A DNA stretch of 64,000 bases from Oscillospiraceae bacterium (lineage in GTDB: Bacteria > Bacillota > Clostridia > Oscillospirales > Acutalibacteraceae): contig CAJTCS010000004.1 of NCBI GenBank assembly GCA_910574995.1, positions 1 to 64,000 of the forward strand, in the 5' to 3' direction. Below the pieces are notes generated by a model, which searched no databases, was not told the origin of the DNA, and saw only the letters and a program-made list of their open reading frames with translations. The position numbers and the translations under genes are program-made. This document shows positions 1 through 64,000 of this stretch, piece by piece (the stretch's first letter is position 1; each line of letters begins with the position of its first letter).

Positions 1-367
1 CGATATTTTTAGTTAGGTTGGCAGACCTTAACTTTAATCTATCGGGGAGTTCCTTTTTTGTCCATAGCTAAAGCTTTTTTATCTCCACTGGCAGAGCCAG
101 TGGTTGACTTTTTCAATGCAAAGAGGCCCACAGGTTTTTCCTGTGGGCCTCTCAAAATATTTCTTTTAGTTTTTTCTTGCCGCTGTGTTTTTTCTGTACT
201 ACGCCAGTTCAAGTCCTAAAAATTGGGGGAACGAAAGCTTGCTTTCGTTTTGGCATCACTCCCAAAACACGTCATCCCGTGACGGTCGTTTTTTGGCCTT
301 CTGAACGCTGAAAAACCGCGCCGTGGCGCGGTTTTTCAGGAGTGGCATCTTTTTTGTATGCCATTCA
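1..367. other. Gene-free stretch with several hairpins
   Basis: I see no convincing coding region here. The stretch holds several inverted repeats: 85-103 (8-bp arms, AGA loop), 122-152 (12-bp arms AGAGGCCCACAG/CTGTGGGCCTCT), 231-248 (ACGAAAGC/GCTTTCGT), 270-284 followed by a T run, and 308-339. Some are probably terminators of a gene beyond the left edge. No promoter or RNA family was recognised. Confidence 0.6.
308..339 (-). terminator. Bidirectional terminator next to tRNA-Leu
   Basis: Perfect 14-bp inverted repeat (arms 308-321 and 326-339, loop 322-325). A five-A run in the left arm and a five-T run in the right arm give a T tract in both directions. It lies 28 bases past the CCA end of the minus-strand tRNA-Leu, so it most likely ends that transcript. 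Confidence 0.7.
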
Positions 368-454
368 TGGTGCCGGTGGCCGGACTCGAACCGGCACGGT
401 ATCGCTACCGGTGGATTTTGAGTCCACTACGTCTGCCAATTCCATCACACCGGC
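368..454 (-). tRNA. tRNA-Leu (anticodon CAA), CCA encoded
   Basis: The reverse complement folds as a class II tRNA. The acceptor stem is GCCGGTG/CACCGGC, the anticodon stem-loop reads GTGGA-CTCAAAA-TCCAC with CAA at positions 34-36, there is a long variable arm typical of leucine tRNAs, and a GGTTCGAGTCC T-arm. The 3' CCA is encoded at 368-370, as is usual in Firmicutes. It reads UUG codons. A terminator follows at 308-339. Confidence 0.95.
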
Positions 455-580
455 ATAACCTGCATGCGGGCTGTTGTAAACAGCCTACACAAACAAATAT
501 ATTATAGCGCATGCAGATGGAAAAATCAAGGGCTGATTTGAAAAATTTCGAAAAAATCCCGGGCCGTCAGGCTTGTTGCC

Positions 581-1450
581 CTACCGCCGCTTTCCCAGGA
601 AGAACAGCGCCACCGTACCCGGCCCCGAATGGGCCCCGATTACCGGGCCGATGTCGTTCAGGTAAAACTTCTTTACTCCCATTTTTTCCCGGACACAAGC
701 CTCTACATACTGGGCGTCCTCCAGGCAATCGCCGTGGCTGATAAAGACCGTCTGTTTGGCCGGCTCGATGGCGGTCTCCTCCATCTTCCGCACCAGCTCG
801 TTCAGGGACTGCTTCCGGCCCCGCACCTTGGAAACGGGGATCAAGTGGCCCTCGTCGTCCACATGGAGCACCGGTTTGATGCCCAGCATTGTGCCCACCA
901 AAGCCGCGGTCGCCGACACCCGCCCGCCCCGCTTTAGGTGGTTTAGGTCATCCACCGTGAACCAGTGGCACAGGTGCAGCACGTTTTCCCGCAGCCACTC
1001 CAACAACCCGTCCAAGGTGAGCCCCTCCTGTTTCCGCTGGGCTGCCAGGTATACCAGGAGGCCCTCCCCCATGGAAGCGGAAAGGGAATCGAACACCTCT
1101 ACCCGCCTCTGTGGGAAACGCCCCGCAAGCTCCTGCTTGGCAAGGAAAGCACTTTGGCAAGTGCCGCTGAGCCCCGAGGAAAAAGCGATATACAGCACGT
1201 CCTCCCCGCCTTCCAGGATAGGGGTAAAAGCCTCTATGAACCCCTCTGGATTGACCTGGGCCGTGGTAGACATAGAACCTCCCCGCAGCTTATCGTAGAA
1301 AGCCTTGCTGGCCATCCCGCCGCCGGGGACGTTCCGGTAGGTCTGGCCTTCCAGGGTATAACACATGGGGATAACGTCTATCCCTAATTCCTGTATCATT
1401 TCGGGCGTAATATCGGTGGTAGAATCGGTGATGATGCGGTAGCCAGCCAT
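581..1450 (-). CDS. DegV family fatty-acid-binding protein
   Basis: Encodes 289 residues beginning MAGYRIITDSTTDI, the standard DegV N-terminus. DegV/FakB proteins bind a fatty acid and present it to the kinase FakA for phosphorylation and entry into phospholipid synthesis. Family marks visible are the DSTTDI opening, the STTAQVNPE segment and the FISHGD motif. The start at 1450 was chosen because AGGAGG lies 8 bases upstream; an in-frame ATG ten codons earlier has no ribosome site. The gene has its own promoter (1495-1523) and is transcribed away from ruvX. Which FakB class and which acyl chain it prefers cannot be read from the sequence. Confidence 0.9.
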   Translation of the reverse strand: MAGYRIITDSTTDITPEMIQELGIDVIPMCYTLEGQTYRNVPGGGMASKAFYDKLRGGSMSTTAQVNPEGFIEAFTPILEGGEDVLYIAFSSGLSGTCQSAFLAKQELAGRFPQRRVEVFDSLSASMGEGLLVYLAAQRKQEGLTLDGLLEWLRENVLHLCHWFTVDDLNHLKRGGRVSATAALVGTMLGIKPVLHVDDEGHLIPVSKVRGRKQSLNELVRKMEETAIEPAKQTVFISHGDCLEDAQYVEACVREKMGVKKFYLNDIGPVIGAHSGPGTVALFFLGKRR

Positions 1451-1494
1451 AGGGCAAACCTCCTGCGGGGAATTATACATAACCTAGTTGTTAT

Positions 1495-1523
1495 AGTATA
1501 CTACAATCCTATAGATATGTAAA
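1495..1523 (-). promoter_or_regulatory. Sigma-A-type promoter for degV
   Basis: On the minus strand TTTACA (1518-1523) and TATACT (1495-1500) are separated by 17 bases, about 45 bases upstream of the degV start codon. Confidence 0.7.
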
Positions 1524-1525
1524 TA

Positions 1526-1951
1526 CTATTTTGTGCAATGGTTGCGGCGGTATTGGAGATAATCCTCCAAAATGACCGTGGCCGCGACTGCGTCTACCAC
1601 AGCCTTGCGCTTTTTCCCCCGGGTGTTGGTGTCGTTCAAATACCCATGGGCGGTGATGGTGGTGCCCCGCTCGTCGCAAAAGGCTACAGGCAAACCTGTG
1701 GCCGTTTCCAGCAAAGACGCTATCTCCCGGGCGTTCTGGGCGCTTTCCCCCTCTGTGCCGTCCATATTCCGGGGCAGGCCCACTACGACCTGTTCCGCCT
1801 TAGCTTCTTTGGCAGCGGCACAGATTTTTCCCACCAGCCGCCCCCGGTCCCGCTCTTGCACAACCCCCAGGGGGGAGGCCAGCACTTCCCCTTTATCGCA
1901 CACGGCCAAGCCTGTGCGCGCACGGCCCAGGTCCACAGCCAAAATGATCAT
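1526..1951 (-). CDS. ruvX: RuvX/YqgF pre-16S rRNA nuclease, RNase H-fold
   Basis: 141 residues, the usual length for YqgF. The N-terminal MIILAVDLGRARTGLAV carries the catalytic Asp of the RNase H-like fold; GLPRNMDGTEG, DERGTT and the C-terminal VDAVAATVILEDYL are family motifs with the remaining acidic residues. The protein matures the 5' end of 16S rRNA and was first annotated as a putative Holliday junction resolvase. It overlaps the preceding phosphatase gene by four bases (ATGA), so it is translationally coupled at the end of the pyrimidine transcript. Confidence 0.93.
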   Translation of the reverse strand: MIILAVDLGRARTGLAVCDKGEVLASPLGVVQERDRGRLVGKICAAAKEAKAEQVVVGLPRNMDGTEGESAQNAREIASLLETATGLPVAFCDERGTTITAHGYLNDTNTRGKKRKAVVDAVAATVILEDYLQYRRNHCTK

Positions 1952-2625
1952 ACCGGCTCCCTCCCGTCCCCGCCGAAGAAAGCGAAGTCGGTGGGCGGCC
2001 GGCGCATGCCCTCTGGCAGATGGCTAAGGTCGTCGACAGCTTCCCAACGCAGGGCCCCATCCTCCGCCACCAGGGTGCTGACCCCTGTGTTGCCAAAGAC
2101 CTTACTGTGACGGATGCCCTCTAAAGAACCATAAGACACCCGGGCATACAGGTTGCGCAATACGCCCCCATGGGTGGCTATCACGACTTTTTTCCCTTGG
2201 TTCCCTTGTATAATGCGGTCTAGGGCGGCGTTTGCCCGTCTGTACACCTGCCCCATGGTTTCCCCGCCGGGGAACTGGCACAGGTCAGGGGTTTCGTCCC
2301 AGTGTCGGGCCACCACCGGGAACCGCTCTGCCACCTCCGTCAGCTGTAGGTTTTCCATCTCCCCGCAGTCAATTTCTATAAGCCCCGGCTCTTCTACCAG
2401 GGGGGCGTTGGGATGGTACTGGGCGACGGCCTGGGCCGTGGCTTTGGCCCGGGCCAAGGGGCTGGTATAGATGGCGTCAATGGGCTCGTTGCGGAAGCGC
2501 AGGCCCAAAAGGGCCAGCTGCTTTTCCCCTTCCGGGCTTACCGCCGCGTCAAACCGGCCCTGGAACCGGTGCTGGATATTCCCCATGGACTGGCAGTGGC
2601 GGACCAGGTATACCGTGGTCACCAT
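1948..2625 (-). CDS. Histidine phosphatase family protein
   Basis: 225 residues. It opens MVTTVYLVRHCQSMGN, a variant of the LVRHGxT phosphohistidine motif with Cys after the catalytic His, and carries the second catalytic His in the VIATHGG segment, as in phosphoglycerate-mutase-like phosphatases. The start at 2625 was chosen because the conserved strand begins there and a G-rich ribosome site precedes it; upstream residues in this frame are only the shadow of pyrD. It overlaps the pyrD-fusion stop by seven bases and ruvX by four, so all three are coupled. The substrate is unknown. Confidence 0.85.
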   Translation of the reverse strand: MVTTVYLVRHCQSMGNIQHRFQGRFDAAVSPEGEKQLALLGLRFRNEPIDAIYTSPLARAKATAQAVAQYHPNAPLVEEPGLIEIDCGEMENLQLTEVAERFPVVARHWDETPDLCQFPGGETMGQVYRRANAALDRIIQGNQGKKVVIATHGGVLRNLYARVSYGSLEGIRHSKVFGNTGVSTLVAEDGALRWEAVDDLSHLPEGMRRPPTDFAFFGGDGREPV

Positions 2626-4127
2626 GGCCGCACCCCCCCTGTCAATTGGGAAAGGCTTTGGACGCCCTGTTCTTCCATAAACCGGGTAAGCCCCTCCAGT
2701 ATTTTCTGGGGCGCGTAAGGGTCTGTGAAGAGCACGGTACCGATCTGCAGGGCCGTGGCCCCGGCCAGCAGCATTTCCACCGCATCCTGCCAGGTGGAGA
2801 CGCCCCCCAGCCCCACGATGGGGATCTTCACTTTTTGGGCGGTCTGCCACACCATGCGTAGGGCGATGGGCAGCAGGGCCGGGCCAGAGAATCCCCCCGT
2901 ATTGTTACGGATAATGGGCCTGTGGGTGCGGATATCGATACGCATGCCCGTCAGGGTGTTGATGAGGGACACAGCGTCGGCCCCTGCCGCTTCCGCCGCC
3001 AGCGCCATTTCCGAGATGTCGGTAACGTTGGGGGAAAGCTTTACCATCAGGGGCTTTTGGCAGTGCTTACGTACTTCTTTGGTGATGCCCTCTACCCCCT
3101 GTGCCGTGGTGCCGAACTGTACGCCCCCCTGCTTCACATTGGGGCAGGAGATGTTCAGCTCGACCATATCCACGCAGGTGCCGTTCAGCTTTTCCACTGT
3201 CTGGCAATAATCCTCTGGGGCGTTCCCCGCCACATTGGCGATGATGCGCGTGCCCTGTTTGGAAAGCCACGGCAAATCTTCCCGTATAAAATGGTCTACC
3301 CCGGGGTTTTGCAGGCCCACGGCATTCAGCATCCCCCCCGGGGCTTCCGTTACCCGGGGCGGCGGGTTGCCGGGGCGCTCTTTTATGGTGATGCCCTTGC
3401 AGGAGACGCCCCCCAGCAAGGAAAGGGGGTACAGCTGCCCGTACTCCCGGCCAAAGCCGAAGGTGCCCGAAGCGGCTATCAGCGGGTTGTGGAACGCCAC
3501 CCCGGCTACGTTTACCCCCATGGGAAGCCGGACCATGCGGGGTTCCGGTTCCAACATCACGCCCTCGCCGTCGTTTAAACGGATGACCTTGCAGCCATGC
3601 CGTTGTTCATAGGCCCGGCACCTGCCCTCAAAATCTTCAAACCGGGTACAAAACCGGCTGTAATGGGGCAAAACCCGCACCTGGGCCAGGCCCAAAGCCC
3701 GTAAGTCCGTAAGGCCTACCCGGTTCATCTCCGGGCTATATTGATCTACAAGCCCCAGGTCCGGCCCCAGCACCATCGCCGCTGCGCTCCAGCCGATCAG
3801 CAGGCCCTCCCCCGCTATGCGGCGCAGGGCGTCCCCGGCGTTGTGCCTGCGGATGGAATCCAGCAAGTAATACGGGTTGCCGCCGATGAGCTCTACCACA
3901 CCGTACTGCAAAAGCTGCCCAGCCGGCTGGGCGTCCAAGTCAAAAATATCGGTTTCCAGGCCCAGATAGGCAAACTCTTGGCAGCACCGCTCTACATGGT
4001 AATTCTTTTCCTTATATTCCGGGTCGGCGGTGACCACCAAAGCGGCCCTTCCCGCCCCGCCCATGGCCTTTTTTGCCTCCTGCAGCAATTCATAGCTTGA
4101 CAAGCCATTTGAACACAATAGGATCAT
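2619..4127 (-). CDS. pyrD: Peptidase S51-like domain fused to dihydroorotate dehydrogenase (PyrD, class 1B)
   Basis: 502 residues, about 200 longer than normal PyrD. Residues 1-~200 resemble peptidase family S51 (dipeptidase E/cyanophycinase fold): a Rossmann-like opening, IGGNPYYLLD, then IGWSAAAMVL in the position of the GxSAG nucleophile elbow, followed by an Asp-containing DLGLVDQYSPE and an LPHYSRF segment that can supply the His. From ~207 (VNVAGVAFHNPLIAASGTFG) a complete DHODH follows, with LNISCPNVKQGG containing the class-1 catalytic Cys and FMN-binding GLGGVSTWQD and ALQIGT. No ribosome site or stop separates the halves. PyrK is encoded just upstream, so the second half should form PyrDK and reduce NAD+ while oxidising dihydroorotate. 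The role of the first half is unknown. Confidence 0.85.
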   Translation of the reverse strand: MILLCSNGLSSYELLQEAKKAMGGAGRAALVVTADPEYKEKNYHVERCCQEFAYLGLETDIFDLDAQPAGQLLQYGVVELIGGNPYYLLDSIRRHNAGDALRRIAGEGLLIGWSAAAMVLGPDLGLVDQYSPEMNRVGLTDLRALGLAQVRVLPHYSRFCTRFEDFEGRCRAYEQRHGCKVIRLNDGEGVMLEPEPRMVRLPMGVNVAGVAFHNPLIAASGTFGFGREYGQLYPLSLLGGVSCKGITIKERPGNPPPRVTEAPGGMLNAVGLQNPGVDHFIREDLPWLSKQGTRIIANVAGNAPEDYCQTVEKLNGTCVDMVELNISCPNVKQGGVQFGTTAQGVEGITKEVRKHCQKPLMVKLSPNVTDISEMALAAEAAGADAVSLINTLTGMRIDIRTHRPIIRNNTGGFSGPALLPIALRMVWQTAQKVKIPIVGLGGVSTWQDAVEMLLAGATALQIGTVLFTDPYAPQKILEGLTRFMEEQGVQSLSQLTGGVRPW

Positions 4128-4159
4128 AGCGCCCTCCTTTTACAAAACGACCCGGCCGC

Positions 4160-4924
4160 CTACAGCTGTACTTGGCTGCTGTCGAATACGGGACCATCCT
4201 TGCACACGTGGCCGAAATAGGGGGAGCCGTCCTCTTGCAGCAAGGGCGTGGCACAGCCCAGGCAGGCCCCGATGCCGCAGGCCATGCGTTCTTCTAACGA
4301 TACATAACAGGGCACGCCCCGGCTTTGGGCCAGGGCCTTGGCGGCTTTTAACATGGGCGTAGGGCCGCAGGCGAAGACTGCCTCGAAAGCCTCCTGCCCG
4401 GCTAGCCCCGTCACCAGGCCATGATGGCCATAAGAGCCGTCGTCGGTGGCGACGGAAACCTTCGCCCCCGCCGCCTGGAAGTCTTCCTCTAAAACCACAG
4501 CGGCCTTATTGCGGAACCCCAGGCACGCTATGGCGTTTGCGCCCAGCTCTGCCGCGCAGCCTAACAAAGGCGGGACGCCGATGCCCCCGCCCAAAAGCAA
4601 TGTCCTTTTGCTTTTGTCAATAGGGAAGCCCTTGCCCAGGGGGGCAAGGATTTCCAGCTTGTCGCCGGGCCCGTACTGGGCCAATTCCGCCGTGCCCTGG
4701 CCCCGTATCTGGAAGACGAAGCGCAGCTGGCCCCGCCCCTTGTCTATACCGCAGATGGAGATGGGGCGGCGCAGGGTGTGCCCGGGCAGGCGTACCTGGG
4801 CAAACTGCCCCGGGCAGGCGTTCTGTACCAGGGGCGGCGGGCAGTCGAACACAAAATCGAAAACATCCGCGGCCAGCTGCCGGGCGCTTATCAGCCCGCA
4901 GGGCAAGGAATCATACTTTTTCAT
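4160..4924 (-). CDS. pyrK: Dihydroorotate dehydrogenase electron-transfer subunit
   Basis: 254 residues, normal for PyrK. The FAD-binding barrel holds LRRPISICGI (RPxS motif), the NAD-binding half has LLLGGGIGVPPL, and the C-terminus carries the [2Fe-2S] ligands in ERMACGIGACLGCATP and a later Cys in GHVCKDGPVF. PyrK takes electrons from PyrD FMN and passes them to NAD+. The gene lies between pyrF and pyrD in one minus-strand run, with short spacers (18 and 32 bases) and a G-rich ribosome site before ATG. Confidence 0.95.
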   Translation of the reverse strand: MKKYDSLPCGLISARQLAADVFDFVFDCPPPLVQNACPGQFAQVRLPGHTLRRPISICGIDKGRGQLRFVFQIRGQGTAELAQYGPGDKLEILAPLGKGFPIDKSKRTLLLGGGIGVPPLLGCAAELGANAIACLGFRNKAAVVLEEDFQAAGAKVSVATDDGSYGHHGLVTGLAGQEAFEAVFACGPTPMLKAAKALAQSRGVPCYVSLEERMACGIGACLGCATPLLQEDGSPYFGHVCKDGPVFDSSQVQL

Positions 4925-4942
4925 AGGCCCCCCTTCCCGCCC

Positions 4943-5884
4943 TTACCGGGGCAGGGTAATCTCGCCCACGCAGGCCGTGATCTCGTCCCGCATGCGCAAA
5001 GCTTCCCGGCGGGCGGCGGCGGCATACTCCTCTGGGGCGCAGTTTTCCTTCTGCCAGGCGCACATGATGCCCCGGGAGGAATTGACCACAGCCCCCAGGC
5101 CGTTTTTATCAAAGCCCTGGGCCACATCCTGGGCCGCGCCCCCCTGGGCCCCGTAGCCCGGCACCAGGAAGAGGGTGTTGGGCAAAGCCTTGCGCAACTC
5201 TTTTAACTGCTTGGGATAAGTAGCCCCCACCACGGCCCCTACGCCGCTGTAGCCGTACTTCCCGGGCAGTTTCAGCCCCCACTGCTGGCACATGTTTCCC
5301 ATGGCCCGGTACAGGGGCTCGTACATGGCGTGGAGCATCTGGTCCTGGAACTCGCCGGAGGAAGGGTTGGAGGTCTTTGCCAGCACAAAGACGCCCTTAT
5401 CGTTCCCAGCGCACACGTTAAGCAGCGGCTGGATGCCGTCTGTGCCCAGATAGCCGTTTACCGTCAGCGCGTCCGCGCCAAAGGCCTCGAAAGTTTCCCC
5501 GTCCACGTCGGTCTCCCCCAAATGCCCGGCGGCGTAAGCCTGCATAGTGGCCCCGATGTCGTTGCGTTTGCCGTCGGTAATGACAAACATGCCCTTGCTT
5601 TTGGCATATGCAATGGTCCCGGCCAAGGCCCGCACCCCCTGCCAGCCGTACATCTCATAGTAGGCCGCCTGGGGCTTTACAGCGGGGACGATATCGCACA
5701 GGGCGTCGATGAGCCCCTTATTGAAACCGAGCAGGGCATCTGCCGCGCCCTCTAAGGTCTTGCCGTATTTCGCGTAGCTTTCCTCCCGGATGCAGCCTGG
5801 TATGTAGCTTAATTGGGGATCTAAGCCCGCCACGGTGGGGTTCTGTTTTTCCACGATCTTTTCCAACAGCCTGTCCATTGACAT
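4943..5884 (-). CDS. pyrF: Orotidine-5'-phosphate decarboxylase (long, type 2)
   Basis: 313 residues. It makes UMP from OMP. The DGKRNDIG segment is the catalytic Lys/Asp motif, with TVAGLDPQ near the start and FLVPGYGAQGG near the end; this spacing is the type 2 (mycobacterial-like) form. I chose ATG at 5884 because GGGAAAGGGTGG lies at good distance; a GTG at 5893 and ATG at 5878 are alternatives. The gene heads the pyrF-pyrK-pyrD run and is preceded by its own promoter and a terminator-like leader (5908-6013). Confidence 0.93.
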   Translation of the reverse strand: MSMDRLLEKIVEKQNPTVAGLDPQLSYIPGCIREESYAKYGKTLEGAADALLGFNKGLIDALCDIVPAVKPQAAYYEMYGWQGVRALAGTIAYAKSKGMFVITDGKRNDIGATMQAYAAGHLGETDVDGETFEAFGADALTVNGYLGTDGIQPLLNVCAGNDKGVFVLAKTSNPSSGEFQDQMLHAMYEPLYRAMGNMCQQWGLKLPGKYGYSGVGAVVGATYPKQLKELRKALPNTLFLVPGYGAQGGAAQDVAQGFDKNGLGAVVNSSRGIMCAWQKENCAPEEYAAAARREALRMRDEITACVGEITLPR

Positions 5885-5907
5885 GATGACCACCCTTTCC
5901 CGAACTC

Positions 5908-5939
5908 AAAAAATAAGCCGCGTCAGCAGGTGACGCGGC
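5908..5939 (-). terminator. Terminator-like hairpin in the pyrF leader (possible attenuator)
   Basis: On the minus strand GCCGCGTCA and TGACGCGGC pair across a 5-base loop and are followed by TTATTTTTT, a complete intrinsic terminator. It lies 24 bases upstream of pyrF and downstream of a promoter at 5985-6013, so it may act as a conditional attenuator rather than a simple end of pyrC. A second short hairpin (CAGCG/CGCTG) lies just upstream at about 5950-5966. Confidence 0.7.
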
Positions 5940-5984
5940 AGCGCATTGCCCAGCGTTCCCCGCGCTGAAAGCTTTATTCAACAA

Positions 5985-6013
5985 ATGATATCACAGTTCT
6001 TCCCGTATGTCAA
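5985..6013 (-). promoter_or_regulatory. Strong sigma-A promoter overlapping the end of pyrC
   Basis: Minus strand TTGACA (6008-6013), 17-base spacer, TATCAT (5985-5990). The -35 lies in the last codons of pyrC and the -10 just past its stop. Transcription would start near 5978 and run through the leader hairpins into pyrF. Confidence 0.75.
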
Positions 6014-7274
6014 ACACTTTCCGGCCCCGGCAGAAGGTGGCCGCCACCCGGCCCTTCAGCGTCATGCCTTTAAAGGGCGTGTTCCGGCTTTTGCCGTGCA
6101 GCTTGCCCGGGTCCACGGTCCAGGGCCTGGCGGGGTCGAACAGGACGACGTCGGCCGGGGCGCCCACCAGCAGCGTCCCCCCTGGTATTTTCAAAATACG
6201 GGCCGGGGCGCAGCTCATCTTGCTGATGGCCTCCTGCAGGGAAAGCACCCCCTCCAGCGCCGTCAGGCACGCCGCCAGGGAGGTCTCCATGCCGATGGAG
6301 CCGTTGGGCGCGGAGACAAAATCCGCTTTTTCCGCCGGGGTATGGGGGGCGTGGTCGGTAGAGATGGCATCGATCGTGCCGTCTTGCAGGCCCTCCAGCA
6401 GCGCCAGGCGGTCCTCCTCCGTGCGCAGGGGCGGGTTCATGCGGTAATCCGCGTCCCGGGCCCGGAGCGCCTGGTGGGTAAGCAGCAGGTAATGGGGGCA
6501 GGTCTCGGCGGTGACAGGCAGGCCCAACCGCTTGTAATGCCGGATCAGCTCTACCGAGCCTTTGGTGCTCACATGGCAGATATGGATAGGCGCGCCAATG
6601 GAAGCCGCGGCCGCCAGCTCCCGGGCGGTGCCGCAGTCTTCCGCCGCGGCCGGGACGCCCGGCAGGCCCAGTTCCTCCGAAACGGCCCCCTGGTGCATCA
6701 GCCCCCCTTTTGCCAACTCCAAATCTTCACAGTGGGCACAGAACCGCAGGCCATAGCGGGCCGCCTGGGCCAAGGCCTCCAGCAGGCAGCGGGAACTGCC
6801 CACGGGGAAACCGTCGTCGCTGACGGCAATGGCCCCCGCCTCCCACAGGGCGGCAAAGTCGGTAAGCCCCTCCCCTTCCATCCCTTTTGTGACGCAGGCG
6901 CAGGTATACACATTGGCGTCCGCACCTTTGGCCCGGCCCAGCAGGTCCCTTACCATTTCCGGGGAGTCCATAGGGGGCTTGGTATTGGGCATGGCCAGCA
7001 GGCTGGTGACACCCCCGGCGGCGGCGGCCCGGCAGGCGGAAAACAGGTCTTCCTTATGGGTCAGGCCCGGGTCCCGCAAATGGACGTGCATGTCCACCAG
7101 GCCGGGCGCGGCCACCAGGCCCGCGCAGTCCAGCACCTCCTGGGCCTCCCCTGCCAGGCGGAACAGGTCCCCGCCGGCGGCGGCTATCTTCCCGTCTTGG
7201 ATAAAGATATCCCCTTCCATGTCCATGCCCTGGGAAGGGTCCAGGATACGGGCCCGCTTCAGCAGTGTCGTCAT
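5991..7274 (-). CDS. pyrC: Dihydroorotase
   Basis: 427 residues, typical of the class I type. It cyclises carbamoyl aspartate to dihydroorotate. Visible metal ligands are the HxH of LVDMHVHLRDPG, the His in ICHVSTKG and the Asp of ISTDHAPH; TKPPMDSPEMV and FVSAPNGSIGMET are also family segments. It follows the YdcF-like gene after 35 bases and precedes the pyrF promoter, so pyrC can be transcribed apart from pyrFKD. pyrB, pyrE and carAB are not in the window. Confidence 0.95.
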   Translation of the reverse strand: MTTLLKRARILDPSQGMDMEGDIFIQDGKIAAAGGDLFRLAGEAQEVLDCAGLVAAPGLVDMHVHLRDPGLTHKEDLFSACRAAAAGGVTSLLAMPNTKPPMDSPEMVRDLLGRAKGADANVYTCACVTKGMEGEGLTDFAALWEAGAIAVSDDGFPVGSSRCLLEALAQAARYGLRFCAHCEDLELAKGGLMHQGAVSEELGLPGVPAAAEDCGTARELAAAASIGAPIHICHVSTKGSVELIRHYKRLGLPVTAETCPHYLLLTHQALRARDADYRMNPPLRTEEDRLALLEGLQDGTIDAISTDHAPHTPAEKADFVSAPNGSIGMETSLAACLTALEGVLSLQEAISKMSCAPARILKIPGGTLLVGAPADVVLFDPARPWTVDPGKLHGKSRNTPFKGMTLKGRVAATFCRGRKVFDIREEL

Positions 7275-7309
7275 ACTTTTCAGCCACCTTCCGGTTCAAG
7301 ATTACAGCT

Positions 7310-8080
7310 CTATTCGACCAGCAGCCGCTCGACCCACCACTTGGTCAGGGAGAGCAGCTCACGCCCGTAGTATTCCGGGAAAATGATAGGGTCCGTGTCT
7401 GCCACCAGGCTGTACGCGGTAAAACCCGCGTTTTCCGCCAGCCGCAGGGCCCGGTACATGTGGAAGCTTTGGGTGACGATGGCCACCTCTGTGCCCATAC
7501 CCTGCCCCTGGGCAATGTCCATGGCAAAGGCCATGTTTTCCCGTGTATTGTGGGACTTGTCCTCCATGTAGATGCGCTCTGGGGCAACGCCCATGCGCAC
7601 CAGCGCGTTCTTCTGGGTAAGGGACTCCGGGCAGGGCTCGTCCCCGCCCTGCCCGCCGGTGACGATACACAGCGCCTGGGGGTTTTCTTCCAGATATGCG
7701 TAGGCGCGGTTTACCCGGTTGCGCAGGCTCATGCCCATGCGCTCGGCGCTATAGACCTGGGCCCCCAGGACGACCACATGGGTGTTCTCCGGCGGTGTGC
7801 GGTGCTGGGCGGAGAACATCAGGCCCGTAAGGAACCCGGCCCATCCCAGGCCCAGCACATACAGGCCCGCCAATACCCGGGCGCACAGCCTGCGCCAACC
7901 GCCCCTGGCCGCCAGCTTATGGTAATAGGCCGTAAGCCCCAGGCATAGCCCGCACACGCAGAATCCAAACCCCGCCCCCAGGCCAAAGCCCCCGTGAAGC
8001 AGCGGCAGCAAGAACCACAGGCATCCCGCGGCGCACAGCCCGCACCAGATGACCTTCCATATCGTTTTCCATTTCTCCAT
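7310..8080 (-). CDS. YdcF/SanA-like (DUF218) membrane protein
   Basis: 256 residues from the ATG at 8080, which has AAAGG four bases upstream; an ATG at 8095 is an alternative. Three hydrophobic segments (roughly residues 7-27, 30-50 and 65-90) precede the DUF218 domain, which opens THVVVLGAQV and continues CIVTGGQGGDE, SHNTRENMAFA and IVTQSFHMYRAL. YdcF/SanA proteins are linked to envelope integrity; their chemistry is poorly known. It is first in the pyrimidine run and has its own promoter. A longer relative lies at 27882-28910. Confidence 0.8.
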   Translation of the reverse strand: MEKWKTIWKVIWCGLCAAGCLWFLLPLLHGGFGLGAGFGFCVCGLCLGLTAYYHKLAARGGWRRLCARVLAGLYVLGLGWAGFLTGLMFSAQHRTPPENTHVVVLGAQVYSAERMGMSLRNRVNRAYAYLEENPQALCIVTGGQGGDEPCPESLTQKNALVRMGVAPERIYMEDKSHNTRENMAFAMDIAQGQGMGTEVAIVTQSFHMYRALRLAENAGFTAYSLVADTDPIIFPEYYGRELLSLTKWWVERLLVE

Positions 8081-8175
8081 AAAACCTTTTCCCATTCCCA
8101 CCCGGCAATCCCGGGTCATATTGGCGCAGGCTTGCCAGCCCGCGCACCCGCTGTTTTTTCCTAGCTTGCGCTTTT

Positions 8176-8204
8176 ATCATACCACATATCCCGCCCCAGG
8201 TAAA
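8176..8204 (-). promoter_or_regulatory. Promoter for the YdcF-pyrC transcript
   Basis: Minus strand TTTACC (8199-8204), 17-base spacer, TATGAT (8176-8181), about 100 bases upstream of the YdcF-like gene. Confidence 0.55.
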
Positions 8205-8259
8205 CCTCCCTTTTCAAAAATTCCCCGCTGCCAGCCCGGCATGGCGCCGCCTGGCAGAA

Positions 8260-8288
8260 TTGACAAAGGGGGCCCGAAACTATATAAT
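8260..8288 (+). promoter_or_regulatory. Consensus sigma-A promoter for the alpha-glucosidase
   Basis: TTGACA (8260-8265), 17-base spacer, TATAAT (8283-8288): a perfect match to consensus. No obvious operator palindrome or cre-like site was seen around it. Confidence 0.85.
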
Positions 8289-8355
8289 ATTTACCAAACA
8301 GGCCCATATATCCCCGCCTGTGCGATCCTACAAAACATTACAAGGAGGGACTGCT

Positions 8356-10008
8356 GTGACTGCGGAAAAGGAATGGATCAAGGACCTGGTGGTCTACCAG
8401 ATATACCCCCGCAGCTTCTGCGATTCCAACGGGGACGGCGTTGGCGACCTGCCAGGCGTTTTGCAGAAGATTGGCTATTTGGAGGAACTGGGCGTCAATG
8501 CCATCTGGCTTTCGCCGGTATACCGCTCGCCCAACGACGACAACGGCTATGACATCTCCGGCTATCAGGAGATCATGGAGGAATTCGGCACCATGGAGGA
8601 CTGGGACCGCCTGCGGGACGCCTGCCACCAGCGGGGCATCCGCCTGATTATGGACCTGGTGGTCAACCACTCCTCCGACGAGCACCCTTGGTTCGTGGAA
8701 TCCCAGTCGTCAAAAGGGAACCCAAAAAGCGATTATTACATCTGGCGGGACCCGGTGGACGGCCATGAACCCAACAACTGGGCTTCTGTTTTCGGCGGCA
8801 GCGCCTGGGAATATGTACCGGCGCGCGGCCAGTATTATTTCCACTATTTCTCGAAAAAGCAGCCCGACCTGAACTGGGCCTGCCTCCAGCTGCGGGAAGA
8901 GGTCTACCGCATGATGGAATGGTGGGCGGACAAGGGGGTAGACGGTTTCCGGGTGGACGCTATCAGCTATCTGGACAAGCCCCAAGATTTCCCCCCCTCT
9001 TCCCTGCCGCCCCTGCCAGACGGCTACTCTTTCCCAGAGGGCCTTGCCGGCCGCCCCGGCACCCACGCCTATATACGGGAGATGAACCGGCGCGTATACG
9101 CCCCCCGCAATGTGCTGACCGTGGGGGAGGTCTCGGCCCCCACAGTGGAAGAGCTGGCAAACTATGTGCGCACCGGGCGGGAGGAATTCGACATGGCCAT
9201 CCCCTTTGTGCCGCCCATGGTGGAGATCGACACCTGGTCGCCGGAAAAGCTGGCCCGGGACGCCTGGGAAAGCTACCGGGCCCTGGAAAAGGACGGCTGG
9301 TGGGCCCGGTTCCTCAGCAACCACGATAAGCCCAGGCAGGTGTCTTTGTACGGGGACGACGGCCCGTATTGGGAGGCTTCTGCCAAACTGCTGGCCTTGT
9401 TCCTCCACTGCCTGCCCGGCACGCCCTTTATATACCAGGGGGAAGAGATCGGCATGACCAACGTGAAGCTGCCCTCTATCCAGGCGTACGACGACCTGGA
9501 CACCCGGAACCGCTACCACCAGCTGCTGCTTTCCGGGTCAAGCCCAGACGCCGCCCTGGCCCGGGCCCAGCTGGAAAGCCGGGACAACGCCCGCACCCCC
9601 GTGCAGTGGGACGGCTCTCCAAAAGGCGGCTTTACCACTGGCCAGCCTTGGCTGGGGGTGAACCCCAATACAAAGAGGATCAACGTGGAGGCCCAACGTC
9701 AAGACCCCCTCTCCATCTTCCACTTCTACCGGCGGCTCATCGCCCTGCGGAAGGAATGCCCCGCCCTGCCCCACGGGGACCTGGCTTTCCTGGATACCGG
9801 CTGTGGGGAACTGGTGGCCTGGCGGCGGCGCGCCGGGGACGAAACCCTGCTGGTATTCTGCAACTTCTCCCAGGAAGCGCATACAATCCCCCCAGGCCTG
9901 CTGGAAGGGGCCGGGGAAGCCCTGCTGTCCTCTTATGACAGGGAAGGCGGATATCAAGGGCCCGCGCTGCGGCCCTATGAAGCGGCCCTCTTCCGGGCCC
10001 GCATATAA
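8356..10008 (+). CDS. GH13 alpha-glucosidase / oligo-1,6-glucosidase family
   Basis: 550 residues from a GTG at 8356, with AAGGAGGG six bases upstream. All GH13 regions are present: DLVVNH, GFRVDAISYL (nucleophile Asp ~201), TVGEVS (acid Glu ~258), LSNHDKPR (Asp ~324), and QPDLNW typical of subfamily 31-like glucosidases. No signal peptide is seen, so it should act on imported oligosaccharides. The residue after the nucleophile is Ala; in characterised members Val at this place goes with alpha-1,6 and Ala or Thr with alpha-1,4 preference, so maltose-type substrates are more likely. It has a consensus promoter and is followed after 13 bases by a HAD phosphatase gene. Confidence 0.92.
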   Translation: MTAEKEWIKDLVVYQIYPRSFCDSNGDGVGDLPGVLQKIGYLEELGVNAIWLSPVYRSPNDDNGYDISGYQEIMEEFGTMEDWDRLRDACHQRGIRLIMDLVVNHSSDEHPWFVESQSSKGNPKSDYYIWRDPVDGHEPNNWASVFGGSAWEYVPARGQYYFHYFSKKQPDLNWACLQLREEVYRMMEWWADKGVDGFRVDAISYLDKPQDFPPSSLPPLPDGYSFPEGLAGRPGTHAYIREMNRRVYAPRNVLTVGEVSAPTVEELANYVRTGREEFDMAIPFVPPMVEIDTWSPEKLARDAWESYRALEKDGWWARFLSNHDKPRQVSLYGDDGPYWEASAKLLALFLHCLPGTPFIYQGEEIGMTNVKLPSIQAYDDLDTRNRYHQLLLSGSSPDAALARAQLESRDNARTPVQWDGSPKGGFTTGQPWLGVNPNTKRINVEAQRQDPLSIFHFYRRLIALRKECPALPHGDLAFLDTGCGELVAWRRRAGDETLLVFCNFSQEAHTIPPGLLEGAGEALLSSYDREGGYQGPALRPYEAALFRARI

Positions 10009-10021
10009 AGGAGGGAAAAGC

Positions 10022-10738
10022 ATGTACGGCTGTATACTGTTCGACATAGACAATACCCTGCTGCTGAAAAAGCCTTCCATCGTGGAAAAGGTTTTCCAGG
10101 CGGCCCAGCCCAGCCTGCCTGGCCTGCCCCTTTCCGCTGTGGAGAAGGCCTATGCCCAAAGCGAGCTTTGGCAGGGGGAACAGATCCGGAAGGAGAACGA
10201 AACCGGGGTACGGATGTCTGACGAGGATTACCTGCGGCATGTCTTTTCCGTATACCAACAGGCCCTGGGGCTGGAAGACGCGCTATACGGGCCGCTGTCC
10301 CAGATATTCATGCGGGACTACCACATGGGGTACGAACTGGCCCCAGGGGCAAAGGAATCGCTGCAAGCCCTGCAGGCCCAGGGCGCACAGCTGGGCATCG
10401 TCAGCAACAACACCAGCAGCGTGCGCCAGGCCCTGGCAGATTCGGGTATCGCGGGCTTTTTTGGCGCTGTCGTCATTTCCCAGGAGGTAGAGCTTTATAA
10501 GCCGGACCCGCAGATATTGGAGCTGGCCTGCGCGCAGCTGGGCGCCAGCTGCGCGGATAGCGTATATGTAGGCGACCACCCCTTTGACATACTTTGCGCC
10601 CATGCCGCCCATATGGCCGCCGCCTGGCTTCCGGCAAACCAGTATATGTCCATACCCGCATACATCGGCGCGCCGGAATTTACAGCCCATTCTTTACAAG
10701 AAGCCGCCGGGCTTTTGCTTGCCCACAGCAGCCATTGA
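10022..10738 (+). CDS. HAD family hydrolase (YjjG-like)
   Basis: 238 residues. The opening [12 protein letters not shown] carries motif I (DxDxT), [13 protein letters not shown] is motif II, and [11 protein letters not shown] plus [10 protein letters not shown] give motifs III and IV. The insert between motifs I and II is an alpha-helical C1 cap as in YjjG/pyrimidine-nucleotidase-like phosphatases. ATG at 10022 has AAAGGAGGG in place. It is cotranscribed with the alpha-glucosidase and ends at the shared terminator at 10759. The substrate is not readable; sugar phosphates or nucleotides are plausible. Confidence 0.85.
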
Positions 10739-10758
10739 CCTGGCAACATCCCGTTTCA

Positions 10759-10793
10759 AAAAGCCCCGGACATATAGTCCGGGGCTTTTTTGG
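10759..10793. terminator. Bidirectional terminator
   Basis: AAGCCCCGGAC (10761-10771) pairs perfectly with GTCCGGGGCTT (10777-10787) across a five-base loop and is flanked by A and T runs. It ends both the plus-strand HAD gene and the minus-strand ABC exporter operon. Confidence 0.85.
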
Positions 10794-10800
10794 CGGCCGG

Positions 10801-11469
10801 TCATCCGGCCAGGCGGTGCTCTTGCAGGCGCAGCACTACGTCTGCCTGGGAGGAGAACTCCTGGGAGTGCGTCACTGCGATGACGCATTTCCCGTCCTGG
10901 TGGGCCAGCTCTTGGAAGACCTCTACAATGCCCTGGGCCGTGTCGGCATCCAGGTTGCCGGTGGGCTCGTCGGCCAGCAAAATGTCCGCATCCGTGGCCA
11001 GGGCCCGGGCGATGGCCACCCGCTGCTGCTCGCCGCCAGAAAGCTTGTTGATGTTCCGGCGCATCTGGTCTGGCGTTAGGCCCATGCGCGCCAACAGTTC
11101 TTGGGCCCGCCGCTTTTTGTCCTCAATGGGGTTTTTGGTGATGTCCATGGCGGCCAGCACGTTCTGCAGGGGGGTAAGGTAGGGCAGCAAGTTATAGGCC
11201 TGGAACACGATGGCGATGTTCCGGTTCCGGTACTCGGTATAGCCGATCTCCCGGATGTCCTTCCCCCGGTAATACACATGCCCGCCCCGGGGGGATTCCA
11301 GCGCGCCCGCCAAAGTCAGGGTAGTGGTCTTGCCAGAGCCGGAGGGCCCCACAATGGTGTAGAGCTTGCCTGGCTCAAACGAGCAGTCCGCGTCCTCCAA
11401 AATGTCGATACGCTTGCCGCCGCTTACATAGTAATAGGTAATATCCTTAAATTCCAAGATAGGTTCCAT
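10801..11469 (-). CDS. ABC transporter ATPase (MacB/LolD-like)
   Basis: 222 residues with Walker [12 protein letters not shown], signature LSGGEQQR, Walker [13 protein letters not shown] and the switch His in AVTHSQEF. The [10 protein letters not shown] form is typical of MacB/LolD/BceA-type ATPases that drive FtsX-like permeases rather than importers. It is the last gene of a three-gene minus-strand operon with two FtsX-like permeases and should power lipid, peptide or antimicrobial extrusion or sensing. No two-component system lies beside it, so a bacitracin-type detoxification module cannot be claimed. Confidence 0.9.
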
Positions 11470-11511
11470 TGCCTGCGCCTCCTACATCACAATTTATGAA
11501 TGGCCTGTCAT

Positions 11512-12720
11512 TTATTCGATGGACATCAGCAGCTTTTTGGGCTGGAACCGCAACACCTTATAGGCCGTTACACAGGAGGCCAGCAAAGCAGTCGCCACCC
11601 CGCACAAATAAACCAGCCCAATGGCCGGGCCGCCTATGCCCACTTCTACGCCCTTCTGGGAAGCGCCCAACAGGTCGCCTGCCACGGCGGCCGTTTGGCC
11701 GCTGGCCAACACACCGGCCGTTACCCCCAGCAGCACCGGCAACAGGGTCTCTACCGCCAGCTGGGCAATCACTTTCCAGCGGCCCTCCCCCATGGAAAGC
11801 AGTACGCCGATCTCATATTCCCGGCTGCTTAGGGAGAGCATCACCATGGCGGAAAGGAGCACCACGCCCAGCACAATGGCCGCCGCGAAAATGAGCGTAG
11901 CCACGTTTACCAGCGTCTCCATGGACATGGCCACTTTCCGGTAATCCCCGTCAAGGGCGATGAAGCCCAGGTCCTCCCGCTCGGGGAATGCCATCCCTTC
12001 CATATCCGCCATAAAGCCCGGTATGTCCGCCGGGTCTGTAACGGTATATTCGGCCCACTGCAGCAGCCCGCCTCCCCCCAGCTTTTCCAGGGTGCCCAGG
12101 TCGGTAAAGATCATGTTCTCGGCATACTGTTCGGTTTCACCATAGTGGTACCCTGTGTTGCGGTAATAGACGCCGGTCACGGCCAATTCCACCGGGCTGC
12201 CCCCGGCGCGGTTTGCCGCCACGGTAATGGTATCCCCTATGGAAAGCCCGTTGGCGTCTGCCAGCCATTGGTTGACCACAGCGTAACCCGTCTCGCCTAT
12301 ACCGCCCTCAATCAGCCGGCAGTCGTCCCGCAACTCTGGATGCAGGCCGTTGCTGCCCTTCAAGGTCAGGTCATAGTCCCCAGCCGTAATGTCCTCAAAG
12401 GCCGGGCCCATGCCCCGGAAATCCGCCGCGCAGGCTAAAACCTGGCCTACAAAAGCATAATCCCGCACGGCCGGATGGTTTGCCGCCTTCTGGGCGCTTT
12501 CTAGGGTCAGGGCGCTGGCCTGGGCGCTGTCCCCCATGCTTTGCACCAGCACCGATCCTCCAATGGCCAGCCCTGTGCGGCGGGTAGCCTCTTGGGAAGC
12601 GTTGCGGATGCACAGGCCTGATAAAACCAGCGAAAAGAGGATGGTAAAAATCAGGAACAGCAAAAGCGTGTTTTTTTTATAGTAGACAATGGCGCGAAGC
12701 GCCCGCTTTAAAAACGGCAT
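11512..12720 (-). CDS. FtsX-like ABC permease
   Basis: 402 residues. An N-terminal membrane segment (about residues 14-36) is followed by a large extracytoplasmic MacB-periplasmic-like domain (about 40-275) and three C-terminal membrane segments in the FtsX order. The LSSREYEIGVLLSMGEGRWKV segment between them is the family hallmark (REIGILRALG-like coupling helix). It lies 16 bases downstream of the larger permease and 42 bases before the ATPase, so the three form one transporter. Confidence 0.87.
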   Translation of the reverse strand: MPFLKRALRAIVYYKKNTLLLFLIFTILFSLVLSGLCIRNASQEATRRTGLAIGGSVLVQSMGDSAQASALTLESAQKAANHPAVRDYAFVGQVLACAADFRGMGPAFEDITAGDYDLTLKGSNGLHPELRDDCRLIEGGIGETGYAVVNQWLADANGLSIGDTITVAANRAGGSPVELAVTGVYYRNTGYHYGETEQYAENMIFTDLGTLEKLGGGGLLQWAEYTVTDPADIPGFMADMEGMAFPEREDLGFIALDGDYRKVAMSMETLVNVATLIFAAAIVLGVVLLSAMVMLSLSSREYEIGVLLSMGEGRWKVIAQLAVETLLPVLLGVTAGVLASGQTAAVAGDLLGASQKGVEVGIGGPAIGLVYLCGVATALLASCVTAYKVLRFQPKKLLMSIE

Positions 12721-12736
12721 CTTCCGTCCCCCCTTC

Positions 12737-14542
12737 CTAATTCCGTCTCATCAGTATTTTGGCTGGGGAAAGCCGCAGCAAAAATACCACCTGGATGAGC
12801 ACCGTCAAAAACAGCATGCACAGGGCCGCGCCAAAGTAGGCCGCCGCCAAGGCCGGGTCCAGCCGGAACTGCAGCCGCGCCGGGGCCACCACGTTGGCGG
12901 CGCTGCGCACCCGCTGGGTGTCTTCTATGGCATAGGGGTTGCCCTCCATCTGGGCTTCCAGATACTCCCGCTTTTCCTGGTCATAGGCGGCGTTTACCTG
13001 GGCCGACCGCCCTGCCAGCATGGTGTTGCCAAAGTTAGCGGCCAAAGGCACGCCCATGCCAAAGCCGATTATAGACGCCAGCACCAGGGGCACGGCCTGC
13101 TCGATGAACAGCTGCAGGAATATATGCAGCCTCGATTCCCCCATAGCCAGCAAAATGCCCACTTCCCGCCGGCGGCTGCGTATATTGAACACACACACCA
13201 GCAGCAAGGCAATGAACGCGCCCACCAGCAGGCCCACGCCCATCACAAGCGCCATGGTATGTATGCTTTCCAGGGGCGCGGCCACCATGTCATACCACTC
13301 CCGGTCTACAATGAGGGCGTACCAGGGGTTATACCATTGCTGCCCTGCCATATACTCGACCAGGGCGGCGTCCAGCTTTTGGGGGTCGCCGGTGGCAAAG
13401 GTGCCCTCATCAAACAACTCCTCTATGCTGGTGCCCTGTATGGGCGAGCTGCCGTCTGAAAACTCCACAATGCGGAACCGGTCGTAGGCTTCCTCTATAA
13501 AAGCTTCCATGTCCTCCTGGTTTTCCACATACACGGTGGCCCGGTTGGTGCCGTAGGGCACCCACAGCAGGGTTTCGTTGTTGTACATGTCGTACAAATA
13601 TTTGTACAGCCCCTCATAGGACACGTAGATGAAGTTGGATGCGCTGTAACCCCCGGTGCTGAAGGAATTGTCCGGCGGGTCGAAAATGCCGGTAATGGTC
13701 AGCTCCCAGGGGTAATAGTTGGGGAAACGGGCCAAGGCCTGGTCAGACGCGTTGAATTCCAGGGTCATTTTGTCCCCCACACGCAGGCCGTTGGTTTCGG
13801 CCATGTCCTGGGAAATAAGCACATGGTAGGCGCCCTCGTTCTCGGGCTTGATGTGGTCCCCTTCGATGAGGGCATAGCCCCCGCTGGAGAACGTGTCGAA
13901 ATACTCCGAGTCGGATATAGCGGTAATCTGGAAGCCCGCCGGCGGCTGGATGCCGTCTATCTCTTTAAAGGTGGAGGCGTTATAAAACCGCAGGAAGCTG
14001 GCGTTCTCCTCCGGGGTGAAGGTGGGGTTGTAAAGGTCCCACTTCCCTTCCTCGTCAAAGCCGTAGCGGAAGCCCTCTTCCTCCGCCGTTTTGATATGGG
14101 TCATGTAGTAGTTATGGGTAAGGTACACCCACTCGGCCATAGCCGCCCGCTGCTCGTCAAAGCCGTCCATGGCCTCTTGGTAAGCCCGGTATCTCTCTGC
14201 CTTTCCCGGCTCTTCATAATAAGGCACCAGGTCCGCCGTCTCCATGTCCAGGCCCGTCAGCACAATGTTGTGCCGCTGGGCGTACTCGCTTTTGACAAAA
14301 CGCATGGCGTCTACCATGCCCAGGTCTATGTTGGTGGTGAATGTCATCCCGGACACCGCGGGCGCCTGCAGCGTGATGGCGTTTGCCACGGCCTTTTCGG
14401 TAATCTCCACCTGGTGGCCGGTGCCGGTATACACCATAAACGAGGTCAGCGTCACCGCCAGGATGACGGAAAACACTACCAGAATCAGGATGTTGCGGAA
14501 CTTGTGGCCCCATAGGCTCCAGCCCGCCCGTTTCAGGAACAT
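12737..14542 (-). CDS. FtsX-like ABC permease with large extracytoplasmic domain
   Basis: 601 residues from the ATG at 14542, chosen because AAGGGAGGG is spaced correctly there and the first membrane helix starts soon after. One N-terminal helix (about 17-38), a roughly 380-residue extracellular region, then three helices with SRRREVGILLAMGESRLHI as the FtsX coupling motif. Together with the 402-residue permease it forms a heterodimer. The extracytoplasmic domain is rich in aromatic and acidic residues, but no substrate motif is recognised. A promoter precedes it at 14612-14640. Confidence 0.87.
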   Translation of the reverse strand: MFLKRAGWSLWGHKFRNILILVVFSVILAVTLTSFMVYTGTGHQVEITEKAVANAITLQAPAVSGMTFTTNIDLGMVDAMRFVKSEYAQRHNIVLTGLDMETADLVPYYEEPGKAERYRAYQEAMDGFDEQRAAMAEWVYLTHNYYMTHIKTAEEEGFRYGFDEEGKWDLYNPTFTPEENASFLRFYNASTFKEIDGIQPPAGFQITAISDSEYFDTFSSGGYALIEGDHIKPENEGAYHVLISQDMAETNGLRVGDKMTLEFNASDQALARFPNYYPWELTITGIFDPPDNSFSTGGYSASNFIYVSYEGLYKYLYDMYNNETLLWVPYGTNRATVYVENQEDMEAFIEEAYDRFRIVEFSDGSSPIQGTSIEELFDEGTFATGDPQKLDAALVEYMAGQQWYNPWYALIVDREWYDMVAAPLESIHTMALVMGVGLLVGAFIALLLVCVFNIRSRRREVGILLAMGESRLHIFLQLFIEQAVPLVLASIIGFGMGVPLAANFGNTMLAGRSAQVNAAYDQEKREYLEAQMEGNPYAIEDTQRVRSAANVVAPARLQFRLDPALAAAYFGAALCMLFLTVLIQVVFLLRLSPAKILMRRN

Positions 14543-14611
14543 GCCCATCCCTCCCTTTTTAGCAAAAATACACAAAGTTTCTTCCCGAAACCCCCAAACT
14601 TCATTGCGTAT

Positions 14612-14640
14612 ATTGTACCACAATCCCCAGGGTATGTAAA
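14612..14640 (-). promoter_or_regulatory. Promoter for the ABC exporter operon
   Basis: Minus strand TTTACA (14635-14640), 17-base spacer, TACAAT (14612-14617), about 70 bases upstream of the first permease. Confidence 0.7.
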
Positions 14641-14750
14641 GGGGAACCGCCGGGGCGCCCCTGTTTTTGGTATATATGCCTGTTTTTATGGGCCCGTTTG
14701 GCAGTTTTGCCGAACCCCCTGCCGGGCTGCGCACCTTTCACAGAAACCTG

Positions 14751-14780
14751 TTGCGTTTTGCCGGGCAGGTATGGTAAGAT
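14751..14780 (+). promoter_or_regulatory. Promoter for the Na/Pi cotransporter gene
   Basis: TTGCGT (14751-14756), 18-base spacer, TAAGAT (14775-14780), 54 bases before the start codon. Confidence 0.5.
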
Positions 14781-14834
14781 GTATTTGTGGTAGCAGGAAA
14801 GGGGCCCGGGGAAACGGGAACGGAGGGTATCGCA

Positions 14835-16601
14835 ATGGATGTATTTTCGCTTTTCACACTGCTGGGCGGGCTGGCGTTCTTCCTGTACGGGATGAATGTC
14901 ATGTCCGCAGGCCTGGAGAAAATGGTGGGCGGCAAGCTGGAGCGGGTGCTGAAGTCCATGACGGACAGCCGGTGGAAGGGCCTGCTGCTGGGTGCGGTGA
15001 TTACCATTGCCATCCAGTCCTCCTCGGCCATGACGGTGATGCTGGTGGGCCTGGTGAACTCGGGCATCATGCAGCTGGAGCAGACGGTGGCGGTCATCAT
15101 GGGCTCCAGCATGGGCACCACCCTGACGGCCTGGATCCTCAGCGCCGCGGGGATTGAATCCAACAGCTTCTTCCTGCAGATGTTGAAGCCGGAATCCTTT
15201 TCACCCCTGGTGGCCCTGGTGGGCGTGCTGTTCATCATGACGGGCAAGGGGGGCAAAAAACGGGACATAGGGTCCATCCTGGTGGGCTTCTCCATCCTGA
15301 TGACCGGCATGAGCTTTATGAGCCAGTCTGTCAGCCCTTTGGCAGAGACCCCCGCTTTCCACGAGCTGCTGGTCATGTTCCAGAACCCCTTGATGGGCGT
15401 GCTGATCGGTACGGTGTTCACTGGGATCATCCAAAGTTCGGCCGCCTCGGTAGGTATCCTGCAGTCCCTTGCCATGACGGGCAGCATCAGCCTGGGCATG
15501 GCCTTCCCCGTCATTACCGGCGCCAACATCGGTACCTGCGTCACAGGGCTGCTGTCGGCTTTCGGGGCCAACAAGAACGCCAAGCGGGTGGTGGCGGTCA
15601 GCGTATATTTCAAGGTCATTGGCACAGCCATATGCCTTTCCGTGTTTTACGGCCTGAACGCCTTTATCCATTTTGACTTTGCCGACGCGCCCATCAGCGC
15701 CTTTGGCATCGCGGTGGTACATACCTTGTTCAACATCGTCAACACTTTTGTGCTGCTGCCCTTCTCCAAGCAGCTGGAGAAGCTGGCCAAGCTGACCATA
15801 CGGGAGAAAAACACCAAGGAAGAGCTGTTGGACGAACGCCTGCTCCTCTCCCCTGGCCTTGCCATTGCCGAATGCCGCAACCTGGCCGTCCGCATGGCAG
15901 GCGCCGCCCGGGATTCCATGAAAGAGGCCATCGGGCTTTTGGGGCAATTTGACCCGAAAAGCGCCGAGCACATCGCCCGGCAGGAAGAGGAGATCGACCT
16001 GTATGAGGACAAGCTGGGCACCTTCCTGGTAAAATTGAGCAGCAAGGAACTGACCGCCAAGGACAGCGGCGGGGTCTCCCAGCTGCTCCATGCCATCGGG
16101 GACTTTGAACGCATTGGCGACCATGCGGTGAATATTTTACGGGTGGCAGGCGAGATACACGACAAGGACCTGCACTTTTCAGAAAAGGCCCAAGAGGAGC
16201 TGGGCGTGATTACACGGGCTATCCTGGACATCCTGGACCTGACGGTGGAAGCTTTCGAGAAGGATGACGCCAGCCTTGCCGCCAAAGTGGAACCCCTGGA
16301 ACAGGTGATCGACGGGCTGAAGCTGGACCTGAAAAGCCGGCATATCCACCGCCTACAGGAAGGGCGCTGTACCATCGAACTGGGTTTTGTACTGACAGAC
16401 CTGCTGACCAACTACGAGCGCGTTTCAGACCATTGCTCCAACATAGCGGTAACGGTAATCCAGATAAAAGACTCTGTCCTGGACACCCACGGATATCTGA
16501 ACGAGGTGAAGACCACCGGCGACCCGGTGTTCACCCAGGCTTTCGACACCTATACAGAGCAATATGTCCTGCCCGCATCCCCATCGTCCAACAGGGGGTA
16601 A
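14835..16601 (+). CDS. Na/Pi cotransporter family protein with PhoU domain
   Basis: 588 residues from the ATG at 14835 (ribosome site CGGAGGG); an upstream ATG lacks one. The N-terminal half holds two inverted repeats with the QSSSA and QSSAA signatures (AIQSSSAMTVML and IIQSSAASVGIL) that define NptA/type II sodium-phosphate carriers. The C-terminal ~210 residues form a PhoU-like helical bundle with ERIGDHAVNI and YERVSDHCSNIA metal-binding motifs. In the YjbB-type family this arrangement exports or imports phosphate under PhoU control. It stands alone between two terminators, without pst genes. Confidence 0.92.
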   Translation: MDVFSLFTLLGGLAFFLYGMNVMSAGLEKMVGGKLERVLKSMTDSRWKGLLLGAVITIAIQSSSAMTVMLVGLVNSGIMQLEQTVAVIMGSSMGTTLTAWILSAAGIESNSFFLQMLKPESFSPLVALVGVLFIMTGKGGKKRDIGSILVGFSILMTGMSFMSQSVSPLAETPAFHELLVMFQNPLMGVLIGTVFTGIIQSSAASVGILQSLAMTGSISLGMAFPVITGANIGTCVTGLLSAFGANKNAKRVVAVSVYFKVIGTAICLSVFYGLNAFIHFDFADAPISAFGIAVVHTLFNIVNTFVLLPFSKQLEKLAKLTIREKNTKEELLDERLLLSPGLAIAECRNLAVRMAGAARDSMKEAIGLLGQFDPKSAEHIARQEEEIDLYEDKLGTFLVKLSSKELTAKDSGGVSQLLHAIGDFERIGDHAVNILRVAGEIHDKDLHFSEKAQEELGVITRAILDILDLTVEAFEKDDASLAAKVEPLEQVIDGLKLDLKSRHIHRLQEGRCTIELGFVLTDLLTNYERVSDHCSNIAVTVIQIKDSVLDTHGYLNEVKTTGDPVFTQAFDTYTEQYVLPASPSSNRG

Positions 16602-16668
16602 AAACCGTAGCATGAAGCTTTTTCCTGTTTGCCCACAGGGCCGCGTCCTTTTACGGCTGAAATAATAT

Positions 16669-16707
16669 AAAAAAACCGTGCTTGGCGTGCCAGGCGCGGT
16701 TTTTTTC
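16669..16707. terminator. Bidirectional terminator
   Basis: A roughly 12-bp stem with G-T pairs (AACCGTGCTTGG against CCAGGCGCGGTT) is flanked by A and T runs on both sides. It separates the plus-strand phosphate gene from the minus-strand hypothetical gene. Confidence 0.8.
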
Positions 16708-16722
16708 GCAATTTTCAGATGT

Positions 16723-17373
16723 TCAACCTGCTTTCCGTGTGGTGATGGCGTTCAGGGTGGATTCCACCTCTTGGGCGGCGGTCTGCTGTTCCCGCTGCCG
16801 CTTTGCAGCTTCCCGCACCTGGATGGTCTCCCGTATGGTTGCGGACATGGAGAACAGCTTATCCAAAGTGGGGCAGCGGCTGATGTTGGCGTGCCGGAAA
16901 AAATCGTTCCACTTGGAAATGGCGGGGTCTAAGTGGGCGGGCTGGCAGAATATAACAGGGTCATCCATGCTGATAATGCTCAAACCATTCCCGACCCCGA
17001 TGGTTTCCAGCATCTCCTGCCGGGTAATCATGCCCATCTCCCGCATGGTGTCCAAAGCATAGATGCGCTCCATCACCGAAAGCTGCCCGGAAAAATGGCG
17101 CTTTAGATAGTCCCGGTTTTCTGGGGTGTCCCCTTGGCTGCCCGGCAGCTGCTGCGGGGGCTGCTGGGCCTTCCAGGCGTAATAGTCCGCCATCAGTTGC
17201 TGCCCAAGGTTGTCAGATGGCTGCAGGAAGCCCTTGGTGTTTTGCAGCATAGACCGGAAAGAAACCCCGGCCAAGCTTTCATAAGCCGCGCGGTTATAGC
17301 TGCCTGTGGCTGCCCCTTGGCATAGGGAATATATGTCCCACATGCTTTGGGATAGGAACGAGATGTCAAACAT
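16723..17373 (-). CDS. Hypothetical protein, 216 residues
   Basis: I do not recognise the family. The start at 17373 has AAGGAG ten bases upstream; the residues before it in the same frame look non-coding. The protein is soluble with no signal peptide, has a Gln/Pro-rich stretch near residues 68-80, and a charged C-terminal helix rich in Arg, Gln and Glu (about 185-212) that could be a coiled coil. It is a single gene between a bidirectional terminator and the ackA terminator. A TACAAT hexamer lies upstream but no good -35. Confidence 0.7.
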   Translation of the reverse strand: MFDISFLSQSMWDIYSLCQGAATGSYNRAAYESLAGVSFRSMLQNTKGFLQPSDNLGQQLMADYYAWKAQQPPQQLPGSQGDTPENRDYLKRHFSGQLSVMERIYALDTMREMGMITRQEMLETIGVGNGLSIISMDDPVIFCQPAHLDPAISKWNDFFRHANISRCPTLDKLFSMSATIRETIQVREAAKRQREQQTAAQEVESTLNAITTRKAG

Positions 17374-17466
17374 AATAACAAAATCTCCTTTGGCGCGTCC
17401 TTCGCATATATTGTATCCTATACCTATATGTCGGCCCAGATGGCGGGAAAATAAGGTTTTTTTGCG

Positions 17467-17499
17467 AAAAAAAGGAAGGGCCCGCAGGCCCCCCTTTTC
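17467..17499 (-). terminator. Terminator of ackA
   Basis: On the minus strand a G-rich arm pairs with GGGCCCTTCC across a short loop and is followed by seven T residues, starting about 15 bases past the ackA stop. Confidence 0.65.
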
Positions 17500-17513
17500 T
17501 GCTTCCATTTGTC

Positions 17514-18725
17514 TTAGCGCATAGCCTCTACCAGGGCCTTGGTGTCCCGGGCGATGACCAGCTCTTCGTTGGTGGGGATGACAAACACCTTGATGGGGGA
17601 ATCTGGCGTAGAGATCTCCCCTTCCTTGCCCCGCACCATCTCTTCGTTCTTCTGCGGATCCATCTTCACACCCATGAAAGCCAGCTGCTGGCACACAGCT
17701 GCCCGGTGGGCCGTCTGATTCTCCCCGATGCCTGCCGTGAACACGATAGCGTCGCAGCCGCCCAAAGCCACCATATAGCCGCCCACGAACTTGCTGATCT
17801 GATACTCCAGGATGTCCTGGGCCAGTTTGGCCCGCTCGTTGCCCTGTTTCCGGGCGGCGGTCACGTCCCGGTCGTCACTGGAGACGCCGGAAACGCCCAG
17901 CAGGCCGGACTTCTTATTCAACACCTGGTCCATCTCACCGGGGGTGAGGTGCTCCTTTTCCATGACAAAAGTGACCACAGAGGGATCCAATGTCCCAGAG
18001 CGGGTGCCCATCATAAAGCCATCCAGGGGGGTAAGGCCCATGCTGGTGTCAATACACTTGCCGCCGTCCACGGCGGTGATAGAGGAGCCGTTGCCCAAAT
18101 GGCAAGTGACGATCTTCAGGTCCTTGGGGTCCTGGCCCATCAGCTCGGCGCAGCGGGCGCTGACATACCGGTGGGAGGTGCCATGAGCGCCGTAGCGCCG
18201 CACGGCGTATTTCTCGTAATACTCGTAGGGGATATTGTACATGTACGCCTTGGGGGGCATGGTGGCGTGGAAAGAAGTATCGAACACCACGGCCTCGGGC
18301 ACCTTGTCGCCGAACAGCTCCCGGCAAGCCCGGATGCCCTGGACATGGGCCCCGTTGTGCAAGGGGGCCAAGGGGATGAGGCTCTCGATATCCTGGATGA
18401 CCCGCTCGTCCACCAGCTCGGACTTATGGAAAATGGCGCCGCCCTGCACCACCCGGTGGCCGATAGCCGTAATCTCGTCCAGGCTTTTGATGACGCCGTA
18501 TTCCGCGTCCAACAGCGCGTCCTTCACCTGGGTAAAGGCGGCGGTGTGGTCGATCATATTCACCTTTTTGTCCAACTCCCGGCCGTCGGCGGTTTTGTGG
18601 GTGAAGATGCCGCCGGGGATGCCGATGCGTTCACAGTTGCCCTTGCAAAGCATCTCTTCCTTGTCCATGTCGATAAGCTGGTACTTTAAAGAAGAGCTGC
18701 CCGCATTGATAACAAGAATTTTCAT
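17514..18725 (-). CDS. ackA: Acetate kinase
   Basis: 403 residues, full length. It makes acetate and ATP from acetyl phosphate. The family signatures are clear: the N-terminal VINAGSSSLKYQLID, the second signature VFDTSFHATMP with catalytic residues, HRYVSARCAEL, the phosphate-binding CHLGNGSS, and FTAGIGEN near the C-terminus. No pta gene adjoins it. It diverges from tmcAL, an enzyme that uses acetate, with overlapping promoter regions. ATG at 18725 has GGAAAGGAAAGAGA upstream. Confidence 0.97.
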   Translation of the reverse strand: MKILVINAGSSSLKYQLIDMDKEEMLCKGNCERIGIPGGIFTHKTADGRELDKKVNMIDHTAAFTQVKDALLDAEYGVIKSLDEITAIGHRVVQGGAIFHKSELVDERVIQDIESLIPLAPLHNGAHVQGIRACRELFGDKVPEAVVFDTSFHATMPPKAYMYNIPYEYYEKYAVRRYGAHGTSHRYVSARCAELMGQDPKDLKIVTCHLGNGSSITAVDGGKCIDTSMGLTPLDGFMMGTRSGTLDPSVVTFVMEKEHLTPGEMDQVLNKKSGLLGVSGVSSDDRDVTAARKQGNERAKLAQDILEYQISKFVGGYMVALGGCDAIVFTAGIGENQTAHRAAVCQQLAFMGVKMDPQKNEEMVRGKEGEISTPDSPIKVFVIPTNEELVIARDTKALVEAMR

Positions 18726-18789
18726 GGTATATCTCTTTCCTTTCCATCGGGGCCGGATGCCCCGGACATCAAAAATTTCAGCCCCAGCC

Positions 18790-18818
18790 TTGCCATAGGC
18801 GCGCTGGTGCTGTACAAT
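18790..18818 (+). promoter_or_regulatory. Promoter for tmcAL
   Basis: TTGCCA (18790-18795), 17-base spacer, TACAAT (18813-18818), 63 bases before the tmcAL start. Confidence 0.65.
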
Positions 18819-18836
18819 ATGTAAGGAACAACCATT

Positions 18837-18865
18837 ATTTTAATACACTTCCTCTTCGATTGCAA
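18837..18865 (-). promoter_or_regulatory. Promoter for ackA
   Basis: Minus strand TTGCAA (18860-18865), 17-base spacer, TAAAAT (18837-18842). It sits inside the tmcAL 5' leader and its -35 abuts the tmcAL ribosome site, so the two divergent transcripts overlap at their 5' ends. Confidence 0.6.
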
Positions 18866-18880
18866 GGAGTTTCCTAAAAA

Positions 18881-20065
18881 ATGCCTGAGAAAATGACGGT
18901 TTCCGCCGTGATATGCGAGCTGAACCCCCTGCACGGGGGGCATATGTCCCTGTTGGGGCAGGCCCGGGAAAAGGGCGGGGCCCTGGTGTGTGTGCTGTCG
19001 GGCCATTTTGTCCAGCGGGGGGAGCCCGCCATTTTGGACAAGTGGGCCCGCACCCGGCTGGCCCTGGAAGCCGGGGCCGACCTGGTGGCCGAACTGCCCC
19101 TGCCCTGGTCCTGCGCCGGCGCGGAACGCTTTGCCCGGGGGGGCGTGGCATTGGCTGCCAGCCTGGGGACGGGCCGGCTGGTATTCGGTAGTGAGTATCC
19201 AGACAGCGGGCGGCTTCTGGAAACGGCAAAAGCCCTGCTGTCCCCGGGGTTTTCCGCAGCCCTGGCAAGCCTGCCGGAGGACGGCGGCCTGTTTGCCCGC
19301 AGGCGGCAGGAGGCCTTAGGGCAGGTGGTGGGGCCGGAAGCGGCCTCTATATTGGAAAAACCCAACGCCCTTTTGGGGGTGGAGTACTGCAAAGCCGTCT
19401 TATCCATGGGCTTGCCCATGAAGCCGGTGGCCCTGCCCCGTTTGGGCGCTGGCCACGACCAGCCCGGCGTGCCTGGGGAGGCCCCTTCCGCCAGCGGGCT
19501 GCGGAAAATGCTGCTGGCCGGGGAGGGCGTTGCCGGCCTTGCGCCCCCCTGTACCCTGCGTGCCATCGAAAAGGAAAAGGAGGCCGGCCGCTGCCCCGCT
19601 TCCCTTTCCCATCTAGGGCGGGCTGTGCTGGCCCGGCTGCGCGGCATGGGGCCGGGGGATTTCGCACGGCTGCCCGACGTGAGCGAGGGCCTGGAAAACC
19701 GGCTTTACAAAGCGGCCCGCCAGGCCCGTTCCTTAGAGGAATTCTATAGCCTGGCAAAGTCCAAGCGCGTTGCCCACGCCCGGCTGCGCAGGCTGGCCAT
19801 GGCCGCTTTCCTGGGGCTTCACGACCAGCTGCCACCCCTGCCCCCCTATGCGCGGGTATTAGGCATGACCCCCGTAGGCGCTGGCCTGCTGAAAGCCTGC
19901 CGCCTACCAGTGGTCCTGCGGGCGGGGGACCTCCCCCGGCTGCCCGCCCAGGCCCAGGAGGTCTTCCGGCTGGAGGCCTGGGCCGGGGACCTGTATGGCC
20001 TGTGCTGCCCGGAGGTACAGCCGTGCGGCCGGGATTTCACCCAAGGGGTCATAAAAAAAGGGTGA
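18881..20065 (+). CDS. tmcAL: tRNA(Met) cytidine acetate ligase (TmcAL/YlbM)
   Basis: 394 residues. The nucleotidyltransferase opening VSAVICELNPLHGGHM carries the HxGH-type ATP motif, followed by VLSGHFVQRGEPAILDKWAR, which is strongly conserved in TmcAL. ASGLRKML and SLEEFYSLAKSKRVAHARLRR match the tRNA-binding and C-terminal conserved parts. In Bacillus this enzyme activates free acetate with ATP and acetylates C34 of elongator tRNA-Met. It is often found next to acetate-producing genes in Clostridia, as here beside ackA. Confidence 0.92.
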   Translation: MPEKMTVSAVICELNPLHGGHMSLLGQAREKGGALVCVLSGHFVQRGEPAILDKWARTRLALEAGADLVAELPLPWSCAGAERFARGGVALAASLGTGRLVFGSEYPDSGRLLETAKALLSPGFSAALASLPEDGGLFARRRQEALGQVVGPEAASILEKPNALLGVEYCKAVLSMGLPMKPVALPRLGAGHDQPGVPGEAPSASGLRKMLLAGEGVAGLAPPCTLRAIEKEKEAGRCPASLSHLGRAVLARLRGMGPGDFARLPDVSEGLENRLYKAARQARSLEEFYSLAKSKRVAHARLRRLAMAAFLGLHDQLPPLPPYARVLGMTPVGAGLLKACRLPVVLRAGDLPRLPAQAQEVFRLEAWAGDLYGLCCPEVQPCGRDFTQGVIKKG

Positions 20066-20362
20066 ACGCCCACCGCCAAGCATGCAAACAGGCGCATATC
20101 CAGACAAAAGCGGCGGCGGCCTTACAAATTTGCCTTTGGGGCTTTATTTTGCGGCCCGGTTGCAATATAATAAAGGGGGCTTCCTGTTATCTTTCCCTGA
20201 CGGATGCTTGAGGCCGCGGGCCCCTCCCCGAGCCCCGCCCGGGGTTTTTATCCCTGGACCCGGCCGCAGGGCAATGGGTTGTGCGGCGGCCCGTCATGGG
20301 CCCTGTCTGTTTCCAGCCGCCGCAAGGCGGCGCCATTCTTGATAAAGCGAGGAGATTTATCC
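20066..20362 (+). promoter_or_regulatory. Long GC-rich leader upstream of murC
   Basis: A TATAAT at 20166-20171 is a credible -10, though its -35 is poor. It would give a transcript with about 185 bases of leader. The leader contains CCCC/GGGG followed by TTTTTA (about 20230-20252), further GC-rich inverted repeats, and GCCGCCG/CGGCGGC-like arms at about 20319-20334. No known riboswitch or T-box was recognised. No gene is seen in this stretch. Confidence 0.45.
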
Positions 20363-21760
20363 ATGGCTGACCATATGGCTGTCCCCAGCGATTTGCTGGA
20401 CAAGGTAAAGCGCCTGCACTTTGTAGGCATCGGGGGCTCTGGCATGTGCCCCATGGCCGAGCTGCTCCACCACGGGGGCTACGCCCTGACCGGCTCTGAC
20501 CGGAATGAATCGGACACCCTGCAGCGGGTACGGGATATGGGCATCCCTGTCTTCACCGACCACCGGGCTGAAAACATCGGCCAGGCGGAGGCCGTGGTAT
20601 ATACCGCCGCCTGCCGGGACGATAACCCGGAGCTTCTGGCCGCCCGGGAAAAAGGCATCCCCACCATGGAGCGGGCCGTGATGCTGGGCATGCTTGCCCG
20701 CCGGTTCCCCCAGGCCATCGGCGTTTCCGGCACCCACGGCAAAACCACCACCACCGCCATGCTTACCCAGATCTTGATGGAATGCGGCATGGACCCCAGC
20801 GCCATCATCGGGGGCAAGCTGCCCCTTATCGGCGGCAACAGCCGGGCCGGGAAAAGCGGCACCATGGTGTGCGAGGCCTGCGAATATGTAGACAGCTTTT
20901 TACAGCTGACCCCGGCTGTGTCGGTAATCCTGAATATCGACGCCGACCATTTGGACTATTTCAAGACCCTGGACAATATCGTGAGGTCTTTCCATCAATT
21001 CGCCAGCCAGACCACCCGCCTGCTGGTGGTCAACGGCGACGACCCCAAAGCCATGGAGAGCGTGCGGGGCCTGGACAAAGAAACCGTCACCTTTGGGCTG
21101 GGGGAGCAGAACGATTATTACCCTGCCGAGATGAACGAAGAGCCCTCTGCCTGCGAGGACTTTACCTTATTGCACAAGGGCAAGCCCCTGGGCCGGATAG
21201 AGCTTTCCGTGCCGGGCAGGCACAACATGCTTAACGCCGTGGCCGCCGCCGCCTGCGCCCACTCGTTGGGGGCAGAGCCCGCCGCTTTGTGCCGGGCCCT
21301 GCACAACTTCTCTGGGGTGCACAGGCGTTTTGAGGTGCTGGGCAAGTTCGGCGGCGTTACCGTGGCGGACGACTTTGCCCACCACCCCACCGAGCTGACC
21401 GCTACCCTTAGCTCGGCCATGCGCATGGGATACCGCCAGGTGTGGGCCATCTTCCAGCCCCACACCTACTCCCGTACCTATACCCTGCTGGAGGACTTTG
21501 CCAAGGCCCTTGCTATCCCAGACCACCTGATTATGACGGAGATTTTGGCCGTGCGGGAGGAGAACGTATACGGCATACAAACAGCCGACCTGGCCGCCAA
21601 GGTGCCTGGCAGCGTGTGGTTTGAAGGCTTTGAAGAGGTAGCGGACTATGCCATGGCACATGCCCAGCCCGGCGACCTGCTGCTGACCCTGGGCGGCGGG
21701 GACGTGTACAAGTGCGCCAACCGGATCGTGGAAAAATACAAGGAAAAGGCTGGGAACTAG
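20363..21760 (+). CDS. murC: UDP-N-acetylmuramate--L-alanine ligase
   Basis: 465 residues from the ATG at 20363 (AGGAG site); the frame is open further upstream but without family similarity. KRLHFVGIGGSGMCPMAELL is the MurC N-terminal nucleotide-like fold, GVSGTHGKTTTTAM is the ATP loop of Mur ligases, and VADDFAHHPTEL is the C-terminal MurC signature. The enzyme adds the first amino acid of the peptidoglycan stem in the cytoplasm. Other mur genes are absent, so murC is isolated here, and a Cof-like HAD gene follows after 42 bases. Confidence 0.96.
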   Translation: MADHMAVPSDLLDKVKRLHFVGIGGSGMCPMAELLHHGGYALTGSDRNESDTLQRVRDMGIPVFTDHRAENIGQAEAVVYTAACRDDNPELLAAREKGIPTMERAVMLGMLARRFPQAIGVSGTHGKTTTTAMLTQILMECGMDPSAIIGGKLPLIGGNSRAGKSGTMVCEACEYVDSFLQLTPAVSVILNIDADHLDYFKTLDNIVRSFHQFASQTTRLLVVNGDDPKAMESVRGLDKETVTFGLGEQNDYYPAEMNEEPSACEDFTLLHKGKPLGRIELSVPGRHNMLNAVAAAACAHSLGAEPAALCRALHNFSGVHRRFEVLGKFGGVTVADDFAHHPTELTATLSSAMRMGYRQVWAIFQPHTYSRTYTLLEDFAKALAIPDHLIMTEILAVREENVYGIQTADLAAKVPGSVWFEGFEEVADYAMAHAQPGDLLLTLGGGDVYKCANRIVEKYKEKAGN

Positions 21761-21802
21761 GAGGGGCGTGCCCGGGGAACAGATGGGAAAAAGAGGGTTT
21801 AT

Positions 21803-22585
21803 ATGGAAAATACAATAAAGGCTTGTTTTTTTGACATCGACGGCACCCTGCTGGACCACGGCCATGGGGGCATAATGCCCCCATCTACAGTCGAGAGCCT
21901 GCACGCCCTGCGAGAAAAGGGCGTAAAGCTGTTCGTGGCCACGGGGCGTATCCCCAGCATGCTGGGGTTTTTAGAGGGGCTCTTCTCTTTCGATGGGTTT
22001 GTCTCGTTAAACGGGCAGCTGGCGGTACTGCGGGACGGCACGGTACTGCGGCGGTTTGCCCATGACCCCGGGGACATCCGGCAGCTGGTGGGCATTGTGG
22101 AAAAAGAAAAATTCCCCTGCCTGATCATCGAGGAAGAGGAAAGCTTCTGTGTGGATGACAGCCCTACCATTGTCCGGCATTTCATCCACGAAGACCTGCC
22201 CGCCCCTGGCCGGTATGACGTCTCCCGGCTGGAAAGCCACCCAGTGCTGCAATTCCTGGTATATGGCCCCGAAAACCTGGCCCACATCGCCTGCCTGCCC
22301 CACATCGAGCCCACCAGCGCCGGAGGGGACATCCAAGATATCATCCCGAAAGGCGGCGGCAAGGAAAAGGGCATCGAGGCCGCGGCCGCCCACTTCGGCA
22401 TCACAAGGGATGAGGTTATGGTGTTCGGCGACGGCGACAACGACCAACGGATGCTGCGTTGGGCCAGGCTGGGCGTGGCCATGGGTAACGGCTCCCCCGC
22501 CGCCAAGGCCGCCGCCAGCTACATAACCGCCCCTGTGGGTGAAGACGGCATACGGAAAGCCCTGCGGCATTTTGGCATATTATAG
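21803..22585 (+). CDS. Cof-type HAD hydrolase
   Basis: 260 residues. It starts KACFFDIDGTLLD (motif I), has LFVATGR (motif II), a type C2 cap, KGGGKEKGIE with motif III Lys, and VMVFGDGDNDQRML (motif IV). The VATGR and GDGxNDxxML forms are typical of Cof/YidA sugar-phosphate phosphatases. It follows murC closely and ends at a strong terminator. The substrate is unknown. Confidence 0.9.
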   Translation: MENTIKACFFDIDGTLLDHGHGGIMPPSTVESLHALREKGVKLFVATGRIPSMLGFLEGLFSFDGFVSLNGQLAVLRDGTVLRRFAHDPGDIRQLVGIVEKEKFPCLIIEEEESFCVDDSPTIVRHFIHEDLPAPGRYDVSRLESHPVLQFLVYGPENLAHIACLPHIEPTSAGGDIQDIIPKGGGKEKGIEAAAAHFGITRDEVMVFGDGDNDQRMLRWARLGVAMGNGSPAAKAAASYITAPVGEDGIRKALRHFGIL

Positions 22586-22589
22586 GCAA

Positions 22590-22629
22590 TAAAAAAGGCC
22601 CGCCTTTCCCAGGCAGGCCCCCTTTTTTT
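22590..22629. terminator. Bidirectional terminator
   Basis: Runs of A and T flank GGCCCGCC and GGCAGGCC arms. It ends the murC-HAD transcript and the opposing glycosyltransferase/CsaB gene. Confidence 0.8.
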
Positions 22630-22638
22630 ACGGCGGCT

Positions 22639-24864
22639 TCAATCCAACAGGCGGCGCAGGGCCTCTGCATTTTCCTGCTGGAGGTCTTTCAAACGCTGGG
22701 TATGGGCCATCCGCTCTTCCCGGGAGCCAGGAGCGGCCAAGGCGGAGTCTACCGCCGCTGCCAGGTTCCCCGGCGTCACATCCTCCAGGCTGATACACTG
22801 GCCATAGCCCAGGTATCGCAGGAAGGAACTAATTTTAGGGTCATAGGACACGCCCACCATGGGCAGCCCGCTGAGGGAAGAAAAGATCAGCCCATGCAGG
22901 CGCATGGATACCACTATGCGCATATATCGCAGCACCGTGATAATCAGCTCTGGCTCCTCCAGGTCGTCCAGGACGATACAGGGCCCTTCTATGGCAGCGG
23001 CTACCTTCTGGGCTGCGGCGGTATCCGGCCCCCGGTTCAGGGACAGGAACACAGGCGTAAGGCCGTGGGCCTGGCTGGCATGGCGGGCGCATTGGGCAAA
23101 AGCCGGGGCTTTCCCGGTGAAGCCCTGCCAGCTGCGCAGCATAAAACAGATGTAATCCCCTTTTGGGGAGAGGCCGTGGGCCTCCAGATAGGCCAGCGCC
23201 TCTTCTTCCGGGGCGGGGGGCAGCACCAGGGCGGGGTCCGAGCTGAGGAGGGCGGTGGGGCGGGTGACGCCAAAGCCTTCCAGCTCCCGCAGGGAATCCT
23301 CTTCCCGCAGGGTAATGGTATCTACCGAACTGTTCAGCACCCGGCGCACCAGGAACTTATTGAACCGCCCCTTCACCGGGCCGATGCCGCAGCCGTACAT
23401 ATCCACCCGGTTGCCCAGGCGCTTGGCGGCCCACAGGGTGAACAAATAATACCACAAGCTGCGCTGGCTGGTAGCGTTCTGGATAAGGGTGCCGCCACCG
23501 TTGATATACAGCCGGGAGCTGGCCAAGGCCCGCAGCATGCCAGGGATATTCAAGGTATAGATAGACCCCACCCGGTGGCGCTTTTTGACGCTGTCTGTGT
23601 TCTTGGCAAGGACCGTGATGGGGAGGTCCTTATCCAGGCCCTTTACCGAGCGGATGATAGAACGCAGGATGGCGTCGTCGCCGATGTTGCCATGGCCGTA
23701 GGCCCCGCAGATGACAGCGCCCCGGCGTTTGCCCTGGGACTTTTCCCGGGCAAACCGGCGCTGTACGTCCCTGTATATCTCCAGCTGGTAGTCTACCATA
23801 TGGGAAAGGGAGAACTCCCGCTCCGCCTTCTCATACAGCCTGTCCCCCAGCTGCCTGCGCAGGGCCGGGTCGTTGCCCAGGCTGGCCAGGTACCCGGCCA
23901 GCTGTTGGAAGTCGCCGGGCTCGAACATGTACCCGTTCACACCATGGTCTATGATGGTGGGCACGCCCCCCACCCGGGTGGACAGGGTTGCCAGCCGGAA
24001 GCGGGTGCCCTCTACCAAGGCGTAGGGGAAGCCCTCGGAAAGGGATGAGAGGAGGTTTATGTCCAATGCGTTATAAAACGACGGCATGTCCTTTACCCAG
24101 CCGGCAAAGCATACCCGGTTTTCGATGCCCAATGAACGGGCCAGCTCCCGCAGCTTCCGCTCGTCTTCCCCGTCCCCCGCGCAGACCAGCTTCAGGCGGG
24201 GGCACTTCTCGCTGGCCAGCTTCATAGCCCGCAGCAAGGTGGCGTGGTCCTTCACAGGGGTAAGCCGGGCCACGATCCCTACCACCACGTCCCCCTCCTG
24301 GCAGTCTAGGCCCAGTGAGCGTAAGAACTCCCCCCGGGGCACGCACCGCACGGGGGACTGGAAGTCGATACCGTTATAGATGGTATAGATGCGCTCTGCT
24401 GGGAAATCCCGCTGGATGAGGGCGTCTGTTACAGGCCCCGCCACGCCGATGTAATAATCCATCTTCCGCAGCGCCCAGGCGTTGGTAGTACCATACACCA
24501 GCCGCGCCATAAACCTGCCCAGGTAATCCAGCCGGTAGTCGCTGTGTATGGTGGTGACCACCGGCACGCCCAGGCGCTTTTTCAGCAGCACGCCCATCAG
24601 GTTGCCCCGGGCCCCGTGGCAGTGGAGCACGTCCACCTTCCCCTGTGCCAGCAGCTTTTTCAGGGGGCCCAGGTCGGAAAAGGGGTTGCCGGAATCGATG
24701 GCATGCACGGGGATGCCCATTTTTTCCGCATCCTCTGAGAATTCCCCCCGGCGGAAGCAGACCAGGTTTGCCTCTATATGCTTATTCAGCTCTTGCAAAA
24801 GGCCCAGCACATGGGTCTTCGCGCCGCCTGTATCGCCCCCGCCTATCAGATGCACCACTCGCAT
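22639..24864 (-). CDS. Bifunctional GT4 glycosyltransferase and CsaB-type polysaccharide pyruvyltransferase
   Basis: 741 residues in two domains. Residues 1-~365 are a GT4 glycosyltransferase: LIGGGDTGGAKTHVLGLL, VDVLHCHGARG, VVGIVARLTPVKDHATLLRA and the EGFPYALVEG donor-site motif (E-x7-E type). From ~385 a CsaB-like domain begins with AVICGAYGHGNIGDDAIL, followed by INGGGTLIQ, YGCGIGP and SMRLHGLIF, all typical of polysaccharide pyruvyltransferases. CsaB adds a pyruvate ketal to secondary wall polymer, the ligand of SLH domains. No membrane segment is seen, so it acts at the cytoplasmic face. The gene follows the iron transporter ATPase after 51 bases. SLH proteins are encoded at 38554 and 55483. 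Confidence 0.85.
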   Translation of the reverse strand: MRVVHLIGGGDTGGAKTHVLGLLQELNKHIEANLVCFRRGEFSEDAEKMGIPVHAIDSGNPFSDLGPLKKLLAQGKVDVLHCHGARGNLMGVLLKKRLGVPVVTTIHSDYRLDYLGRFMARLVYGTTNAWALRKMDYYIGVAGPVTDALIQRDFPAERIYTIYNGIDFQSPVRCVPRGEFLRSLGLDCQEGDVVVGIVARLTPVKDHATLLRAMKLASEKCPRLKLVCAGDGEDERKLRELARSLGIENRVCFAGWVKDMPSFYNALDINLLSSLSEGFPYALVEGTRFRLATLSTRVGGVPTIIDHGVNGYMFEPGDFQQLAGYLASLGNDPALRRQLGDRLYEKAEREFSLSHMVDYQLEIYRDVQRRFAREKSQGKRRGAVICGAYGHGNIGDDAILRSIIRSVKGLDKDLPITVLAKNTDSVKKRHRVGSIYTLNIPGMLRALASSRLYINGGGTLIQNATSQRSLWYYLFTLWAAKRLGNRVDMYGCGIGPVKGRFNKFLVRRVLNSSVDTITLREEDSLRELEGFGVTRPTALLSSDPALVLPPAPEEEALAYLEAHGLSPKGDYICFMLRSWQGFTGKAPAFAQCARHASQAHGLTPVFLSLNRGPDTAAAQKVAAAIEGPCIVLDDLEEPELIITVLRYMRIVVSMRLHGLIFSSLSGLPMVGVSYDPKISSFLRYLGYGQCISLEDVTPGNLAAAVDSALAAPGSREERMAHTQRLKDLQQENAEALRRLLD

Positions 24865-24915
24865 AAATCATTCCTCCTGTCTGGAAATTCCCCGCCCATG
24901 CCCCGCGCCGAAGAC

Positions 24916-25680
24916 TTAGGCCCGCCGGGTGAACAGGTACTCTTCCCGCCCGTTTACACGCAAACGCTGCCCCTCTACGCCAAAGGCCCGGGCAGGCTCG
25001 CCGCTTTCAAAGACTTCATCCCCTTGCCCAAACCGCAGCAGCCTGCCTTCCCCCAGCAATGCCACATAGTGGCTGTACGCAAACGCCAAGGCCAGGTCGT
25101 GCAGCACCATGACCACGGTTTTTCCCCGGGCGTTTATCCGGCGGACGAGCTCTAACAGCTCAAATTTCTGGCCGATGTCCAGGTACGTAGTGGGCTCGTC
25201 CAGGAAAAACACCTCCGGGTCCTGGGCCAGGGCCAGGGCCAGGTAGACCCGCTGGCGCTCGCCACCGGAAAGCTGTGTCAAAAGCCGCCCCCGCAGAGGC
25301 AGCACCCCCGCTTCTTCCATGGCCCAGCGGACGGCCTCCCGGTCTTTCCCCGTTAAATCCCGGCCAAAGGACAGGTGGGGGTACCGCCCATGGGCCACCA
25401 GGCGTTCTACCTCCAAAACAGGGACGGGCCGGGACTGGGGGAGCATGGCGCAGGTGCGGGCCAATTCCTTCCTCCGGTACCGCCCTAAGGGCTTGCCGCC
25501 AATCTCTACCCGCCCAGCCACCAAGGGCAGCAGCCCGCAGGCTGATTTCAACAGGGTGGATTTGCCACAGCCATTGGGCCCTATCAAGGCGGTCACCTTC
25601 CCCCGGGGCGCGGTAAAGCTGACCCCGCGCACCACAGCTTCCCCCATGTACCCGGCGTCCACCTGGGAAAACTGGACCAT
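24916..25680 (-). CDS. Iron/haem/siderophore ABC importer, ATPase
   Basis: 254 residues from the ATG at 25680, which has AAAGGAGGGG upstream. Walker A ALIGPNGCGKSTLL, signature LSGGERQR, Walker B VFFLDEPTTYLD and switch His in MVLHDL are present. The DEPTTYLD form and length match FecE/FhuC ATPases. It is third in the binding protein-permease-ATPase run and energises import of an iron chelate or corrinoid. Confidence 0.92.
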   Translation of the reverse strand: MVQFSQVDAGYMGEAVVRGVSFTAPRGKVTALIGPNGCGKSTLLKSACGLLPLVAGRVEIGGKPLGRYRRKELARTCAMLPQSRPVPVLEVERLVAHGRYPHLSFGRDLTGKDREAVRWAMEEAGVLPLRGRLLTQLSGGERQRVYLALALAQDPEVFFLDEPTTYLDIGQKFELLELVRRINARGKTVVMVLHDLALAFAYSHYVALLGEGRLLRFGQGDEVFESGEPARAFGVEGQRLRVNGREEYLFTRRA

Positions 25681-25724
25681 ACAGGCCCCCTCCTTTCCAC
25701 TGTCCAAGCCGCGCCCAAGGCGCT

Positions 25725-26741
25725 TTAACCCCGGCGGCGTTTTAAAATCAGGAACAGGAAAAACGGCCCCCCTACAAAGGAAAGCAGGATGCCCACCGGC
25801 ACCTCATAGGGGGCGAACAGCACCCGGCTAAGCAGGTCGCACAGGGTGACAAGGCACGCCCCCAACAGGCAGCCAGCAGGCAGCAAGAACCGGTGGGCGC
25901 TGCCAAACAGCCGGCGTGCCATGTGGGGCACAATCAGCCCTACAAAACCGATAAGCCCCGAAAAGCTTACCGCGCAGCCAGCCAACACGCAGGCCGCAAG
26001 GATAGCCAAGAACCGCACCAGCCCTACCGGCTGGCCCAGGCTGCGGGCCGTTTCCTCCCCCAGTGCCAACAGGTCCAACTGCCGGGGCAGCAGCATGGCC
26101 CCCAGAAGCCCCAGCAGGATCCCTGCCCAGGCCGGGGTTATATCCCGCATCGACACACCGGAGAACCCTCCCATTAAAAAGGTGCTGCCATTATACAGGG
26201 TCTCTGGAAAGAATGTCTTGACCGTATTCAGCCCAGCGGTGAAGATACTGCTTACCGCTACGCCCGCCAGTATAATGGTCAATTTGCCAGCCCCAGCGGC
26301 GGCGGCCACGGCATATACCAGCAGCGTCGCCCCCAGCGCGCCGAAAAAAGCCCCCAAAGCCCCGGCGCTTATACTGCCCGGGAAAAGGGCCATGGCCAAG
26401 AAAGTACAGAACCCCGCCCCGGCGTTCACACCGATGACATTGGGCGCGGCCAGGGGGTTGGAAAGTACCGCCTGTATCAGAAGCCCCGCCACTGCCAACG
26501 CCGCCCCCGAGAGCAAAGACGCGCACACCCGGGGCAGCCGTATATATAGAAAAATGCGGGCCTGGGGCGAAGCCTGTCCTCCCCGCAGCAGCTCGCCCAG
26601 CACCGCGGGCAGGTTGACCTGGGACGACCCGGCCCAAACCCCCAATACCACGCTAAGAAGCGTCAGCAGCAGAAGCAGCAGAAGCTTGCCCCTGGCGGTT
26701 TTCAAAAAGGGCGGGGTAGAGGGCCTCCCCCAAATACGCAT
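25725..26741 (-). CDS. FecCD-family ABC permease
   Basis: 338 residues with about nine to ten hydrophobic helices. YIRLPRVCASLLSGAALAVAG, the GVNAGAGF segment and SFSGLIGFVGLIVPHMARRL are the FecCD signatures. The ATG at 26741 has GGGGGGAAAG upstream and is followed by an N-terminal helix rich in Leu. This start lies 89 bases inside the preceding binding-protein gene, an unusually long out-of-frame overlap. Only one permease gene is present, so it should act as a homodimer. Confidence 0.88.
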   Translation of the reverse strand: MRIWGRPSTPPFLKTARGKLLLLLLLTLLSVVLGVWAGSSQVNLPAVLGELLRGGQASPQARIFLYIRLPRVCASLLSGAALAVAGLLIQAVLSNPLAAPNVIGVNAGAGFCTFLAMALFPGSISAGALGAFFGALGATLLVYAVAAAAGAGKLTIILAGVAVSSIFTAGLNTVKTFFPETLYNGSTFLMGGFSGVSMRDITPAWAGILLGLLGAMLLPRQLDLLALGEETARSLGQPVGLVRFLAILAACVLAGCAVSFSGLIGFVGLIVPHMARRLFGSAHRFLLPAGCLLGACLVTLCDLLSRVLFAPYEVPVGILLSFVGGPFFLFLILKRRRG

Positions 26742-27798
26742 AGCTTTCCCCCCATCGGTTGTTGGGTTTGTAATGAAACAGATCCTTGGGCAGCACAATA
26801 TACCGGCCCTCTTGCACAGCAGTCAGCCCGGCCCAGGCGGGGTTCCCCGCAATCAACGAATCTAGATACGCCAAAGCCTTCCCTTCGTCCCCCATGGTGG
26901 TGACGAAAATGAAATCTGGATCGGCTTCAATCACTTCCTCCAGGCTCAGGTCCTCCAGCATGGAAGGATGGTCGTCGGCAATATTGTGGGCGTGCAGATC
27001 CTTGAGGATGGCCCCGGCCAGCTCATCGTCCGTTTTGGCCTTGATCCCTGTGGAGAACGCCCGCATCAGCAGTACGTCCGGCAGGCTGCTGCTGAGGGCG
27101 GCGGTCGTTTTGGCCTCGTAGATCTGCTCCCGGACCCGCACCACGTTTTTTTCGTACAGGTCGTCCCGGCCCGTCAGCCCGGTGAGCTCAAACATCATCG
27201 AATCATAGTCGTCAAAAGAATCTACCCGGAAACAGGCGCAGGCAAGCCCCGCGCTTTCCAGTACGTCTTTTATGGCCATCTGCCCGGCGATGTCCGGGTT
27301 CAGCAGCACCAGCTCCGGCTCTAGTGCGATGATGGCCTCAGCATTGGGCTCTTTCACGGTGCCCACCAGGGCCGTATCTTCCGGAAGGCCCAGTTCCCGC
27401 TCTTCCAAAGCGTCCTTTGTGACGCCGCAAAGCCCGCCCCCAGCCAAAAGCCAGGTCTCCGCATAAGAGCCGTACAGGGCCACTACCCGGGGGTTTTCCG
27501 GCATATCCGGGAAATCCGTGCCCAACGAATCGGTAAAAGCGCCGCGCTGCATGGGCACGGAGGAAGGGCTCCCGCTATCCGTGCCAGGGACCATATACAC
27601 CGCGCTGCCGTCCCGGTATTCCCACACGCCAGAGTCCGTTATGCTTTCCTCCAGCCCCCCGGCGGCGCTGGAGGGCTGGGCGCTTTCGGGGGCCGCGCTG
27701 GTTTCTCCAGGGCGGGATACGGGCTGCGCCTCCCTATCCCCGCAGGCAGCCAGCAGCAGGCAGGCAGCCAGCATGCAGGGCAACAACGTTTTGCGCAT
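26653..27798 (-). CDS. Iron-chelate-type ABC substrate-binding lipoprotein
   Basis: 381 residues. The signal peptide ends in a lipobox, LLAACGDRE, so the mature protein starts at Cys19 and is lipid-anchored. A low-complexity Ser/Ala/Pro linker follows to about residue 50. The rest is a class III binding protein with two lobes joined by a long helix; NPRVVALYGSYAETWLLAGG and KPNNRWGESYAYLGEALYP match the haem/siderophore-binding family. Its promoter is at 27834-27862. The ligand cannot be determined. Confidence 0.88.
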   Translation of the reverse strand: MRKTLLPCMLAACLLLAACGDREAQPVSRPGETSAAPESAQPSSAAGGLEESITDSGVWEYRDGSAVYMVPGTDSGSPSSVPMQRGAFTDSLGTDFPDMPENPRVVALYGSYAETWLLAGGGLCGVTKDALEERELGLPEDTALVGTVKEPNAEAIIALEPELVLLNPDIAGQMAIKDVLESAGLACACFRVDSFDDYDSMMFELTGLTGRDDLYEKNVVRVREQIYEAKTTAALSSSLPDVLLMRAFSTGIKAKTDDELAGAILKDLHAHNIADDHPSMLEDLSLEEVIEADPDFIFVTTMGDEGKALAYLDSLIAGNPAWAGLTAVQEGRYIVLPKDLFHYKPNNRWGESYAYLGEALYPALFENRQGQASAASAADAS

Positions 27799-27833
27799 TC
27801 AGATAAATCCTCCTTGCATTTGGGATGTCTATT

Positions 27834-27862
27834 ATTATATAGTGTATCCCCATTTTTTGCAA
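27834..27862 (-). promoter_or_regulatory. Promoter for the iron transporter operon
   Basis: Minus strand TTGCAA (27857-27862), 17-base spacer, TATAAT (27834-27839), 36 bases upstream of the lipoprotein start. I do not see a clear Fur box overlapping it. Confidence 0.75.
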
Positions 27863-27881
27863 GTATGAGAGGCCGCGGGGG

Positions 27882-28910
27882 CTACAGCCGCGTCAGCAGC
27901 CAGAGCAGCAGCACAAACCCTGCCACGCCGCCCACCACCCGGATGTGCCGCCTGCGGGTAAGGCGGATATACCCGGCAAACTCCCGCAGCAAGGCGTTGA
28001 GGGTGAAATACCACTTGGTCTTCGAGCCAAAGCCTACACAGCGCAGTCCCAGTTTTTTGGCAATAAGCAGCGCCCGGAAGACGTGGTACGCCGTGGTGAC
28101 CACCGCCACCCGGGGGGCCTTGCCCTCCATCAGCGCCCAGGAAAACCGCAGGTTCTCCTCCGTGTTGGCCGACCCCGTTTCCCGCAGCAGCCGCCCAGGC
28201 TCCGCGCCCTTCCCGATGGCATAGGCGGCCATGGCCTCGCCTTCCGGCAAGTCCTCCCCCGGCCCTTGCCCGCCAGACAGGATAAGCCTGGCCTGGGGGT
28301 TGTGCCCCAGCAGGGCCAGCCCCTTTTCAATACGCCCTGCCAGCAGCGGGGGTACCCGGTCCCCATCCACCCCCGCGCCCAGTACGACGATGTAGTCCAG
28401 GCGCCGGCCCTTCCGCAGGTGCAGCAGATTCAGCAAGGCGGACAAGGCGTACATAGCCATCAGCGAGAGCATGTACACCGCCGAGAAGCTGACGATGATA
28501 TACAGCGCCGTCCCTAAAGAGCCCTTCTCCCACACGCCCACCACAGGCCAGACGAACAGGAAACCAAACCACAGCCCCGCGAACACCAGGGAGAGCAGGT
28601 TGCCGGGGCTGAGGCCCTCGTGCCGCACCACCCGCACCCCCTCTATCAGGAACAGGAGGAACAGCAGCAAAGGGAACGCCAGCACGAATAGGCCAGCCAC
28701 AACGGCCAGGGCCAGCAGGGCCCACAACAGGCCCTCGTGGGCTGCCAGCCATTGGGAATATGTGGCTGTTACCACCAGCAGCAGCGCCCCCAGGCTCAGC
28801 ATCATAAGGAAAAAGGAAACGCCGCTCCATAGGCTGCGGGGCTCGCGGAGCATGACCCCCGCGAACACCCCTAAAAACACCAGAAAAATACCAAAGCTGA
28901 CTTGCAGCAT
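27882..28910 (-). CDS. YdcF-like (DUF218) multi-pass membrane protein
   Basis: 342 residues from the ATG at 28910 (TGGAGG six bases upstream). Six or so hydrophobic helices fill residues 1-170, then the DUF218 domain: YIVVLGAGVDGDRVPPLL, ARLILSGGQGPGED, SANTEENLRFS and VVTTAYHVFRALL, and a final helix at the C-terminus. This is the longer, YdcF-with-membrane-domain form, and a distant relative of the gene at 7310-8080. Members are linked to envelope functions without a firm activity. Confidence 0.82.
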   Translation of the reverse strand: MLQVSFGIFLVFLGVFAGVMLREPRSLWSGVSFFLMMLSLGALLLVVTATYSQWLAAHEGLLWALLALAVVAGLFVLAFPLLLFLLFLIEGVRVVRHEGLSPGNLLSLVFAGLWFGFLFVWPVVGVWEKGSLGTALYIIVSFSAVYMLSLMAMYALSALLNLLHLRKGRRLDYIVVLGAGVDGDRVPPLLAGRIEKGLALLGHNPQARLILSGGQGPGEDLPEGEAMAAYAIGKGAEPGRLLRETGSANTEENLRFSWALMEGKAPRVAVVTTAYHVFRALLIAKKLGLRCVGFGSKTKWYFTLNALLREFAGYIRLTRRRHIRVVGGVAGFVLLLWLLTRL

Positions 28911-29039
28911 CCCATACCTCCATTTTTTAGAAATCTTATCCTCCCGACCGGGGCCAGGGGCTTTGCCCCTTTTTACCTCCCCCAAAAAAGGGGCGCCCCC
29001 TGCCCCATGGGCAAAAAGCGCCCCCGCTGGCCGGCAGGT

Positions 29040-30269
29040 TTAAATGGCCCAGTTCCCTTTACGGAAAATAGGCACAGCGTTGCCGTCCCGGGTATAGCCA
29101 GTGATATCCAGTTCCTTGCTGCCAATCATAAAATCCACGTGGATGACGGAATCGTTGATGCCTTTTTCCGCAATCTCCTCTTTGCTCATGTCCGCGAAGC
29201 CAGGGATGGTGTCGTTAAAGCCCATGCCCAGCGCCACATGGCAGGCGGCGTTCTCATCGAACAGGGTATTGTAGAACAAAATGCCCGAGTTGGAAATGGG
29301 GGAATCGTCTGGCACCAGGGCCAGCTCTCCCAGCATGCAGGCCCCTTCGTCCATGGCAATCATTTTTTCCAGCAGCTCTTGGCCCTGTTCCGCTTTGCAA
29401 GAGACGGCCTTGCCGTTTTCAAAGGTGATGGAGAACTGGTCGATCAGGTTGCCCTGGTAAGAAAGGGGCAGCGTGGCAACCAGGGTGCCCTCGCACCTGC
29501 CTTTCATGGGCGAGGTAAAGGCCTCTTCCGTGGGCATGTTGGGGTTGAAGAACGTCCCGTCGATGAGGGTCTCCCCGCCGCCGTTCCATTTGCCCCCGGG
29601 GATGAGCCAGCACTTGAAGTCGGTGCCGTTGGGGCTTTCATAATGCAGGTAATCGAAGTCATAAGCGGTAAGCTTTTCGCATTTCTCCATGATGGTGCGG
29701 TTGTGCCTGTCCCATTCGGCCTGGGGGTCGTTGTCCCCGGTGACGCGGACAGACTGCAGGATGGCCTCCCACAGCTTTTCCACAGCGGCGCTGGTGCGCT
29801 CGCCAGGGAAAACCTTTTTGGCCCATTTTTTAGAGGGCACAGCCACAATGGTCCATTGGTGCCTGTTCTCGATGGCGTCCCGGTAGGGCTTCAGCACTTT
29901 TCCACGGGCGGCGTTGATCTTCTGCATCTTGTCCACGTTCACGCCCCGCAGGCCGTCCGGGTCGGCCGAGGTGATGGAAATACGTACTGGCAGGTTGTCC
30001 ACAATATACTGCTGCTGGGCCTTTTCCCATTCCTCCACCCGGCTGCGCTGGGTGACGCTTTCGTGGCGGAACTGCAGCTTGTTGAAGTCCTGGTCTTGCC
30101 ACTGCATGTGCACCCACTTGGCCCCTGCCCGGTAGGCTTCTTCCGCCACCATCTCGGCGAACTCGTGCTGCTCTACCTGGGCAAAAATCACGCAGCCCTG
30201 GCCCTTCTGGATGTTCACGCCCGTTTTAACTACCAGCTGCGCGTATTTACGCATGACCGTCTTTTTCAT
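29040..30269 (-). CDS. M29 family metal-dependent aminopeptidase (AmpS-like)
   Basis: 409 residues, normal for family M29. The start at 30269 has GGAAGGGAG upstream. Residues fitting the two-metal site lie in the C-terminal half: ALVPDDSPISNSG, LFDENAACHVALG, and SVIHVDFMIGS, which matches the HxDxMIG motif. The enzyme trims N-terminal residues from peptides in the cytoplasm. It stands as a single minus-strand gene between purE and the YdcF gene. Confidence 0.92.
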   Translation of the reverse strand: MKKTVMRKYAQLVVKTGVNIQKGQGCVIFAQVEQHEFAEMVAEEAYRAGAKWVHMQWQDQDFNKLQFRHESVTQRSRVEEWEKAQQQYIVDNLPVRISITSADPDGLRGVNVDKMQKINAARGKVLKPYRDAIENRHQWTIVAVPSKKWAKKVFPGERTSAAVEKLWEAILQSVRVTGDNDPQAEWDRHNRTIMEKCEKLTAYDFDYLHYESPNGTDFKCWLIPGGKWNGGGETLIDGTFFNPNMPTEEAFTSPMKGRCEGTLVATLPLSYQGNLIDQFSITFENGKAVSCKAEQGQELLEKMIAMDEGACMLGELALVPDDSPISNSGILFYNTLFDENAACHVALGMGFNDTIPGFADMSKEEIAEKGINDSVIHVDFMIGSKELDITGYTRDGNAVPIFRKGNWAI

Positions 30270-30333
30270 ATGCTTTCTCCCTTCCGCCGGGGCCCTGCCC
30301 CAGGCTTTCACAATTCTATGTGTAAACGCCCCT

Positions 30334-30834
30334 CTATAGGGCGGCCGCCCGTTCTTGGACGGCCTGGTTTTTCTTGCCCACCCCCAGCTCCATGTCCTGT
30401 TTCATTTGGCGCAGCCGCGCTGCCAGCCCCTCGTCTGACAAGGCCAATATCTGCGCGGCCAAGATAGCGGCGTTCTCCGCGCCGTCGATAGCCACTGTGG
30501 CCACCGGGATGCCCGTAGGCATCTGCACCGTGGAGAGCAGGGCGTCTAAGCCGTCCAGCGTAGAGGACTTTACCGGGACGCCGATGACCGGCAAAATGGT
30601 GTGGGCCGCCAACACCCCCGCCAGGTGGGCCGCCTTGCCCGCGGCGGCGATGATGGCCCCATAGCCTTCGGCCTGGGCTGTCGAGGCAAATTCCGAAGCC
30701 GCCGCGGGGGTGCGGTGGGCCGACATGACAAATACCTTTGCCTCCAGGCCGAAAGCCTTCAGGCGCTTGACGCAGGGCTCTAAAACCGGGAAATCGCTGT
30801 CGCTGCCCATAATTACCGCAACTTTTTTACACAT
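30334..30834 (-). CDS. purE: N5-carboxyaminoimidazole ribonucleotide mutase
   Basis: 166 residues, class I Pur[25 protein letters not shown] and [17 protein letters not shown] are the conserved catalytic and binding segments. It moves the carboxyl group of N5-CAIR to form CAIR in purine synthesis. Unusually it is not beside other pur genes; its upstream partner, 14 bases away, encodes a MIF-like tautomerase. ATG at 30834 was chosen for the GAAAGGA site. Confidence 0.95.
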
Positions 30835-30848
30835 ACCGCACCATCCTT

Positions 30849-31172
30849 TCAATTCCAGAACCAGTTGGGCACTTCTTCAAATTTCAGGTATACCCTCTCC
30901 AGGCCAAGCTCCCGTTCCACAAAGGGGATCACTTCGCCGCTGAACCGCTTGCATGCCTCGGGCGTGGCCGTGCCGTAGAGCATCACGTTCACCAGTGCCA
31001 TGGGGCCTTGCTCCCCGCCCAGCCACATCCGGCAGTTTCCCGTCACCTGTACCATCAGGCTGGCCTCGCTTTTGCCAGGCAGCAGGCTGATGGCCTTGCC
31101 CAGCTGGGTTTTCAATGTGTGCTCTTGCGCTTCGCTGATGGGCACGCTGGCCCGCACGTCAATAAAGGGCAT
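30849..31172 (-). CDS. MIF-like phenylpyruvate tautomerase family protein
   Basis: 107 residues. The start codon is followed directly by Pro (MPFIDVRAS), which after Met removal gives the catalytic N-terminal proline of the tautomerase superfamily. The length and the NVMLYGTATPE and C-terminal VPNWFWN segments match macrophage migration inhibitory factor relatives rather than the 60-residue 4-OT type. Lys33, a catalytic residue of MIF, is near LPGKSE. There is no signal peptide. It is cotranscribed with purE from the promoter at 31236-31264. The physiological substrate is unknown. Confidence 0.8.
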   Translation of the reverse strand: MPFIDVRASVPISEAQEHTLKTQLGKAISLLPGKSEASLMVQVTGNCRMWLGGEQGPMALVNVMLYGTATPEACKRFSGEVIPFVERELGLERVYLKFEEVPNWFWN

Positions 31173-31235
31173 TCTCTCCATCCTCTCTCTGGCCGGCGGC
31201 AGGCCTGCCCGCCGCCAAAAGCCGGTATGGGACAT

Positions 31236-31264
31236 AGTATACACCAGCCGGGGGAAAAACGCAA
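31236..31264 (-). promoter_or_regulatory. Promoter for the MIF-purE operon
   Basis: Minus strand TTGCGT (31259-31264), 17-base spacer, TATACT (31236-31241). Confidence 0.7.
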
Positions 31265-31308
31265 CCGCAATTCGGGCAGGGCGCTTTTTGTAAAATCTGC
31301 CAGGCCTC

Positions 31309-31336
31309 TTGTGTTTTTCCTGGATTATGGTAAAAT
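31309..31336 (+). promoter_or_regulatory. Promoter for the TIM-barrel isomerase gene
   Basis: TTGTGT (31309-31314), 16-base spacer, TAAAAT (31331-31336), about 90 bases before the start codon and back to back with the MIF promoter. Confidence 0.5.
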
Positions 31337-31425
31337 GGAGGCAGCTTACAGCTTTCCCGGCCAGCCCAGAAGAGGGCGGCGGGAGGCCCAAAACCATCTT
31401 TTTTGATAGAAAAGAGGCCAAGCGC

Positions 31426-32283
31426 ATGGAAAAGATCCGTATCGGAAGCATCGTGCCAGGCGGCAAGGTAGAGGAATTCTTGCCGGTATTCCTGGGGTAT
31501 GGGTATGAATGCATCTCGTTCAACTTCCACATGGTATTCCCAGAGAAAGACCTGGCAGCCTTTGCCGAAAAGGTGCAGGCAGCCGCCGGGGACGCGCCCT
31601 TGGAGGTGTCCTCCATCGGGTATTACTGCAACCCCCTGGAAAACGAAGAGCAGCTGCATACCCTGGAACATTTCATCGACAATGCCAAGCTGTTCCACAC
31701 AGACCTGGTGACCACCTTTGCCGGAGCCCTGGAGGGCCGCCCGGTGGAAGAGGCCATGCCCCGGTTCCGGGAGGTTTATGGGGAGCTGGCCCGGCGCGCC
31801 GAACACAACGGCGTACGCCTGGCCATAGAAAACTGCCCCATGGGCGGCACCTGGCAAAGGGCCACCTGCAATATCGGCTTCAACCCCAAGGCGTGGGACA
31901 TGATGTTCAACCAGGTGGACAGCCCCGCCCTGGGCCTGGAGTGGGAGCCCGCCCACCAGATGGTACAGCTGATCGACCCCATCCCCCAGCTGGAGCAGTG
32001 GATACGGAAAGTATACCACCTTCACGGCAAAGACGCTACCATCGACTGGAACCGGGTGAAGAAGACCGGCGTGTTCGGCGCGGAAGAATTTGCCCTGCCC
32101 CGGACGCCGGGCTATGGGGACACAGACTGGCGGGACGTGTTCCACGTGCTGTACATGCAGGGCTTCCGTGGGGACCTGGTCGTAGAGGGATTCCATGACC
32201 CTGTTTTCCAAGGGGACCTGGAACTGGCCGGGCAGCGCCACGCGCTGGATTACCTGAAATGGTGCCGGGGCATCCCGGGCTAA
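31426..32283 (+). CDS. Sugar phosphate isomerase/epimerase family (xylose-isomerase-like TIM barrel)
   Basis: 285 residues. The fold is indicated by alternating strands with metal-ligand candidates RLAIENCPMGG (Glu), GLEWEPAH (Glu/His), VYHLHGKDATID (His/Asp) and DLVVEGFHDP (Glu), the typical AP-endonuclease-2/xylose-isomerase set. No signal peptide. ATG at 31426 has AAAGAGG upstream. It is a single gene ended by a strong hairpin at 32302. Substrate unknown; no sugar-transport genes are beside it. Confidence 0.85.
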   Translation: MEKIRIGSIVPGGKVEEFLPVFLGYGYECISFNFHMVFPEKDLAAFAEKVQAAAGDAPLEVSSIGYYCNPLENEEQLHTLEHFIDNAKLFHTDLVTTFAGALEGRPVEEAMPRFREVYGELARRAEHNGVRLAIENCPMGGTWQRATCNIGFNPKAWDMMFNQVDSPALGLEWEPAHQMVQLIDPIPQLEQWIRKVYHLHGKDATIDWNRVKKTGVFGAEEFALPRTPGYGDTDWRDVFHVLYMQGFRGDLVVEGFHDPVFQGDLELAGQRHALDYLKWCRGIPG

Positions 32284-32301
32284 ACTGCTATTAAATGTAA
32301 A

Positions 32302-32340
32302 TATGCCCCGGCAGCGTGTGGGAACGGCTGCCGGGGCATA
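32302..32340. terminator. Hairpin terminator between convergent genes
   Basis: Perfect 14-bp stem TATGCCCCGGCAGC / GCTGCCGGGGCATA. The T tract is weak on both sides, but the position between two convergent genes suggests a shared terminator. Confidence 0.65.
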
Positions 32341-32365
32341 TTACATAAAAATGAAAGGGATGAAA

Positions 32366-33235
32366 CTACTGGACCTCTATAAGCTCGTAGTCCTTCGTGC
32401 CGAAGCCCAGCTGGGCGGCGGCCTCGATGGTCAGGGTGCCGTTGCGGCTCTCGATGCGCTCTAACAGGTGGGCCTGGCCCGGGTCGTCCTTGGCGGCATA
32501 CACCAGGTCTATGCAGGCCTGGTCGATAGCCACCGGGTCCAGGGAGGCCAAAATGCCGATGTCCCGCATGCAGGGGTCTTCGGCAACGGCGCAGCAGTCG
32601 CAATCCACCGACATATTCTTCATAACGTTGATATAGGCGGCGCTGCCCTGGAAGAAGTCCGTCACGGAAGAGGCCGCGTCCGCCATGGAACGCAGGAAGG
32701 AGTCGTGGTCCGCCGTCCAGATCTCATCCGGGTTGCCCGCGCCGTGTATATAAGCCTTGCCAAAGGAAGAAGCGACGCCGATGGAGAGCTGCTTGATAGC
32801 CCCGCCGTAGCCGCCCATGGGATGGCCCTTGAAGTGGGAAAGCACCAGCAACGACTGGTAGTCCCGCAGGTTTTTCCCCACATAGTTTTTCTGGATCTGC
32901 TTGCCCCCAGGGATGGGCAACTCCAGGTCGGGGCCCTCGGCGTCCAACAAGTCAAAGTCGAAGTACTCGTCCCAGCCGTGAAGGCTGATGGCTTTCCGGT
33001 GCTTTTCCGTGGTGTTGCGCTCCCCGTCATAGGCTGTGTTGCACTCGGTGACGGTGCCGCCCACGAAATCCACCACCGGCTTCCAGAAATCGGGCCGGAG
33101 GAAATTTTGGTTGCCCACCTCCCCCGAGTGCACCTTGATGGCCGTTTTGCCGGGCAGCTCCTTCCCCAGAAGCTTGAAAAGCTCCAGCACCTTTTCCGGC
33201 GTGATCGTTCTAGAGAAATAGACCTTTGCGCTCAT
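32366..33235 (-). CDS. DUF362 domain protein
   Basis: 289 residues covering one DUF362 domain. It has AIKVHSGEVGNQNFLRP, VLSHFKGHPMGGYGGAIKQL and a Cys cluster DCDCCAVAEDPCMRDIG where longer relatives bind or border iron-sulphur clusters; the usual ferredoxin domain is absent. The function is not established; some relatives are redox-related. It has its own promoter and is read convergently with the TIM-barrel gene. Confidence 0.85.
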   Translation of the reverse strand: MSAKVYFSRTITPEKVLELFKLLGKELPGKTAIKVHSGEVGNQNFLRPDFWKPVVDFVGGTVTECNTAYDGERNTTEKHRKAISLHGWDEYFDFDLLDAEGPDLELPIPGGKQIQKNYVGKNLRDYQSLLVLSHFKGHPMGGYGGAIKQLSIGVASSFGKAYIHGAGNPDEIWTADHDSFLRSMADAASSVTDFFQGSAAYINVMKNMSVDCDCCAVAEDPCMRDIGILASLDPVAIDQACIDLVYAAKDDPGQAHLLERIESRNGTLTIEAAAQLGFGTKDYELIEVQ

Positions 33236-33310
33236 GTCCTGTCACGTTCCTTTCCCTGTAGGGGCCTCTCCCCCGGCGCATCCGCCAGGCACGGGCCCGC
33301 TTTTGCCATT

Positions 33311-33339
33311 ATTGTAGCATCTGCCCAGGCAAAACGCAA
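33311..33339 (-). promoter_or_regulatory. Promoter for the DUF362 gene
   Basis: Minus strand TTGCGT (33334-33339), 17-base spacer, TACAAT (33311-33316), 76 bases upstream of the start codon. Confidence 0.65.
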
Positions 33340-33449
33340 GGGGATTGGGGAAGAATTCACACAGGGCGGCATTATGTGTGGAAAGCCTTTGTGGTTTCTG
33401 TTTCCCTTCTCTGGCCGCGCCCCCGTTTATACATTTTTGGAAAACACCC

Positions 33450-33479
33450 TTGCCTTTTCCTATGAGAATTTGCTATAAT
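33450..33479 (+). promoter_or_regulatory. Promoter for the surface metallopeptidase operon
   Basis: TTGCCT (33450-33455), 18-base spacer, TATAAT (33474-33479), about 110 bases before the M60 gene. It should serve both this gene and the SLH gene. Confidence 0.65.
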
Positions 33480-33588
33480 ATCCCATGCAACCCTGTATCA
33501 CGCCGCGGCCCCCGGCCGGTTGGCGTTTACCATAATCGATTTACATAAAAACCGTGCATACGCACCGACGAAAGGAAGTTTGCCTGTT

Positions 33589-36500
33589 ATGAACATACGA
33601 AACCGTATCCTTTCCGGGCTGCTGGCCTTGGCTTTGCTGCTGCCCATGGGGCTTCCGGCCTTGGCAGCGGACGCCGGCGCCCCGGAAGAGGGCTTTGGCG
33701 CCCCGCAGGCTGTTGGCCAGCTGCAGGCTACCCTGCGGCTGGACCTGGCCCAAAGCCAGGCAGCCCTGGAGAGCCGTAACGTCCAGGCTACCCTTCTACA
33801 AGGGGAAGAGACCCTGGGCCAGGCTGGCCTGTGGGACAGCTCTACCCAAAGCCTGGGGGCGTACCCGGCCTCTGTCCAGCTGAAAAACGCCGACGGGGGG
33901 GACGATACTATCGGATGGCCCAAATTTGTCACCCTGACCGTAGGGGACCTGCCCCAGGGGGACTATACCCTGCGCTTTACCGGCCTGGGGTACAAGGCCT
34001 TTTCCTATGACGTCCCTTTGCAGACCCATTCCCAGCATTTGATACTGGGCAACGGCGGCGCTGCCTTTACCCTGGGCGACCTGAACGGCGACGGCCAGGT
34101 GGACACCGCCGACCGGGATGTGCTGGCCGGGAAGCTGGGCGGCGCAGACCCCCTTTGCGACCTGGACGGCGACGGGGAGGTTGGCCTGGCAGACCTGGTA
34201 TCCCTGATGAAGAACCTGGACGTCCAAGGGGAAGCAGAGCTGATGAGCACCACCCTGCTGGCGCCCCCCGTAGAGCTGGAAGGCCTGACAGAGGGCGGCG
34301 CACAGGTGGCGGAGGGCGACCTGCGGGATCTTTTTGCTGACAACGGCCAGGGCGTTACCTTGCGGGCCGAAGGCAGCGTGCTGGACCTGCCTATTGGCTT
34401 TACCGAGCCGGTGGAGATGGCCCAGATCCAGATTGCGGCCCCGGAAAACGGCGGCATGGACACCGGCGCGGTCCTGGTGGAATATGAAGACGGGCACACG
34501 GAATCGCTGCCATTTGACGCGGTATTGCCCGAAGGGGTGTACGCCATCGGCAAGACCGAGGGCGTGCGCACCATCACCCTGGACCTGGGCCGGCGGGTGC
34601 CTGTGAAAAAGATCACCGTCTCGGTGGAAAAGACGGAGGACGGCTACGTCTCGGTAGACACCATCCAGTTCCTGAAGGATATCGTGCCGGAAAACCCCGT
34701 CGCGCCCAACCGGATGGTGAACGGCCTGCACGCCACAGCCGGGAGCGAATCGGCCACACTGAAATGGAAAGAACTGCCCAATGTCACCGGCTACCGGGTG
34801 GACTATTGGCCAGACGGGGAGGAATCCAACAAAAGAAGCCTGCCCGTAAACGTGCCCTATGCCCAGGTAACCGGGCTGGAAAACCTGCAGAAGTACTGGT
34901 TCCAGGTTACCCCCACCGCCGAGGGCTGGGAAGGGGACGCCTGCCAGCCTGTGGACGCCACGCCCCAGCCCAGCAAAAGCCCCAATGCCCCGGACATGGT
35001 GAGCATTACCGAGCTGGACGGGGCCCTGGGCGTTTCTTGGAAGGCCAGCGAGGGCGCCACCTATTATGAGGTATACTATAAAGAGCAAAGCTCTTCTGGG
35101 GCCTATCAGCGGATTGGCGGGAGCCTGGCCGCCACCAGCACCACCATCACCAACCTGCGCAATGGCGTGGTATACCAGATCTACATCGTGGCAGGCAACG
35201 ACGTGGGCAAAAGCGGCCCCTCCCGCATAGCGGAAGGCACCCCCAAGGCGGTGGACTACGACCGGCCGGAGGGCCTGCCCACCTCCAGCCTGCTGAGCCC
35301 CAGCAAAATCAAAAGCATCCGTTTGGGCGCGCCCAACAACTATAAGCAAGACGATTATACGGAAGAAGCGCCCTTTAAACCGGAAAACATGATAGACGGG
35401 GACTACCGCACCCACTGGACCGCTTCGAATTGGTACGGCAACGAACACGTTATCACCACCTTTACCGAGCCTGTGGACCTGCAAAGCGTGATCTGGTCCC
35501 CCCGGCTGGACGGGAACTACCCCCAATGGCTGCGGGCCTACAGCATCCAGGTCTGGTATGAAGGGGAAGACCTTTCCCAGGCTGGGCACCTGCTGATGCC
35601 CGTGCCTGAGCGGGGCGGCTTCGACAGCAACGGCGGCTCTGGCGGCGGGGACGTGCACACCTGGCCCAACATCCCCAACCGGGGGTCTATCCCCACCACC
35701 AAGTTCGGCATACTCCCCTTCCCCCCCGCCCAAAATGTGGTACAGATCAGCGTGGCGGTGGAACAGGCAGACTATAACCTGGTCAGCTGTTCAGAGCTGA
35801 TGTTTATGGAGTATGATCCTGCCCACTGCCTGCCAGACGAGATTGCGGCCCTATTCACCGACGGGCTGTGCACCCAGCTGAAGCTGGGCGTGACCCAAGA
35901 GCGCATCGACGCCTTGCGGGAGCGGCTGAACAGCGACGAAAAATACTATTATGTAGACCTGAACACCCTGGCCGACGAGCTGAAGCTGGCAGAAGAGCTG
36001 CTATCGGGCGCCACCCCCTATGTGCGGGAAGAAGTACAATCCCGCAGCGGGGCCGCAGACGGCGCCAAATACAGCCAGGGGGGCAGCGACCTGCAGCCTT
36101 TGGGCGCGGCGGCCAAAGCCGGCCAAGAGGTGACCATATACGCCTCGGGCATCCCCGAGGGGGAGACCGTGACCGTGTATGCCAGCCAGTTCAACGCGGA
36201 AGCCTCCGCCTGGCGGGCCGAGGTGGGCACCCTGCAAAACGGCCGCAATACCCTTCTGGTACCCAAAATTGGCAGCCAGAATACGCCCCGGGGCGGCAGC
36301 CTGTATTTTACCTACAGCGGCACAAAACCCCAGGATATCCGGATGCATGTGCGCCGGGCCACCGCCATCCCCACGCTGGAGCTTTCGGGCTGGTATGGGA
36401 TGACAGAGGCGGCGCGCCGGAACGCCATTGAGGCTTACCTGACAGAGCTGGAAGCCTATGTGGCCCAGGCCGGCCTGACCGAGGCAAACAAAGCCACCGA

Positions 36501-38550
36501 CTGCCTGAACGTTACCGAGATCTCCACCCCCACGGTCCTGCTTTCCTTGCCCGCGCTGGCCGTGTGGAACAACGGCCCCGCCGGGGTATCGGCAAAGGCG
36601 GAGGTGCTGTTCCAGTCCATCCTGGCCTGGGAGGATACCATGCACATCTGCAAGTATACCCAGGGCATTGACAATACCTATGGGGACAACGACATGCAGA
36701 CCCGCCAAAACGTGCGCTGCATGCAGATGTTCGCGGGGGCCTTCATGTACGCCGCAGGCAACCACATTGGCATCGGCTATGGCTCTTGCGCCGGGATGGT
36801 GAGCGGCAAGCCCATTTCCGCCCTTTCAACAGGCTTTTCCGCGAACAGCCTGTTCGGCTGGGGCATCGCCCATGAGATCGGCCACAACATGGATAAGCTG
36901 GGCCGGGCGGAAATTACCAACAACATCTATTCCCTGATGGTCCAGACCTATGACGGCAAGGAAAACACCCTGGCCTCACGGCTGGAGAAGAGCGGCAAAT
37001 ATGCCTCTATCTTCAACAAAACAGCCCAGGGCTATCCCGGGGCCTCTAACGATGTATTCACCCAGCTGGGCCTGTATTGGCAGCTGCACCTGGCCTATGA
37101 CGGTGGGGATGACCCCATGGGCTTCTACAACCGCTTCTTCAAGGCCTGGAAGGCCGGCACCTATACCCAAGGCTTCGCCGAGCTTTCCTATGACGACAAG
37201 ATGGCCCTGACGGCGGCCGGTACCGCCCAGCGGGACCTGACCGAGTTTTTCACCCGGTGGGGCATGGTGCTAAGCGAAGAAGTAAAGGCCAAGCTTGCCA
37301 CCTATCCCGCCGAGCCCCGGGCTGTTTGGTACCTGAGCGACCAGAGCCGCCGGGACCGGCTGGCTGGAAAAGCTGCCGGCTCTGTCAACCACCTGCCCAC
37401 AGCCGGCATGAAGCCGGGCAGCGACACGGAGGTGGAGATCCGCACGGCCATACGGGATTCCCAGGGCATCCAGGGCTATGAGATCCTGCGGGACAACAAG
37501 CCCATTGCCTTTGTACAAAGCGCGGCGGTACAGGACGGCCTGCTGTATACAGACGTGATTGGCAGCGGCAACCACCTGGCCTTCACCTATTCGGTGAAAG
37601 CCTATGACAGCCTGGGCAACCTGGTGGATACCGCCGAGGCCGGGCAAGTGCGCATTGCCTATGACAAGACCGTGCCCGCCACAGCCTACACCCTTAGCCG
37701 CACTGGGGACACCGCCACTTTCACATTAAAGGAAGAAACCGCCGTATCCGGCCTGAAAATTTCTGGCGGCACAAGGCCGGCTTCTGGCGTCTATACCGTA
37801 GCGGTCACCCAGGAAGACGGTTCTACCGTTACCGCCCGCAAGGGCTCTTTCGACACGGGCAACCAGGCCGTGGACGACCAGGACAGCTATCTGACCTACT
37901 TCAACAAGCCCGGCACTGCCAGCACAGACACCCGTATCTGGACTTATGACGCCAAGACCGTAACCGTAACCGGCATCCCGGCCTCTGTGCCGGACAGTGC
38001 CATCCAGCTGGTCAGCTACGCTGGGGACGACGTGGCGTTCCTTACCGGCGAGGACGGCTTTATGGGCCGGCTGCAGGAGGACTACCGTTATGGCGACGGC
38101 CAGGATGACGTGATCCCCGCGGGCACGCTGGTGATTGTGGGCACCTACCGGGGCGACCCCGTGTACAACACTTTGCACATCAAGGGCAAATTCTCTAAGA
38201 CCGTGGCCGCCGTGGACGAGGATGGCAACGAGACGGTACAGGTGACGGAAGAGATACGGGATATCGACGGCTATGCCCTTATGTTCGCAGAGATACCGGA
38301 GGACCAACAGGTCAGCGATATCAGCGACGGGCTGTTCCTCTTTGTCCCCAACGTACAGAAAGAGGCGGAGCTGCAGGACGCCACCCATTGTGACGGGGAA
38401 AATCTGCTGCCCAGCCAGGTCATGGCCGAACTGTACCGGCAAGACGACCCCAACGGCGGCGGGGGCCAGCGCACCACAGCCCAAACCCTGTGGACAAACA
38501 GCCCCGGCGGCGTGGACCTGCCCATTATCCTATTGGAATCGGAGAAATAA
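33589..38550 (+). CDS. Secreted multidomain M60-like (mucinase-type) metallopeptidase with dockerin
   Basis: 1653 residues. A signal peptide (1-27, ending LPALAAD) directs export. Domains in order: an N-terminal beta region (40-150); a type-I-like dockerin (162-212) with two calcium loops, DLNGDGQVDTAD and DLDGDGEVGLAD; a beta-sandwich possibly of CBM32/discoidin type (235-365); two fibronectin-III domains (375-555); a discoidin-like domain (565-745, ENMIDGDYRTHWTAS); a linker; then the M60 peptidase (about 925-1240) with HEIGHN at 1095-1100 and the third ligand Glu at 1108, fitting HExxH-x8-E; and C-terminal Ig-like and unassigned domains. M60 enzymes cleave O-glycosylated proteins such as mucin. 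AAAGGAAG precedes the start. An SLH protein gene follows three bases after the stop. Confidence 0.88.
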   Translation: MNIRNRILSGLLALALLLPMGLPALAADAGAPEEGFGAPQAVGQLQATLRLDLAQSQAALESRNVQATLLQGEETLGQAGLWDSSTQSLGAYPASVQLKNADGGDDTIGWPKFVTLTVGDLPQGDYTLRFTGLGYKAFSYDVPLQTHSQHLILGNGGAAFTLGDLNGDGQVDTADRDVLAGKLGGADPLCDLDGDGEVGLADLVSLMKNLDVQGEAELMSTTLLAPPVELEGLTEGGAQVAEGDLRDLFADNGQGVTLRAEGSVLDLPIGFTEPVEMAQIQIAAPENGGMDTGAVLVEYEDGHTESLPFDAVLPEGVYAIGKTEGVRTITLDLGRRVPVKKITVSVEKTEDGYVSVDTIQFLKDIVPENPVAPNRMVNGLHATAGSESATLKWKELPNVTGYRVDYWPDGEESNKRSLPVNVPYAQVTGLENLQKYWFQVTPTAEGWEGDACQPVDATPQPSKSPNAPDMVSITELDGALGVSWKASEGATYYEVYYKEQSSSGAYQRIGGSLAATSTTITNLRNGVVYQIYIVAGNDVGKSGPSRIAEGTPKAVDYDRPEGLPTSSLLSPSKIKSIRLGAPNNYKQDDYTEEAPFKPENMIDGDYRTHWTASNWYGNEHVITTFTEPVDLQSVIWSPRLDGNYPQWLRAYSIQVWYEGEDLSQAGHLLMPVPERGGFDSNGGSGGGDVHTWPNIPNRGSIPTTKFGILPFPPAQNVVQISVAVEQADYNLVSCSELMFMEYDPAHCLPDEIAALFTDGLCTQLKLGVTQERIDALRERLNSDEKYYYVDLNTLADELKLAEELLSGATPYVREEVQSRSGAADGAKYSQGGSDLQPLGAAAKAGQEVTIYASGIPEGETVTVYASQFNAEASAWRAEVGTLQNGRNTLLVPKIGSQNTPRGGSLYFTYSGTKPQDIRMHVRRATAIPTLELSGWYGMTEAARRNAIEAYLTELEAYVAQAGLTEANKATDCLNVTEISTPTVLLSLPALAVWNNGPAGVSAKAEVLFQSILAWEDTMHICKYTQGIDNTYGDNDMQTRQNVRCMQMFAGAFMYAAGNHIGIGYGSCAGMVSGKPISALSTGFSANSLFGWGIAHEIGHNMDKLGRAEITNNIYSLMVQTYDGKENTLASRLEKSGKYASIFNKTAQGYPGASNDVFTQLGLYWQLHLAYDGGDDPMGFYNRFFKAWKAGTYTQGFAELSYDDKMALTAAGTAQRDLTEFFTRWGMVLSEEVKAKLATYPAEPRAVWYLSDQSRRDRLAGKAAGSVNHLPTAGMKPGSDTEVEIRTAIRDSQGIQGYEILRDNKPIAFVQSAAVQDGLLYTDVIGSGNHLAFTYSVKAYDSLGNLVDTAEAGQVRIAYDKTVPATAYTLSRTGDTATFTLKEETAVSGLKISGGTRPASGVYTVAVTQEDGSTVTARKGSFDTGNQAVDDQDSYLTYFNKPGTASTDTRIWTYDAKTVTVTGIPASVPDSAIQLVSYAGDDVAFLTGEDGFMGRLQEDYRYGDGQDDVIPAGTLVIVGTYRGDPVYNTLHIKGKFSKTVAAVDEDGNETVQVTEEIRDIDGYALMFAEIPEDQQVSDISDGLFLFVPNVQKEAELQDATHCDGENLLPSQVMAELYRQDDPNGGGGQRTTAQTLWTNSPGGVDLPIILLESEK

Positions 38551-38553
38551 GCT

Positions 38554-39858
38554 ATGAAAAGAACCCTTCGAAAGACCCTTTCCATGCTGCTTTCCTGCGC
38601 CCTGCTTCTGGGGCTGCTGCCGGCCTATTCCTGGGCGGCGGACACGGAAGGCATGGCCTTGCTTTACACACAGGACTCCCAGGGGAACGTAGACCTGGAG
38701 ATTGCCGGGATAGACGGTGGGAAAACGGTATACGGCGTACAGCTGGAGCTGGCCCTGGCGGGCAGCTATCAAGCCGACCAGGTGATGCTGGCCCCCCAGG
38801 ACAGCCTGGCCTACAGCCCCGCCCAGGGGTATAACGCCTCTTACCAGGACGGCCAGACCATCGTGACCCTGTACGTAGCCTCTGCCCATGCCCTGAACGT
38901 GGGGGATTCCCTCCCCTTGGGCAGGCTGACAGCCGGCGGCATGGGCATCATCCCAGAAAGCGCCCGGCTACTTCTGCTGGGCGCGGACGGTACGGCCGGG
39001 GAACTGGCTTCCGTCCCCGTACGGCAGTCTTCCAACGTATCCGACCTGCCCTTTGGGGACAGCTTCCCCATCTCCTCCCCTAAAACGCCCCATGGCTCTG
39101 TACAGGTGCTGGCGGCTGCCCGGGAGAATCAAACCGTAACCGTCACCCTTACCCCGGATACAGGCTGCTCCGCAGGCCCCCTATCTGTTGTGGATGGGGC
39201 TGGGAAGCCCGTCCCCTTGCTGAAAGCAGACGACACCCACTACAGCTTCCGCATGCCCGGCTCTGCCGTAGAGGTAAAGGCCGTCTTCCTTCCCGGAGGG
39301 GGGAGCACGCTGCCCTTTACGGATGTACCGGATACCAAATGGATACGCGACGCGGTGGAGTATGTCTACCAGCGGGGCATGATGGCCGGTACCAGCAGCA
39401 CCCAGTTCGAGCCGGAGACCCCCACTACCCGCGGCATGATCATTTCGATCCTCTACCGGCTGGAGGGCTCCCCCGACGTAGGTACGGCCGCTTTCCCCGA
39501 TGTGCCCCAGGGCCAGTGGTATACAAAGGCCGTAGCCTGGGCGGCGAAAGAGAAGATTGTGCATGGCTATGACAATGGGAACTTTGGCCCCAACGATACT
39601 ATCACCCGGGAGCAGATGGTCTCCATTTTGTACCGCTACGCCTCTTACAAGGGGTGCGACCTGTCGGCTACGGCTGACCTGTCCGGGTTCCAGGATCTTT
39701 CCAGCCTGGCCGCCTATGCCTCGAATCCCATGCATTGGGCCGTAGGCAATGGGTTTGTCTCCGGCACTGGGAACAACAGCCTGTCCCCCAAGGGCAGCGC
39801 CACCCGGTGCCAGGCCGCGTCCATCTTAATGCGCTTCTGTAAGAAGTTCGATCTATAA
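38554..39858 (+). CDS. SLH-anchored surface protein with candidate cohesin-like domain
   Basis: 434 residues. A signal peptide (1-29, ending SWAAD) precedes a beta-rich region (about 33-150) with features like a cohesin: a GVQLELALAGSY strand, VTLYVASAHALNVGDSLPLGRL and a final hydrophobic strand; this assignment is tentative. Residues 180-245 form a second small beta domain with the SFRMPGSAVEVKAVF end typical of InlB-B-repeat-like modules. Three SLH domains follow (254-305, 314-364, 378-432), with TRGMIISILYR and TREQMVSILYR as the core motif; the third is diverged. SLH domains bind pyruvylated wall polymer. The gene starts three bases after the M60 stop with CGGAG in place, so it is coupled. 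It is probably the wall anchor for the dockerin enzyme. Confidence 0.85.
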   Translation: MKRTLRKTLSMLLSCALLLGLLPAYSWAADTEGMALLYTQDSQGNVDLEIAGIDGGKTVYGVQLELALAGSYQADQVMLAPQDSLAYSPAQGYNASYQDGQTIVTLYVASAHALNVGDSLPLGRLTAGGMGIIPESARLLLLGADGTAGELASVPVRQSSNVSDLPFGDSFPISSPKTPHGSVQVLAAARENQTVTVTLTPDTGCSAGPLSVVDGAGKPVPLLKADDTHYSFRMPGSAVEVKAVFLPGGGSTLPFTDVPDTKWIRDAVEYVYQRGMMAGTSSTQFEPETPTTRGMIISILYRLEGSPDVGTAAFPDVPQGQWYTKAVAWAAKEKIVHGYDNGNFGPNDTITREQMVSILYRYASYKGCDLSATADLSGFQDLSSLAAYASNPMHWAVGNGFVSGTGNNSLSPKGSATRCQAASILMRFCKKFDL

Positions 39859-39870
39859 GGCACACTATGA

Positions 39871-39907
39871 GAAAAGCCCCCAGGCCAAAAGGCCCGAGGG
39901 GCTTTTC
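39871..39907. terminator. Bidirectional terminator
   Basis: AAAAGCCCC and GGGGCTTTT arms with an inner GGCC/GGCC pairing form a stem between the SLH gene and the opposing cimA gene. Confidence 0.75.
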
Positions 39908-39939
39908 CTATTGGGGATGGGACCTACAGGGCCGGCCCG

Positions 39940-41538
39940 TCATGGCAAAACTGCCTGCGCAGCCGTACTGTCCCGGCCCGCCCGCAAAAGCAGATATTCC
40001 ATCGAATCCTCCAGGGCTTTCCAACTGGCGGCCACCACATCGCTGGAAACGCCTACCGTAGTAAAGCTCTCCCCACAGTCTGCAGAAGAGGTGATGAACA
40101 CCCGCACCCCGGCGGCGGTGGCGCTTTTGCTATCTAACACCCGCACCTTATAGTCTGTCAGCTTCACATGGGCCAGCACCGGATAAAATACCTCCAAGGC
40201 CTTGCGCAGGGCCCTGTCTAACGCGTTTACAGGGCCGTTCCCTTCGGCCGCCATCAGCTGGACCGCCTCCCCCACCTTCACCTTCACGGTGGCGCTGGCC
40301 CCAGCCCTGTCCCCGCCGTAGCCTGTATAGATTTGATAATACAGCAGCTGGAAAAAAGGCGGGAAAGGGCGCAGGCGCTTGCACACCAGCAGCTGGAAGG
40401 ATGCGTCCGCCCCTTCGAACTGATAGCCTTTGGCCTCCAGGGCTTTCATGTCTTCCAGCACGGCCCGGGCCGACTGGGCATCCAGGGCCATGTCTGGAAA
40501 AGCCCGGCGTATTTTCTCCAAAACTACCGCCCTGCCGCTGATTTCTGACGCGGGGAACCGCCGGGCATTGCCCACCAGGTAGGGGTCGATATGCTCGAAA
40601 GAGCGGGGGGCTTTCAACACGCCGTCGGCATGCATGCCGGCCTTGTGGGAAAAGGCGTCGTCCCCCACATAAGGCATGCCGGGGGACAGCTCACGGTTGG
40701 CTATCGCCGCCATCTCGCGGGCGCTGTGGGAAAGCAGCTGTACCCGGTCTTGGGGGATGCATGCATAGCCCAGCTTCAGCTGCAAATTGCCAATGACTGC
40801 CAAAAGGTTGGCGTTGCCGCAGCGTTCCCCAAAGCCCAGCAGCGTGCCCTGCACCTGCCGGGCCCCAGCCAGCACCCCGGACACGCTGTTGGCCACGGCC
40901 ATGCCGCAGTCCTCGTGGAAGTGCACGCCAATGGGCTGGGGGAACCGGCCTGCAACTTCCCCTACGATCTCCCCCGCCTCTTGGGGGAAAACACCGCCGT
41001 TGGTGTCGCACAGGCACAGCAAATCCGCCCCGCCCCGGGCCGCAGCCTCCAGGGCGGCCAGGGCGAAGGAAGGGTCATCCCTCCAGCCGTCGAAAAAGTG
41101 CTCGGCATCAAAAATAACTTCCTTGCCCTGGGACTTTAAAAACCGGCAACTGTCCTCAATCATAGCCAGGTTTTCTTCCGGGGTGGTCTCCAGTACCCAG
41201 TCTACATGGAATTTCCATGCCTTGCCGAAAATAGCGCAGCAGGGCGTGCCCGCCGACAACAGCGCCCGCAGGCTGGCGTCCTCCTCGGGCAAAATGTTCT
41301 TCCGCCGGGTGCTGCCAAAGGCCACCAGCCGGGCATGGGCCAGCCCCATGGCCCCAGCCCGTTGGAAAAATTCCTGGTCTTTGGGGTTCGAGCCCGGGTT
41401 GCCCGCCTCTATATACGACACCCCCAGCTGGTCCAGCAGCCGTACGGCGGCCAACTTATCCTCTATAGAGAAAGAGACGCCGTGGCCCTGGGCCCCGTCG
41501 CGCAGGGTGGAATCAAATATGGAAATGCTTTCCTGCAT
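39940..41538 (-). CDS. cimA: Citramalate synthase (isopropylmalate/homocitrate synthase family)
   Basis: 532 residues from the ATG at 41538 (AAAGGGGG site). SIFDSTLRDGAQGHGVSFS is the catalytic N-terminal motif of the LeuA superfamily, GVHFHEDCGMAVAN carries the metal His pair and GFGERCGNANLLAVI the third conserved block; a LeuA-type regulatory domain occupies the last ~150 residues. The RDGAQGHGVSF form and overall length match (R)-citramalate synthase, which condenses pyruvate and acetyl-CoA on a threonine-independent route to isoleucine. No other leu/ilv genes are in the window. The leader is short and has no T-box. Confidence 0.9.
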   Translation of the reverse strand: MQESISIFDSTLRDGAQGHGVSFSIEDKLAAVRLLDQLGVSYIEAGNPGSNPKDQEFFQRAGAMGLAHARLVAFGSTRRKNILPEEDASLRALLSAGTPCCAIFGKAWKFHVDWVLETTPEENLAMIEDSCRFLKSQGKEVIFDAEHFFDGWRDDPSFALAALEAAARGGADLLCLCDTNGGVFPQEAGEIVGEVAGRFPQPIGVHFHEDCGMAVANSVSGVLAGARQVQGTLLGFGERCGNANLLAVIGNLQLKLGYACIPQDRVQLLSHSAREMAAIANRELSPGMPYVGDDAFSHKAGMHADGVLKAPRSFEHIDPYLVGNARRFPASEISGRAVVLEKIRRAFPDMALDAQSARAVLEDMKALEAKGYQFEGADASFQLLVCKRLRPFPPFFQLLYYQIYTGYGGDRAGASATVKVKVGEAVQLMAAEGNGPVNALDRALRKALEVFYPVLAHVKLTDYKVRVLDSKSATAAGVRVFITSSADCGESFTTVGVSSDVVAASWKALEDSMEYLLLRAGRDSTAAQAVLP

Positions 41539-41619
41539 ATGCGTGCCCCCTTTCGCAGGATCCCCCGCGTAATATGGTGCGCCTGAAACGGTTTGTGGTT
41601 TTTCAAGTATCCCGCATAT

Positions 41620-41648
41620 AGTATAGCAAATTGGCAAAGCCCCGTCAA
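41620..41648 (-). promoter_or_regulatory. Promoter for cimA
   Basis: Minus strand TTGACG (41643-41648), 17-base spacer, TATACT (41620-41625), about 82 bases upstream of cimA. Confidence 0.75.
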
Positions 41649-41705
41649 ATGGGGCAAAAGGGCGGGGAAAGCCGCGCCCTCCCCGCCCCTTGAAAAACCC
41701 GAAGC

Positions 41706-42650
41706 TTACTTTTTCAATATCCGTTTGACCGTCCCCTCGATGTTTTCCGCGCTTAGGCCGAACTCCCGCAACAGGTCCGCTGCCGGGCCGGAATGGCCAA
41801 ACACGTCGTTCACGCCGATACGGGTGACCGGGGTGGGCAGTTCCTCGGACAGAACGGCGCAAACAGCCTCGCCCAGGCCGCCAATGACGCTATGCTCCTC
41901 CGCGGTGACGATGTGCCCCGTCTCCTTGGCGGCCTTTACCACCAGTTCCCGGTCCAGCGGCTTGATGGTGTGCATATCGATGACACGGGCCTGGATACCC
42001 GCCGCCTGTAAAGCCTTGTGGGCCTGCAAGGCTTCCTTCACCAGCAAACCGGTGGCAATGATGGTGATATCGTCCCCTTCCCGCAGGGTGATGCCCTTGC
42101 CAATCTCGAAGGGGGCCTCCACGTCCTGGGTACAGCTATCTACAGCCAAGCGGCCCAAACGGATATACACAGGGCCGTTATGGGCGGCGGCGGCCCTCAC
42201 CGCCGCCTGCATCTCATAGTGGTCGGCGGGGTTCAGCACCACCATACCAGGGATAGTACGCATTAAGGCAATATCCTCACAGCACTGGTGGGTGGCGCCG
42301 TCCTCGCCCACTGAGATACCCGCGTGAGAGCCGGCAATCTTGACGTTCAGGTGGGGATACCCTACTGAATTGCGCACCTGCTCGTATGCCCGGCCAGCCG
42401 AAAACATGGCAAAAGAGGCGGCAAAGGGCGTCTTCCCGCAGGCGGCAAGGCCCGCGGCGATACCGATCATGTTAGCCTCGGCAATGCCGCAGTCGATAAA
42501 ACGTTCTGGGAATTTCTTCCGGAAGATGCTGGTCTTGGTGGCTTCCGCCAGGTCCGCATCCAGCACCAAAATGTTGGGGTCCGTTTCCGCCAGCTGGGCC
42601 ACGGTCTCGCCAAAGCTTTCCCGTGTAGCCTTTTTTACCATTTCACGCAT
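41706..42650 (-). CDS. Transketolase, C-terminal subunit
   Basis: 314 residues, the pyrimidine-binding and C-terminal domains of a split transketolase. VLDADLAEATKT, FIDCGIAEANMIGIAAGLA (with the catalytic Glu that activates thiamine diphosphate) and GSHAGISVGEDGATHQ are diagnostic. It overlaps the N-terminal subunit gene by eight bases, so the two are made in equal amounts. The pair moves two-carbon units in the non-oxidative pentose phosphate pathway. Confidence 0.95.
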   Translation of the reverse strand: MREMVKKATRESFGETVAQLAETDPNILVLDADLAEATKTSIFRKKFPERFIDCGIAEANMIGIAAGLAACGKTPFAASFAMFSAGRAYEQVRNSVGYPHLNVKIAGSHAGISVGEDGATHQCCEDIALMRTIPGMVVLNPADHYEMQAAVRAAAAHNGPVYIRLGRLAVDSCTQDVEAPFEIGKGITLREGDDITIIATGLLVKEALQAHKALQAAGIQARVIDMHTIKPLDRELVVKAAKETGHIVTAEEHSVIGGLGEAVCAVLSEELPTPVTRIGVNDVFGHSGPAADLLREFGLSAENIEGTVKRILKK

Positions 42651-43488
42651 GTTCCAGCACCTCCAAACTCTTTTTCAGCTCTGCCATAGCGGCCTCATAT
42701 TCCTCCCCATTGGGGGCCTTGCCATGCCAGCCCGCCTGGTTTTCCATAAAGGACACGCCCTTCCCCTTTATGGTTTTGGCAATGATGGCAAAGGGCTTGC
42801 CCTGGCAGGCCTTGGCGGCTTCTAGGGCCTTTTCAATTTCATCAAAGTCGTTGCCGTCTATAGCCATGGTCTCAAAGCCGAAAGCCTCGAATTTCTGGTC
42901 GATGGGCTCGGGGCCGCCCACTTCGGCCACAGGGCCGTCAATCTGCAGGCCGTTGAAATCCACGATGCAGCACAGGTTGTCCAGCTTGTGGTGCCCGGCA
43001 AACATGGCTGCCTCCCATACCTGGCCCTCTTCGATTTCCCCGTCCCCCAGCAAAGTATACACCCGGTAGGAAGCCTTGTCCAGCTTGCCTGCCAAAGCCA
43101 TACCCACGGCGGCGGAGACCCCTTGGCCCAAAGAGCCGGAGCTCATATCCACGCCGGGGGTCCCTTTCATATCCGGGTGGCCCTGCAGCATGGCCCCGAT
43201 GTGACGCAGCTTCTGCAGTTCGTTTTCGTCAAAATAGCCCCGCTGTGCCAGCGCCGCATACAGCCCTGGCGCGCAGTGGCCCTTGGAAAGGACAAAACGG
43301 TCCCGGCCAGGATTTTGGGGGTCTTGGGGGTCTACATGCATCTCTTTGCAATACAAGTACGTGAAGATTTCTGCCGAGGAGAGGGAGCCCCCTGGATGCC
43401 CCGACTTGGCGTGGAACACGCCTTCGATGATGCCCAGGCGTACCTTTGCCGCTGTGATTTGCAGCTGTTTGCGTTCTTGCGCGTTCAT
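42643..43488 (-). CDS. Transketolase, N-terminal subunit
   Basis: 281 residues from the ATG at 43488. AKSGHPGGSLSSAEI, SKGHCAPGLYAAL and the thiamine diphosphate motif LLGDGEIEEGQVWEAAMFAG (GDG...) identify the N-terminal half. Split transketolases are common in Clostridia. The strong promoter at 43569-43597 drives both subunit genes. Confidence 0.95.
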   Translation of the reverse strand: MNAQERKQLQITAAKVRLGIIEGVFHAKSGHPGGSLSSAEIFTYLYCKEMHVDPQDPQNPGRDRFVLSKGHCAPGLYAALAQRGYFDENELQKLRHIGAMLQGHPDMKGTPGVDMSSGSLGQGVSAAVGMALAGKLDKASYRVYTLLGDGEIEEGQVWEAAMFAGHHKLDNLCCIVDFNGLQIDGPVAEVGGPEPIDQKFEAFGFETMAIDGNDFDEIEKALEAAKACQGKPFAIIAKTIKGKGVSFMENQAGWHGKAPNGEEYEAAMAELKKSLEVLEHA

Positions 43489-43568
43489 GATGATAAACCA
43501 ATCCTTTCGCTGTGCAGGGCCCAAAAAGCCCCTGTCTCATGCCTTTGGCGGACAAACCTTCTGGGGCA

Positions 43569-43597
43569 ATTGTAGCGCATTTTGCCAGAAAAAGCAA
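43569..43597 (-). promoter_or_regulatory. Promoter for the transketolase pair
   Basis: Minus strand TTGCTT (43592-43597), 17-base spacer, TACAAT (43569-43574), about 80 bases upstream of the N-terminal subunit. Confidence 0.65.
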
Positions 43598-43733
43598 CCA
43601 GAATCTTGCCAGGGCCCATCTGGCGCAAAGGCCAGAGATGTGGTATACTGGCTGTATAAAGGGTGCGGCCGGCCCCGCTTCCGGCAAAATGCTCAAAAGG
43701 GGAGCGTATCCAGGAAAAAAGGAGTGTATGTAT

Positions 43734-44114
43734 ATGAAATATCCCTGGCTGTACGAGGAACTGGGAAACATGCCCGGCGCTGTCCGGGATTTTAAGGAAG
43801 AATGGCAGTGGACACGCTTCCAGGTGGGCGGCAAGCTGTTCGCCGCTATATGCAAGGGCGGGGAAGGGCAGGACGAACTGCTGACCCTGAAGCTGGAGCC
43901 CGCCGAAGGGCGCTTTTTGCGGGAGCAGTATGAAGACGTCATCCCAGGCTACTATATGAACAAAGAGCACTGGAACTCCATCCGGCTGGAGGGCGCGGTG
44001 CCCGAAGAACTGGTGCGGGAGCTTATTGGGAAATCCTACCGGCTGGTATTGGGTGGGCTTTCCAAGAAGAAACAGAAGGAGATTGCAGAGGGTATAGGGC
44101 AGGCGCGCCCTTAA
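43734..44114 (+). CDS. MmcQ/YjbR family protein
   Basis: 126 residues. The fold is suggested by the order FQVGGKLFAAI, LTLKLEPAEGRFLREQY, VIPGYYMNKEHWNSIRLEG and LIGKSYRLVLGGLSKK, which matches the YjbR/CyaY-like family of small single-domain proteins. Their function is uncertain; some bind DNA. I chose the ATG at 43734 over the one at 43728 because the spacing from AAGGAG is better. A TATACT at 43644-43649 may be its -10. Confidence 0.85.
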   Translation: MKYPWLYEELGNMPGAVRDFKEEWQWTRFQVGGKLFAAICKGGEGQDELLTLKLEPAEGRFLREQYEDVIPGYYMNKEHWNSIRLEGAVPEELVRELIGKSYRLVLGGLSKKKQKEIAEGIGQARP

Positions 44115-44196
44115 AAGTCATGGGGCCCGCATATTTCCCTGCATGTGGCGGCAAAATACCCTTGTACCTATCCTATCCAGAAAGGAAACTTGTCCC

Positions 44197-44499
44197 ATGA
44201 AGCAGGAACACAACAACAGGATTGGCAACATGCCTGCCAACATCAACATCATGAACCCGGTGCCCAACAAGGACGCCAAACGGATCACCAAGCTGGTGCG
44301 CAAAGACGGCCGGGTTTCTGGCTATGAGCTCTCAGACGGCCGGGTACTCTCCAAACGGGAAGGCGTGGCCCTGGCCAAACAAGGGGGCATACGGGGTGTA
44401 GCCATTGCCAGCCGGAATGGCAGCGAGTACCTCCGTTCCCTCCCCGACGGGGATGAAACCAACAACCTGGGCGACTTGCCCAGCACGCCCCAGGGCTAA
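44197..44499 (+). CDS. DUF3892-containing small protein
   Basis: 100 residues. The core KRITKLVRKDGRVSGYELSD followed by SKREGVALAKQGGIRGVAIA matches DUF3892, a short domain with no known function found in many Clostridia. ATG at 44197 has AAAGGAAA upstream. The C-terminal Asp/Asn-rich tail is probably flexible. It lies 82 bases after the YjbR-like gene and ends at a hairpin terminator. Confidence 0.75.
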   Translation: MKQEHNNRIGNMPANINIMNPVPNKDAKRITKLVRKDGRVSGYELSDGRVLSKREGVALAKQGGIRGVAIASRNGSEYLRSLPDGDETNNLGDLPSTPQG

Positions 44500-44612
44500 A
44501 CGCCCCTCATACGCAGCCGCAGCGGTTGGTTTGTCCATTACACGTAGAGCTTTGCGGACCGCTTAGCGCAGCGGATATTATGTACGCTATGGGCCTCAAG
44601 CGGGCCTAATAC

Positions 44613-44655
44613 AAAAGGAAACGCCGGCCGTACTTGGGGCCAGGCGTTTCCTTTT
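44613..44655 (+). terminator. Terminator after the DUF3892 gene
   Basis: AAAAGGAAACGCC pairs with GGCGTTTCCTTTT across a GC-rich loop and ends in a T run. Confidence 0.75.
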
Positions 44656-44953
44656 CTTATATCCCTTCCCCCTCTTCAAAAGGGGCCTTTGCCCGCTTTG
44701 AAATGCACCCGGTCGAGAATACCGCCTCCCGTTCCAGATTCTAGACGTATCTCTGGGCAGCTTTTGTTTCCTCTTGCGGTACCCACACCCAGGCTCTTGA
44801 AGGATACCCGCCGGGTATCCATATAAAAAAGAGCACCGAATCCCTTCGGTGCTCTTTTTCTCACATAGAACTATCACACTGCCGCCATAGGGTCCAAAAA
44901 AGGGGGCCTCCCCAGCAAAACCCTAAAGGGCTGGCAAAGCCACAGCCTTCCGA
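44656..44953. other. Structured gene-free region past the hydrogenase operon
   Basis: No gene is seen. Besides the hydA terminator it holds a perfect GGATACCC/GGGTATCC hairpin (about 44802-44820) and a longer enclosed structure, where TACCGC near 44723 can pair with GCGGTA near 44778 around an inner CCAGA/TCTGG stem. This could be a small RNA or a 3' untranslated structure; no known family was recognised. Confidence 0.4.
44825..44859 (-). terminator. Terminator of the hydrogenase operon
   Basis: AAAAGAGCACCGAA (44827-44840) pairs perfectly with TTCGGTGCTCTTTT (44845-44858) across TCCC; the minus-strand T run follows. It lies about 100 bases past the hydA stop. Confidence 0.85.
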
Positions 44954-46690
44954 TTAATAACCGCGCTTGACGTAAGTGGTGTGCAGGACCTCGTGGGCCT
45001 TGTGGCTGCCAGGCTCGCCCAGGAATTCCTCATAGCACTTCTTCAGCACCGGATTTTCGTGGGACTTGCGCAGGGGCATGGCCTTGTCCTGGTCATACAG
45101 GGCCTTGGCGCGCAGGGCCTTCACGTCGGTAAAGCTCCGCTCGGTAGAGGGTACGATGGGCTGTCCGCCGCCGTTTACACAGCCGCCAGGGCAGCACATG
45201 ATCTCCACGAAGTGGTAGTCCGCCTCGCCAGCACGGATCTTCTGCAGGATCTTATCCGCATTGGTCAGCCCGCTGGCTACAGCTACCTTCACATCCATGC
45301 CGGCAACCTTGTAGACGGCTTCCTTGATGCCCTCGGTGCCGCGGACTTCCTCATAATCGATGGAATCAACGGGCTTACCCTCCAACACGTCGGCGGCTGT
45401 ACGCAGGGCGGCTTCCATTACGCCACCGGTAGCGCCGAAAATCACCGCCGCGCCGGTAGAAACGCCCATAGCGTCGTCAAACTTCTCGTCGGGCAGACGG
45501 TTGAAGTTCAGCTGGGCTTTCTTGATCATCTTAGCCAGCTCGCGGGTAGTCAAGCTGATGTCCACATCTGGCAGGCCCGCGGCAGCTTCGTCGTCACGCT
45601 TAATCTCAAACTTCTTGGCGGTACAGGGCATGACGGACACGGAGACGATCTTCGAGGGGTCGATGCCCTCTTTCTGGGCATACCAGGTCTTGATAAGCGC
45701 GCCGGTCATGTTCTGGGGGGACTTGCAGGTGGACAGGTTGTCCAGCAAATCGGGATAATAGTGTTCGCAGAACTTGACCCAGCCGGGGGAACAGGAGGTG
45801 ATCATGGGCAGAGTGCCGCCGTTCTGTACACGGTGGATGAATTCGGTGGCCTCTTCCATGATGGTCATATCCGCGCCAAAGTCGGTGTCGAACACCTTGT
45901 CAAAGCCCAAACGGCGCAGGGCAGCCGCCATTTTGCCTTCCACGTTGGTGCCAATGGGCAGGCCGAACTCTTCGCCCAGGGCGGCGCGCACCGCAGGGGC
46001 GGTTTGCACGATGACAACCTTTTCTGGGTCGTTGATGGCGTCGATGACATCCTGGGTATTGTCCTTTTCACGCAGGGCCCCGGTGGGGCAGCTGACAATG
46101 CACTGGCCGCAGGCCACGCAGGCCACGTCTGCCAAGGGGGATTCAAAAGCGCAGCCAATCTGGGTGTCAAACCCGCGGTTGTTAGCGCCAATTACAGCCA
46201 CATGCTGGTTCTGGCAGGCAGCCACGCAACGGCGGCACAGGATGCACTTAGCGTTGTTGCGCTCTAGATAGGCAGTCGACACGTCGGTTACATTGTCGGG
46301 CAGGGCGCCGGCAAAGCGGTCTTCTTCCTCAATGCCCATATCGTTGCACAGCTTCTGCAGTTCGCAGTTGCCGCTGCGGTCGCAGGTCAGGCACTTGCGC
46401 TCGTGCACAGAAAGGAGCAGCTCCAACGTCATGCGGCGGGACTGCTGTACCTTGGGGGAATTGGTGAACACCTCCATGCCGTCGTTTACAGGGTACACGC
46501 AGGCGGCCACCAGGGACCTTGCCCCCTTGACCTCAACCATGCACATACGGCAGGCGCCGATCTGGTTGACGTCCTTCAGGAAGCAAAGGGTGGGGATATC
46601 GATACCGGCAGTGCGGGCGGCCTCCAGGATGGTGGCATCCTTGGGGACCTCATAGGACACGCCGTTGATCTTGATATTGACCATATCCAT
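44954..46690 (-). CDS. hydA: NAD-linked [FeFe]-hydrogenase, catalytic subunit (HydA)
   Basis: 578 residues. N-terminus: [2Fe-2S] domain with Cys in PTLCF and IGACRMCMVEV, then a His/Cys cluster domain (HERKCLTCDRSGNCELQKLC), two [4Fe-4S] clusters (CILCRRCVAACQ and CVACGQCIVSCP), then the H-cluster domain with TSCSPGW, MPCTAKKFE and EIMCCPGGCVNGGG, and a small-subunit-like C-terminal tail. The first H-cluster motif has Ser where classic enzymes have a second Cys. With hydB and hydC it should form a trimeric, possibly electron-bifurcating enzyme that makes H2 from NADH and reduced ferredoxin. ATG at 46690 was chosen for its AGGAG spacing. It is last in the operon. Confidence 0.94.
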   Translation of the reverse strand: MDMVNIKINGVSYEVPKDATILEAARTAGIDIPTLCFLKDVNQIGACRMCMVEVKGARSLVAACVYPVNDGMEVFTNSPKVQQSRRMTLELLLSVHERKCLTCDRSGNCELQKLCNDMGIEEEDRFAGALPDNVTDVSTAYLERNNAKCILCRRCVAACQNQHVAVIGANNRGFDTQIGCAFESPLADVACVACGQCIVSCPTGALREKDNTQDVIDAINDPEKVVIVQTAPAVRAALGEEFGLPIGTNVEGKMAAALRRLGFDKVFDTDFGADMTIMEEATEFIHRVQNGGTLPMITSCSPGWVKFCEHYYPDLLDNLSTCKSPQNMTGALIKTWYAQKEGIDPSKIVSVSVMPCTAKKFEIKRDDEAAAGLPDVDISLTTRELAKMIKKAQLNFNRLPDEKFDDAMGVSTGAAVIFGATGGVMEAALRTAADVLEGKPVDSIDYEEVRGTEGIKEAVYKVAGMDVKVAVASGLTNADKILQKIRAGEADYHFVEIMCCPGGCVNGGGQPIVPSTERSFTDVKALRAKALYDQDKAMPLRKSHENPVLKKCYEEFLGEPGSHKAHEVLHTTYVKRGY

Positions 46691-46708
46691 GTTTCGCACG
46701 CTCCTTTC

Positions 46709-48499
46709 TTATTTCTTCACTACAGCGCCGAACTTGCACTTCTCCATGCACACGCCGCACTTGATGCACTTGTTGGTGTCGATCACATGCAGCTGCTTCA
46801 CAGCGCCGGAGATAGCGCCCACTGGGCAGTTACGGGCGCACAAGGTGCAGCCCTTGCACTTATCGGCTTCGATGGTATAATTGGTCAGGGCCTTGCAGGC
46901 GCCGGCAGGGCAGCGGTGCTCTACCACATGGGCCTCATACTCGTCCCTGTAATATTTCAGGGTGGACAGCACCGGGTTGGGGGCCGTTTGGCCCAGGCCG
47001 CACAAGCTGTTCTCCTTGATGTAATAGCACAGCTCTTCCATCTTGTCGATGTCTTCCAACGTGCCGTTGCCGCTGGTGATCTTGTTCAGGATCTCCAGCA
47101 GGCGCTTGGTGCCCACCCGGCAAGGGGTGCACTTGCCGCAGGATTCGTCCACTGTGAACTCTAGGAAGAACTTGGCGATGTCCACCATACAGGTGGTCTC
47201 GTCCATAACGATCAGGCCGCCAGAGCCCATCATGGAACCGATTGCTAACAGGTTGTCATAGTCGATGGGGGTGTCAATGAGCTTGGCGGGGATGCAGCCG
47301 CCAGAGGGGCCGCCGGTCTGGGCCGCCTTGAAAGTATGGCCGCCTGGCACGCCGCCGCCAATGTCCTCGACAACTTCCCGCAGGGTGGTGCCCATGGGGA
47401 CCTCAACCAGGCCGGTGTTGGTAATTTTGCCGCCCAGGGCGAAGACCTTGGTACCGGGGGATTTCTCGGTGCCGATGGACTTGAACCATTCCGCGCCCTT
47501 CAAAATGATCTGGGGGATGTTGGCGTAGGTCTCCACGTTGTTCAGCACCGTGGGCTTCCCGAACAGGCCCTTCAAGGCCGGGAACGGGGGCCGCACGCGG
47601 GGTTCGCCGCGCTTGCCTTCAATGGAGGTCATCAGGGCGGTCTCCTCGCCGCACACAAACGCGCCGGCGCCCAAACGGATGTCTATGTCAAAGTCAAAGC
47701 CGGAATCGAAGATATTCTTGCCCAACAGGCCGTACTCGCGGGCCTGGTCGATCGCAATCTGCAAGCGTTTCACAGCGATGGGGTATTCCGCGCGGATGTA
47801 GATGTAGCCTTGTGTTGCGCCGATGGCATAGCCCGCGATGGCCATGGCTTCCAGCACGCTGTGGGGGTCGCCCTCCAAAACAGAGCGGTCCATAAACGCG
47901 CCGGGGTCGCCTTCGTCGGCGTTGCAGCAGGCGTATTTCTGGTCGGCCGGGTTGGCCGCGGCAAACTTCCATTTCAGGCCCGTGGGGAAACCCGCGCCGC
48001 CGCGGCCGCGCAGGCCGGAGGCCAGCATCAGGTCAATGACCTCCTGGGGCGTCATTTCGGTGAGGACCTTGCCCAACGCGGCATAGCCGTCCTGGGCGAT
48101 ATACTCGTCGATAAGCTCGGGGTTGATGACGCCGCAGTTGCGCAGGGCAATGCGCATCTGCTTGGCATAGAACTTTGTCTCATTCAGGGACTTGGTGGTA
48201 TTGTCGTCCACCACAGTCTCCTGGTACAGCAGGCGCTTGACGATACGGCCCTTCAGCAGGTGCTCGCCTACAATCTCCTTCACATCCTCCACGGTAACCC
48301 GGCTATAGAACGCGCCTTCAGGGTATACCACCATGATGGGGCCCAGCGCGCACAGGCCGAAACAGCCGGTACGGATGACGTTCACTTCTTTTTCAAGGCC
48401 TACGGCCTTGATCTCTTCGTTCAGCTTCTCGATGATCTGTTCGCTGTTGGAAGAGGTGCAGCCTGTTCCGCCGCACACCAGTACGTTTGAACGAAACAT
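46709..48499 (-). CDS. hydB: NuoF-like flavin/NADH subunit of the hydrogenase (HydB)
   Basis: 596 residues. An N-terminal thioredoxin-like [2Fe-2S] domain (VLVCGGTGCTSSNS, later CFGLC), the FMN motif GLRGRGGAGFPTGLKW, the NADH motif GAFVCGEETALMTSIEG, the [4Fe-4S] site ESCGKCTPCRVG, and two C-terminal ferredoxin-type clusters (CKGCTLCARNCP and CIKCGVCMEKC). This is the standard HydB layout; the flavin is the proposed site where electrons from NADH and ferredoxin meet. It lies 18 bases upstream of hydA with AGGAGGG before ATG. Confidence 0.95.
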   Translation of the reverse strand: MFRSNVLVCGGTGCTSSNSEQIIEKLNEEIKAVGLEKEVNVIRTGCFGLCALGPIMVVYPEGAFYSRVTVEDVKEIVGEHLLKGRIVKRLLYQETVVDDNTTKSLNETKFYAKQMRIALRNCGVINPELIDEYIAQDGYAALGKVLTEMTPQEVIDLMLASGLRGRGGAGFPTGLKWKFAAANPADQKYACCNADEGDPGAFMDRSVLEGDPHSVLEAMAIAGYAIGATQGYIYIRAEYPIAVKRLQIAIDQAREYGLLGKNIFDSGFDFDIDIRLGAGAFVCGEETALMTSIEGKRGEPRVRPPFPALKGLFGKPTVLNNVETYANIPQIILKGAEWFKSIGTEKSPGTKVFALGGKITNTGLVEVPMGTTLREVVEDIGGGVPGGHTFKAAQTGGPSGGCIPAKLIDTPIDYDNLLAIGSMMGSGGLIVMDETTCMVDIAKFFLEFTVDESCGKCTPCRVGTKRLLEILNKITSGNGTLEDIDKMEELCYYIKENSLCGLGQTAPNPVLSTLKYYRDEYEAHVVEHRCPAGACKALTNYTIEADKCKGCTLCARNCPVGAISGAVKQLHVIDTNKCIKCGVCMEKCKFGAVVKK

Positions 48500-48516
48500 A
48501 GTTTCACTTCCCTCCT

Positions 48517-48897
48517 CTATTTCGCGCCGATGGCATTGGCGCCAATGGTATATTCAGAGACCACATTGCCGTTGACCAGGTGGTCGTTCACCACCCGCAG
48601 GGCTTTTTCGGCAGTCATTTTCACATAGGTGACCTTTTCCTGCCCAGGCGTTACAATTTCCACCACAGGCTCATACTGGCAGATGCCGATACAGCCGGTC
48701 TGGGTGACCATGATGTCCTGCAGGTTCCGCTTCGCCACTTCTTCCACAAAGGCGTTCAAAACAGGGCGGGCCCCCGCCGCGATGCCGCAGGTAGCCATGC
48801 CTACCAGAACTTTGGTCTGGGCGTCGGCACTCTCACGGATATTGACAGAAGCACGGGCCCGCTCTTTAATAGCCTGCAGTTCCGCTAAAGATTTCAT
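48517..48897 (-). CDS. Small thioredoxin-like [2Fe-2S] protein
   Basis: 126 residues from the ATG at 48897. VLVGMATCGIAAGARPVL and VTQTGCIGICQYEPVV are the conserved parts of the thioredoxin-like ferredoxin family found beside HydABC in many Clostridia. I see three cysteines in these motifs rather than four, so cluster binding is not certain. It lies 17 bases upstream of hydB. It may act as an extra electron carrier or assembly partner. Confidence 0.82.
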   Translation of the reverse strand: MKSLAELQAIKERARASVNIRESADAQTKVLVGMATCGIAAGARPVLNAFVEEVAKRNLQDIMVTQTGCIGICQYEPVVEIVTPGQEKVTYVKMTAEKALRVVNDHLVNGNVVSEYTIGANAIGAK

Positions 48898-48959
48898 AAT
48901 ATCGTACCATTCCTTTCTGCTGATATCCACCGCCCTTGGCTCTTGGGCCTCCGGCGGCA

Positions 48960-49218
48960 TAAGGAACTTTTTTAAGGAAAAAGTTCCTTATGGATCTTCA
49001 AAAACCTCTGCCTGCACCAGCGCCCGCTGTCGCCGCGCGGATGCAGCCTTATCTTTTATGGTTTGCTCCCCCGCCGCGAAGCGCGGAGGGGATTCCAAAG
49101 GGTCTTTGACCCTTTGGTCAGATCCAGGGCTGAAAGCCCTGGTGGGGGTGGAGGGGGCAAAGCCCCATCCCTGCCGGAGGCCCAAAAATGATATTGGGGG
49201 TGTGGGGCGCAGCCCCAC
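48960..49218. repeat. Tandem set of short perfect hairpins inside the hydrogenase operon
   Basis: The 344-base gap between the small [2Fe-2S] gene and the ATPase gene contains five perfect inverted repeats, four of them with three-base loops: 48960-48990 (13-bp arms), 49095-49117 (CCAAAGGGTC/GACCCTTTGG), 49124-49142 (CCAGGGCT/AGCCCTGG), 49054-independent 49154-49166 (GGGGC/GCCCC) and 49202-49218 (GTGGGGC/GCCCCAC). There is no gene. It may be a dispersed intergenic repeat or a processing or partial termination site that adjusts subunit ratios. Confidence 0.7.
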
Positions 49219-49241
49219 GGCCTTACAGCATAAACCACGGC

Positions 49242-49820
49242 CTACTCTTCCGCGGGCTCCTCCCCCGTCAATACATAATGGGTCTGCTCCGCCAGGAAAT
49301 CCCGTATCCACAGCACCACCTCTGGGGCGTTCAGTTCCACTTCCCCCCCCAGCACCTGGCGCAGCTGCGCCGTGTCCAGGGCAAAGTCCCGGGATGCGTT
49401 GTGGTCCTTATAGCTTCTGCTAAACAGGAAATCCCGGTCCGGGTTGCTGGTGACCAACAGCTGGACCGTACCGTTGATGTCCCCTAAGGGGATCATATCT
49501 ACGCTGGAAGGGCGGAACACCGCTTTCAGCTCCGTACCCACCCCCACGGTGGAATCGATGGTAAAATTGCCACCGGTCATCTCCGCTTCCATCTTGAACA
49601 ACGGGACCCCCAGCCCCACGCTGCGGGTGGTGCGGGTGGTATAAAAGGGGTCGGTCACGTTCTGCACCTGTTCGGGGGTCATGCCCCGGCCGTTGTCCTT
49701 TACGGCAATGGACAAAAGGTCCTGGGTCAGGTCCTCTTCCACCGCGATGATGATCCGGGAAGCCCCGGCGGAGATGGAGTTCTGGGCTATGTCCATCACA
49801 TTGAGCGACAGCTCCCGCAT
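49242..49820 (-). CDS. HATPase-type ATP-binding protein of the hydrogenase operon
   Basis: 192 residues. The N-terminal ~105 residues are a histidine-kinase-like ATPase: MRELSLNVMDIAQNSISAGAS (N box), KDNGRGM (G1) and SVGLGVPLFK (G2-like). There is no phospho-acceptor His domain. The C-terminal ~85 residues are unassigned. Such proteins recur next to hydC in clostridial operons; the job is unknown, possibly protein-level regulation. It starts four bases after the hydC stop. Confidence 0.82.
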   Translation of the reverse strand: MRELSLNVMDIAQNSISAGASRIIIAVEEDLTQDLLSIAVKDNGRGMTPEQVQNVTDPFYTTRTTRSVGLGVPLFKMEAEMTGGNFTIDSTVGVGTELKAVFRPSSVDMIPLGDINGTVQLLVTSNPDRDFLFSRSYKDHNASRDFALDTAQLRQVLGGEVELNAPEVVLWIRDFLAEQTHYVLTGEEPAEE

Positions 49821-49824
49821 CCGG

Positions 49825-50322
49825 TTACTCCATGTACTTAGCCAGGATGCCGTCTACATCCTCCGGCACCAGCCGGCCGTAAACGTCCTCGTTTACAGTC
49901 ATGACAGGGGCCAGGCCGCAGGCGCCGATGCACCGGCAGGCCGTCAGAGAGAAAGCGCCGTCCTCGGTGCACTCTTCCGGGTTTATGCCCAGCTTCTGCT
50001 GGATGCGGTCCAACACCTTGTCAGCGCCCTTGACATAGCAAGCGGTGCCCAGGCACACCGAGATGTGGTTGCGGCCCTTGGGCGTAAGGGAGAACTGGGA
50101 ATAGAAAGTAGATACGCCGTAGACCTCTTCCAGGGGTACATCCAGCCCTTTGGCGATCTTCTGCTGCACCTCTAGGGGCAGATAACCGTAAATCTCCTGG
50201 GCCTGGTGCAGGGCGGGCATCACGGCCCCTTCCTGCCCCTGCAGGCCTGCGATCACTTCGTCAAGCTTCTTCGCCTGCTCGGGAGTGTCGTGGAACGGCA
50301 AATTGCTGATACGCTTTTGCAT
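49825..50322 (-). CDS. hydC: NuoE-like subunit of the hydrogenase (HydC)
   Basis: 165 residues from the ATG at 50322 (GGGAGGAAAA site). An N-terminal helical bundle precedes the thioredoxin-like [2Fe-2S] domain, with ligands in VCLGTACYVKGA and TACRCIGACGLAPV, the same spacing as NuoE. It carries one cluster and contacts HydB. It is the first of the structural genes. Confidence 0.94.
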   Translation of the reverse strand: MQKRISNLPFHDTPEQAKKLDEVIAGLQGQEGAVMPALHQAQEIYGYLPLEVQQKIAKGLDVPLEEVYGVSTFYSQFSLTPKGRNHISVCLGTACYVKGADKVLDRIQQKLGINPEECTEDGAFSLTACRCIGACGLAPVMTVNEDVYGRLVPEDVDGILAKYME

Positions 50323-50419
50323 AGGTTTTTCCTCCCAAAATATTGATGGTATCACGCATGCAGACAGCCGGTTGTGGCTGCCATACGATATCCTACTAAA
50401 TATATCAAAATGCCCGCCC

Positions 50420-50446
50420 ATTATAATTCTTAAAAAGAATTATAAT
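50420..50446. promoter_or_regulatory. AT-rich perfect palindrome upstream of hydC (candidate operator)
   Basis: ATTATAATTCTT (50420-50431) and AAGAATTATAAT (50435-50446) form a perfect 12-bp inverted repeat with a three-base centre, in otherwise GC-rich sequence. It lies 98 bases upstream of hydC in the 365-base gap after the PHP gene. The arm resembles boxes of Fur/PerR type but matches none exactly; it does not match a Rex site. The rest of 50323-50687 contains no gene. Confidence 0.55.
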
Positions 50447-50687
50447 AAAAAGACCGACAATTTCCGCAGGATTTTCCTGCACAAACCGTAAATAGTTGCC
50501 AAAATATCGATATCCGACAAGCAATTGCCTTTTACCCCCTTCGGGCACCCGCTGCAGGCCCCTCCCCCACGCTATGCGGGGGAAAGCCGGGGCAGCCCCT
50601 CTTATTACCCTAGTCCAGTAATAAAGAAGGGGTTAGGCTGGTGCCGCCGCTTGCTTTACGAATGGGCGTTTACCGCTTTAAGGGCGC

Positions 50688-51407
50688 TTACCATCCCCCC
50701 AGCCAGCCTAATACAGCCTTGACAGACCTTTCCGGCAGCTGGAGGCTATGGGCTTCCGACTCAGCCAGGGTCTCCAGGTAATGGGAGTCGGAATCCCGCA
50801 AAACGCGCAGGGGCCGCAGCTCTGGGTCTTGGGCATAAAGGGCCTCTAGGTCGCAGCCCCGGGTAGCTTCGAAAGCGGTGAAGCCCGCCTCTGGCGGCAG
50901 GCTGCCTAGGGCGGCGATGACGCTGTAGGAATCCCGGTCCACATGGGCAGGCAGGGCAATGCCGCCGTACTCCCTGGCCAGGGGAAGCACGCTGTCTACG
51001 CCGACAAAGGAGGATACCAGCAGCAGGTCTCCCTCTACCCCTACCAGCTCGTCCGACTGGGAAAGCATGCGCTGCTCGCCAAAGATATCGGCCTTGTTGG
51101 GGATATGGGGCATGTTCTTATATATGTATGAATTGAACCCCATAGCACCTTCCAGCGTCTCGAAAAGGCAGACAATGTGGGCCTCCTCCGCTGTGCACAG
51201 CTCCATACCGGGGATGACCAGCACCCCGGCCTCCTCCCCCGCCGCCATGACGGACGCGGCGTTTTTACAGGTGTTGTGGTCTGTGATGGCGATAATGTCC
51301 AGGCCCAGCAGCGCCGCCATGCCCGCGATATTGCTGGGGGTCATGTCATTGTCGCCGCAGGGGGACAAGCAGGAGTGTATGTGGAGGTCGTAACGGTACT
51401 CAGCCAT
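50688..51407 (-). CDS. PHP-domain phosphoesterase
   Basis: 239 residues. Metal ligands of the PHP fold are visible in YDLHIHSCLSPCGDND (HxH), ITDHNT (DH), PGMELCTAEEAHIVCLF and the late PAHVDRD and DSDSHYLE motifs. PHP proteins hydrolyse phosphate esters of nucleotides or histidinol phosphate. It overlaps the preceding DRTGG gene by eight bases and is part of the block before hydC that is kept together in many hydrogenase operons. Its substrate is not known. Confidence 0.88.
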   Translation of the reverse strand: MAEYRYDLHIHSCLSPCGDNDMTPSNIAGMAALLGLDIIAITDHNTCKNAASVMAAGEEAGVLVIPGMELCTAEEAHIVCLFETLEGAMGFNSYIYKNMPHIPNKADIFGEQRMLSQSDELVGVEGDLLLVSSFVGVDSVLPLAREYGGIALPAHVDRDSYSVIAALGSLPPEAGFTAFEATRGCDLEALYAQDPELRPLRVLRDSDSHYLETLAESEAHSLQLPERSVKAVLGWLGGW

Positions 51408-51735
51408 GCAGCTGCCCCGCCACCTGCAGCGCGGTTTCGTAAAGGTTTGCCGGGCAGGTATACACGGGTATCCCCTGCAGCTCGGCCCGGGCCCGGGCCG
51501 CTTCGTCTAAGGCGGCGTCCTCGCACAACACAATGCCGGCTACATCGGTCAGCGCGGCCACGGCGATAGCGTTTACATTGCCCATCACCGTCAGCCATAC
51601 GTTGCCAGAGATTGCCCGGGCCATCACCCAGCTTAAAAGGTCCCCAATGTAGCAGCCCTCCACCTGGGCGCCTGTACCCTCTTCACCCGCCAACAGCCTC
51701 CAACCGCAGGCCGCGGCCATTTCCTGTATCGTCAT
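51400..51735 (-). CDS. DRTGG-domain protein
   Basis: 111 residues from the ATG at 51735 (AGAGGA site). The whole length fits one DRTGG domain, seen in phosphotransacetylase N-terminal regions and CBS-linked regulators: the CGWRLLAGEEGTGAQVEGCY opening, the YIGDLLSWVMARA helix and a final region with a GIPVYTCP strand. No catalytic motif. A second copy opens the operon at 53625. The ligand is unknown. Confidence 0.78.
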   Translation of the reverse strand: MTIQEMAAACGWRLLAGEEGTGAQVEGCYIGDLLSWVMARAISGNVWLTVMGNVNAIAVAALTDVAGIVLCEDAALDEAARARAELQGIPVYTCPANLYETALQVAGQLHG

Positions 51736-51801
51736 AACGGCATCCTCTCCCTTTCTTGTCCATTCAAACTCCCCCGCGCCGGCCATAACCGGCGGGCGGG
51801 T

Positions 51802-53166
51802 TCAGCCCTCCTCCGGCGGCAGGACGCAGGGCCCCTCCTCCAGCGCCGAAAGGGTGCTGGCCACCTTCTGCATCTGCTTGCGGTACACGAACACGCAGTC
51901 TGTCTTTTTCGAACCGCCCTTCACCACGTCTTCCGCGAAAGCCCGGCAGGTGGGCGCGCCGCAGGCGCCGCAGTCCAGCCCGGGGAATTCCTGCTCGATC
52001 TCGTCGATCTGCACCATCATCATCATGGCCTCCTGCAGGTTGGCAGAAAGGCTCATCACGTTAGAGAATTCCAGGCCGCTCTCCCAGGCCATCAGGTCGG
52101 GGAGAGGCCCCCCCTGCAGGTGGTTCTGGGACACAGGCAGGTATTTCCGCAGCCGCTGGATGCGGGCCTTTGCTACATAGGGGTTCTCCACGCACAGCAC
52201 GCCCCCCACACAGCCCCCGGCGCAGGCGTTCAGCTCTATGAAATCCAGCTCGCCGATGCGCTCGTCCTCGATCTCCTCCAGCACCCGTATCACGTTTTCG
52301 ATACCGTCGGCCGCCAGGTATTTCTCGTTTAGCAAGGCGGCGGATTCCCCGCCGCTGGTGGCCCACCCCACCCCGATGATGCCGGAATTGGCGATAGGCT
52401 CGATGCTTTCCAGGTGGTCCATCTTGTGGGAGAGCATGGGGAACACGTCGCTGATGGCCAGGGCCCCGTCCACCATGGATTTTCCCAGCCCGATGGGCGC
52501 CTTGATGTCCGTCACCTTGGCCGGGCAGGGGGTGATGAAAAAGCACCCGATGTCCTCTAGGGGCAGGCCCGTTAGCTGCTGGGCCTCTTGCTTGGCCATG
52601 GCCGCCGCCGTCTCCATGGGGGATTTCAGGGGCAGCACGTTGTCCACCAGGTCTGGGAAACGCACCCGGATGAGCCGCACCACCGCCGGGCAGGCTGAAC
52701 TGATTACAGGGCGCTTCAGCTTGCCCGCGTCCATCAGCTTCCGGGTGGCCTCGCTGACCAATTCGGCCGCCCGGGAGACCTCGAACACCATGTCGAAGCC
52801 CATTTCCTTCAGGCCGCTAAGGACATAGTCGATGTCGTCCAGGTTGTTGAACTGCCCATATAGGGTGGGCGCCGGCAGGGCGATGGTATATTGGAATTCT
52901 TGCATGCGGGCCAGGCTGGTAAAGCGCGCCCGCTTGGCGTGGTGGGGGCAGATGCGGATGCACTCGCCGCAGTCTATGCACCGCTCGGAGGCAATTACGG
53001 CCTTGCCCCCCCGCACGCGGATGGCCTCGGTGGGGCATCGCTTGATGCAGTTGGTACAGCCCACGCACTGGTCCTCGTTCAGTGTAACGGAATGGTAAAA
53101 CTCAACCATATCTTTGCACACGGCAGGGCCCACAGGGCGTCCCCTGCCGTTCCTTTCTTCAATCAT
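51802..53166 (-). CDS. Sensory-type [FeFe]-hydrogenase-like protein
   Basis: 454 residues. Two ferredoxin clusters at the N-terminus (CVGCTNCIKRCP and CIDCGECIRICP), then a hydrogenase large-domain with changed H-cluster motifs: SSACPAV, TPCPAK and ELNACAGGCVGG. The C-terminus has a further four-Cys iron-sulphur (Fes-type) motif DCGACGAPTCRAFAEDV. In the first motif Ala replaces the proton-relay Cys, as reported for sensory rather than catalytic groups. No PAS domain is present. It likely reports H2 or redox state. The ATG at 53166 has no clear ribosome site; the ATG at 53106 (MVEFYHSVT) is an alternative start. Confidence 0.85.
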   Translation of the reverse strand: MIEERNGRGRPVGPAVCKDMVEFYHSVTLNEDQCVGCTNCIKRCPTEAIRVRGGKAVIASERCIDCGECIRICPHHAKRARFTSLARMQEFQYTIALPAPTLYGQFNNLDDIDYVLSGLKEMGFDMVFEVSRAAELVSEATRKLMDAGKLKRPVISSACPAVVRLIRVRFPDLVDNVLPLKSPMETAAAMAKQEAQQLTGLPLEDIGCFFITPCPAKVTDIKAPIGLGKSMVDGALAISDVFPMLSHKMDHLESIEPIANSGIIGVGWATSGGESAALLNEKYLAADGIENVIRVLEEIEDERIGELDFIELNACAGGCVGGVLCVENPYVAKARIQRLRKYLPVSQNHLQGGPLPDLMAWESGLEFSNVMSLSANLQEAMMMMVQIDEIEQEFPGLDCGACGAPTCRAFAEDVVKGGSKKTDCVFVYRKQMQKVASTLSALEEGPCVLPPEEG

Positions 53167-53193
53167 TGTGAAGCCCGGGGGCGCTGAACAAGG

Positions 53194-53628
53194 CTAGCTC
53201 CCCTTCTGGCCGGGGTTCACCACCATATGTACGGTAGTGCCCTCCCCCACCACGGACTGGATCTCCATCAGGTCGGTATACTTCTTCATGTTGGGCAGGC
53301 CCATGCCCGCGCCGAAGCCTAATGACCGCACGTTGTCCGGGGCTGTGGACCACCCGGCCTGCATAGCCTTGGAAACGTCGGCAATGCCGGGGCCATGGTC
53401 TTGCAAAAGGATATCCACCTTGTCCGGGTCTATGTCTACCGTGGCCTCGCCGCCGCCAGCGTGGATGACCATATTGATCTCCCCCTCGTACATGGCAATG
53501 GCCACACGGCGGATGGCGTCCGGCTCATACCCCAGCCGTTTCAGCTTGTGCTTCACATCGCCAGAGGCTTCCCCAGCCCGGGTAAAGTCGTCCCCCGGCA
53601 CGTCATAGTGTAAATGCAGCATACTCAT
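53194..53628 (-). CDS. SpoIIAB/RsbW-like anti-sigma ATPase
   Basis: 144 residues forming one HATPase fold: IAMYEGEINMVIHAGGG (N box), LQDHGPGIADV (G1) and GFGAGMGLPNMKK (G2). It lacks a kinase dimer domain and resembles the anti-sigma factor kinase family. Its start overlaps the stop of the first DRTGG gene by four bases. Placed before the sensory hydrogenase, it may form a signalling pair with it, but no sigma factor or anti-anti-sigma gene lies nearby. Confidence 0.85.
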   Translation of the reverse strand: MSMLHLHYDVPGDDFTRAGEASGDVKHKLKRLGYEPDAIRRVAIAMYEGEINMVIHAGGGEATVDIDPDKVDILLQDHGPGIADVSKAMQAGWSTAPDNVRSLGFGAGMGLPNMKKYTDLMEIQSVVGEGTTVHMVVNPGQKGS

Positions 53629-53975
53629 TGGATATCACAACCTCCCCGCAGTCCATTGGAAAACAGCAGCCCGCAGGCCGTGAACATACGGTAGGGCGTG
53701 GCCAGCACCGTGATGTCCTTCTGCTTGGCCAGCGCCACTACGTCTTCATGTATCTTCTTGCCCCGCACAAAGATGATGCAGTGCATATCCATCATCTCCG
53801 CGGTACGCACCACCTGGGGGTTCATCAGGCCTGTCAGCAGCACGGACTGGTCTTTTACAAAGGCCAGCACGTCGCTCATCATGTCGCTGCCGCAGGCCGT
53901 CTTTACCTCCTCGTCCAAAGCGCCTTCATTGAGCACCTGGCATTTCAGGATATCGATAATGTCTCTAACTTTCAT
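53625..53975 (-). CDS. DRTGG-domain protein, first gene of the hydrogenase operon
   Basis: 116 residues. KVRDIIDILKCQVLNEG, ACGSDMMSDVLAFVKDQSVLLTGLMN and IIFVRGKKI fit a single DRTGG domain. It is first behind the promoter at 54068-54096 and is followed by the SpoIIAB-like gene with a four-base overlap. It is a paralogue of the 51400 gene. Confidence 0.8.
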   Translation of the reverse strand: MKVRDIIDILKCQVLNEGALDEEVKTACGSDMMSDVLAFVKDQSVLLTGLMNPQVVRTAEMMDMHCIIFVRGKKIHEDVVALAKQKDITVLATPYRMFTACGLLFSNGLRGGCDIQ

Positions 53976-54067
53976 AACCTGCCATTCCTCCCGGGTACAT
54001 GAGATTTTTGGTTTGCCTGGGAGCGCGCCCCAAAAGCATCCCTGCCCTCTGGGCGTTGCCCATGGGT

Positions 54068-54096
54068 ATTATATCATAAAAGAAAGGAGAGTGCAA
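54068..54096 (-). promoter_or_regulatory. Promoter of the hydrogenase operon
   Basis: Minus strand TTGCAC (54091-54096), 17-base spacer, TATAAT (54068-54073), about 93 bases upstream of the first gene. Upstream of the -35 is an AT-rich run that could act as an UP element and ends at the prophage boundary (54106). Confidence 0.75.
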
Positions 54097-54105
54097 ATAT
54101 TTTTA

Positions 54106-54121
54106 TATAATTTGCCTCTAT
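54106..54121 (+). repeat. Left copy of the 16-bp flanking direct repeat
   Basis: TATAATTTGCCTCTAT, identical to 59824-59839. A degraded inverted copy (AGAG-TGCAAAT) lies just outside at 54087-54097. Confidence 0.8.
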
Positions 54122-54139
54122 CGGCGCGGTATATCATTA

Positions 54140-54171
54140 AGTGCGAAAGAGCTAATTAGCTCGGACGCACT
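54140..54171 (+). promoter_or_regulatory. Nested palindrome at the left end of the prophage
   Basis: AGTGCG and CGCACT enclose the 14-bp perfect palindrome GAGCTAATTAGCTC (54149-54162), followed by ATCTTTTTAT. It could be an operator of the adjacent HTH protein or a terminator against read-in from the host side. Confidence 0.5.
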
Positions 54172-54208
54172 ATCTTTTTATCCAAAAACAGCGAGAGGAG
54201 GCGGAAAA

Positions 54209-54454
54209 ATGGCGGGAATTTGTTTGACGTTCGGCAAGCGACGGGAAATTGAGCGGCTTTATAACGACGATATGAGGCCGAGCGAAATCGCGGCGGCGGT
54301 CGGGGTAACGACCGCGACCATTTACCGGGAGCTCAAGCGGGGCGAGACGGGCGAGCTCGACAAGCATTTCCGCCCGGCGTACTCGGCGGAGGCGGCGGAG
54401 CGGGCGATACGGCTCTCTATCAGGAACAGGGGACGGAGAAAGGCAGAAAAATAA
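54209..54454 (+). CDS. Small HTH protein related to the IS30 transposase DNA-binding domain
   Basis: 81 residues with GAGAGGAGG upstream. The helix-turn-helix EIAAAVGVTTATIYRELKRG matches the HTH_38 domain at the N-terminus of IS30 transposases; the transposase at 58685 has TIADELRVHISTIYREIKRG and both continue with an RYSADKAE/AYSAEAAE segment. There is no DDE domain. As a free DNA-binding domain at the opposite end of the element it could be a repressor or end-binding factor. Confidence 0.75.
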   Translation: MAGICLTFGKRREIERLYNDDMRPSEIAAAVGVTTATIYRELKRGETGELDKHFRPAYSAEAAERAIRLSIRNRGRRKAEK

Positions 54455-54478
54455 ATCCGAGAGGGGATTACTTATACC

Positions 54479-55465
54479 ATGAAAGAAAACGGCATTTTGA
54501 AAAATCTCCGCGAGACGTACCTCCTCGCGGCGGCGGATTTAGAGCTATTCCCGGAGGGCTCCGAGGAATACCGCCGGGCAGAGGTCGCGGCTATGAACAC
54601 GTCGAGGACGGTTTTCGAGCTTTTCGGAGCGACCGCCGCCGAGGACTTGCGAGCGGCGGGTTTGGAAAAGCGGAAACAGGTAGCCGAGCGTATGCGCCGG
54701 GGCCACGCGGCGACGAATTTCGAGAAAATCACGGAGAGCCCGGAGGCCCTCGCCGCTTTCCTCTCCTCCCTCCCCTTGCTCGCTGGGCCGTGGGACGAGG
54801 CTTTTCACCGTCGGTATTGTGACGCTTGCTCGGCGGAGGAGTGCGGCGGGTGCGAAAATAAGGCGCTCAATAATCCGTTTTGGTGGTTGAGCCTTGCGGC
54901 GGAGGAGAGGGGCATGAGCGGGGAAAGTGGCCACAAGAGAATAATCGACGTTGCGTGTGGTAGCAAAATGTTTTGGTTCGATAAGCATAATCCGGACGTG
55001 GAATTTTGCGACAAGCGGACAGTCGAATATCACGAGTTTTATCCGAAACAGTATATCGAGGTCGCCCCGGATACGGTTTGCGACTTTACCGCCCTCCCAT
55101 TTGAGAGCGGCTCGTATATGGTTATCGACTATCTCTCCGGCATGGTGAGCGCGTGGGTCAAGTGCGAGCTCTCCTCCCGCGTGGGGGTGCTGGGCATTGT
55201 GAAAAAGGTCGCCTATCTTCTCGCCGTCGCCGTGGCTATTGTCGCGGATTGGGTCGTACAGGTGGCGGGGGCGGAAATCGGGATTGATTTCGGCGGCTTT
55301 TTCTTTTTTGGCTTGCTCGTGACTATCTGGCTCGTACTCAATGAGTGTATCTCTATTCTCGAGAACATTTCGGAGATTGGCGTACCTCTCCCCGCTTTTC
55401 TGCTGAAACTCATTGAAAAATTGAAAAAGACCGTAGAGAACACAGGCGAGAACGAAACACAGTAA
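54479..55465 (+). CDS. Fusion of a phage DNA-binding protein, truncated methyltransferase and holin
   Basis: 328 residues in three parts. Residues 1-~145 are an early phage protein with a Cys cluster (YCDACSAEECGGC, 113-125). Residues ~152-213 match the start of phage class I methyltransferases (IIDVACGSKMFWFDKHNPDV, then PDTVCDFTALPF), but the DPPH-type active site that should follow is missing. From about 213 (MVIDYLSGMVSAW) the sequence is a phage holin with three hydrophobic helices and a typical NECISILENISEIGVPLP segment. The simplest reading is an in-frame deletion that joined an early gene to the lysis module. It is followed 17 bases later by the endolysin. Confidence 0.8.
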   Translation: MKENGILKNLRETYLLAAADLELFPEGSEEYRRAEVAAMNTSRTVFELFGATAAEDLRAAGLEKRKQVAERMRRGHAATNFEKITESPEALAAFLSSLPLLAGPWDEAFHRRYCDACSAEECGGCENKALNNPFWWLSLAAEERGMSGESGHKRIIDVACGSKMFWFDKHNPDVEFCDKRTVEYHEFYPKQYIEVAPDTVCDFTALPFESGSYMVIDYLSGMVSAWVKCELSSRVGVLGIVKKVAYLLAVAVAIVADWVVQVAGAEIGIDFGGFFFFGLLVTIWLVLNECISILENISEIGVPLPAFLLKLIEKLKKTVENTGENETQ

Positions 55466-55482
55466 AAACGGAGGCGCAAAAA

Positions 55483-56226
55483 ATGAGCAATAGTAATTTG
55501 GTAAGCTATACGAGGATTTCTCCGAACAAGAACAGCCCGCGAAATCACGATATCGACCGTATCTCTATCCATTGTGTTGTGGGACAGTGTACGGTGGAGC
55601 GTATCGGGGAGATTTTCGCCCCGGAGAGCCGGGAGGCAAGCTCTAACTATGGTATCGGGCTCGACGGGCGTATCGGTATGTACGTCGAGGAGAAAGACCG
55701 CTCGTGGTGTACCTCGAGCGGGGCAAACGACCACAGGGCGGTTACTATCGAGGTCGCCAGCGATACCGCACACCCCTACGCCGTGAAAGCCGCCGCATTT
55801 TCCGCACTCCTCGACCTCTGTACCGACATTTGCAAGAGGAACGGGAAAAAGCGGCTCTTATGGTTTGGAGACAAGGAAAAGACACTCGCCTACACGCCGA
55901 AAGCTGACGAAATGGTTTTGACCGTTCATCGGTGGTTTGCAAACAAGGCTTGTCCCGGCGAATATCTGTATAGCCGTCACGGGGAAATCGCGGCGGAGGT
56001 AACGAAACGGCTCGCGGCGGAGGACAAGCCCGCCGGGACGGGAGACAATCCCTCCGCATGGGCCAAGGCCGCAACGGAGTATTGCAAGCGCAAGGGAATT
56101 TTTGCCGGGGACGGCGCGGGTAATTTCGATTGGCAAAAGCCGATTACCCGCGAACAGGTCGCCGCCGTGCTCTATCGGACGCTCGAGCGGGCCGGGCTCC
56201 TCGAGGCTCTCCCGGACAAGAAATAA
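55483..56226 (+). CDS. Phage endolysin: N-acetylmuramoyl-L-alanine amidase with SLH-like domain
   Basis: 247 residues. Residues 1-~180 form an amidase_2/PGRP-type domain: ISIHCVVGQC (first zinc His), SSNYGIGLDGRIGMYVEE, HRAVTIEVASDT and the later VHRWFANKACPG with His and Cys ligands. A Pro/Gly linker leads to one SLH-like module (about 190-240) with ITREQVAAVLYRTLERAG. This could target the enzyme to pyruvylated wall polymer. No signal peptide; the holin part of the preceding gene would release it. Ended by a strong terminator. Confidence 0.88.
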   Translation: MSNSNLVSYTRISPNKNSPRNHDIDRISIHCVVGQCTVERIGEIFAPESREASSNYGIGLDGRIGMYVEEKDRSWCTSSGANDHRAVTIEVASDTAHPYAVKAAAFSALLDLCTDICKRNGKKRLLWFGDKEKTLAYTPKADEMVLTVHRWFANKACPGEYLYSRHGEIAAEVTKRLAAEDKPAGTGDNPSAWAKAATEYCKRKGIFAGDGAGNFDWQKPITREQVAAVLYRTLERAGLLEALPDKK

Positions 56227-56228
56227 GA

Positions 56229-56266
56229 AAAGCGGGCGGGGGTTTGATACCCTCGCCCGCTTTTTG
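56229..56266 (+). terminator. Terminator after the endolysin
   Basis: AGCGGGCG pairs with CGCCCGCT, extended by GGG/CCC, and is followed by TTTTTG. Confidence 0.85.
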
Positions 56267-56269
56267 TTG

Positions 56270-56975
56270 TAATCAGAAAACCACTCGCAAGGCGAGTGGT
56301 TCAAAAAAAGCCTAATGGCGATGATGTAGACAAAAAACCTCCCTTTGCAATAGAATACAGGTGCGGTCTGGCAGCTGCACCAAATAAGCAAAGGGAGGCC
56401 ATCCAAAGTGAATGACGTAAATAGTTTATCACACACGAAATGGAATTGCAAATATCACATAGTATTTGCGCCGAAATATCGCAGAAAAGTCTTCTATGGA
56501 GAAAAGAGGAGAGAGATAGGAGAAATTTTGCGAACACTGTGTGAGTGGAAGAAGGTCAAAATCATAGAAGCAGAAGTGTGCCCGGACCATATCCATATGC
56601 TAGTGGAAATTCCACCGAAAGTGGCGGTGTCGAGCTTTATGGGATATTTGAAGGGAAAGAGCAGCCTGATGATCTATGAGAAATTCCCGGAGTTGCGGTA
56701 TAAGTATCGGAATCGAGAATTCTGGTGTCGAGGGTATTATGTGGACACTGCGGGAAAGAATGCGAAAAAAATCGCGGAGTACATTAAGCATCAACTGGAT
56801 GAGGATAAGGCTGGAGAACAACTGACGATGGGGAATTTCTAAGCCCGTTTACGGGTGGCAAGTAGCAAATCTCTCGCGGGTGTCAGGCCGTACTTGCGTG
56901 ACGAGACGCGCTTGCTAGTAACATAGGGCTTTGCCCGTCTATGAAGAACCCCCGGCAAAGCCGGGGGGTTCCTCT
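56270..56975 (+). mobile_element. IS200/IS605-type insertion sequence (tnpA only)
   Basis: The unit has a left-end hairpin (AACCACTCGC/GCGAGTGGTT, 56279-56301), a single Y1 transposase gene and a right-end hairpin (GAACCCCCGGC/GCCGGGGGGTTC, 56946-56971). There is no tnpB. Exact ends are approximate because this family makes no target duplication. It is nested between the endolysin and the HIRAN-like gene of the prophage. Confidence 0.75.
56408..56842 (+). CDS. tnpA: IS200-like Y1 transposase TnpA
   Basis: 144 residues from a GTG start with AAAGGGAGG upstream. CPDHIHMLVEIPP supplies the HUH metal motif (His61, His63), and Tyr125 in EYIKHQ is the likely nucleophile. Length and motifs are complete, so the protein may be active. 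It moves single-stranded DNA by the peel-and-paste route, recognising the end hairpins. Confidence 0.93.
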   Translation: MNDVNSLSHTKWNCKYHIVFAPKYRRKVFYGEKRREIGEILRTLCEWKKVKIIEAEVCPDHIHMLVEIPPKVAVSSFMGYLKGKSSLMIYEKFPELRYKYRNREFWCRGYYVDTAGKNAKKIAEYIKHQLDEDKAGEQLTMGNF

Positions 56976-56988
56976 TTGCCTACGGCGA

Positions 56989-57516
56989 TTATGCGCTTTT
57001 CTTGAAATAGACGGCTATCTCGAGGCCGCACTTATCGCCGCCGCCCGTGACGGCGAAATCGGAGAGACCCGCGTATCTATCCATGAGCGGGAGAACGCCG
57101 GGCAAATCCTTTTTTGCAATATTGCCGACTTGCTCCCCGTTGTAGAACACGCCGACGGCGGGCTCTCCCTCGAAATCGTAGACCTCAAGAGTAAACGCTC
57201 TCGGGTGCGGCTCCTCCGCCGCAATCTCCCGGAGTATCTCTTGACGGTTATGCGCTGGGCCGTCGTCATTATCAAAGGTTACGCCGACGACCCGGTAAAT
57301 ACGGCGGTCGAGAGCGGCTCGGCGGGTATCCTCCCTCGCCCGGCGCTCACGGTCGGCGGCGGCTCTCCGCTCCCGCTCCTCGGCGGCGGTGCGCTGGGCC
57401 TCCTCCGCCTCCCGCTTGAGCTTGCCTTTTTTCACGAGGCGGTATATCAGCACACAGATACCGACCGGGTAGAAAATAACAAGTAAGACGATTTCCCACG
57501 TTTTGAGCTTTCGCAT
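56989..57516 (-). CDS. Membrane-anchored HIRAN-like prophage protein
   Basis: 175 residues. One membrane helix (about 7-28) is followed by a strongly charged helix rich in Glu, Arg and Ala (about 30-70, likely coiled coil) and then a domain with VVGVTFDNDDGPAHNRQEIL and VGVFYNGEQVGNIAKKDLP, which resembles HIRAN domains. It is the only minus-strand gene in the prophage and diverges from the repressor gene, a place often taken by lysogeny genes. GGGAGG precedes ATG. Function unknown. Confidence 0.65.
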   Translation of the reverse strand: MRKLKTWEIVLLVIFYPVGICVLIYRLVKKGKLKREAEEAQRTAAEERERRAAADRERRAREDTRRAALDRRIYRVVGVTFDNDDGPAHNRQEILREIAAEEPHPRAFTLEVYDFEGEPAVGVFYNGEQVGNIAKKDLPGVLPLMDRYAGLSDFAVTGGGDKCGLEIAVYFKKSA

Positions 57517-57540
57517 TGGTAAAGCCTCCCTTTAGTACAG

Positions 57541-57568
57541 ATTGTAAGAAAGAAAACCGACTTGTAAA
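57541..57568 (-). promoter_or_regulatory. Promoter for the HIRAN-like gene
   Basis: Minus strand TTTACA (57563-57568), 16-base spacer, TACAAT (57541-57546). The -35 falls inside the left arm of the palindrome at 57561-57581. Confidence 0.6.
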
Positions 57569-57581
57569 TCTTTATTACAAG
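57561..57581. promoter_or_regulatory. Candidate repressor operator between divergent prophage genes
   Basis: CTTGTAA (57561-57567) and TTACAAG (57575-57581) are a perfect inverted repeat with a seven-base centre. A further TTGTAA half site lies at 57542-57547. The position over the HIRAN-gene -35 and before the XRE gene fits repressor control. Confidence 0.6.
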
Positions 57582-57637
57582 AATACACGATATTTATGAT
57601 ACAGTCAAGGGGCCACAACACAGGGAGGGCAATTTTT

Positions 57638-57880
57638 TTGAAGATTTACGACTATAACGGTCTAAAGAACGTCGCCGGGGAGCGTATCCACCAGCGGCGC
57701 ACGACGCTACGAATATCACAAGCCGACCTCTCCGCCCGTATGCAGGTGCAAGGGGTAACTATCGAGCGGGAGGCTATCTCGAAGATAGAGACCGGGGACA
57801 GATTTATAACCGACTACGAGCTAATGACTTTCGCCGAGGTTTTAGGCGTGTCTATGGATTGGCTCACAGGCAAAGAGTAA
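57638..57880 (+). CDS. XRE-family transcriptional regulator
   Basis: 80 residues from a TTG at 57638, chosen because AGGGAGGG lies eight bases upstream; no ATG is suitable. The HTH spans RTTLRISQADLSARMQVQG and continues REAISKIETGDRFITDYELM, ending VLGVSMDWLTGKE, typical of phage Cro/CI-like regulators. It probably binds the TTGTAA sites just upstream and controls the HIRAN-like gene and itself. A terminator follows. Confidence 0.85.
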   Translation: MKIYDYNGLKNVAGERIHQRRTTLRISQADLSARMQVQGVTIEREAISKIETGDRFITDYELMTFAEVLGVSMDWLTGKE

Positions 57881-57883
57881 GAA

Positions 57884-57912
57884 CGGCCCGGCGGGGAGCT
57901 CCCGCCGGGCCG
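57884..57912 (+). terminator. GC-rich hairpin after the XRE gene
   Basis: Perfect 12-bp stem CGGCCCGGCGGG/CCCGCCGGGCCG with a five-base loop. The T tract is weak. Confidence 0.6.
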
Positions 57913-57919
57913 CATTTCA

Positions 57920-57984
57920 TACACAAAAAATGTGTAAAGAATTTTTAAGAAACCCTTGAATTATACACAAGGAATGTGTATAAT
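57920..57984 (+). promoter_or_regulatory. hicAB promoter with duplicated operator
   Basis: TTGAAT (57956-57961), 17-base spacer, TATAAT (57979-57984). The inverted repeat TACACA-N5-TGTGTA occurs twice, at 57920-57936 and 57964-57980; the second fills the promoter spacer and touches the -10. This layout fits autorepression by a dimeric HicB. Confidence 0.75.
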
Positions 57985-58007
57985 AGAGGATGTAAGGAGG
58001 GTCGGGC

Positions 58008-58181
58008 ATGAAAACAAAAGATTTCATAGAGCTTTTAGAAAAAAACGGCTGGAAGTTCAAACGGCACGGCTCAAATCACGATATTTACACAAAGGGAGGA
58101 GAGAGGGAAAGCGTACCGAGACACAGAGAGATAGACGAGGATTTAGCAAAGGCAATCATAAAGCGGCGGGGGCTGAAATAG
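58008..58181 (+). CDS. hicA: HicA family mRNA interferase toxin
   Basis: 57 residues. MKTKDFIELLEKNGWKFKR followed by HGSNHDIYTK matches HicA: a dsRBD-like fold in which the His of the GSxH segment is catalytic. RESVPRHREIDEDLAKAI is the C-terminal conserved part. AAGGAGG precedes ATG. HicA cleaves mRNA when free of HicB. It lies 46 bases before hicB in a promoter-operator controlled pair. Confidence 0.88.
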   Translation: MKTKDFIELLEKNGWKFKRHGSNHDIYTKGGERESVPRHREIDEDLAKAIIKRRGLK

Positions 58182-58227
58182 GCTCCCCCGCCTATGCCTA
58201 TAATATAAACTTTGAGGAGGTCTCATT

Positions 58228-58626
58228 ATGAAAGCGGCTTATCCTATCGTTATGAGCAAAGGGGCGGAGCGTATCGTCGTATATGTCCCGGACTTTAATA
58301 TCAATACGCAAGGCGAGGACTACGCCGACGCTATGGAAATGGCGCGGGACGCTATCGGCCTAATGGGTATTGATATGGAGGACGATAGAGAAAGTATCCC
58401 GGCCCCGTCCTCTTTGGAGTCCGTACACGGAGAGGCGGAGAGCGACGTTATTACTCTCGTCGATGTAGATTTTACAGAGTATCGCAGAAAGCATGATATG
58501 AGAACGGTTAGGAGAAATGTATCCTTGCCGTCATGGTTAGACTCGGCGGCGAAAGAGGCCGAAATAAATGTATCGGCAGTATTGGCGCGAGCATTAAAAC
58601 ACGAGCTCAATATAGCGGAACAATAA
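58228..58626 (+). CDS. hicB: HicB family antitoxin
   Basis: 132 residues. The N-terminal partially degraded RNase H-like HicB domain is visible (VVYVPDFNINTQGEDYADAMEMARDAIGL) and the C-terminus has a ribbon-helix-helix-like segment, NVSLPSWLDSAAKEAEINVSAVLARAL, which should bind the TACACA-N5-TGTGTA operators. GAGGAGG precedes ATG. The toxin-first order is typical of hicAB. Confidence 0.9.
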   Translation: MKAAYPIVMSKGAERIVVYVPDFNINTQGEDYADAMEMARDAIGLMGIDMEDDRESIPAPSSLESVHGEAESDVITLVDVDFTEYRRKHDMRTVRRNVSLPSWLDSAAKEAEINVSAVLARALKHELNIAEQ

Positions 58627-58634
58627 GAGGGCAA

Positions 58635-58667
58635 GGGGGACGGGGGCCGTCCCCCTTTTTGATTTTT
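58635..58667 (+). terminator. Terminator after hicB
   Basis: GGGGGACGG pairs with CCGTCCCCC across GGG, followed by TTTTTGATTTTT. Confidence 0.88.
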
Positions 58668-58684
58668 CGAGGGAGGGTCAAGCT

Positions 58685-59782
58685 ATGGCGCGGAGACGGG
58701 GAGAGACCAAAAAGGAAAAGGCGGAAAAGAAACAAAAAGAGAAAAAGTACGAGCACTTGACGTATAAAAAGAGACTCCGCCTTGAGGTCACGCTCCGCCA
58801 GAAGATACACAAGCAGACCATAGCCGACGAGCTCCGGGTACATATCTCCACCATATACCGGGAAATCAAGCGCGGGGAGTATGAACACCTTAACAGCGAT
58901 TACACGACGGAGATACGGTATAGCGCCGATAAAGCCGAGGCCAAATATCAAGAGGGGCTCGCCGCAAAGGGAGCACCCCTTAAAATCGGGAATAATTTTG
59001 AAGTAGCCGAGTTTATCGAGGAAAAGATACTCCGCGAGGATTATTCCCCGGTCGCCGTGTGTGCCCTCTTGCGCGAGGAGGAATACCGCGAGAAATACCA
59101 TATCACATTTTGCCGGGCCACGATTTACAAGTATATCGACGACGGGAATATCTTTCCCCATATCACAAACAAAGACCTCCCGGAAAAGGGACAGCGCAAG
59201 CGGGAGTATAAGAAAGTACGGGAGAAACGGCCTCCAAGGGGCCGGAGTATCGAGGAGCGCCCGCCGGAGATAGAGACCCGCGAGGAGGTCGGACATTGGG
59301 AGGGCGATACCGTCGTCGGAAAGAAAGGCTCAAGGGCGAGGCTCCTCGTATTCTCCGAGAGGGCTACCCGGAACGAGATTATTCTAAAAATCCCGGACGG
59401 CACTACAAAGAGCGTCGTCCGGGCGCTGGATAGACTCGAGAGGCGTTTCGGCGCAGACTTCCCGAGGATATTCAAGTCGATTACTTTCGACAACGGCTCC
59501 GAGTTCGCAGATTGCGACGGCCTCGAGCGGAGCCGCCGGAGGAAAGGGAAAAAGCGGACGACCGTTTACTATTGTCACCCGTACACAGCTTGCGAGCGGG
59601 GGACAAATGAGAATATTAACCGCATGATACGCCGCAAGTTCCCGAAAGGTACGGATTTCGACAAGGTAAAGACTGCCGAGGTCAAAGCCGCCGAGACATG
59701 GCTCAATAATTATCCTCGCGGGATTTTGGGCTATCGGAGCGCCGCGAGCGCGTTCTCCGAGGCCGTCGGCCTTGCCGCGTAA
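58685..59782 (+). CDS. IS30 family transposase of the prophage
   Basis: 365 residues. After a very basic N-terminus comes an HTH_38 domain (TIADELRVHISTIYREIKRG, 45-64) and a complete DDE domain: Asp208 in HWEGDTVVG, Asp269 in ITFDNGSEF and Glu309 in RGTNENINRMIRRKFPKG, the usual IS30 signature. GAGGGAGGG precedes ATG. It is the only candidate recombinase of the element besides the nested IS200, lies at the extreme right end, and probably drove integration. Whether it still works is unknown. Confidence 0.92.
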   Translation: MARRRGETKKEKAEKKQKEKKYEHLTYKKRLRLEVTLRQKIHKQTIADELRVHISTIYREIKRGEYEHLNSDYTTEIRYSADKAEAKYQEGLAAKGAPLKIGNNFEVAEFIEEKILREDYSPVAVCALLREEEYREKYHITFCRATIYKYIDDGNIFPHITNKDLPEKGQRKREYKKVREKRPPRGRSIEERPPEIETREEVGHWEGDTVVGKKGSRARLLVFSERATRNEIILKIPDGTTKSVVRALDRLERRFGADFPRIFKSITFDNGSEFADCDGLERSRRRKGKKRTTVYYCHPYTACERGTNENINRMIRRKFPKGTDFDKVKTAEVKAAETWLNNYPRGILGYRSAASAFSEAVGLAA

Positions 59783-59823
59783 AATATTTTATAGTTTTTT
59801 CGCATAAATTACTTGACATTTAC

Positions 59824-59839
59824 TATAATTTGCCTCTAT
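59824..59839 (+). repeat. Right copy of the 16-bp flanking direct repeat
   Basis: TATAATTTGCCTCTAT, identical to 54106-54121, 41 bases past the transposase stop. It marks the right border of the prophage. Confidence 0.8.
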
Positions 59840-59871
59840 TCCCAGCCGCCGCCTTCCCTGCCAGGCCAACT

Positions 59872-59899
59872 AAAAAAAGCCCCTGCATGGGGGCTTTTC
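59872..59899 (-). terminator. Terminator of the HPr gene
   Basis: AAAAGCCCC and GGGGCTTTT arms with a five-base loop and flanking A run, 20 bases past the HPr stop. Confidence 0.8.
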
Positions 59900-59920
59900 C
59901 TATGTATTCCCTTTTGCGGC

Positions 59921-60184
59921 CTATTCCCCCAGCTCTTCCTCTAAAAGCCGGGCGGCGCAGGCCAGGGCCGCCTCTTCGTCTGGCCCGCTGCATTCTACCT
60001 CCACCTGGGCCCGGGAGGGGATGCCCGCGGCCAGCAGGTTCATCATGCTTTTGCCGTCCGCGCGCACCTCCCCATACCGCAGGCGCACCGAGCTTTCATA
60101 GCGCCCCATCTGCTCGGAAAAAAGCCCGGCCGGACGCATATGCAGGTTCCCTTCACTGTTCCAGATGACCGTTTTGGATACCAT
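59921..60184 (-). CDS. ptsH: HPr family phosphocarrier protein
   Basis: 87 residues. NLHMRPAGLF holds the PEP-dependent phosphorylation site His15 and DGKSMMNLLAAGI the regulatory Ser46 site, both at the canonical positions. Met replaces the usual Ala after His15. The protein carries phosphate in the PTS and, phosphorylated on Ser46, assists CcpA in Firmicutes. No PTS enzyme gene is near. It lies next to the prophage border. Confidence 0.88.
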   Translation of the reverse strand: MVSKTVIWNSEGNLHMRPAGLFSEQMGRYESSVRLRYGEVRADGKSMMNLLAAGIPSRAQVEVECSGPDEEAALACAARLLEEELGE

Positions 60185-60250
60185 TTGCCCTCTCCTCTCC
60201 TGTGTCCTGGGGACGCCCTGGCCAGGCTAGCCCCACATCCCCCACTCCTG

Positions 60251-62011
60251 TCAGGGCCCCTGGTCCGGGGCCTCCCCCTTATGGGGGTCTACGAAAATGG
60301 TCTTATAGTCCACATAAACCACCATGCCCGGCCGCGCGCCCTGGGGCTTGCTTACATGGCGTATCTGGGTATAGTCCACCGGCACCTGGCCCGCCCCGCT
60401 GGCCCGGCTGTGGCGGGCCGCCAGCACAGCCGCCTCTTCCATGTCGGCCTCCCCAGGGGCCCGGCCTTCTGTGGCCAGCACCGTGTGTGAGCCCGGGCTG
60501 TTCTTCACATGGAACCACCAGTCGTTGTTGCGGGCCGTACGCAGGGTCAGCTGGTCGTTCTGCCGGTTGTTGCGGCCCACCCATACGGTAAAGCCGCCGG
60601 AGGTCTCAAAGCGCAAGGGCTGGCTTAGGGCCTCTTTCCGGGGCTTTTTGCCGCGCTGGGCCCGCAGATAGCCCTGCTCGGCAAGCTCGGCCCGTATCTC
60701 GGCCAGCTCCTGTTCGGTGGTGGCCCGGGCCAGGGCGTCCAGCACCGAATCCAGGTACTCCAGCTCCTTCCCCGCCAAAGCGATCTGCTCTTGCAGCTTT
60801 TCCTCGGCGGTCTTGGCCTTGCGGTATTCCTTATAGTATTTCTGGGCGTTTTGCGAAGGCGTTAAGGCCGGGTCCAGCTTGATGTGCACCAAGGGCTGGC
60901 CTTCCTGGTAATAATCGGGCAGGTCTACCGCCCGGGCCCCTTTGGGCAGGCTGTACAGGTTGGCGGAGATCAAGTCCCCGGCCACCCGCAGGGCATCCCG
61001 TTGGGCGCACTGCTCCAATTCCCCCTGTTGGGCCCCAATCTTCCGGGAAAGCCGCTCTGCGTGGTTCCCGAGCAGCCGCAGCAGGTCCTGTTCTTTCACA
61101 CGCATGCGCTCCTGCTGGTCTTTCTCCCTATAAAACCCGTCCAATAGTTCCGAGAACGTATCGGCTGTCCGCACCACGGCGGAGGAGCCGTACTGGTGGA
61201 TGTCCAAAAAGGAAAAATCAAGGGGTTTGCCCTTCCGGTCTTGGGCCATATAAGGCTTGCCCGATATCCCTTCCGCCGTATCCTTCAGCTGCTGGAGGAA
61301 GAACCCCAGCCGGAAGGACTGTTCCTCATCCAGGGCCTTGGCAGTCAGCTCCCGGCCCCGGCCCACCTGGTGGGCCACCTCCCGGCACACAATGGGCGAC
61401 ACGCCTTGCAGCGCCGCCAGCAGCGCCTTGGAAAGCTCCATGTCCCGGGGCAGGGCCCGTATCCGGGCCAGGGCTTCCTGGACTGTGGCGGACAGTAGGC
61501 ACAGCTTGTCCTGGGGCGGGGGCAGGCGGTAAGAAAGCCCGGGCAATACCAGCCGCTGGGAGGACATACCGGCGTCCACCCGCTTCAAGGCGTCGACGAT
61601 CTTGCCGTTTTCGTCGCTGAGGATGATGTTGCTGTATTTCCCCATGATCTCCATGGTCAAGGTCAGGGTCACGCGGTCGCCCAGCTCGTTGACCGCGTCA
61701 AAGTCGAAGTGGAGCAGCCGCTCCAGCCCCGGCTGGCGGATAGCCGCAAGCCGGGCCCCCTGCAGTTTTTTCCGCAGCAGCATGCACAGCATGGGGGGCT
61801 GCTTGGGGTTTTCCAGGGGGATTTGGGTCAGGTGTACCCGGGCGCTGTTGGCCCGGGCGGAAAACAGCACCCGGCAAGCGGACTCCCGGCTGCGGAAAGC
61901 CATCACCAGTTCTTCCCGGTTAGGCTGGTGGATCTTGTCCGCCCGGGCCCCCACAAGCTTCCCTTCCAGTTCTTTTTTTATGTGACGCAGAAACGCGCCG
62001 TCCAGTGCCAT
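60251..62011 (-). CDS. rqcH: RqcH/NFACT family ribosome quality-control protein
   Basis: 586 residues. The NFACT-N domain starts MALDGAFLRHIKKELEG and includes DKIHQPNREELVMAFR and EIMGKYSNIILSDE; a helix-hairpin and coiled coil (about 270-440) and the NFACT-R domain follow, with VWVGRNNRQNDQLTLRTARN and DWWFHVKNSPGSHTVL. RqcH binds stalled 50S subunits and adds alanine tails. Formerly annotated as fibronectin-binding protein. Single gene upstream of HPr. Confidence 0.94.
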   Translation of the reverse strand: MALDGAFLRHIKKELEGKLVGARADKIHQPNREELVMAFRSRESACRVLFSARANSARVHLTQIPLENPKQPPMLCMLLRKKLQGARLAAIRQPGLERLLHFDFDAVNELGDRVTLTLTMEIMGKYSNIILSDENGKIVDALKRVDAGMSSQRLVLPGLSYRLPPPQDKLCLLSATVQEALARIRALPRDMELSKALLAALQGVSPIVCREVAHQVGRGRELTAKALDEEQSFRLGFFLQQLKDTAEGISGKPYMAQDRKGKPLDFSFLDIHQYGSSAVVRTADTFSELLDGFYREKDQQERMRVKEQDLLRLLGNHAERLSRKIGAQQGELEQCAQRDALRVAGDLISANLYSLPKGARAVDLPDYYQEGQPLVHIKLDPALTPSQNAQKYYKEYRKAKTAEEKLQEQIALAGKELEYLDSVLDALARATTEQELAEIRAELAEQGYLRAQRGKKPRKEALSQPLRFETSGGFTVWVGRNNRQNDQLTLRTARNNDWWFHVKNSPGSHTVLATEGRAPGEADMEEAAVLAARHSRASGAGQVPVDYTQIRHVSKPQGARPGMVVYVDYKTIFVDPHKGEAPDQGP

Positions 62012-62108
62012 TGGCCCCTACCTCCCCATATGTGTATTCCATTTGGCCATTTGCGCGGCCAATGCCCGCCTGTTACCCCAAAAGGCCCCGGCCTGCAGCT
62101 TCCAGGTC

Positions 62109-62876
62109 TCAGCATGCTTTGAAGGGGTTTTCCTGGCTTTTGGACACCAGGAACGCCGCGCCAGGCAGCCTTTTCTTTAAATAAGCCGCTAAAAATTCCG
62201 CAAAAGGCCGCTCGGTCTCATAATGGCCCGCCACCACGCAGGTAAGGCCCGTCGCGGCGGCCTCCAGGGCCTCGTGGTGCTTCATCTCCCCGGTCAGGTA
62301 CGCATCCGCCCCCCGGCAACGGGCAAATCCCGCAAAACCGCCCCCGGCGCCTGCGCACAGGAACACGCGCTTTACAGGCCCGCGCCCCGGGATGAACCGC
62401 ACGGGCCCCGCGCCCAGGCGTTCCCGCACCAGCGCCGCAAAGGCGCCGGGCTCTGTTTCCACGTCTAATTCCCCGGAAAACAAAATGCACTCTTCCCCGA
62501 ACACGTCCTCCTGGCGTAAGCCCTTCAGCGCCAATTTGCTGCCCAGCGCCACGTTTACCCCGCATACAGGGGAGATATCCAGGTTGGTGTGGCAACATAA
62601 GGCCGCAATGCCCCGGCGGGCCAGCTGATACGGCACGTCCTGGCTGCCCAGGGAACGCAAGGGGGCGAAGATGACCGGGTGGTGGCTGATGATCAGGTTC
62701 GCGTTGATGGACGCGGCCTCTTCCACCACCTGGGGGGTGATATCCAGGGCGATAAGCGCCCGGGTGACCTCCGCGGCCTTGTCCCCCACCAGCAGGCCGC
62801 TGTTGTCAAAGCTGAGGGCGCTGGCAAAGGGCGCGGCGCCGTCTATCACGTCGTATATGTCGCAAATGCGTACCAT
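62109..62876 (-). CDS. Nif3-like dinuclear metal centre protein
   Basis: 255 residues, the short form without the PII-like insert. NLIISHHPVIF, CCHTNLDI and VVAGHYETE carry metal-binding His, Asp and Glu of the NIF3 family. The function is unresolved; GTP cyclohydrolase I type 2 is a common but unsupported name. The start at 62876 has CAGGAG upstream. In many Firmicutes it follows trmK, as here. Confidence 0.92.
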   Translation of the reverse strand: MVRICDIYDVIDGAAPFASALSFDNSGLLVGDKAAEVTRALIALDITPQVVEEAASINANLIISHHPVIFAPLRSLGSQDVPYQLARRGIAALCCHTNLDISPVCGVNVALGSKLALKGLRQEDVFGEECILFSGELDVETEPGAFAALVRERLGAGPVRFIPGRGPVKRVFLCAGAGGGFAGFARCRGADAYLTGEMKHHEALEAAATGLTCVVAGHYETERPFAEFLAAYLKKRLPGAAFLVSKSQENPFKAC

Positions 62877-63056
62877 AAAGCTTCTCCTGTGCATGTAAAA
62901 TGATTTTTTGAATGCCCCGCCTGTCAGGGCTTCCCTGTTTTTGGGATAGCCCGGTTCCCCCGCCGGTTCCCTTTCACAAGCGGACGGCCCCTTTCCGCTT
63001 CCCGCGCCTAGCCGAAAAGGATACGCCCTTTTTGAGCCAGGCCCATCAAAGCCCCC

Positions 63057-63752
63057 TTACAGGGCGCCCCCGTACGTTTCCGCTATCCCCTCAATGACGC
63101 CCCGCAGGGCGTCCGCCGCAGGGCGGTCGCCTACGTGCTCCGCGCCCTGCAGCTGCTTTAGCAGCCCCCGCACAACCTTGACGGCGTATTCCCGCACAGC
63201 GGGCCCGCCCGGGGCCAGCCTGCCCATGTAAGGGTACAGGGGCGGCATGGGCGGCAGGGCGCCGGCAAAAACAGCGGAAAAGGCGGAATACACCTTGCCG
63301 CCGTCCAGGCAGGCGCGTTCTTCCAGGATGTCAAAGCCCAAAGCGTACAGGCCCTGGCGCAGCTGGGGGGCGCAGCTCATGGGCTGGAGCACCAGGCGCT
63401 TCCGGGCATCCCGCAGCCAAAGGGCCTCTTCCACTATGCGCAGGGTCAGCTGCCCCCCCATGCCCGCTATGACAATATCGTCCGCGTCTTCTGGGGACAG
63501 GCCCTGCAAGCCGTCGCTTTGCAAAAAGCGAAGGGAATCCTTTACCCCATATTTCCTGCCGTTTTCCATGGCCGACCGCAGCGGCCCGGGGTTGATATCC
63601 GCCGCTAAAGCCCGGGGGCAGCGCCCGGCCCGTAAAAGCCAGACAGGCAGGTATCCGTGGTCTGTGCCGATATCCGCCACCGGCACGCCGGGGCGCGTAA
63701 GGCACGCGCACAGGGACAGGCGCGGGCCCAGCTGGAACAAGGGTCTTGCCAT
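63057..63752 (-). CDS. trmK: tRNA (adenine-N1)-methyltransferase
   Basis: 231 residues from the ATG at 63752 (GAAAGGAG site). VADIGTDHGYLPVWLL is the SAM-binding motif, followed by ALAADINPGPL and DIVIAGMGGQL, the TrmK signature; LVLQPMSCAPQLRQGLYALGF is also conserved. It methylates A22 of tRNA. Its upstream partner could be rpoD, not in view. Confidence 0.93.
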   Translation of the reverse strand: MARPLFQLGPRLSLCACLTRPGVPVADIGTDHGYLPVWLLRAGRCPRALAADINPGPLRSAMENGRKYGVKDSLRFLQSDGLQGLSPEDADDIVIAGMGGQLTLRIVEEALWLRDARKRLVLQPMSCAPQLRQGLYALGFDILEERACLDGGKVYSAFSAVFAGALPPMPPLYPYMGRLAPGGPAVREYAVKVVRGLLKQLQGAEHVGDRPAADALRGVIEGIAETYGGAL

Positions 63753-63872
63753 GGGGGCGGCTCCTTTCATAAAGAAAAGCGTGGATCCTCAAAACCGGCA
63801 AAAAAACAGCCTGCCGCCCGGCATATGCGCCGCGCGGCAGACAAGGAAGTTGTCTTGACTATGGCGTTACGC

Positions 63873-64000
63873 TTATTTGCCCGCCAGGTGCTGGTTGATT
63901 TTCTCCACCAGCCCGTCGGCGCTTACGCCATGGACCGCACAGGCCTGCTCTAAAGTCTCGCCCCGGGCAGAGGGGCAGCCCAGGCAATGCATCCCCATTT
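63873..64000 (-). CDS. DUF1858 domain protein (3' part, cut by window edge)
   Basis: The visible reading frame ends [20 protein letters not shown]... and stops at 63873. The CxxC pair in MHCLGCPSA and the following helix match DUF1858, the small redox-disulphide domain associated with hybrid cluster protein. The start lies beyond base 64000, so length and ribosome site are not visible. Confidence 0.75.

Follow-up and report, generated by a model that had tools for sequence, protein, structure and literature searches.

Two adjacent genes on the forward strand occupy positions 33589..39858 of the window, by which we mean the whole stretch of 64,000 nucleotides analysed. The first encodes an M60-family metallopeptidase (ATG at 33589, stop at 38548-38550). 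The second encodes a protein with SLH domains and begins with the ATG at 38554, three bases past that stop, exactly as the first-pass annotation had placed it. Both products read as secreted, with the signal peptides judged by eye. The computed genes and features are as follows.

33589..38550, forward strand: secreted M60-family metallopeptidase of 1653 aa with an internal dockerin (Peptidase_M60, E 1e-17)
33706..34044, forward strand: Ig/carboxypeptidase-regulatory-like module, X-module-like, approximately residues 40-152 (Pfam matches in the family and solved X-dockerin dyads)
34057..34224, forward strand: dockerin, residues 157-212 (Dockerin_1 in 73/73 family members, E<=1)
34078-34113, forward strand: calcium loop 1 of the dockerin, D164-D175
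34159-34194, forward strand: calcium loop 2 of the dockerin, D191-D202
35005..35238, forward strand: fibronectin type III, the better of two stretches (Pfam fn3 3.6e-15, residues 473-550)
35368..35571, forward strand: F5/8 type C domain, which we take to be CBM32-like (Pfam F5_F8_type_C 1.6e-6, 28.7 vs 28.2 bits, residues 594-661)
36724..37263, forward strand: M60 catalytic domain (HExxHx8E at 36871-36912)
38554..39858, forward strand: anchor protein of 434 aa with a signal peptide (by eye), a cohesin-like domain, an InlB-type repeat and three SLH domains
38635..39045, forward strand: cohesin-like domain, residues 28-164, candidate dockerin socket (hereafter the socket domain)
39082..39291, forward strand: divergent InlB B-repeat (Flg_new_2), a spacer (Pfam E 2.7e-4, just under cut-off, residues 177-246)
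39313..39855, forward strand: three SLH domains, cell-wall anchor, from approximately residue 254 (Pfam SLH 4e-33, three stretches)

The M60 enzyme and its dockerin

The M60 and SLH calls had been described as strong at the outset, and the Pfam matches to both families bear this out. The catalytic domain lies in the C-terminal half of the enzyme (residues 1046-1225) and reaches 65 bits against PF13402, for which the cut-off is 25.8. Its gluzincin motif HExxHx8E begins at H1095, is invariant in 11/11 aligned orthologues and was found in 73 of the 74 relatives longer than 1200 aa. The motif fits the M60-like pattern HExxHx(8,28)E as defined in the accessible text of PMC3267712, and the enzyme was assigned to Peptidase M60. 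By analogy with the M60 family, it may cleave mucin O-glycoproteins.

The module just N-terminal of the dockerin matches CarboxypepD_reg in 48/73 and PEGA in 39/73 family members (E<=1), and solved X-dockerin dyads, e.g. 5k39 and 2b59, align across the junction of module and dockerin, with the alignment beginning within the module. The alignment of this X-dockerin region comprises 73 of the 74 available members (L084 omitted), and the dockerin profile 39 of 76. The two calcium loops lie where the first-pass annotation had located them, and both have the Dx[DN]xDGx[IV]xxxD sequence of type I dockerins (PF00404). The same annotation had called the dockerin itself strong, which holds for the family and not for the window copy taken alone. 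A whole-protein Pfam scan of the window enzyme returned EF-hand matches below cut-off and no Dockerin_1 at E<=1; scanned in isolation, the region reached E=0.014 and 16.0 bits against a curated cut-off of 22.9. This dockerin is among the more divergent copies of the family, with S205 (Y in 58/73), M207, C190 and G199, and with a linker four residues shorter than in many relatives. Dockerin_1 nevertheless matches all 73 aligned members, the window included, at E<=1 (best 1e-12), and D175, D191 and D202 are aspartate in 73/73. Compared with solved structures, the family profile found dockerins best (E 8.7e-10), and calmodulin-type EF-hand proteins were weaker, from about 4e-4. The best solved matches include 2jnk/2ozn (7e-9), presumably the C. 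perfringens dockerin of the mucin-glycosidase system. Judged by sequence, the dockerin assignment is thus modest for the window copy alone and firm for the family. Because the second dockerin repeat is better conserved than the first (e.g. positions 200-207 vs 173-180), we infer one main binding face.

The cohesin-like domain of the anchor protein

Structure prediction gave a confident cohesin-like fold for residues 28-164 of the anchor protein, so that the cohesin-like beta region noted tentatively in the first-pass annotation is real, and it is conserved among relatives. The predicted domain is a nine-stranded jelly-roll with sheets 9-1-2-7-4 and 8-3-6-5, the arrangement that defines the cohesin fold. 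Its best fold matches are cohesins (2vo8, 2jh2, and 2w1n), and in the predicted model its nearest structural relatives are the non-cellulosomal cohesins of C. perfringens.

Sequence models did not recognize this relationship. The HMM search against cohesin families that the first-pass annotation had suggested as a check gave no support for the window copy, which matched no Pfam family, cohesin PF00963 included. For the 75 members of the domain family, cohesin was absent among the matches listed (25 of 39 families). Whole-protein Pfam and NCBIfam scans of the two window proteins yielded neither an above-cut-off dockerin nor a cohesin, PDB sequence searches with the socket domain found nothing, and a profile-profile comparison with the Pfam cohesins covered 28 columns at a probability of 18.5, which is too weak to use. 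In the alignment of this domain, which comprises 75 of the 78 available references (L072, L084, and L150 omitted), identity to the window copy ranges from 13 to 49% across relatives. A polar and aromatic patch is conserved on the expected sheet, in strands 3 and 6 (Y80 in 71/75, Q36 in 67/75, and T78 in 59/75), and these are strands that face the dockerin in cohesins according to the accessible part of PMC5429695. Conservation of the second dockerin repeat, taken with the Q36/Y80 patch, suggests that binding would follow a single mode, unlike type I pairs with their dual mode. When 69 pairs (effective number 62) were compared for mutual information between socket and M60 positions, dockerin columns were not enriched; phylogeny probably dominates this signal, and we counted it as no support for the pairing.

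Together with the signal peptide and the three SLH domains, the genome supplies a further feature of SLH surface proteins. CsaB-type pyruvyltransferases have a role in SLH surface anchoring, and the 3.45 Mb genome of the organism has one CsaB-like match, located in this window.

Pairing of enzyme and anchor across genomes

Scanned with the M60 alignment, genome contigs yielded at least 334 relatives. The best 80 were kept, and the following counts thus concern the nearest relatives. Among these best 80 of at least 334 loci, 77 extend past the M60 stop, and the contigs of the other three end within the M60 gene. A downstream gene is present in 77/77 of the loci reaching that far, starting within 30 bases of the M60 stop in 69. 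With starts chosen mechanically, the two genes overlap by four bases in 31/77 pairs and by one base in 5/77, and because of these stop/start overlaps the pair may frequently be translationally coupled. In a held-out test, in which a profile was trained on four-fifths of the downstream domains and applied to the rest, all 76 domains were matched at E<=4.9e-11, with the fragment L150 excluded. Elsewhere in the best 80 of at least 334 loci, the socket profile matched no ORF at 1e-3. The dockerin is equally constant on the enzyme side, as its profile matches 75/75 of the M60 readings that reach the region; 38 of these are themselves rows of the profile, and those outside it matched in 37/37 cases (worst E 3.8e-16). 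The first-pass annotation had made its interpretation depend on the pair recurring in related genomes, and the pair proved to be present and adjacent far outside the genus: among the matches listed, relatives include Neglectibacter, Flintibacter muris, Flavonifractor, Pseudoflavonifractor, Anaerotignum (Lachnospirales), and an Erysipelotrichaceae genome. The genes flanking the pair are otherwise little conserved. The largest single-linkage cluster of flanking ORFs spans 28 loci and 35 ORFs, of which 20 lie antisense inside the partner gene and the other 15 are unchecked. Since, apart from this one cluster, the most frequent flanking family occurs in 11/80 loci, general synteny was rejected as the cause of the pairing.

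The association also holds at the level of whole genomes. In a set of 60 genomes (that of the window included), the socket domain occurs once in each of 11, and these are the same 11 that have a near-full-length M60 match; two further genomes of this set (G014 and G016) have more distant, SLH-fused M60 genes. Searching the own genome with the whole anchor protein gave 36 matches, compared with one for the socket domain. Among 394 genomes of the order, some of which supplied rows of the profile, the socket domain has 22 matches at E<=0.001, spread over 21 genomes and without exception adjacent to an M60 gene; 20 of these genomes have one copy, and G248 has two, each next to its own M60 gene. 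M60 itself occurs in 29/394 of these genomes (31 genes, if the two G267 rows represent one broken gene). Of the 22 socket-adjacent M60 genes, 21 have a confirmed dockerin, the exception being the truncated G121, which lacks the N-terminal part. Three more dockerin-bearing M60 genes have no profile match next door (G229, G379, and G317). The neighbours of G229 and G379 are divergent proteins of similar layout (19.3 and 10.7 bits, respectively); that of G229 was not recovered at 1e-3 and was counted as divergent instead of as a profile match, and no anchor was identified in the partner found for G379. Six M60 genes show no dockerin (two in G060 and one each in G128, G322, G188, and G125), and the socket domain is absent in 5/5 of those with a visible downstream side, G322 being excluded from this count as its M60 gene runs off a 6 kb contig.

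These distributions bear on a reading in which the SLH protein uses its beta domain to bind carbohydrate or as a stalk, and is co-transcribed with the enzyme because both serve one task, mucin adhesion for example, while the domain does not bind the dockerin. Against it, all matches to the domain in the 394 genomes (E<=0.001) lie beside M60 genes, the domain is missing next to the five dockerin-less M60 genes with a visible downstream side, cohesins are its best fold matches, and the conserved dockerins of 75/75 enzymes would be left partnerless. We regard this reading as unlikely.

Alternatively, the M60 dockerin might plug into another cohesin of the genome, with the SLH neighbour serving a different role. 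The own genome does have a Pfam cohesin protein elsewhere (C1:406159), and G224 has five Pfam cohesin matches. However, the dockerin profile has two matches in all in the own genome (window copy E 3.7e-18, the window copy being one of the 39 profile rows), and the second dockerin protein could be the partner of the C1:406159 cohesin. In addition, 7/9 of the placeable socket-bearing genomes have no Pfam cohesin match (G048 is listed as such and six are inferred, in a search of incomplete sensitivity that also lists none for the own genome, which has one). On balance, docking to a cohesin elsewhere appears very improbable. The own genome showed no scaffold with several cohesins, and the multi-cohesin scaffoldin gathering several dockerin enzymes that characterizes a cellulosome or mucinolysome is thus missing. 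The idea of a minimal cellulosome-style scaffold, put forward in the first-pass annotation, is supported in so far as it describes a probable docking pair of M60 enzyme and anchor; with one socket and one client as far as seen, it is no cellulosome.

The means of anchoring varies beside the socket domain. Of the 77 partners, 74 have SLH domains in the gene or just behind it, two have a C-terminal membrane helix (L133, Negativibacillus; L149, Erysipelotrichaceae), and the last runs into the contig end. The neighbours in G224, G229, and G345 likewise end in a membrane helix, as judged by eye. On the enzyme side, neither a C-terminal membrane helix nor an LPxTG motif was present in any of 74 M60 proteins. 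Interchangeable anchors beside a constant socket are expected if the job of the neighbour is anchoring. In three genomes, SLH domains are fused to the M60 enzyme itself (G014, G016, and G317). Two of these enzymes (G014 and G317) keep the dockerin, and the contig of G016 lacks that end. The C-terminal domain preceding the SLH domains in these fusions is not claimed to be the same socket, as profile support is marginal: the G317 domain reached an hmmsearch E of 0.0016 in a search of three sequences and the other two were weaker, an hhalign comparison with the socket covered 82 columns at a probability of 18.9, and full-length proteins gave no significant match.

The retained dockerin of the G014 and G317 enzymes needs another explanation, perhaps an internal clamp, and thus speaks for a third reading, in which the dockerin-like EF-hand pair is a calcium-dependent structural element within the enzyme and has no external partner. 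The internal position of the dockerin near the N-terminus and the unequal conservation of its two repeats point in the same direction. This reading nevertheless leaves the close association with a neighbour of cohesin fold and the swapping of anchors unaccounted for, and we consider it very unlikely.

A proposed enzyme-anchor pair and its relation to known systems

We therefore favour, as the probable reading, a dedicated enzyme-anchor pair in which the cell-wall-anchored, cohesin-like neighbour is the candidate binding partner that holds the M60 dockerin. Both proteins would be secreted, and the anchor protein would attach to the cell wall via its SLH domains. Its N-terminal cohesin-like domain may then use the sheet formed by strands 8-3-6-5 to bind the calcium-loaded M60 dockerin. 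An enzyme without an anchor of its own would in this way be kept at the surface, its catalytic and sugar-binding domains facing outward. Held in this position, the M60 enzyme could cleave O-glycosylated, mucin-like host proteins.

A broader proposal, towards which we lean with less assurance, is that the socket domains form a cohesin family missed by current sequence models and evolved with a single client. A mucin O-glycopeptidase would thus be docked one-to-one by its own neighbour gene. This arrangement would extend from gut Clostridia to Erysipelotrichia, and its wall anchor would be free to change between SLH domains, membrane helix, and enzyme fusion. If this is true, gut bacteria employ cohesin-dockerin docking beyond many-enzyme complexes, to fasten a single mucin protease to the cell surface with a two-part device, and this docking system escapes surveys that rely on Pfam cohesin models. 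It would also provide a socket domain ready for bench tests and likely a new orthogonal binding pair, and it would define a means of attack on the mucus layer that many poorly known gut Clostridia may use.

A literature search, in which subscription papers were thinly covered, returned no paper describing an M60-dockerin anchor pair in its title or the opening of its abstract. Similarities to several known systems are apparent. The SLH anchoring scaffoldins of cellulosomes, which we take to be of the SdbA/OlpB type, likewise combine a cohesin with three SLH domains on the anchor, and an Ig-like module directly precedes the dockerin of their client. In cellulosomes, this client is a scaffoldin bearing many enzymes, whereas here the enzyme itself would dock, to a socket that is not recognized as a cohesin by sequence. 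The X82 cohesin system of C. perfringens, in which to our knowledge no cohesin is wall-anchored by SLH domains, also has cohesins and dockerins that occur singly on enzymes acting on host glycans; the socket domain matches its cohesins best in fold, and one of its dockerins is among the best profile matches of the M60 dockerin. Both partners are enzymes in that system, which the available text of PMC12997984 describes as pairwise interactions between GH proteins, in contrast to the dedicated anchor with an M60 protease client proposed here. The Limousia mucinolysome (PMC12997984, 2026), as far as its available text goes, resembles the present pair in its occurrence in gut Clostridia, its mucin target, its dockerin-bearing peptidases, and its wall-anchored cohesin protein. 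That complex is multi-enzyme, detected by Pfam cohesin models, and anchored by sortase, as opposed to one enzyme and one anchor with SLH domains or a membrane helix and a socket missed by those models. The M60-like mucinases (accessible part of PMC3267712) have in common with the window enzyme the HExxHx8E motif, the F5/8 type C domain, and an origin in host-associated bacteria; Table 4 of that survey records a dockerin in 2/415 proteins and SLH in one, and the same accessible part describes no anchor partner. The M60 enzyme and its anchor thus form neither a cellulosome nor, as far as sequence indicates, a member of a described cohesin type. By analogy, the simplest account is that the pair works like the SLH-anchoring cohesins of cellulosomes, with a socket that most resembles the cohesins of C. 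perfringens.

Divergence of the window dockerin and apparent decay at a related locus

The dockerin of the window M60 metallopeptidase (34057-34224) is unusually divergent, with S205 found in only one of the 73 aligned family members and a linker that is shorter than in many relatives. While this dockerin has diverged, Q36 and Y80 are retained in the socket, the cohesin-like domain of the SLH anchor protein. The window dockerin is either retuned or decaying. At the locus of another genome (G121, L285:6309-9426), the N-terminal part of the M60 ORF is missing, and the downstream partner has its SLH region in a different frame; here, both genes seem to be decaying jointly.

M60 proteins fused to SLH domains

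Three M60 proteins carry a C-terminal SLH fusion:

L059:6114-12323, minus strand
L060:1-4446
L270:26-6766

The beta-rich stretch preceding their SLH region aligns only marginally to the socket profile.

Further candidate docking and anchoring genes in the window's genome

Two proteins encoded apart from each other on contig C1 of the window's genome possibly form a second docking pair:

L061:7973-10567, protein of 864 residues that matches a Pfam cohesin model, contains several near-identical repeats and ends in a membrane helix (identified by eye)
L062:7248-8594, 448-residue protein with a C-terminal dockerin

SLH domains bind the CsaB-type modification, and the window encodes the sole PF04230 match of its genome:

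22639-24864, minus strand, 741-residue ORF in which a CsaB-like pyruvyltransferase (PF04230, E 3.9e-40) is fused to an apparent GT4-type glycosyltransferase (judged by eye)
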